DNA from: Deltaproteobacteria bacterium
GTDB taxonomy: Bacteria; Myxococcota_A; UBA9160; SMWR01
DNA: 32,246 nucleotides
Reading direction: 5' to 3'
Assembly: GCA_019313245.1 (NCBI GenBank)
Contig: JAFDBP010000191.1
Span: 1 to 32,246 of the forward strand
Both the position numbers and the translations under genes were made by a program. Under the pieces are notes generated by a model, which saw only the letters and a list, made by a program, of their open reading frames with translations, was not told the origin of the DNA and made no database searches. Of the stretch, positions 1 to 32,246 are shown piece after piece (the stretch's first letter is position 1; every line of letters starts with the position of its first letter).

Positions 1-1567
1 CGAGCGTCGCGTGAAGTTTCCGGAGCTCCTGGTGCAGGTCGTCAGGCACCTGGTCCATGCGCTCCAACATCTTCACGGCCTTTTCGGTGCCGACCCGACA
101 CGGCACGCACTTGCCGCAGGATTCGTTGCGGAAGAAGCGGGTCACACTGCGCCCCGCCTCGAGCAGATCACTCGACTCTCCGACGAACACGACCGCACCC
201 GAGCCGAGCATCGAGCCGACGGCCTCGAGGGTGCCGAAGTCGATCGCCACGTCGAGCCGGTCCGGCGGCAGGAAATTGCTCGACGCGCCACCGGGTGCAA
301 ACGCGATCAACTTCTGCCCGTCGCGCATGCCCCCGCAGCGCTCGAGCAGCTCGCCGACGGTCGTCCCCATCGGGATCAGCACCACTCCGGGTCGCTCCAC
401 ATCGCCACTGACACTGATGAATTTGTGCCCGGCGTGATCCCCGAGCCCGAGTGAGCGCCACCACTCGACGCCGTGGCGCAGAATGCCCGTGAGGTGCGCG
501 AAGGTTTCGACGTTGTTGAACAGGGTGGGCTTGTTCCAGAGCCCCTCGACCCCCGGAAACGGCGGCTTGTTGCGCGGCTCCCCGCGCCGATCCTCCATGC
601 ACTCGAGCAGCGCGGTCTCTTCGCCGAGGATGTAGCCCCCGGGCGAAACGAAGACCTCCAACTCGAAGTTGAAGCCGCTGCCGAAGATGTTCTGTCCGAG
701 CGCGCCCGCCGCGTAGGCGGCATCGATCGCAGCCTGCACCGCCTCGCGCTCGGGTCCGTATTCGTGCCGGATGAAAACCCAGCCGCGCTCGGCGCCGATG
801 CAGTAGCCCGCGATCGTCATCCCCTCGATCACGAGATGGGAGAGATCCCGGAGCACCTCTCGATCCTTGAAGGTTCCGGGTTCACTTTCGTCCGCATTGC
901 AGATGACATACTTGGGTGTCGCGGGCTCCTTCGCCACCAGGGTCCACTTTCTTCCCGTGGGAAACCCGGCGCCGCCCATGCCCCGCAGACCCGAAGTGAC
1001 GAGCGTTTCGGAGAGACGTGGCCGATCGCTGGTGAGAGCCGCGCGCAGCGCCCCGTGGTGTTCGGCGGGGTCTCGATAGACCTCGGCCTCGCCCCAGTCC
1101 GGCCTGTCGCGAACTTCGGAAGCGACCTCGCGCCCGTCGACGATCGCCACGACCTGATCCGGCTCGGCCATCGAAACGACGTCGTGGCCGACGAACCCCA
1201 CGGGCGCGCGGTCACAGCGACCGATGCACGAAACTTCGCAGACCTCCACGTCGTCGCGCCCCGCCAGAGCGGCCCGCAACCGCTCGGCCGCTGCGCCGCC
1301 GCCGGCCATCGCACACGAGAGGTCGCGGCAAACCGACACCTCGACGCGCTTCGGAGGGGTGCGCCGAAAGTGCGTGTAGAAGGTCGAGAGACTCTCGAGC
1401 CGGTGCAGCGGCACGTTCAGGCGCTTGGCGAGCGCGCTGAGTTCGGGCTCGCTCAACCAGCCGTCTCGCTCCTGGAGGAGCGTCAATTCGTGTACGAGCC
1501 CGCGCACAGCACAATCTCCCGAGTGGCATTTTGCCCCAGGATGCCCGAGTCGGGAGTCCGAAGCCAA
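1..1567 (-). CDS. Fused NuoE-NuoF-type NADH-binding flavin/Fe-S subunit (NADH dehydrogenase / NAD-dependent formate dehydrogenase or hydrogenase diaphorase module); 3' end runs off the left edge
   Basis: Reading frame translated by hand from the minus strand (no stop inside the window, so absent from the ORF track). NuoE-like part: ...LLQERDGWLSEPELSALAKRLNVPLHRLESLSTFYTHF...VCRDLSC...CEVSCIGRC. NuoF-like part: RGMGGAGFPTGRKW, NADESEPGTFKDR, GEETALLE, NKPTLFNNVETFA, and the 4Fe-4S motif ESCGKCVPCRVGT. TTG at 1565-1567 is a candidate start; the exact start is uncertain. Confidence 0.88.
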   Translation of the reverse strand, partial: MASDSRLGHPGAKCHSGDCAVRGLVHELTLLQERDGWLSEPELSALAKRLNVPLHRLESLSTFYTHFRRTPPKRVEVSVCRDLSCAMAGGGAAAERLRAALAGRDDVEVCEVSCIGRCDRAPVGFVGHDVVSMAEPDQVVAIVDGREVASEVRDRPDWGEAEVYRDPAEHHGALRAALTSDRPRLSETLVTSGLRGMGGAGFPTGRKWTLVAKEPATPKYVICNADESEPGTFKDREVLRDLSHLVIEGMTIAGYCIGAERGWVFIRHEYGPEREAVQAAIDAAYAAGALGQNIFGSGFNFELEVFVSPGGYILGEETALLECMEDRRGEPRNKPPFPGVEGLWNKPTLFNNVETFAHLTGILRHGVEWWRSLGLGDHAGHKFISVSGDVERPGVVLIPMGTTVGELLERCGGMRDGQKLIAFAPGGASSNFLPPDRLDVAIDFGTLEAVGSMLGSGAVVFVGESSDLLEAGRSVTRFFRNESCGKCVPCRVGTEKAVKMLERMDQVPDDLHQELRKLHATL

Positions 1568-1611
1568 TCGCCTGTCAAAAAATGGGTCTTTGGCAGCCTC
1601 TTCCGCGAAGA

Positions 1612-2490
1612 CTACGGTTTCAGACCCGGAACGCGCTCCGCGAGCGCAGATCCGATCTCAGCGGGCGAGCGCGAGACCACCACCCCGGCGGCCTCCAACG
1701 CGGCCATCTTGTCGCTGGCCCGCCCCTTGCCGCCCGCGATGATCGCGCCCGCGTGACCCATGCGCTTGCCGGGCGGCGCGTTCTGCCCGGCGATGAAGGC
1801 CACGACGGGTTTCTTCATCTGCCCCTGGATGAACTCGGCGGCCTCTTCTTCGGCGGAACCACCGATCTCGCCGATCATCACGACCGCCTTGGTCTCGGGG
1901 TCCTGCTCGAACAGGGCGAGCGCGTCGATGAAGGTCGTTCCGACGATCGGGTCGCCGCCGATCCCGAGACAGGTCGTCTGGCCGATGCCGAGCCGCGAGA
2001 GTTGGTCCACCGCCTCGTAGGTGAGCGTGCCCGAGCGCGAAACCACCCCGACCGGGCCCGGCTGCGTGATCTCCGCGGGCATGATTCCAATCCGGCACTG
2101 CTCGGGTGTGACCACCCCGGGGCAGTTCGGACCGATCAACCGCATCGGGGAGCCCGCGAGCGCGCGCTTGGCGCGCAGCATGTCGAGTGCGGGGATGCCC
2201 TCGGTGATGCAGGCCGCGAGCCCGATCCCGGCATCCGCGGCTTCGAGCACGGCGTCCGCCGCGCCGGGCGGCGGCACGAAGATCACCGACGCGTTGGCCC
2301 CGGTATCGGCGACCGCTTCGCGAACCGTATCGAAGACCGGAATCCCGTCGATCACCTGCCCGCCCTTGCCGGGCGCAACGCCCCCGACGACCGGCGTTCC
2401 GTATTCGATCGAGAGTTTTGCGTGAAACCGACCCATGCGGCCGAGACCCTGCACGAGCAGCTTGGTTGATTTGTCACACAGAATCGACAC
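1612..2490 (-). CDS. sucD: Succinyl-CoA synthetase (ADP-forming) alpha subunit
   Basis: ORF 292 aa; [65 protein letters not shown]-like [41 protein letters not shown]. Confidence 0.97.
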
Positions 2491-2491
2491 G

Positions 2492-5913
<3,422 letters not shown>

Positions 5914-5969
5914 TCCTTGTCGAACTCACCGTCCTGTACTGCGACGGGAGCGACGCTGGGGGGTTGATT

Positions 5970-7757
5970 TCATCCGCCTCGCTTCGGCGACGGAGCCAGG
6001 CGGAGCTGGAGTTCCTCGAGTTGTTTGGGTTCGACCACCGTCGGTGCATCCATCAGCAGGTCCTGACCGCGTTGCGTCTTCGGAAACGCGATCACGTCGC
6101 GCAGATTGTCGCCGTCGGCCAGCACCATGACCCAACGATCGAGCCCAAATGCGAAGCCACCGTGAGGGGGCGCGCCCGAATCGAGGGCGTTGAAGAGAAA
6201 GCCGAAGCGCGCTTCGGCCGCCTCTTTCGAATAGCCCATGATCTCGAGAATGCGCCGCTGGACGTCCGACCGATGGTTGCGCAGACTGCCCGAGCCGAGT
6301 TCGACGCCGTTGACGACGACGTCGTAGTGCGTCCCGCGCACCTTCTCGGGTTCTGTCGCGAGCAGCGGGATGTCCTCTTCGACCGGCGCGACGAAGGGTT
6401 GATGGACGTAGGTGAGCTCGCCGTCCTCGTCTCTCTGAAAGACCGGAAAGTCGACGACGAACAGCACGTCCCAGGGTCGATCGTCCACCCGCCCGAGTTC
6501 GCGCCCGAGGTCCGTGCGGAGTCGGGACAACACCCCGTTGGCGCGTTCCGCCTCGTCGGCCTGGAAGAAGAGCAGCGATCCCGGGCGAGCGCCGGTCTTC
6601 TGCGTGATCGCCGCGCGTTCCTCGTCGGAAAAGAACTTCACGATCGGAGACTGCCAGGAACCGTCCTCTCCCACCCGAATCCACGCGAGGCCCTTCGCGC
6701 CGAGTTCCTTCTTCACGAACTTCTCGAGCCGGTCCACCGCGCCGCGCCCCAATTCCTGGGCGTCGTGGATCGGCAGGCACTTCACGATGCCGCCGGCGTC
6801 GACCGCGGCGCGGAACGCCCGGAAACCGCTCTCGCGGAAGGCTTCGCTCAGGTCGACGAGTTCGAGCTGAATCCGCGTGTCGGGACGATCGGATCCGAAA
6901 CGCGCCATGGCATCCGCGTAGGAGAGCCGCGCGAACGGCCGCTGGATCTCGACTCCGATCACCTGCTCGAAAACGCCCGCGGTCACTTCTTCGAGCACGT
7001 CGAGCACGTCTTCGACGCCCACGAAGGCCATCTCGAGATCGATCTGGGTGAATTCGAGCTGGCGGTCCGCGCGCTGGTCCTCGTCCCGGAAGCAGCGCAC
7101 GATCTGGAAGTAGCGGTCGAGGCCGCCCACCATCAGCAGCTGCTTCATCAGCTGCGGGGATTGCGGCAGGGCGTAGAACTCGCCGGGCTGGAGCCGGCTG
7201 GGCACCAGGAAGTCGCGGGCCCCTTCGGGGGTCGACTTCGAGAGCATCGGCGTCTCGATCTCGAGAAAATCCCGACCGCAGAGAATCCGGCGGGCGGCCT
7301 GGTAGAGCGCGTGGCGGATGCGCAGGTTTCGCTGCAGCGGAGCCCTGCGGAGATCGTGGATCCGATACCGCAGCCGGGTCGACTCATCGACGCCGGGATC
7401 GTCCTCGAGCGGAAAGGGCGGCGGGGTCGCGCGATTGAGCAGGCGCACCTCCTGGGCCACCACCTCGATCTCGCCCGTGGCCATCTTGGGGTTCACGGTC
7501 TCCGGAGTCCGCCGCTGGACGCTCCCGCGCGCGAGGATCACGTACTCCGAGCGGATCTCTCCGGCCCGCTCGTGGCTCTCGGCCGATTCTTCGGGTCGAA
7601 AAACGACCTGAACGAGGCCCGTGTGGTCGCGCAGATCGATGAAGATCACGCCGCCGTGGTCGCGCCGGCGCTGCACCCAGCCCACGACGACGACTTCGCT
7701 GCCCACGTCGCCGCTGCCCACCGAGCCACAGGTGTGGCTGCGACGCAGGCTTCCCAT
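5970..7757 (-). CDS. aspS: Aspartyl-tRNA synthetase (AspRS/Asp(Asn)RS)
   Basis: MGSLRRSHTCGSVGSGDVGSEVVVVGWVQRRRDHGGVIFIDLRDHTGLVQVVF, TPEGARDFLVPSRLQPGEFYALPQSPQLMKQLLM, FRDEDQRADRQLEFTQIDLEMAF, FGLDRWVMVLADGDNLRDVIAFPK. Start placed at internal Met (7755-7757) of the longer ORF 5970..8021. Confidence 0.96.
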   Translation of the reverse strand: MGSLRRSHTCGSVGSGDVGSEVVVVGWVQRRRDHGGVIFIDLRDHTGLVQVVFRPEESAESHERAGEIRSEYVILARGSVQRRTPETVNPKMATGEIEVVAQEVRLLNRATPPPFPLEDDPGVDESTRLRYRIHDLRRAPLQRNLRIRHALYQAARRILCGRDFLEIETPMLSKSTPEGARDFLVPSRLQPGEFYALPQSPQLMKQLLMVGGLDRYFQIVRCFRDEDQRADRQLEFTQIDLEMAFVGVEDVLDVLEEVTAGVFEQVIGVEIQRPFARLSYADAMARFGSDRPDTRIQLELVDLSEAFRESGFRAFRAAVDAGGIVKCLPIHDAQELGRGAVDRLEKFVKKELGAKGLAWIRVGEDGSWQSPIVKFFSDEERAAITQKTGARPGSLLFFQADEAERANGVLSRLRTDLGRELGRVDDRPWDVLFVVDFPVFQRDEDGELTYVHQPFVAPVEEDIPLLATEPEKVRGTHYDVVVNGVELGSGSLRNHRSDVQRRILEIMGYSKEAAEARFGFLFNALDSGAPPHGGFAFGLDRWVMVLADGDNLRDVIAFPKTQRGQDLLMDAPTVVEPKQLEELQLRLAPSPKRGG

Positions 7758-7841
7758 CTGATCGAGTTCGGAACTCGCTCGCGTCACCACACTCCTCGAG
7801 GCTCTGATTTCAGTAGAAAAGTCGAGTAAAAACGGGAACTT

Positions 7842-7870
7842 GGTTAGCAGAGTGGGGACTGAATTGTCAA
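7842..7870 (-). promoter_or_regulatory. Candidate housekeeping (sigma-70-like) promoter for aspS
   Basis: Minus strand TTGACA (7865-7870) - 17 nt - CTAACC (7842-7847). The -35 is perfect and the -10 is weak. Confidence 0.4.
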
Positions 7871-7899
7871 TGCGCCGCAGCCGGAAGCCGATTTGGGGC

Positions 7900-9288
7900 T
7901 CAGAGATCCGCCGCAGAGCAGACGCAATTTCGCCCGAGCGATTTGGCCCGGTACATCGCCTTGTCGGCGACGTCGAGCAAGCGGGTCCGGTCGCGGCCGT
8001 GTTGCGGGAAGGTTCCGACACCGATGCTGATGCTCAAGCGAAACGGCGTGTCCCGCCCCGCTTCGAACAGCGTGTCCTCGACCAGCTTGCGAATCCGTTC
8101 GGCGATGTCGAGTGCGACATCGTGCGGCGTATCCGGCAGCAGGATCGTGAATTCATCGCCGCCGTAACGCGCGAGCGTGTCCACCTGGCGAATGCAGGCC
8201 AGCAGCACTTCGCTCAGCCTGCGAAGCGCGCGCGAACCCACGAGATGCCCGTATTGATCGTTCACCAGCTTGAATCGGTCTAGATCGAGAAACAAGACCG
8301 TCAACGGATTGCCGTAGCGATCGGCGCGGTGAATTTCGCGATCGGTCGCCTGCAGCAGGTAGCGCGCGTTGTAGACCTCCGTCACATCGTCGATGAACGC
8401 CCGGTCCTTTGCCTCGTTGTATCGCTCGGCGTTGCGAAGGGCGAGCTCGGCGTGTCCGGCGATCAGCTTTGCGCGATCGAGTTCGCCGGTTCCGAAGGGT
8501 CGACCGTCCTCGAACAACCACAAGACGCCGAGCTCCTTTTCGCTTCCGCGCATCGGAACCGCAGCGACCTTTTCACATTCGATTCCGATTTCGCGCAGCG
8601 TATTGTGAAGGGGCCCCTCGGCGAGAACTTCGATCCGCTCGATCGCGTCGATGTCGATCGGCTTCTCACCGACCAGAACGTCCCGAAGTGCCCGCGTCTC
8701 CAGTTCCGAAAAGCCCCGAAAAGCGATGCCGTCGGTCGGGATCGAACTGCGGTGGAAGAGAGCCAATCCGCGCTGGCGCGGGAGATGCTGCAGCAGCAGA
8801 TCGAGCGCGTTCGTGTAGACCTCGGCGGGTTCGAGGCAGCGAATCAGGTTTCGGCAGGACTCCACGGTGATCAGGTTTTCGCGCAGCTTTTCGTTTTCGG
8901 CGAGCAGACGGCGCTGCTCGAGGATGCGCTCCACCACCAGCACGAGTTCGTCGCGGTTGACCGGCTTGGCGAGATAATCGGCAGCGCCCATGCGCAGTGC
9001 GCTGACCGCACTCTCGACCGTCGCGTGGCCCGTCAACAGCAGGAAGTCGGTCGCGGGATAGATGCGCCGAACTTCTTCGAGCAGCTCGAGGCCGGAAAGG
9101 CCCGGCATGGTGATATCCGAGACGATCAGGTCCGCGGGTTCGCGGTGCAGCGCGTCGAGGGCCGACTCCGACGAGTCGCAGCACTCGACGCGGGCGCGGT
9201 CGCCAATCGCGTCGCTCACCAGCTCGCGAATCAGGCGATCGTCATCGACGACGACGACGCGAGCGCGCGCGTCGGGCCCAGCGCTCAT
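7900..9288 (-). CDS. REC-domain response regulator with C-terminal GGDEF diguanylate cyclase
   Basis: REC: VVVVDDDRLIREL...LIVSDITMPGLSGLELL...LLTGHATVESAV...YLAKPVN. GGDEF: ARYGGDEFTILLPDT with upstream RxxD I-site (RQVD-TLARY-GGDEF). Confidence 0.93.
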   Translation of the reverse strand: MSAGPDARARVVVVDDDRLIRELVSDAIGDRARVECCDSSESALDALHREPADLIVSDITMPGLSGLELLEEVRRIYPATDFLLLTGHATVESAVSALRMGAADYLAKPVNRDELVLVVERILEQRRLLAENEKLRENLITVESCRNLIRCLEPAEVYTNALDLLLQHLPRQRGLALFHRSSIPTDGIAFRGFSELETRALRDVLVGEKPIDIDAIERIEVLAEGPLHNTLREIGIECEKVAAVPMRGSEKELGVLWLFEDGRPFGTGELDRAKLIAGHAELALRNAERYNEAKDRAFIDDVTEVYNARYLLQATDREIHRADRYGNPLTVLFLDLDRFKLVNDQYGHLVGSRALRRLSEVLLACIRQVDTLARYGGDEFTILLPDTPHDVALDIAERIRKLVEDTLFEAGRDTPFRLSISIGVGTFPQHGRDRTRLLDVADKAMYRAKSLGRNCVCSAADL

Positions 9289-9308
9289 TCCACCCTCCTA
9301 CGCCCGTT

Positions 9309-9336
9309 TCATCGGCGACTGAAGTTGCGCGCTTGA
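9309..9336 (-). promoter_or_regulatory. Candidate promoter motif copy 1 (upstream of REC-GGDEF gene)
   Basis: Minus strand TCAAGCGC-GCAACTTCAGTC-GCCGATGA (8-12-8). A GGAGGG ribosome-binding-like tract lies between it and ATG 9288. Confidence 0.55.
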
Positions 9337-9492
9337 GGAGGGAGCTTGCCGTAGGCGAAAAGACCCGATCCGACTCCACCGTCGACAATGCCGACTTCTC
9401 GCGCCGCCCCGCGTCGCCGCCCCGCAAGACCACTCCTCTGCGATCGACGCTGTAACCAACCTTCCCGCCGCGACGCAAGCTGTGGTGCGCTG

Positions 9493-10695
<1,203 letters not shown>

Positions 10696-10767
10696 GAGCT
10701 CGCGCCTCCGGTCGGGCAGTCTACCGAAGCCTACGCAGAGCTCCCACGTAAAGATGGTGGGGTGGAG

Positions 10768-11307
10768 TCAGGGGTTGATCGCGGAGGTACCCGAGAGCAG
10801 GCTCTGGAGTTCGTCGGCCCGCTTTCGCAGCAGTTCGATCGCACCGGCGACATCCTCGAGCATCAGGCGGTAGCGCTCGGCCCGCCGGCCCCCGACCTGA
10901 TCGGCAAACTCGGCGAGGCATCGGGTGAGCTCTTCGAGCGGCTCCTGGATGTCCCTCGCGCACTCGATCATGCGGCGATCGCTGCTGAGTTCGGTGGTGA
11001 GCAAGACCACGACGCCGACGCGGTCGTCTTCCGCCGAAATCGGCGAGGCCACCGCCCGATAGCCGCAATCCCCTGCGCGCAGCTGGAAGCGAACCGGTCC
11101 CGCACCGCCGCAGACGTCCGCCACTGCGCGCAGAACCGCTTCGCGCGCACCGCCTTCGAAGAGCGTGGCGAGTTCCTTGCCGCGGGCCTGCTCCAGCGTG
11201 ATCTGGAAGCGAGATTCGAAGGACGGATTCAGGTGGACCACCCGCCCATCGGGGTCACCGACGAGAACCGGCGCGTCCACGTAATCGAGCAGAGAACGGC
11301 TGCTCAT
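10768..11307 (-). CDS. Small PAS-domain protein with C-terminal helical region
   Basis: ORF 179 aa; SLLDYVDAPVLVGDPDGRVVHLNPSFESRFQITLEQARGKELATLF matches a PAS fold pattern; the C-terminus looks coiled-coil. No catalytic domain. Confidence 0.7.
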   Translation of the reverse strand: MSSRSLLDYVDAPVLVGDPDGRVVHLNPSFESRFQITLEQARGKELATLFEGGAREAVLRAVADVCGGAGPVRFQLRAGDCGYRAVASPISAEDDRVGVVVLLTTELSSDRRMIECARDIQEPLEELTRCLAEFADQVGGRRAERYRLMLEDVAGAIELLRKRADELQSLLSGTSAINP

Positions 11308-11373
11308 CGATCAAGCCCCTTTACCGAAAACCGTTCGACTGCAAATCGCCGACTCGAATCCACTCCGACGAAC

Positions 11374-12942
11374 CTACTGGGGAAGTTCATATTCTTCGTT
11401 CTCTTTGATGATCTGCGCGACTTCGTCATCGGACAGCGTACCGGCGGCATTGACCGTGATGCTCTGCTCGCGCTCCGTCGCGACGTCGCGGGCGAAGACG
11501 TTCACGATGCCGTCCGAATCGATCTCGAACGACACTTCGATTTCGGGTTCGCCCGCCTTCGCCCTGGGAATTTCAGTCAGTACGAATTCACCGAGCAGGT
11601 GGTTCTCATCCGATATTGTGCTCTCGCCCTGCAGAACCCGAATCTTCACCGCGGTTTGATCGTCTCGCGTCGTCGTAAACATGTGGGACTTCCGGGTCGG
11701 CACAGTCGAGTTGCGGGGAATCAGCGCAGCGAACTGGCCGTCGAAGGTTCCGATTCCCAGTGAGAGCGGAGTCACGTCGAGCAGCAGGAGGCTGTCATCG
11801 TGCGAAGCGAGAATGTCGGCCTGGATCGCGGCTCCCATCGCCACGACTTCGTCGGCGTTCACACCCTTGTGCGGCGCCTTCTTGAAGAAATTGGTGACGC
11901 ACTGCTGCACGAGCGGCATCCGGGTCTGCCCACCCACGAGCACGACCTGATCGATGTCGGCAGGCGTGAGGCCTGCATCCGTAACGCACTGCTGCACCGC
12001 ATCCATCGTACTGTGCACGATGTCGCCAACGAGCTCTTCGAGAGTCTCCCGCGTCACCTCCATGTTGAGGTGGCGCGCACCGGACTCGTCGTTTGCGATG
12101 AACGGCAGATTGATCTCGGTGACGCTCAGCGAAGAGAGATCGCACTTCGCCTTTTCGCAGGCATCCTTCAGCCGCTGCAGGGCCATCAGATCGTTGCTCA
12201 GATCGATCCCGTCGGTCTCGTGAAACTCCTTCAACACGTGAGCGACGAGGCGGCGATCGAAATCTTCTCCCCCGAGAAAAGTATCTCCGGCGGTCGCGAG
12301 CACTTCTACGACGCCGCTCCCGAGTTCGAGAATCGAAATGTCGAACGTGCCGCCGCCGAGGTCGTAGACGGCGATCTTTTCCTCTTGCTCCTCGCCAACT
12401 CCGTACGCGAGCGCGGCCGCCGTCGGCTCGTTGATGATCCGCAACACCTCGAGGCCCGCGATCTTTCCGGCGTCCTTGGTGGATTGTCGCTGAGAGTCGT
12501 TGAAGTAGGCCGGAACCGTGATCACGGCCTGGGTGACGGGCTCGCCGAGATATTCTTCGGCGACCCGCTTCATTTCCCGCACGATCACGCCCATCACCTC
12601 GGGGCAGGTGAACACCTTGCCCGCGATCTCGAGCCGGGCGTCATCGTTTTCTCCCCGCACGATGTGGAAGGGGCACAGACTCATCGCCTTCTGCACCTCG
12701 GGAGAGTCGAATCGGCGTCCGATCAGGCGCTTGGCGGCGTAGAGCGTATTGGCGGGGTTCGTGATCGCCTGGCGCTTGCTGAGGTGCCCAACCAGCCGCT
12801 TCCCGTCCGGCGAAATTGCGAACATCGACGGTGTCGTCTTGTAGCCGCCCGTGTTGGGTATCACGATCGGCTTCCCCTGGTCGACCATGGCCACACACGA
12901 ATTTGTCGTGCCTAGATCGATACCAATCACTCGTCCCATCAC
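11374..12942 (-). CDS. DnaK-like Hsp70 with complete ATPase domain and substrate-binding beta domain but no alpha-helical lid
   Basis: ORF 522 aa; GRVIGIDLGTTNSCVAM, VPAYFNDSQRQSTKDAGKIAGLEVLRIINEPTAAALAYG, VYDLGGGTFDISILEL, VLVGGQTRMPLVQ, LLLDVTPLSLGIGTFDG, then ...LSDDEVAQIIKENEEYELPQ-stop just after SBD-beta. Confidence 0.95.
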   Translation of the reverse strand: MMGRVIGIDLGTTNSCVAMVDQGKPIVIPNTGGYKTTPSMFAISPDGKRLVGHLSKRQAITNPANTLYAAKRLIGRRFDSPEVQKAMSLCPFHIVRGENDDARLEIAGKVFTCPEVMGVIVREMKRVAEEYLGEPVTQAVITVPAYFNDSQRQSTKDAGKIAGLEVLRIINEPTAAALAYGVGEEQEEKIAVYDLGGGTFDISILELGSGVVEVLATAGDTFLGGEDFDRRLVAHVLKEFHETDGIDLSNDLMALQRLKDACEKAKCDLSSLSVTEINLPFIANDESGARHLNMEVTRETLEELVGDIVHSTMDAVQQCVTDAGLTPADIDQVVLVGGQTRMPLVQQCVTNFFKKAPHKGVNADEVVAMGAAIQADILASHDDSLLLLDVTPLSLGIGTFDGQFAALIPRNSTVPTRKSHMFTTTRDDQTAVKIRVLQGESTISDENHLLGEFVLTEIPRAKAGEPEIEVSFEIDSDGIVNVFARDVATEREQSITVNAAGTLSDDEVAQIIKENEEYELPQ

Positions 12943-12968
12943 ATGCCTCCGCCGTGTGCTGAACGGCT

Positions 12969-14237
12969 CTAACGCCGCAGCTTCTGCAGCTCTCGCTGCA
13001 CCTCTTCATTTTCCGGATCGAGCCGTGCGGCCTCTTTCAAAACCGATCCCGCCTTCTCGCGCCGCCCGTCTCTCCGAAGCACCCGCGCGAGGGTCAGTCG
13101 CATTTCGGCAGAATCCGGGCAGAGCTCACAAGCGGCCTCCGCGTACTCCATGGCGCGCTCCAACTCGTCGATCTCGAGGGCTACCCGGGCCGCCCGATTG
13201 TTCACTTCGGGATCCGCCGGCCGGTGGATCAAGACCTCTTCCAGCAGCCGCAGCGCTTCGAGCTTGTCGCTCGGATCGACCGAACCATCGGAATCGTCGA
13301 GAAGCTTGATCGCCCGGTGCTCGTAGTTGCGCGAGAGAATGTCGGAAAAGCGCTTGCGGTACTCGTCGTTCCAGGGGTCGAACGCAATCGCGAGGCGCAG
13401 GCTCGGCGCCGCCTCGTGCCAGCGCTCTCGCTTGGCCGCGACCATCGCCGCGTCGTAGAAGTGGCTCGCCCGGAGCTTTCGCTCGGCGAGGATCTGCGGG
13501 GGGAGCCGAAAGTGCCGGCGCAGGCGTTCGAGCGTCTGGCGCTTGGTGAGCTTGCGGGGCGGAAGTTTGCGCTCCGGTGCGGCAGCCGCCTCGCTCTCCG
13601 CGGCGGCCGGTTCGGGTTCGGGCTCGGGCATCGCGCCCATCGTCCGCTCGATCTCCGCGCGCGTGTTGGGGTCCGAGAGCAATTCGTAGGCCTCGACGAG
13701 CTTCCGGAAGATCTGCTCCAGGCGCAGCGTGTACTCGCCGAGGTTGGCGCGGAAATAGCGGTCCGGGTGATAGACCTTCGAGAGCGAGAAGTAGGCGCGC
13801 TTGATTTGCTTGGCGTCGGCATCGCGGGGGACGTCGAGCAACTCGAAATACGATCTGTCGAGGGATTCCGAGAATTCGAGAATCTGTGCCTGCAGTTCTG
13901 GCGCGATGTCGAGCGCGGTGTCGATGCGCGGGTCCGACATGTAGTCGACCGGCTTTGCATCGGCCTTGCCTCCCTCGACGGTAGACGGAACTTCCGCGTC
14001 GGCGGATTTGCTCTCGTCGACCTCGACGACGCCCTCGGACAACCAGCGCTCGATGCAGCGATCCACCGCTTCGGGCGCGAGGCCAGCGATCTGGCGCAAC
14101 AATGTCCACGACGTCTGACCGTCGATACGCGAAAGCAAGAACCCCTCCTCTGGACTCAATTGCAGCTTGGTTGGGTCCAAGCTGGAAACGAGCCGCGGAA
14201 TGCCCCGCCTCTGCTCGGAATCACCCACCGAGTGCAT
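12969..14237 (-). CDS. J-domain protein with N-terminal winged-helix-like region and C-terminal TPRs (class C JDP)
   Basis: SYFELLDVPRDADAKQIKRAYFSLSKVYHPDRYFRANLGEYTLRLEQIFRKLVEAYELLSDPNTR (intact HPD), C-terminal TPR-like repeats; N-terminus LDPTKLQLSPEEGFLLSRIDGQTSWTLLRQIAGL. Start placed at Met 14235-14237. Confidence 0.88.
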   Translation of the reverse strand: MHSVGDSEQRRGIPRLVSSLDPTKLQLSPEEGFLLSRIDGQTSWTLLRQIAGLAPEAVDRCIERWLSEGVVEVDESKSADAEVPSTVEGGKADAKPVDYMSDPRIDTALDIAPELQAQILEFSESLDRSYFELLDVPRDADAKQIKRAYFSLSKVYHPDRYFRANLGEYTLRLEQIFRKLVEAYELLSDPNTRAEIERTMGAMPEPEPEPAAAESEAAAAPERKLPPRKLTKRQTLERLRRHFRLPPQILAERKLRASHFYDAAMVAAKRERWHEAAPSLRLAIAFDPWNDEYRKRFSDILSRNYEHRAIKLLDDSDGSVDPSDKLEALRLLEEVLIHRPADPEVNNRAARVALEIDELERAMEYAEAACELCPDSAEMRLTLARVLRRDGRREKAGSVLKEAARLDPENEEVQRELQKLRR

Positions 14238-14279
14238 CGATCCCCCCCAGGGCCCCAAGAGGAAACCCTGCACCCGGTT

Positions 14280-14307
14280 CCATCGGCCTGCAGCTGTCAA
14301 AAGCTGA
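14280..14307 (-). promoter_or_regulatory. Candidate promoter motif copy 2 (upstream of J-domain/Hsp70/PAS genes)
   Basis: Minus strand TCAGCTTT-TGACAGCTGCAG-GCCGATGG (8-12-8), 43 bp before the J-protein ATG. Confidence 0.5.
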
Positions 14308-14338
14308 GCGTCCCGTCGAAAACCCTTTGGGGGGACGC
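14308..14338 (-). terminator. Candidate hairpin between argF and the J-domain gene
   Basis: 7-bp perfect inverted repeat gcgtccc (14308-14314) / gggacgc (14332-14338) with a 17-nt loop, followed on the minus strand by TCAGCTTTTG. Confidence 0.35.
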
Positions 14339-14495
14339 CGACCTGCGCGGTCTGGCTGCCGCACACGATCGATTCGGCCCCCGCGGGGGAAAAGAAACCG
14401 AGATCGCGGCGTGAGAAGCCCGCAAATGGTCGAGGGAGCGAGCCGATGGAGCGCCGTCAGAAGGCGCTGAAGACCCCGCCGCAGCGAGATCGGAA

Positions 14496-15419
14496 TCAGC
14501 GCGGAGCGCCGAGCAGCCGCTCGAGGATTGCCTTTTGAGCGTGCAGCCGATTTTCGGCCTGTACGAGCACGAGGCTGCGCTCGCCGTCGAGCACTTCGTC
14601 GGTGATCTCTTCGCCGCGGTGGGCGGGCAGGCAGTGCATCGCCCAGGCGCCGTCGCTGTGCGCGAGAAGTTCCGCGTTCAGCTGGTAGCCGCTGAAGATC
14701 TTTTTCCGGATTTCTCGCTCATCCTCTTGTCCCATGCTCGCCCAGGTATCGGTGTAGACGAAATTCGCGCCGCGAACGGCTTCGGCCGGGTCTTCGGACC
14801 AACTGATCTTCGCTCCGCTCTTTGCAGCGAGCTCTTCGGCCCGCTTTCTCACGCGGAGCGCGGGGCGGTGACTCGCGGGGGTGGCGAGGCGCAGCTCGAG
14901 TCCGAGCACTGCCGCCCCGAGCATCAGCGAGTTCGCCATGTTGTTGCCGTCGCCCAGGTAGGCGATGACGGCATCCTTCAGCGCGCACTTCTCGGCGACG
15001 GTCTGGAGATCCGCCATCACCTGGCAGGGGTGCAGCAGATCCGTGAGCCCATTGATCACCGGGATGCGCGCGACCCGCGCGAGCTCCTCGACCAACGCGT
15101 GGCTGAAGGTTCGCGCGACGATGCCGTCGACCCAACACGAGAGGTTGTTCGCGACATCCTGCGGAGATTCTCGGGTTCCGATCCCGATCTGCTCGGGCCT
15201 GAGCAGGATCGCGTGCCCCCCCAGCTGCGTCATGCCCGCTTCGAAGGTGACGTGGGTCCGCAGCGACGGTTTCTCGAAGAACATCGCGAGCACGCGGCCC
15301 GGCAGGGTCTGGTGCCCCTCCGAGCGCTGGCGAAGCTGCTTGAGTTCTCGCGCGCGATCGAGCAACGCGAGCAGCCCTTCGGCGCTCCAGTCGGCGAGTG
15401 TGAGAAAATCCTTCGGCAT
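14496..15419 (-). CDS. argF: Ornithine carbamoyltransferase
   Basis: ORF 307 aa; FEKPSLRTHVTFEAGMTQLGGHAI, VINGLTDLLHPCQVMADLQT, YLGDGNNMANSLM, MHCLPAHRGEEITDEVLDG. Confidence 0.97.
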   Translation of the reverse strand: MPKDFLTLADWSAEGLLALLDRARELKQLRQRSEGHQTLPGRVLAMFFEKPSLRTHVTFEAGMTQLGGHAILLRPEQIGIGTRESPQDVANNLSCWVDGIVARTFSHALVEELARVARIPVINGLTDLLHPCQVMADLQTVAEKCALKDAVIAYLGDGNNMANSLMLGAAVLGLELRLATPASHRPALRVRKRAEELAAKSGAKISWSEDPAEAVRGANFVYTDTWASMGQEDEREIRKKIFSGYQLNAELLAHSDGAWAMHCLPAHRGEEITDEVLDGERSLVLVQAENRLHAQKAILERLLGAPR

Positions 15420-15420
15420 T

Positions 15421-16272
15421 TCAGCGCGTAATCAGTGTACCGACGCCGCCGTCGGTGAAGATTTCGAGGAGCACCGCGTGTAGTACGCGACCGTCGAGAA
15501 TCGTCGCGCTGGAGACTCCGTCCTCCAACGCTTCGATGCAGCAGCGGACCTTCGGAATCATGCCGTCGCGGACCGTCCCGACCTCGATCAGCTTTCGCAC
15601 ATCCTCCGCGCCGAGCCGGCTGACGACCCGCCCTTCCGCGTCCTTCACGCCTTCGACGTCCGTCAACAAGATGAGCTTCTCGGCGTGCAGCGCGCGCGCG
15701 ATCGCACCCGCGGCCTCATCGGCATTCACGTTGTGGGTGACTCCGTCCGCATCCGCCCCGATCGGAGCGATCACGGGCACGAAGCCGGACTCTGCGACCG
15801 CTGCAATCGACGCGGGGTCGACCGACACGACCTCTCCGACGCGGCCGAGATCGCGATCTTCGTGAAGGCGTCTCGTGACCTGAATCATTCCGCCATCACC
15901 GCCGGTGAGCCCGATCGCGCGCCCGCCACCCTGCTCGACCAGCGCGACGATTTCGGGATTGACCTTTCCGCCCAGCACCATCTCGACGACTTCCATCGTG
16001 GCATCATCGGTGACGCGAAGACCATCGACGAAACTGGATTCGATGCCCAGCCGAACCAGCGTCTCGCCGATCTGCGGCCCGCCACCGTGCACGATCACCG
16101 GGCGCAGCCCGATGTACTTGAGCAGGACCACGTCGATCGCGAACGACGCGCGCAGCTCGGGATCGCTCATCGCGCTGCCGCCGTATTTGATCACGATGGT
16201 CTTGTCGTAGTAGCGCCGCATGTAGGGCAGCGCTTCGATCAGGACCTCGGCCTTGTCGATCAGGGTCTTCAT
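15421..16272 (-). CDS. argB: Acetylglutamate kinase
   Basis: [86 protein letters not shown]. Start at Met 16270-16272; the ORF-track extension to 16500 runs into the palindromic element. Confidence 0.96.
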
Positions 16273-16335
16273 GGGAAGCGGTCGATCATAGGCGCTTTGG
16301 CGGAAAAATCCGAGTGCTTTGACGCCTCGACCTCC

Positions 16336-16560
16336 TAGGAGCTTGATCCAAGACTGTCGCCGTAAGGTCCGAGCGTCGATGCGCGCTGCTGCCAAGGCGC
16401 TCGATCGAGCCCTATGAGCCAGACCCAAAGGGTCTTGGCGACGACGCAAAGAGAAGTCGAAGACTTCTCCAGCTAGCAGCGCTAGGGCGATTGAGAGCAA
16501 CGCAGCCAGCGGTGATGCAGCGGCGCTCGGCCGACGCGACAGTCTTGGGTCACGCTCCTA
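16336..16560. repeat. 225-bp element with ~25-bp imperfect terminal inverted repeats and nested internal hairpins (candidate MITE or structured RNA)
   Basis: Left (+) TAGGAGCTTGATCCAAGACTGTCGC; right (+) GCGACAGTCTTGGGTCACGCTCCTA. The two are reverse complements at 23 of 25 positions, including a perfect 13-bp block (16348-16360 / 16536-16548). Inner stem CGCTCGG/CCGAGCG. Internal hairpins GAGAAGTC-GAA-GACTTCTC and AGACCC-AAA-GGGTCT. TA flanks both inner GGAGC/GCTCC ends. Confidence 0.75.
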
Positions 16561-18105
16561 ACCCTGAGGTCGACTCTCCTTGCGCGCCTTTGCGATCTCG
16601 TCCACGCAGTCGAGCAACCCCCTGTGCAGGAGCGCGTTGCGGACGGCTGCCGACATCGTCGCGGCGAGAATTTCGCCGGTTCGCGCCGAGGCGGAAACGC
16701 CGGGCTCCAGGAATGCGCGCATCACCCCCATCGTCTTGTTGCGAAACGAGATGGGGATGCAGAGCATCGCTGTGGCCTCACCGCCTTCTGGCGTGTCGAC
16801 CTCCGGATCGAAGCGGGGGTCCTGGCCGGGCTCATCGGTTGCCACCAGCCGGCCGGATTGCACCACGACGCCCGTAAGCCCGGAGTCGACCGGCAATTTC
16901 TCTCGATCTGCCTGCCCGGCGCGCTCGCATTGACTTTCGAGTACCAGTTCGCGGCCGTTCGATCGAAGCAGGTAGAGCGAAACCGGAGCGGCCGAAACCC
17001 CGCTGGCAACCACCGCGAGCGAACCGCGAATCACCCGGTCGGGCTCGACCTCGGAGGTGAGCACGTCGCAGATGGCGCGGGCCAACTCCGCGTCGTCGGC
17101 GACGCCGCCATCGGCCGCGGGAAGACCGACCTCCAGCGCCCGATCCGCCGCGATCTGCGCTTCGACCTGGGCTCGATCCGCGCGCGCTGCCGATTGGGCC
17201 TTGTCCCGGTTGCGCCAGCGCGCGATCAGCGGGCCGACCTGCAGCGCCATGATCTGCAACAGGCTGAGATCCTCGGAACCGAAAACGCCCCCGTCTCCGC
17301 GCTCCGTCGCGCACAGGACGCCGATCGGCCTGCCATCCCCCTTGAGCGGAGCCACCGCAAACGCGCCCGATCGATAGCGACCGTCGACGACCCGATCGGC
17401 GAAGCCCTCGTATTCGCCGATATCCGACACCGCGAGGGCCTTTCCAGCTTCGAGCACCCGGCCCGCCACGCCCGACCCCACCTCGACGGGATCCATGTCG
17501 GCCGGCTCGACATCACAACCCGTGGCACCCGCGACTCGGAGCAGCCCGGAATCGTCCTCGAGAAGCATCAGCGACGCCCTGGATACACCGAGCACATCCG
17601 CCACGGCGAGCGCCATCCGGTCGGCGAGCGCAGATCCCGATTCGCCGGCTTCCGATTCGCTCTCGAGCTCCTCGAGCTGGGATTCGAGCGCGGCGAGTCG
17701 CGAGCAGAGCGATTCCCAGCTCGCCTGAATTCCCGAACCCAACAGGGCTCGACGAACCGCGAGCACGAGTTCTTCGTTGTGGAGCGGCTTCGCGAGGTAG
17801 TCGCAGGCGCCGATCCGCAGGGCCTCGAGTACGCGGTCGTGATCCACCTGCGCGGACAGCACGATCACGCGCAGCCCGGGTCGCTCTTCGATCAGCCTGC
17901 GCAACAGATCGAGGCCGCCCGCTCCGGGCGCCCCGATGTCGAGGATGACGGCCCCCACCTCGGGCCGCATGGCCAGCTCGAAGGCGCCCTCTTCCCGATC
18001 TGCGGTGAAATAATCGATCGACGCGTCCCGCAGCGCATCGCAAATCGCCTCTCGAAAGAAGCGCTCGTCGTCAACGACGAGTACGCGGCTCGACTCTTCG
18101 GCCAT
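16558..18105 (-). CDS. REC-domain response regulator with two GAF domains, no recognisable output domain
   Basis: ORF 515 aa; RVLVVDDERFFREAICDAL...VILDIGAPGAGG...VIVLSAQVDHDRVLEALRIGACDYLAKPLHNEELV, then two GAF-like regions (VLGVSRASLMLLEDDSG...; VASGVSAAPVSLYLLRSNGRELVLES...). Confidence 0.85.
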   Translation of the reverse strand: MAEESSRVLVVDDERFFREAICDALRDASIDYFTADREEGAFELAMRPEVGAVILDIGAPGAGGLDLLRRLIEERPGLRVIVLSAQVDHDRVLEALRIGACDYLAKPLHNEELVLAVRRALLGSGIQASWESLCSRLAALESQLEELESESEAGESGSALADRMALAVADVLGVSRASLMLLEDDSGLLRVAGATGCDVEPADMDPVEVGSGVAGRVLEAGKALAVSDIGEYEGFADRVVDGRYRSGAFAVAPLKGDGRPIGVLCATERGDGGVFGSEDLSLLQIMALQVGPLIARWRNRDKAQSAARADRAQVEAQIAADRALEVGLPAADGGVADDAELARAICDVLTSEVEPDRVIRGSLAVVASGVSAAPVSLYLLRSNGRELVLESQCERAGQADREKLPVDSGLTGVVVQSGRLVATDEPGQDPRFDPEVDTPEGGEATAMLCIPISFRNKTMGVMRAFLEPGVSASARTGEILAATMSAAVRNALLHRGLLDCVDEIAKARKESRPQG

Positions 18106-18147
18106 CTCGGTCCTCTCGACTTCCAGGCGATTCCGATGCCTTGGGCA

Positions 18148-19530
18148 TCACAAGATGTAACGCGAAAGGTCTTCGTCCTCAACGAGATCTTCGAGTCGAT
18201 CGCGCACGAACTTCTCGTCGATCGTAATTCGAATCGCGCCGAGGTCTGGCGCGTCGAAACTCACCTCGTCCAGCAGCTTCTCCATGATCGTGTGCAGCCG
18301 CCGCGCGCCGATGTTGTCCGCCCGCTCGTTCACGAGTGCCGCATAGTTTGCGATCGCGTGGATCCCATCTGGCTTGAATTCGAGTTCGACGTTTTCGGTC
18401 TTGAGCAACTCCGTGTACTGCAGCACCAGCGAGTTCTGGGGTTCGGTCAGGATGCGGACGAAGTCGTCGCGGCCGAGGCTGGAGAGTTCGACCCGGATCG
18501 GAAACCGACCCTGGAGTTCGGGGATCAGATCCGAAGGCTTCGCGACGTGAAAAGCGCCGGCGGCGACGAATAGAATGTGATCCGTGCTCACCGGGCCGTG
18601 CTTGGTCTGAACCGTCGAGCCCTCCACGATCGGGAGCAGGTCGCGCTGGACGCCCTCCCGAGAGACGTCCGCACCGACCCGCTCGCTCCCTCCACCCGCC
18701 ACCTTGTCGATCTCGTCGATGAAGACGATGGCGGTCTGCTCCACGCGCTCGACGGCGATCTCGCGAACGCGCTCCATGTCCACCAGGCGCGTCGCCTCCT
18801 CGGCGACGAGTGCGTCGCGAGCGGCGGCGACCTTCATGCGCCGACGGTGCGAGCGCTGCGGCAGCAGGCCGCCGAGCATGTCCTTGAACTGCATGCCCAT
18901 CTCCTCGACACCCTGTGGCGTGAAGATCGACATCGTCGGGCTCACGCCGGACGTATCTTCGAGGTCGATCTCGATCTCGCGCTCGTCGAGGTCTCCGCTG
19001 CGCAACATCGCCCGGAGCTTCTCCCGGGTTTCGGAGGCCGCCGGCTCGATCGGCGGCGGCCCGCTGGAGGGATCGACGCCAAAGCCCTCCGGCTGGGTCT
19101 GAAGCTGTGGCGAGGGCAGCAGCGCGTCGAGCAGGCGCTCCTCCGAGGCGTCTTCGGCATTCGCCCGAACCGCCTGCTTCTCCTCCTCGAGCACCAGACT
19201 CATCGCGGTGTCGACGAGGTCGCGGATGATCGACTCGACGTCGCGCCCCACGTAGCCGACCTCGGTGAACTTCGATGCCTCGACCTTGATGAACGGAGCC
19301 TGGGCCAGCTTGGCGAGGCGTCGCGCCACTTCCGTCTTGCCGACCCCCGTGGGCCCGATCATGATGATGTTCTTCGGGGCGATCTCGTCGCGCAGATCCT
19401 CGGGCACCTGCTGCCGCCGCCAGCGATTGCGCAATGCGATCGCGACTGCGCGCTTGGCCTCCCTCTGCCCGACGATGTATCGATCGAGTTCGGAAACCAC
19501 TTCACGGGGTGTAAAGGGCTGCAATCTCAT
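18148..19530 (-). CDS. hslU: ATP-dependent protease ATPase subunit HslU
   Basis: [92 protein letters not shown]-terminal [18 protein letters not shown]. Start at Met 19528-19530. Confidence 0.97.
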
Positions 19531-20072
19531 GGCAGTGTCACGACACCGATGTTGTCGTTGGTGTAGATACAGATTCGCGCCGCGTGCCGAAGCGCCTCTT
19601 CGGCGATTTCCGCGCCGCTGAGTTGGGTGTGATCCGCGAGCGCGCGCGCCGCCGCCAAGGCAAAATTGCCCCCCGAGCCCACCGCCACGATTCCGTCGTC
19701 GGGTTCGATGACGTCCCCGTTGCCCGAAACGACCAGCACGCACTCGCTGTTGCCGATCAGCAGCAATGCCTCCAGCCGCCGCAGCGCCCGATCCGTCCGC
19801 CAGCTCTTGGCCAGCTCGACCGCCGCGCGCCTGACATTTCCCGAGTACTCGTCGAGTTTGGACTCCAATCGCTCGGTGAGTGCGAGCGCGTCTGCGGCAC
19901 CGCCCGCAAACCCGATCAGGACATCGTGCTTGGCGGCTTTTCGGGTCTTTTGGGCCTTCTGTTTGATCACGGCTTCGCCGACCGTCACCTGTCCGTCAGA
20001 CGCCATCGCAATCGTTCCATCTCTCACCACCGCCAGCACCGTGGTCGAACGAATCGACTCTCCGAGATTCAT
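19527..20072 (-). CDS. hslV: ATP-dependent protease peptidase subunit HslV
   Basis: ORF 181 aa; [37 protein letters not shown]; 4-bp overlaps with hslU and xerC. Confidence 0.97.
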
Positions 20073-21019
20073 CGCCTGCCTCGCTTTCCGCTCGATCCAG
20101 CTGTTTTCGATTCGGCCCTCGGATGCGCCTTGTCGTAGACCTCGATCAGACGCTCCGCCGAAACGGCAGTGTACTTCTCCGTGGTCGACAGGCTCGCATG
20201 GCCGAGCAGTTCCTGAATCTCGCGAAGGTCCGCGCCCATATCGAGAAGATGGGTCGCGTAGCTGTGCCGGAGCCGGTGCGGGTGTACCCGATCTGCGATG
20301 CCGACCTCTCGCGCGCGCGCCTTGAGGATCCGGCGAATGTCGCGCGTGCCGAGGCGGCGCAGGCGGCCATCTCGCGGGCGAAGTGACGGAAACAGCGGTT
20401 CGGCGAGCAGGCCCGGGGCCCGCCGAGAGTCGAGATATTCGCCGAGCGACTCTCGCGCCGCGGCCGGCAGCGGCACCACCCGCTCTTTGCCGCCCTTGCC
20501 CATCACGCGCACCTCGCCGCGGTGGAGATCGAGGTCGCGCACGTCGAGCGCGGCGGTTTCGCCGACCCGCAAGCCCGCCCCGTAGAGCAGCTCGACCAGG
20601 GCGCGATCGCGCAGCCGCCCCCGGTCCGGTTTTTCGCCGCGAGCGCCGGCGTCGGGCGACTCGATCAGCGTCGCACAGTCGTCCACCGGCAGTGGGTTTG
20701 GCAGCCGCTTGGGTTGTCGAGGCGCCGGGATGCCGGCCGTCGGATCGAGCCCGCAGCCGCCTTCGCGCAGCACGAAACGGAAGAACGACCGCAGTGAGGC
20801 GAGCTTGCGGCCGAGCGTCGCGGGATGGCGCCCCGCGTGAATCGCGGCGAGAAACGCGCGCACGTCGGCTGCGGTCACCGCAGACGGGTCGCAGCCCGCA
20901 TCCAGACTCGCGGCGAACTGGCGAACGTCGGACAGATAGGCGCGCCGTGTATGCGGCGAGACGTTGCGCTCCACATCCAGGTGGATCCCGTACTCGCGAA
21001 TCGCATCGGCAAAGTTCAT
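20069..21019 (-). CDS. xerC: Tyrosine recombinase XerC
   Basis: MNFADAIREYGIHLDVERNVSPHTRRAYLSDVRQF, ALVELLYGAGLRVGETAAL, HPHRLRHSYATHLLDMGADLREIQELLGHASLSTTEKYTAV. Start at Met 21017-21019 overlapping the trmFO stop. Confidence 0.94.
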   Translation of the reverse strand: MNFADAIREYGIHLDVERNVSPHTRRAYLSDVRQFAASLDAGCDPSAVTAADVRAFLAAIHAGRHPATLGRKLASLRSFFRFVLREGGCGLDPTAGIPAPRQPKRLPNPLPVDDCATLIESPDAGARGEKPDRGRLRDRALVELLYGAGLRVGETAALDVRDLDLHRGEVRVMGKGGKERVVPLPAAARESLGEYLDSRRAPGLLAEPLFPSLRPRDGRLRRLGTRDIRRILKARAREVGIADRVHPHRLRHSYATHLLDMGADLREIQELLGHASLSTTEKYTAVSAERLIEVYDKAHPRAESKTAGSSGKRGRR

Positions 21020-22404
21020 ACGAGCAACTCCGCGATCGCGCGTTGATAGGGGGCCAGCGCGGCGAGCGCCCGGGCGGCGTACTTCTCCGATTTCTCGCGC
21101 CGGCGCAGGCGACGAGACTCTCCCTCGAGCGGGGAAAACAGGCCGAAGTTGACGTTCATCGGCTGGAAGTCCCGCGGATCCGCGTCGCTGAGGTGATGGA
21201 TCAACGCGCCGTGGGCGGTCGCGGGATCGGGTTGGATCGGCGTCCGCCCTCGCGAGGCGAAGACGACGTTGAGCGCGGCCAGAAAACCGAGCGCCGCCGA
21301 CTCGACGTAGCCCTCCACACCCGCCATCTGCCCGGCCAGATACAGGCCCGGCCGGCGGCGAACCTCGAGGTTTGGCAGCAGCTGCTTGGGCGCGTTGACG
21401 TAGGTATTGCGATGAACCGACCCGTAGCGCGCAAAAACCGCCTCGGACAATCCCGGCAGGCTGCGGAGGATGCGCTGCTGCTCTCCGATGCGGAGCTTCG
21501 TCTGACATCCGACGAGGTTGTAGAGCGCCCCGCGCTTGTCCTCCTGGCGCAGTTGAACGACCGCGTAGGGCCTTTTGCCGGTTCTCGGATCGATCAGGCC
21601 GACGGGCTTGAGTGGACCGAACGCGAGCGTCTTTTCGCCGCGGCGCGCCATCTCCTCGATCGGAAGACAACCCTCGAAATAGAGCTTGGCCTCGAAGGCG
21701 TGCAGCGGCACGGTCTCGGCCCCCAGCAGAGCTCCGACGAAGGCGAAGTACTCGTCTTCGGAGAGCGGGATGTTGAGGTAGTCGCCGTCGCCTTCGTCGT
21801 AGCGCGATGCCCGGAAGACGACTTCGGAGTCGATCGAATCGGCGTACACGATCGGCGCCTGCGCGTCGTAGAAGTACAAATGCTCGTCGCCCAGCAGCTG
21901 TTGCAGATCGCTCGCGAGTTCACAGGCCGTGAGTGGGCCCGTCGCGAGAATCGTGCGCCCTTCGCTCGGAATGCGCTCGACGAGTTCGCGGCGGATCTCG
22001 ATGCGCGGATGGGATGCAACGGTATCGGTGATACGCTGCGAAAAAGCCTCTCGATCGACTGCGAGGGCGCGTCCTGCGGGAATCGAGGACTCGTCGGCCG
22101 CTTCCATCACGAGCGACCCCAGCCGACGCATCTCCTCCTTGAGCAGCCCGACGGCGTTCAGCTGGCTGTTGGAGCGGAGCGAATTGCTGCAGACCAGCTC
22201 GGCGAACCCCTCGCTTTGATGGGCGGGAGAAAAGCGCACCGGCTTCATCTCGTAGAGGGTGACCTCGAGGCCGCGCCGCGCGGCCTGCCAGGCCGCCTCG
22301 CAGCCCGCGAGCCCAGCGCCGACCACCGCGACGCGCCGATCTTGCGCTTCCGAAACTCCCGCGACCTGCTGCGCCGGCATCCACCCTCCGAGAAGTGTTC
22401 CCAA
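21016..22404 (-). CDS. trmFO: Methylenetetrahydrofolate--tRNA-(uracil-5-)-methyltransferase TrmFO
   Basis: VAVVGAGLAGCEAAWQAARRGLEVTLYEMKPVRFSPAHQSEGFAELVCSNSLRSNSQLNAVGLLKEEMRRLGSLVMEAAD, AGQMAGVEGYVESAALGFLAALN, MNVNFGLFSPL. Start may be the second Met (22380). Confidence 0.96.
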   Translation of the reverse strand: MGTLLGGWMPAQQVAGVSEAQDRRVAVVGAGLAGCEAAWQAARRGLEVTLYEMKPVRFSPAHQSEGFAELVCSNSLRSNSQLNAVGLLKEEMRRLGSLVMEAADESSIPAGRALAVDREAFSQRITDTVASHPRIEIRRELVERIPSEGRTILATGPLTACELASDLQQLLGDEHLYFYDAQAPIVYADSIDSEVVFRASRYDEGDGDYLNIPLSEDEYFAFVGALLGAETVPLHAFEAKLYFEGCLPIEEMARRGEKTLAFGPLKPVGLIDPRTGKRPYAVVQLRQEDKRGALYNLVGCQTKLRIGEQQRILRSLPGLSEAVFARYGSVHRNTYVNAPKQLLPNLEVRRRPGLYLAGQMAGVEGYVESAALGFLAALNVVFASRGRTPIQPDPATAHGALIHHLSDADPRDFQPMNVNFGLFSPLEGESRRLRRREKSEKYAARALAALAPYQRAIAELLV

Positions 22405-22573
22405 CCATAGCTCCGAAGTCTGGCCGCGGCGTGATGGGGCCTCCGCAGATCTCTGGAATCGAAAGCGCTTTCTACCCGCTGGCGCGCTGGATCCGCGCGC
22501 TTTGGCGCTGCAGCGGGAGCGATCGCAGCGCGCGCCGCGGCCGTGTGGATGCCCGATGGAGTCCGAGCGGAGG

Positions 22574-22906
22574 TCAGTTCTTGGGAGTGGCCGCTTCGTC
22601 GACCAACTCGCGCACCTCGGGATCGGGGTCTTCGTATTCGATCGCGAAACCCGACGAGCTGTGCCGGACGACCCGCCCGATCAATTCGTACGGGCTCGCG
22701 GGCGCGATCGGATCTCGAGGCTCGACGAAGACGTAGATGCGCACCCTCGAACCGACGGTAGGTCGTACCGAGGAGTCTTCGATCAGCGCACCCGAGTAGG
22801 AGATGTTCGAGAGGACTCCGATCCCCTCTTCGGGACCCGCGGAGTAGTGGGCGTTCAGCGCGACGGCAAACCGGGGATCGCGGCGCTTTTCGATGAATGC
22901 GGACAT
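22574..22906 (-). CDS. PilZ-domain protein (putative c-di-GMP receptor)
   Basis: ORF 110 aa; RRDPR (RxxxR) and NISYSG (NxSxxG) motifs. Confidence 0.85.
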   Translation of the reverse strand: MSAFIEKRRDPRFAVALNAHYSAGPEEGIGVLSNISYSGALIEDSSVRPTVGSRVRIYVFVEPRDPIAPASPYELIGRVVRHSSSGFAIEYEDPDPEVRELVDEAATPKN

Positions 22907-22936
22907 TTTTCCCCCAGAAGCCGATCGCTCGACGCC

Positions 22937-22964
22937 TTATCGACCAGTCGGCGGATGCGCATGA
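22937..22964 (-). promoter_or_regulatory. Candidate promoter motif copy 3 (upstream of PilZ gene)
   Basis: Minus strand TCATGCGC-ATCCGCCGACTG-GTCGATAA (8-12-8), 31 bp before the PilZ ATG. Confidence 0.5.
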
Positions 22965-23014
22965 GCCCGCTTTTGTGCGCGGGGCGCGCAGCGGCCTCGG
23001 ATCCCTCTGGACCG

Positions 23015-24124
23015 CTAGGCGATCTTCAGGCGCCCGTCGCGATCCTCCCCGATCCGGTCCGCGAACTCGAGTTCGACCAACTCGAGCGCGAGTTCGGCGG
23101 GCTCGCGTCCGAGCCGGCGCGCCAACTCGTCGCGCGAGGCGGGAGCGTCGGCCAGCGCGGCGAGAATCTCTCGGGCGAGCGCCGAGAGATCGCGCGCCCT
23201 CTCCGGCCGGGCGCGCGCCTCCCGGACCAGGCCCAGTTCGCCGCAGATTTCATCCGGACCCAACGCCACATGGGCGCCGTCGCGAATCAACCGGTTGGGG
23301 CCGACGCTCGTCGGCGCCGTGAGCGGGCCCGGCACCGCGAAAACCTCCCGACCCTGATTGGCCGCGTGATTGGCCGTAATCAGCGACCCGCTGCGCTCCC
23401 TGGCTTCCACGATCACGACCGCCGACGACAGACCGCTGATCAGTCGATTCCGCAGCGGAAAATACGGTCGCAGCGGAGGCTCAGCGAGCGGCAACTCGCT
23501 GATGACCGCACCGTTCGCGGCGATCCGCTCGGCGAGCGCGCGGTGTTCGCCGGGGTAGATGCGATCGATGCCGCAGGCCTGGACGGCGATCGTGCGCCCG
23601 CCCGCCTCGAGCGCGCCCCAGTGCGCCTCCGCGTCGATCCCGCGCGCGAGGCCCGACACGATGACGATCCCCTCTCTGGCGAGGTCCGCGGCCAGACTGC
23701 GGGCGATCCGCTTGCCGTAGACCGTCGCCGCGCGCGCACCGACGATCGCGACCGAGATTTCGGACAGCGCGCGAACGTCGCCGCGCACCGCGAGCAGCGC
23801 GGCCGGATCCGAGATGCTCGCGAGGCGCGCCGGATACGCGGCTGAATTCAACGGCACGGCGACGGCACCCGCCCGCGAGAGAGCGGCGATCGCGGCGTCG
23901 CGATCGATCGCGCTCGACAGCCCGCGCGCAGCCAGCGCGCTTGCGGGGTGCGGATGTGCTCGCAGCAGTTCGGCGGCGACTTCGGGCTTGAGCCCGAGCG
24001 CGCGCTGATAGGCCAGCCAGTCCCCGAGCAGAGAGCGAGAAGCGGGATCGGGGTTGGCGGGATCGAGGACGCCGGGCGCAAATTCGGAGGACAAACGAGG
24101 GCTCCCCGGGACCGGGGAGCCCAT
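23015..24124 (-). CDS. dprA: DNA-processing protein DprA
   Basis: ISVAIVGARAATVYGKRIARSLAADLAREGIVIVSGLARGIDAEAHWGALEAGGRTIAVQACGIDRIYPGEHRALAERIAANGAVISELPL, PYFPLRNRLISGLSSAVVIVEARERSGSLITANHAANQGREVFAVPGPL. Start uncertain (ATG 24122-24124 or downstream). Confidence 0.95.
   Translation of the reverse strand: MGSPVPGSPRLSSEFAPGVLDPANPDPASRSLLGDWLAYQRALGLKPEVAAELLRAHPHPASALAARGLSSAIDRDAAIAALSRAGAVAVPLNSAAYPARLASISDPAALLAVRGDVRALSEISVAIVGARAATVYGKRIARSLAADLAREGIVIVSGLARGIDAEAHWGALEAGGRTIAVQACGIDRIYPGEHRALAERIAANGAVISELPLAEPPLRPYFPLRNRLISGLSSAVVIVEARERSGSLITANHAANQGREVFAVPGPLTAPTSVGPNRLIRDGAHVALGPDEICGELGLVREARARPERARDLSALAREILAALADAPASRDELARRLGREPAELALELVELEFADRIGEDRDGRLKIA
24099..24122. terminator. 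Near-perfect GC-rich hairpin between the LysM gene and dprA
   Basis: gggctccccgg-ga-ccggggagccc: 11-nt perfect inverted repeat; minus-strand downstream sequence TCGTTTGTCC is only weakly T-rich. Confidence 0.45.
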
Positions 24125-24188
24125 GCATAGCTCGGGCGGTGCCGCGCGCGCAAATCCGGCGCGGCGCGCCGGGGCTGGCGCCGCCGAA

Positions 24189-25652
24189 TTACTCTGCCGC
24201 GCGCCGGTGTTGCGCCGCGCTCCGTTCGACCGCACCGCGGAAGTGATCGCCCAGCTGGAGTTCGGTTTCCGTGTGCTGGACGAACGCGACCGCCGACTCT
24301 TGTCGCGCGCGCACGACGAGAAGGTTCGCGATGACGCGATCGGGCACGTCGACCCGCGTATCGCGTGCGGGCTCGGGCGCCTCCCAACCGACTCGATAGA
24401 CCTCGAGCGGGCTGCCCACCTCGAGACCGTCGAGTTCTCCCCGATTCAGATAGACGTAGTCGGCCGTGCCCATCAACACGCGACTGGACGGGAAGAAGCT
24501 GATCTGGCCGTCGACGTTCTTCGGGCTGGCCATCACCTCGACGTCGAGGATCGGCTTTTCGCGCGGCATCACGCGATCGCCGAGTTCCATTTCTCCGGCC
24601 GACAACCGAACCACGGCCAGCGAAGCCTCTTCGTCGACCTCCTGGACTTCGACCCAGCCGAGCATGTTGACGTGGTAACCGAGCAGCCGATTGGTGTCGG
24701 GATCGATGACTTTCTCCTGGGTCCGGAACACCGTGAACTGATCACCCACCGACGCGTCCCCTGCGCCGAGGCCGATGTAGACCCGATCGCCCTGGCCGAG
24801 CATCACGCGCTCGGGAACGGCATCGACGATGCTCGCCGCGGCTTCGAGTTGCTCGGCACTGACCAGGCCGGTCGTCTCGCGCGAGCTGATGCGCACGACC
24901 TTCGGCCCGGTCTCTTCTTTGAACAGCGATTGAAAGCTATCCGAGGCGGGGCCGGTCGGTTCTTCTTCCGCGTCGGCCGCGACGGGTTGACCGGCGAGAA
25001 GCCGCTCGGCTTCCTCGGCGCTCACGCGGCGCATCTCATAGGCGCTGATCCAGATGCGATCACCGGGCACGATGAGGTGCGGATTCTCGATCTCGCGATT
25101 GTCGGTCCAGACCGACGGCCACACCCACGGAGTCCCGAGGTAGGCGTCGGAGATATCCCAGAGTGTGTCGCCGGGAACGACCAGGTGGATCCGGCCGGAT
25201 CGGCCCTGCTCGTCGTAACCGATTTTGCCGAGCGCGACTTTCGGGGTCGCCTCGCTGGCCGCATCGGCGACCTCGCCGGCGGATTCGGCGGCGCCATCCG
25301 CGGGCGTTTCCAGATCCGCAATTTCAGCGCCCGCGTCCGAGGACTCTGAGTCGATCGCCTCTTCGGCGTCAGCTGCGACGGCCGAATCGACTTCAGCGGC
25401 CGCCTCGGCCTGCGGCGCCTCGGCGGCGTTTGCCATTTCGGCGCTCTCCTCGGCGTCGGCCAGCGCCTGGTCTGTAGCGGGCGATTCCGCAGCCGGGTCC
25501 GCTGCTGCTGCCGGTTCGGCGTCGACCCGGCTGTCCGCGGTTGCCGCGGCCTCGTCCGCGTTGGGCGTCGAAGTTTCGCTCGCGTACAGGCTCCCCGAAG
25601 CGAGCACTGCCGAAATCAGCACGGCGAAGATCGTGAGCAGTCCGGTTTTCAT
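24189..25652 (-). CDS. Secreted LysM-domain protein with long acidic Ala/Glu/Asp-rich linker
   Basis: Signal peptide-like MKTGLLTIFAVLISAVLASGSLYA; LysM: IHLVVPGDTLWDISDAYLGTPWVWPSVWTDNREIENPHLIVPGDRIWI. Start at Met 25650-25652. Confidence 0.85.
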   Translation of the reverse strand: MKTGLLTIFAVLISAVLASGSLYASETSTPNADEAAATADSRVDAEPAAAADPAAESPATDQALADAEESAEMANAAEAPQAEAAAEVDSAVAADAEEAIDSESSDAGAEIADLETPADGAAESAGEVADAASEATPKVALGKIGYDEQGRSGRIHLVVPGDTLWDISDAYLGTPWVWPSVWTDNREIENPHLIVPGDRIWISAYEMRRVSAEEAERLLAGQPVAADAEEEPTGPASDSFQSLFKEETGPKVVRISSRETTGLVSAEQLEAAASIVDAVPERVMLGQGDRVYIGLGAGDASVGDQFTVFRTQEKVIDPDTNRLLGYHVNMLGWVEVQEVDEEASLAVVRLSAGEMELGDRVMPREKPILDVEVMASPKNVDGQISFFPSSRVLMGTADYVYLNRGELDGLEVGSPLEVYRVGWEAPEPARDTRVDVPDRVIANLLVVRARQESAVAFVQHTETELQLGDHFRGAVERSAAQHRRAAE

Positions 25653-25755
25653 CGCATCCCCTCCAAACGACGACGTCGAATCGCGGGCGACGGCGAGTTG
25701 CTTCCCCGCGGGGGCACTCTCGCGAATCGGCCTTGTGACGCACGTAGACGTGCCC

Positions 25756-25783
25756 GTATCGACCGTGCGGCCGGGATGCTTGA
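25756..25783 (-). promoter_or_regulatory. Candidate promoter motif copy 4 (upstream of LysM gene)
   Basis: Minus strand TCAAGCAT-CCCGGCCGCACG-GTCGATAC (8-12-8). Confidence 0.45.
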
Positions 25784-25809
25784 GGATCGAAGCCGGTGTC
25801 GGGCTGGGA

Positions 25810-28266
25810 TCAGCCGTCGCGCTCGAGGCGAGCCAGCATGCTCCGCACTTCCTCGGCCCAAGCGGGCTCGGGGCGAACCGGTTCCCCGCTGGCCCGCTGC
25901 TCGGCGGCGGCCTTCTCGAGTTCGGCAATCGCTCGCCGCAGGGTCTCTCGAGCCTTTTCGGGGTTGCCGTCCGCCTCGTAGGCCTGGGCGAGATGGTGCA
26001 TGCTGATGCCCGCAACCGCGATGTCACCGTCCGAATTGGCGACGGCTTCTTTCAGGTAACTGATCGCAGCGGAGGGGATCCCGCGCTTGTAGAGCACCCA
26101 GCCGAGCGTGTCCGCCACCGTCGCGGTGTCCGGCAGCGCGGCCTTGGCGTCCTGCGCGAGATCCAGCGCGCGGTCGAGGTTCTCGCCCGATTCGGCGTAG
26201 ATGTAGGCGAGATCGTTCTTCGGATACGCGAGGTCCGGGCCGTACCGGATCGCGTCCTCGTAGCGCTCGATCGCCTTGTCCTGTGCGCCGCCGAACGCGT
26301 AGAGGGTGCCGAGGAAATAGTGCAGGTTGGGATCCTCGGGGCGCGCCTCGATGGCGGCTTCGTAGGTGGTGACCGCCTCGCTGAGCCGGCCGGTCTTCGC
26401 GTAGAGCCGCGCCAGCTGTTCGTAACCGGCCGAATCCGTCGGGTCGAGTTCGATCGCCTTCTGGAAGGCCTTCTCGGCATCCTCGCCGCGGTCGTCCATC
26501 AGCGCGACGAGGCCCGAGAGTGTGCGCAACTTGGCGTTCTCGGGTTCGGATTGCACCGCCTCATCGACGCGAGCCACCGATTCCGCGAACCGATTCTCTT
26601 TTTGATCGAGTCGCACCAGATTGCGCAGGATGTCGTGATGGGTCGGCATCAACTCGTGCGCCGCGGTCAGGTATTTGCGCGCTTCCGCGTCCTTGCCCAT
26701 ACCGAGGTGCACCCGACCGAGCGCGTACAGCACATCCGCGTTGCGCTCCTGCTCGGGGATCGCGTTCAATTCGGCCAGCGCCGCGTCCATTCGGCGCAAG
26801 ATCACCAGACTCTGGGCCAGCAGGATTCGCGTCTGCGTCGATTCGGGCTGCCCGGCCAGGTAACGTCGCCCCTCTTCGACCGCGTACTCGTGCTCGCCCA
26901 GCGAAGCGTGGACCCGAGCCAGCACCCGGCGCGCTTCGAGCAGGCCCGGGTCGATCTCGAGTGCGCGCGCGAGTTCGGTGCGCGCCGCCGGACCCTCACC
27001 CTTGACGGACAGCGCCGTGCCGAGCACGAAGTGCGCCTGGGAATTGTTGGGATCGAGCTCGATCGCCGCTCGCAGACCCTCGATGGCTTCGTCGACCCGC
27101 TGCTGTGCGAGGTCGATCTTCGCCATCACCATCAGCGCACTGGCGCTCGGCGTCCCCTCGTCCAGTACTTCCTTCACCATCTGCTGGCCGCGTTGGACCT
27201 TCTCCTCGTCGCCGTCGCGATAGCCGACGTCGACCAGGATCTCGGCCACGCGAAGCTTCGCGTCCTGCAGATTCGGGTCGATTTCGAGCGCCTTCTCGGC
27301 TGCCGCGAGCGCGCCCGCGACATCTCCCTGCCGGCCCAGATGCCCCGAAAGCGTCAGGTAGGGGACGGGATCGGTGGGATCGATCTCGGTCGCCTCCGCG
27401 ATCAACGCGTCGGCCTTCTCGGTGTCGCCCTGGGCTACGTGAAGGCGCGCGAGCAGGTAGATCAGCGGCACGGGCTGCTCGACGGTCGGGATGACGCGCG
27501 CGAGGTACGCGATGGCTTCGTCGAAGCGCTCGCGCTGAAAGTAGAAACTCGCCACGTTTTGATGGGCGCGAACCTGGTCCTCGCCCTCGGCGACGCGCGT
27601 CGCCTCCAGGAATGCCCGCTCGGTATCCTCGTCGCGGCCGCGGTCCTGCACGTAGAACGCCGCGAGCGACGTGTAGCTGGAAACGCTGGGGTCCATCTCG
27701 ACCAGTTTCAGGAAGTAGGGCTCGGCGGCTTCGCGGTCGCCGTTTCGGGTCAACGCCTGCGCGTAGATCAAGACCGGCGCACTCTCGTCCGGGGTCGCCG
27801 CGATCGCCTGCTCGTATTCTTCGAGCGCCTCGTCGAATCGATCGAGTCGATCGAGGGCCTGTGCGCGGTGGATATGCCCGCGCTTTCCGCCGCGGCTGAG
27901 CAGTTCCTCGGCCTGGGCCAGCGCCTCGTCGGGGTCGCCGGCGAGCAACAGCAGCTGGGAGAGTTGTGCGCGCGCATCCAGATTGTCCGGATCCAGGCGC
28001 ACGGTTTCGCGGAGCTCCCAGAATCCCTCCGGAATCTGCTGGTTGGCCAGATAGCCCTTCGCGAGCCCCCAATGGGCGGCCGCGTTGTTCGGGTCGAGCT
28101 GCAACACGTTCTTGTACTCGATGATCGCCGCCGGGTAATCCCCGGCCTTCTGATAGGCGGAGCCGCGGTTCAAATGCTCTACGGCTTTCTCCTCGTCGTC
28201 CTGGCACGCTCCCAGCGCAAATGAACAAGCTGCGAGAACCAAGATCCGTGTAAGCATGCGTCGCAT
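25810..28266 (-). CDS. TPR-repeat lipoprotein (PrsT-like / PEP-CTERM-system-type TPR protein)
   Basis: ORF 818 aa; lipobox-like LVLAACSFALGAC; NRGSAYQKAGDYPAAIIEYKNVLQLDPNNAAAHWGLAKGYL and many further TPR units. Confidence 0.85.
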   Translation of the reverse strand: MRRMLTRILVLAACSFALGACQDDEEKAVEHLNRGSAYQKAGDYPAAIIEYKNVLQLDPNNAAAHWGLAKGYLANQQIPEGFWELRETVRLDPDNLDARAQLSQLLLLAGDPDEALAQAEELLSRGGKRGHIHRAQALDRLDRFDEALEEYEQAIAATPDESAPVLIYAQALTRNGDREAAEPYFLKLVEMDPSVSSYTSLAAFYVQDRGRDEDTERAFLEATRVAEGEDQVRAHQNVASFYFQRERFDEAIAYLARVIPTVEQPVPLIYLLARLHVAQGDTEKADALIAEATEIDPTDPVPYLTLSGHLGRQGDVAGALAAAEKALEIDPNLQDAKLRVAEILVDVGYRDGDEEKVQRGQQMVKEVLDEGTPSASALMVMAKIDLAQQRVDEAIEGLRAAIELDPNNSQAHFVLGTALSVKGEGPAARTELARALEIDPGLLEARRVLARVHASLGEHEYAVEEGRRYLAGQPESTQTRILLAQSLVILRRMDAALAELNAIPEQERNADVLYALGRVHLGMGKDAEARKYLTAAHELMPTHHDILRNLVRLDQKENRFAESVARVDEAVQSEPENAKLRTLSGLVALMDDRGEDAEKAFQKAIELDPTDSAGYEQLARLYAKTGRLSEAVTTYEAAIEARPEDPNLHYFLGTLYAFGGAQDKAIERYEDAIRYGPDLAYPKNDLAYIYAESGENLDRALDLAQDAKAALPDTATVADTLGWVLYKRGIPSAAISYLKEAVANSDGDIAVAGISMHHLAQAYEADGNPEKARETLRRAIAELEKAAAEQRASGEPVRPEPAWAEEVRSMLARLERDG

Positions 28267-28362
28267 TCGACCACCTCGTGTTGAGTGTGCGTGCCGTTGG
28301 CTACTGCAATCCGTTATGAGACTCTGCCCCGGCGCTTAAGGTTCCGACAAAACGATGAGGAA

Positions 28363-29823
28363 TCAAGGGGTATCGGCATCCGAAGGCGCGCGCCGAGCGG
28401 GTTGCTCGGCCGCGTCCTCCGCGCCTCGATTGCGCCGCCAGGCCGGATGGGTGATTCCCATTCGCTGGATCATGTAATTGAGCGTGCGCCGGCTCACTCC
28501 GATCAGCGCGGCGGCGTCCTTCTGAACGTATCCGGTCCGCTCCAACGCTTCGATGACGAGTTCTCGCTCGACATCTCGTAGTGAGATGCCCTCGGCGGGC
28601 AGCTCGCGGCGCCAACCGCGGTCGTCCCCCGCGCTTCGGCCAACCAGGATCGACAGGTCTTCGGCGTCGATTCGCGGCCCCTCGGCCATCAGAACGGCTC
28701 GTTCGAGCGTGTTGTGCAGTTCTCGAACATTTCCCGGCCAATCGTGACCGCGAATCTTCTCCAGAGCGGCCTCCGTAAATCCGCGCAGCGGATGGCGCAT
28801 CTCGGCCCCGAGCTCACTGAGGAAGTGATGGGCGAGATCCACTAGATCCTCGGGCCGCTCGCGAAGCGGCGGGAGGTGGATCCGGATCACGTTGAGGCGA
28901 AAATAGAGATCTTCGCGAAACAGCCCTTCGGCGATCCGGCTGCCGAGATCCTGATTGGTGGCCGAGATGATGCGGGCATCGGTTCGCAACAGCTGGCTGC
29001 CGCCCAACCGGTGAAACCGCTGCTCCTGAAGCACGCGGAGCAGTTTCGCCTGCGTGGCAATCGACGTATCGCCCACCTCATCGAGGAAGAGCGTGCCGCC
29101 ATTCGCCTGTTCGAAGCGCCCGATGCGCTGGCGGTCGGCGCCGGTAAACGCACCGCGCTCGTGACCGAAGAGTTCGGATTCCAGCAGGGTCTCGGGCAGC
29201 GCGGCGCAGTTCACCTTGACGAGAGGCCCCTCCGCCCGCGGCGAGGCGCGGTGGATCAAGCTCGCGATCAACTCCTTGCCCGTACCCGTCTCGCCGGTGA
29301 TCAAGACGGTGGAGCGCGTCGGCGCGACCCGCTTCGCGAGGTCCAGCGCACTTCGCAGCGCGGGGCTGTCGCCGATGATCCGATCGCTCGCCTGGCGCGC
29401 GGCCTGCTCGGCCCGCAATTCCGTCACTTCGTAGAGTAGCCGCCGGTGGTCGACTCCGCGGGCCACGCGGAGTTCGAGCTGATCGAGGTCCAGCGGTTTC
29501 TGGACGAAATCGAATGCCCCCGATCGCATGGCCTCGACCGCGGTTTCGATCGATCCGTACGCCGTCATCACCAGCACACTCGTTCCGGGATCTCTCTCGC
29601 GTGCGGCGCGCAGCACCGAAATTCCATCACTGCCCGGCAGCCGCAGATCGGTGACGATGACGTCGAAGGCGTCGGACTGTGCGTCAGATATACACTCGAT
29701 CGCGTCGGATCCGCTGCCGACTTCTCGAACCTCTTCCCAGCGTTCGCGAAGTGCGACCGCGATGCCGCGACGGAGCGTATCGTTGTCTTCCACGACGAGG
29801 ATGCGGGCCGAATCCGGGGTCAC
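28363..29823 (-). CDS. Sigma-54-dependent response regulator (NtrC family)
   Basis: REC + AAA+ (GETGTGKELIASLIH, GAFTGADRQRIGRFEQANGGTLFLDEVGD, DWPGNVRELHNTLERAVLM) + Fis-type HTH (ALERTGYVQKDAAALIGVSRRTLNYMIQRMGI). GTG start overlaps HK stop. Confidence 0.95.
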   Translation of the reverse strand: MTPDSARILVVEDNDTLRRGIAVALRERWEEVREVGSGSDAIECISDAQSDAFDVIVTDLRLPGSDGISVLRAARERDPGTSVLVMTAYGSIETAVEAMRSGAFDFVQKPLDLDQLELRVARGVDHRRLLYEVTELRAEQAARQASDRIIGDSPALRSALDLAKRVAPTRSTVLITGETGTGKELIASLIHRASPRAEGPLVKVNCAALPETLLESELFGHERGAFTGADRQRIGRFEQANGGTLFLDEVGDTSIATQAKLLRVLQEQRFHRLGGSQLLRTDARIISATNQDLGSRIAEGLFREDLYFRLNVIRIHLPPLRERPEDLVDLAHHFLSELGAEMRHPLRGFTEAALEKIRGHDWPGNVRELHNTLERAVLMAEGPRIDAEDLSILVGRSAGDDRGWRRELPAEGISLRDVERELVIEALERTGYVQKDAAALIGVSRRTLNYMIQRMGITHPAWRRNRGAEDAAEQPARRAPSDADTP

Positions 29824-30968
29824 GGCTTCTCATCCTCCACCGGAATGCGCACCCGAAACGAGCAACCCGGGCCCGGCCCGGAATCGAGTTCGAGCGTACC
29901 GCCGTGACCCGCGACGATCTTCTGCGCGGTCGCCAGGCCCACTCCGGATCCGCTCTGCTTGGTGGTGAAGAACGGGTAGAAGATCTTCTCCTTCAATTCG
30001 CTCGGAACCCCGGGACCCGTATCCGATACCGTGATGACGACCTCTCGCTGCGCGGCTGCCTCCGACGCCGCTCGGCCATCGACTCCCACGCGAACCAACC
30101 GATCGGCGGGAGCGGCGACGACGCTGGTCAGCCCGAGAACGAGCCGTTTCTCGCCACCCTCGTCATCCCCTTCCATGGCCTCCAGCGCATTCAGGATCAG
30201 ATTGGTGACCACTGCGCGAAGTTGATCGGCGTCGGCGTTCAAGCGGGGAAGCTCTTCGTCGAATGCGCGCTCGATTGCGCCGGAAAACGAGGTGCGCTTG
30301 AGCGCGGTGTCGAGAGATTCGCCGACGAGCACTTCGGGATCGGTGGGTCCGCGCTCGGGGGAAAACGGCCGGACGAACTCCAGACAGGCTTCGACCGTGC
30401 GCGCGAGCGAGCGGGCTTCGCTCTGGAGTTGCGTGACGAGCGAGCGCTCCTCGTCTCGGTCGCTCAGACGCCGCTTCAACAAGCCCGTCACGATCTCCAT
30501 GCCCGCAAGCGGATTGCGGATCTCGTGGGCCATCCCCGCGGCCATCTGACCCAACGCGGCGAGCCGATCGTGAAGCCGCTGCTGCTCGTCCATTCTTTCG
30601 ATGGGCGTCAAATCGCGAAAGATGATCGCCGCGCCGCGAACTTCGCCCTCGGGATTTCTCACCGGCGTCAGCGTGAAACCGATCGTGCTCTCGATCTCAC
30701 CGCGAACGCCTTCCAGCACGAGCTCGGCGCGGGACAGCGCGGCCCGGCCGTCCAGCGTCTCCAGCAGCAGTCGTGCGACCGTAGGCTGGAGGCCGAGCAC
30801 CTCTCGACAGGGCTTGCCGAAGACTTCGCGCGGCTCGCCCTCGGGGCAGCCGAGAATCCGCTGGGCGCCGGGATTCAGCATGACCACGTCGCCCCGGTCG
30901 TCGATCGCGACGACTCCAGAACTCATCGAGGTGAGAATCCACTGCGCGATATCGAGATGGTCTGCCAC
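29820..30968 (-). CDS. PAS-domain sensor histidine kinase, NtrB-like, no obvious transmembrane segment
   Basis: ORF 382 aa; MAAGMAHEIRNPLAGMEIVTGLL (H-box), NLILNALEAME (N-box), VSDTGPGVP, GSGVGLATAQKIVAGHGGTLELDSGPGPGCSFRVRIPV. GTG start. Confidence 0.93.
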   Translation of the reverse strand: MADHLDIAQWILTSMSSGVVAIDDRGDVVMLNPGAQRILGCPEGEPREVFGKPCREVLGLQPTVARLLLETLDGRAALSRAELVLEGVRGEIESTIGFTLTPVRNPEGEVRGAAIIFRDLTPIERMDEQQRLHDRLAALGQMAAGMAHEIRNPLAGMEIVTGLLKRRLSDRDEERSLVTQLQSEARSLARTVEACLEFVRPFSPERGPTDPEVLVGESLDTALKRTSFSGAIERAFDEELPRLNADADQLRAVVTNLILNALEAMEGDDEGGEKRLVLGLTSVVAAPADRLVRVGVDGRAASEAAAQREVVITVSDTGPGVPSELKEKIFYPFFTTKQSGSGVGLATAQKIVAGHGGTLELDSGPGPGCSFRVRIPVEDEKP

Positions 30969-30974
30969 ACCCCG

Positions 30975-31002
30975 TTATCGGCGCGCTTCGGCTGGCGCCT
31001 GA
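30975..31002 (-). promoter_or_regulatory. Candidate promoter motif copy 5 (upstream of HK-RR genes); best match
   Basis: Minus strand TCAGGCGC-CAGCCGAAGCGC-GCCGATAA (8-12-8), lying entirely in the gap between the Crp/Fnr stop (31005) and the HK start (30968). Confidence 0.6.
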
Positions 31003-31004
31003 AT

Positions 31005-31676
31005 TCAATCCGCTGGCGGGACGAGGTAGTGCTTGCCGTCCTGTTCGAGCCAACCGTCCTCCTTGAGGCCCTTGATGGCGCGGGTGACGGTCTCGCGGGA
31101 GGTTCCGATCATGTCGGCGATCTGTTGGTGGGTGAGCACCGGCGTGCGGGGGCGACCCTCGTGGCCCGGTTCTTCGCGAGCGAGGCGCACCAGCAAGCCC
31201 ATCGTGCGTTCCTTGACGCGCTGGAACGAGAGCGAACTCGCCTGCTCGTCGACCTGTCGAAGCCTGCGCGTCAGCTCCTGGATCACCGAAAGGGCGAGGT
31301 CGGGGCTGCGGCTGAGCAGGCGCAGGAAATCGTTGCGCGCGAGTGCCAGGATGCGGACCTTCGACATCGCCTTCACGCTGGCCGAGCGGGGCGCTTCGTC
31401 GAACAGGGACATCTCGCCGAAAAAATCACCCACGTTGAGCAATTCCAGGATCTTCTCGCGCCCATCGCCGGAGAGCTTGGTGACCTTCACGCGCCCTTCG
31501 ACGATGATGTACATGTAGTCGCCGGGCGCGCCCTCTTCGACGATCGTCTTGTTCTTCGGAAAGCTGCGCTCGATCAGAAGCGATGCGATCGACCCGAGAA
31601 CATCCTCCGACACGGCGGAAAACATCGGGATCGCGCGCAGTGACGCAATTGTTTCAGGTTTGTGGGATTGAGCCAT
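31005..31676 (-). CDS. Crp/Fnr-family transcriptional regulator
   Basis: Cyclic-nucleotide-binding-like domain (FPKNKTIVEEGAPGDYMYIIVEGRVKVTKLSGDGREKILELLNVGDFFGEMSLFDEAPRSASVKAM) and HTH (LTHQQIADMIGTSRETVTRAIKGLKEDGWL). Start at Met 31674-31676. Confidence 0.95.
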   Translation of the reverse strand: MAQSHKPETIASLRAIPMFSAVSEDVLGSIASLLIERSFPKNKTIVEEGAPGDYMYIIVEGRVKVTKLSGDGREKILELLNVGDFFGEMSLFDEAPRSASVKAMSKVRILALARNDFLRLLSRSPDLALSVIQELTRRLRQVDEQASSLSFQRVKERTMGLLVRLAREEPGHEGRPRTPVLTHQQIADMIGTSRETVTRAIKGLKEDGWLEQDGKHYLVPPAD

Positions 31677-31709
31677 GGCGACTCCTGTCGACCTCCCCAT
31701 CCGCTGCAC

Positions 31710-32246
31710 TCACGTAAGCTTACTCCGACCGCTCGCTTTCAACTGCGCCACCAGCTCGCGCACGTCCGAACTCCGATCGAGACGGGCGACGAGCAGAGCG
31801 TCCGGAGTGTCGATCACCGCGAGTCCCTCGACGCCCAGCAGCGCGATCGTGCGATCCTCGCTCCAGACCAGATTTGCTCCCGAGCCGCACTCGACGAGGC
31901 CGCCCGCGACGGACCGGGATTTGCCGGACTGCACGCCCAGTTCCTCCGCGAGAGCTGCCCAGGTGCCGACGTCGCTCCAGTGAAAGCGAACCGGCAGCGT
32001 CCAGACCCGGTGGCTGCGCTCGAGAACCGCGAAGTCGATCGAGATCGACGCTGCCCGGCGGTAGATCTGGCGCAGCCGTTCGGCGCTCGGCCGGCGCCGC
32101 GAGTCGAGCAGCGGGCCCAGCGCCCGGTGGATCTGCGGCGCGTGGGTCTCGAGTTCTTCGAGGATCGCGCCCACCGACCATGCGAAAATGCCAGCATTCC
32201 AGAGATAGCCTCCGCGCCGAAGGTAGCGCCGTGCCGTCCTCTCATC
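31710..32246 (-). CDS. Mannose-1-phosphate guanylyltransferase-like protein (5' end off the right edge)
   Basis: Frame open to the window edge: DERTARRYLRRGGYLWNAGIFAWSVGAILEELETHAPQIHRAL...SISIDFAVLERSHRVWTLPVRFHWSDVGTWAALAEEL. Confidence 0.88.
   Translation of the reverse strand, partial: DERTARRYLRRGGYLWNAGIFAWSVGAILEELETHAPQIHRALGPLLDSRRRPSAERLRQIYRRAASISIDFAVLERSHRVWTLPVRFHWSDVGTWAALAEELGVQSGKSRSVAGGLVECGSGANLVWSEDRTIALLGVEGLAVIDTPDALLVARLDRSSDVRELVAQLKASGRSKLT

Follow-up and report, generated by a model that had tools for sequence, protein, structure and literature searches.

What is the long palindrome that lies between argB and a response-regulator gene in this genome: an RNA gene that belongs to the locus, or a mobile element that entered it? 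A preliminary description, made from the sequence of the 32,246-nucleotide stretch analysed here (the window), had proposed both. Both neighbouring genes read leftwards: argB (acetylglutamate kinase, identified from the open reading frame list and the relatives of its product) occupies 15421–16272 and the REC-GAF-GAF gene, whose domain names are those of the preliminary description, 16558–18105, each on the minus strand.

A foldback element in the window

The 25-bp arms of the palindrome (16336–16360 and 16536–16560) are reverse-complementary at 23 of 25 positions and include a perfect 13-bp stretch (CCAAGACTGTCGC / GCGACAGTCTTGG), as had been described. An ungapped scan for spans of 60–319 bp found them to be the sole 25-bp pair in the 32-kb window that matches at 23 or more positions. 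The strand folds to −134.8 kcal/mol, compared with −88.5 ± 5.0 for dinucleotide shuffles (z = −9.3; none of 200 was as good), and every nested stem reported earlier is present. At the curated Rfam threshold no family matched anywhere in the window, and at the E-value threshold only weak matches to long-hairpin miRNA families appeared, far below their cut-off.

The palindrome had been taken as an element of 225 bp. Aligning dispersed copies and insertion sequence (IS) ends places the boundaries at G16338 and C16558, and the covariance model match covers the same interval, so that the element proper is a complete foldback MITE of 221 bp (16338–16558, plus strand, with the CAAGG half of its core first) and the outer TA dinucleotides (16336–16337 and 16559–16560) are the target duplication of a CTAG site. 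The right TA, together with C16558, forms the TAG at which the GAF gene stops on the minus strand, and this stop codon was the insertion target; the left end lies 65 bp from the argB start codon (16272). The terminal inverted repeats (TIRs) are GGAGCTTGATCCAAGACTGTCGC on the left (16338–16360, plus strand) and GGAGCGTGACCCAAGACTGTCGC on the right (16536–16558, minus strand). Between them lie the two halves of a core, both on the plus strand and delimited in alignments A1 and A4: the 5′ half (TGCGCGCTGCTGCCAAGGCGCTCGATCGAGCCC; 16380–16412) has an invariant CAAGG at 16393–16397 and the 3′ half (16476–16519) an invariant CAACG at 16498–16502.

The 221 bp comprise a 160-bp element, a nested insertion of 59 bp and the TA of that insertion. 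In the 160-bp copies the apical loop is uninterrupted (CCCTAGCAGCGCTAGGGC); in the window its CTAG is occupied by a two-hairpin repeat (16415–16473, plus strand; TA flanks at 16413–16414 and 16474–16475), which accounts for the greater length. The hairpin with an 8-bp stem previously counted as part of the palindrome is real and belongs to this separate repeat (GAAGTC/GACTTC region). Free copies of the module occur in congeneric genomes and on four contigs of the own genome (C56:22675–22762, C10:3085–3155, C157:5105–5244 and C134:17102–17145). The module may have entered the apical loop later, with the composite then spreading as one unit. It represents a second dispersed repeat of about 59–64 bp with two hairpins (CTAGGAGC..GACGACGCAAAG..CCAGCTAG) and has no clear TIR beyond its G...C ends at CTAG; on C157 it is in tandem with a 63-bp period.

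Dispersed copies and empty sites

A search of the own assembly with the window element returned two further full-length copies (90–93% identical), many fragments and three short copies that lack query positions 116–173, this short form being exactly 160 bp. Matches were obtained in 22 of 61 genomes of the same order, and a covariance model of the family detected it in 37 of 80 such genomes. Almost every complete copy has the form CTA-GGAGC...GCTCC-TAG. A search for elements on plasmids gave no match. In three congeneric MAGs (L083, L084 and L085), whose argB products are 98%, 98% and 92% identical to that of the window, the flanks align and the MITE is absent from the same site; the flanks of the empty site are 87–92% identical in L083 and L084 and 83–90% in L085, and the site in L083 reads CTCTAGCCC.

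Dispersed copies with conserved TIRs in the own genome and its relatives, the check that had been proposed for a MITE, were thus found, and the single-copy syntenic non-coding RNA is refuted as stated, as the element is missing from the locus in three congeneric genomes. The family is short, non-coding and TIR-bearing (160–221 bp, outer arms 23/25), dispersed in many copies with the same ends, and flanked by a TA duplication at CTAG with three empty sites; its ends are also those of an autonomous transposon (below). The palindrome is therefore a dispersed non-autonomous transposon rather than an RNA gene of the argB/GAF locus. By every criterion that we tested this is a MITE family, and what sets it apart is a conserved core with multiple end types.

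Solo ends of 27–60 bp, at CTAG and without the remaining element, are present in the own genome (G000) at C28:5680, C51:12307, C136:5412 and C112:4372, and appear to be remnants or excision footprints. Internal deletion derivatives occur in three families (L016:752–836 and L193:828–912, 85 bp each; L235:613–690, 78 bp). Two of them share a junction region next to CGATGC/GATGC repeats, and these derivatives suggest that hairpin-mediated deletion has recurred.

CTAG targets and stop codons

TA is the only consistent length of the duplication, and insertions at TTA...TAA (L197 and L202) exclude duplication of the whole CTAG. This tetranucleotide is rare, with 9 occurrences in the window against 31 expected and 143 in the fetched loci against 296 expected. 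Of 43 intergenic copies examined, 19 lie precisely against a TAG stop codon, and the window copy adds one more. A preference for stop codons beyond CTAG itself was considered and rejected: the other CTAG sites of these loci lie at frame ends as often as the copies do (24 of 29 against 32 of 46), and the position of the copies at stop codons follows from the CTAG target. There is also no orientation bias relative to the gene whose stop is used (12 same, 8 opposite; p = 0.50). Every element has G as its first base and C as its last, so that duplication of TA regenerates a TAG at either side, and insertion into a stop-codon CTAG rebuilds the stop and leaves genes unbroken. This CTAG/TA/G rule explains how such elements can enter stop codons without gene damage.

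Ends shared with IS1182 transposons

Searching relatives with the TIR pattern TAGGAGCNNGACCCAAGA identified two places where it occurs as an inverted pair with a spacing of 1.4 kb (G028:C3 and G010:C168), whereas the reversed control pattern had no match there. Each pair (L223 and L224) encloses one long open reading frame, of 415 or 419 amino acids, that carries DUF772 (PF05598) and DDE_Tnp_1 (PF01609) domains and scores 305 and 327 bits against the NCBI IS1182 model NF033551 (cut-off 270). The first bases of the family consensus are identical to those of both elements at 16 of 16 positions. Both lie at CTAG, as does a third complete IS1182-type element with these ends, L239. Single ends of this type, again at CTAG, adjoin three fragments (L241, L242 and L243). 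The proteins of L239 and of the fragments are 61–69% identical to the L224 transposase. The transposase of the elements that share the TIRs is thus of the IS1182 family. We found no IS1182 transposase in G000, for which an assembly 84% complete in 308 contigs does not prove absence, or in several copy-rich relatives, whose assemblies are fragmented MAGs.

The preliminary description had assigned the TA duplication to a Tc1/mariner/IS630-type element. The duplication stands; the assignment is replaced by IS1182, because the open reading frames between the same ends score as IS1182. With ends that coincide with those of IS1182 elements, and a target of CTAG rather than bare TA, an IS630-type MITE is extremely improbable, the TA duplication being the one feature in its favour. 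A REP or REPIN element moved by a RAYT transposase of the Y1 type is also very improbable. The two ends of the MITE each form a small hairpin starting TAGGAGC, like Pseudomonas REPs, and as short palindromic dispersed repeats the two classes are alike; both the TAGGAGCGYGAC... ends and the nested module with its two hairpins resemble REPs only superficially, however. The own genome has no Y1_Tnp gene, 20 Y1 loci of relatives lack the hallmarks of the module save for one distant TAGGAGC end, and the MITE ends match DDE transposons of the IS1182 type. We therefore rejected a REP/RAYT origin of the MITE: Y1_Tnp searches and the hallmark scan found no Y1 transposase with flanking REPs, and no link to RAYT. 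Such an origin may still hold for the nested 59-bp module alone. RAYT-like Y1_Tnp genes number up to 30 in G042 and 11 in G028.

A core with apparently exchangeable ends

Many of the weaker model matches are foldbacks of 160–163 bp that have other ends but share the apical core, which sits equally far from those ends. A core-only model (A4, R3) matched 92 of 379 Myxococcota genomes, other classes included, usually with several to many copies; the copies that we read in other classes are mostly palindromes of 154–163 bp, many at CTAG. The core was absent from IMG/VR when searched as one exact gapped pattern, and the small sample of DNA from outside the phylum (0.5 Mb of argB loci) gave a single match, which came from a Myxococcales MAG.

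Further IS1182 elements in the order have different TIRs, mostly at CTA...TAG, and core-bearing MITEs exist with the same ends. The TIR GGAGTCTGCGCGGCAG of IS1182 elements L363 and L366 recurs in MITEs of G061 and G024; GCAGGTTGCTGAAAAA (L362, with variants in L365 and L367) in those of G003, G318 and G255; GCAGCCCGTTGAAAAA (L358, L360 and L361) in G347; and GAAGCCCGGCCGAAAA (L350) in G046. These matches cover 14–16 of 16 bases, compared with mostly 7–8 for random TA-flanked sequences, a control in which the upper tail is due to genuine copies among the pooled sequences. Core-bearing elements thus have at least four end types that match the ends of different IS1182 transposons, and no matching IS was found for the types GTGTCC..., GAGCCCATCTCA... 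and GAAGTGG.... None of the autonomous IS1182 elements was found to contain the core, so the transposase in general does not require it in cis.

In one family with two TIR types, identity across the types is 0.89–0.94 for the cores and about 0.5 for the arms. The similarity between these cores exceeds that between either of them and the cores of other families that carry its TIR. Similarly, the G061 core is nearer to that of its congener G028, which has a different TIR (0.87), than to that of G024, which has a related one (0.84). As judged from identity values rather than a dated tree, this indicates that ends were exchanged around a retained core, the simplest reading.

Covariation and a fold probably under selection

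Nineteen copies from 11 genomes and 10 genera align almost without gaps over 160–162 bp. Pairing-preserving double changes occur at 24 of the 54 consensus pairs, compared with 11.7 ± 1.8 in shuffles and 4–10 for slid structures; the core alone has them at 16 of its 22 pairs, and its 90 double-change cells compare with 19 after shuffling. Across many genera the copies keep a length of 160–163 bp, the internal-loop core (CAAGGCGCG...CGCAACGCAG) and strong stem covariation. Whatever the TIR type, the internal loops, CAAGG and CAACG, stay conserved and unpaired in every sequence or almost every one. Compensatory changes, which the preliminary description had proposed as a sign of an RNA, are thus strongly present and exceed shuffled and slid controls, although they occur within a dispersed MITE family rather than at a single syntenic copy, and the element belongs to no described Rfam family.

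Two accounts of these changes compete with a fold that serves transposition. The core could be a functional RNA, transcribed from neighbouring genes, with a hairpin recognized by RNase III or another RNA-binding protein, for example. The hairpin would then process or stabilize messages, as has been proposed for ERIC, NEMIS and Correia repeats, and mobility would merely spread the element. Strong covariation, internal-loop bases conserved on both sides and the many copies directly behind stop codons fit such a role; the position at stop codons is accounted for by the CTAG target, however, orientation to the stop-codon gene is unbiased, and comparison with Rfam yielded no family at the curated threshold and miRNA-hairpin matches far below the cut-off. 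We regard both the functional RNA and its proposed action on messages as unlikely, at roughly one chance in four. Less likely again is that the double changes are a by-product of DNA palindromes, in which a template switch at replication rewrites one arm from the other, so that the two pair again. Such quasi-palindrome correction is an established mutational process, and internal deletions of 85 bp at the same position in two families (L016 and L193) imply that the hairpin is mutagenic. Yet template switching would erase conserved mismatches, whereas the CAAGG and CAACG loops stay unpaired and the length holds at 160–163 bp. The fold may be selected either as a transposition substrate or as an RNA.

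Proposed origin and relation to known elements

We propose that the feature is a non-autonomous foldback MITE mobilized in trans by an IS1182-family DDE transposase, with a core whose ends have been exchanged and a fold under selection; from the sequence comparisons we put the probability of this reading at about 0.85. A transposase from an IS in another cell lineage, or one since lost from the own genome, would act on TIRs of the GGAGCCTGACCCAAGACT type, and the core would have passed between TIR types by exchange of arms. The folded strand, as a cruciform or hairpin, may itself be under selection; the likeliest reason is that palindromic structure is handled during IS1182-type transposition. 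A folded substrate is plausible for this family, as IS1272, one of its members, is reported to recognize and replace inverted-repeat structures (PMC5678879) and ISPsy36, another, targets the palindrome GGCC (PMC8027508).

The MITE resembles the IS1182 family (NF033551), IS1272 included, in the terminal sequences that it shares with local IS1182 elements, a DDE transposase that would act in trans and a palindromic target. It differs in having no transposase gene and, in its 160-bp body, a folded core that the autonomous elements lack; furthermore, IS1272 is reported to replace its target without duplication (PMC5678879), whereas the MITE duplicates TA. Other bacterial MITEs (Correia elements, ERIC and NEMIS) are likewise intergenic foldbacks of 100–250 bp with TIRs and a TA duplication, and are mobilized in trans, as is proposed here. 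In contrast to these, the present family has a conserved phylum-wide internal-loop core set at a constant distance from its ends, several unrelated sets of TIRs and partner transposases of the IS1182 type. Searches of open-licence papers for IS1182 with MITEs, and for MITEs with conserved structure, returned no account of the family.

The usual view of a MITE is that of a decayed derivative, left by internal deletion from a single parent transposon. In this family it is the interior that is conserved, and the ends appear to be exchangeable between parents; if true, the MITE would constitute an independent lineage capturing transposases. More tentatively, and with somewhat less than an even chance of being right, the phylum-wide folded module may be a persistent parasite of IS1182 transposons that changes TIRs to follow the active transposase lineage, its fold kept by selection because a transposase, host protein or RNase recognizes it. 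The family offers a concrete system for asking why a fold is retained in some MITEs, and it is relevant to the structure-dependence that has been reported for transposition in the IS1182 family.

Genomes from other Myxococcota classes and families (G303, G349, G318 and G106) each have 13–27 core-bearing matches. In L350 (G016:C123), the IS1182-type element lies between several nested inverted repeats at CTA...TAG (1188–1386 and 3159–3357), which span about 200 bp per side, as if palindromic elements had inserted into one another.
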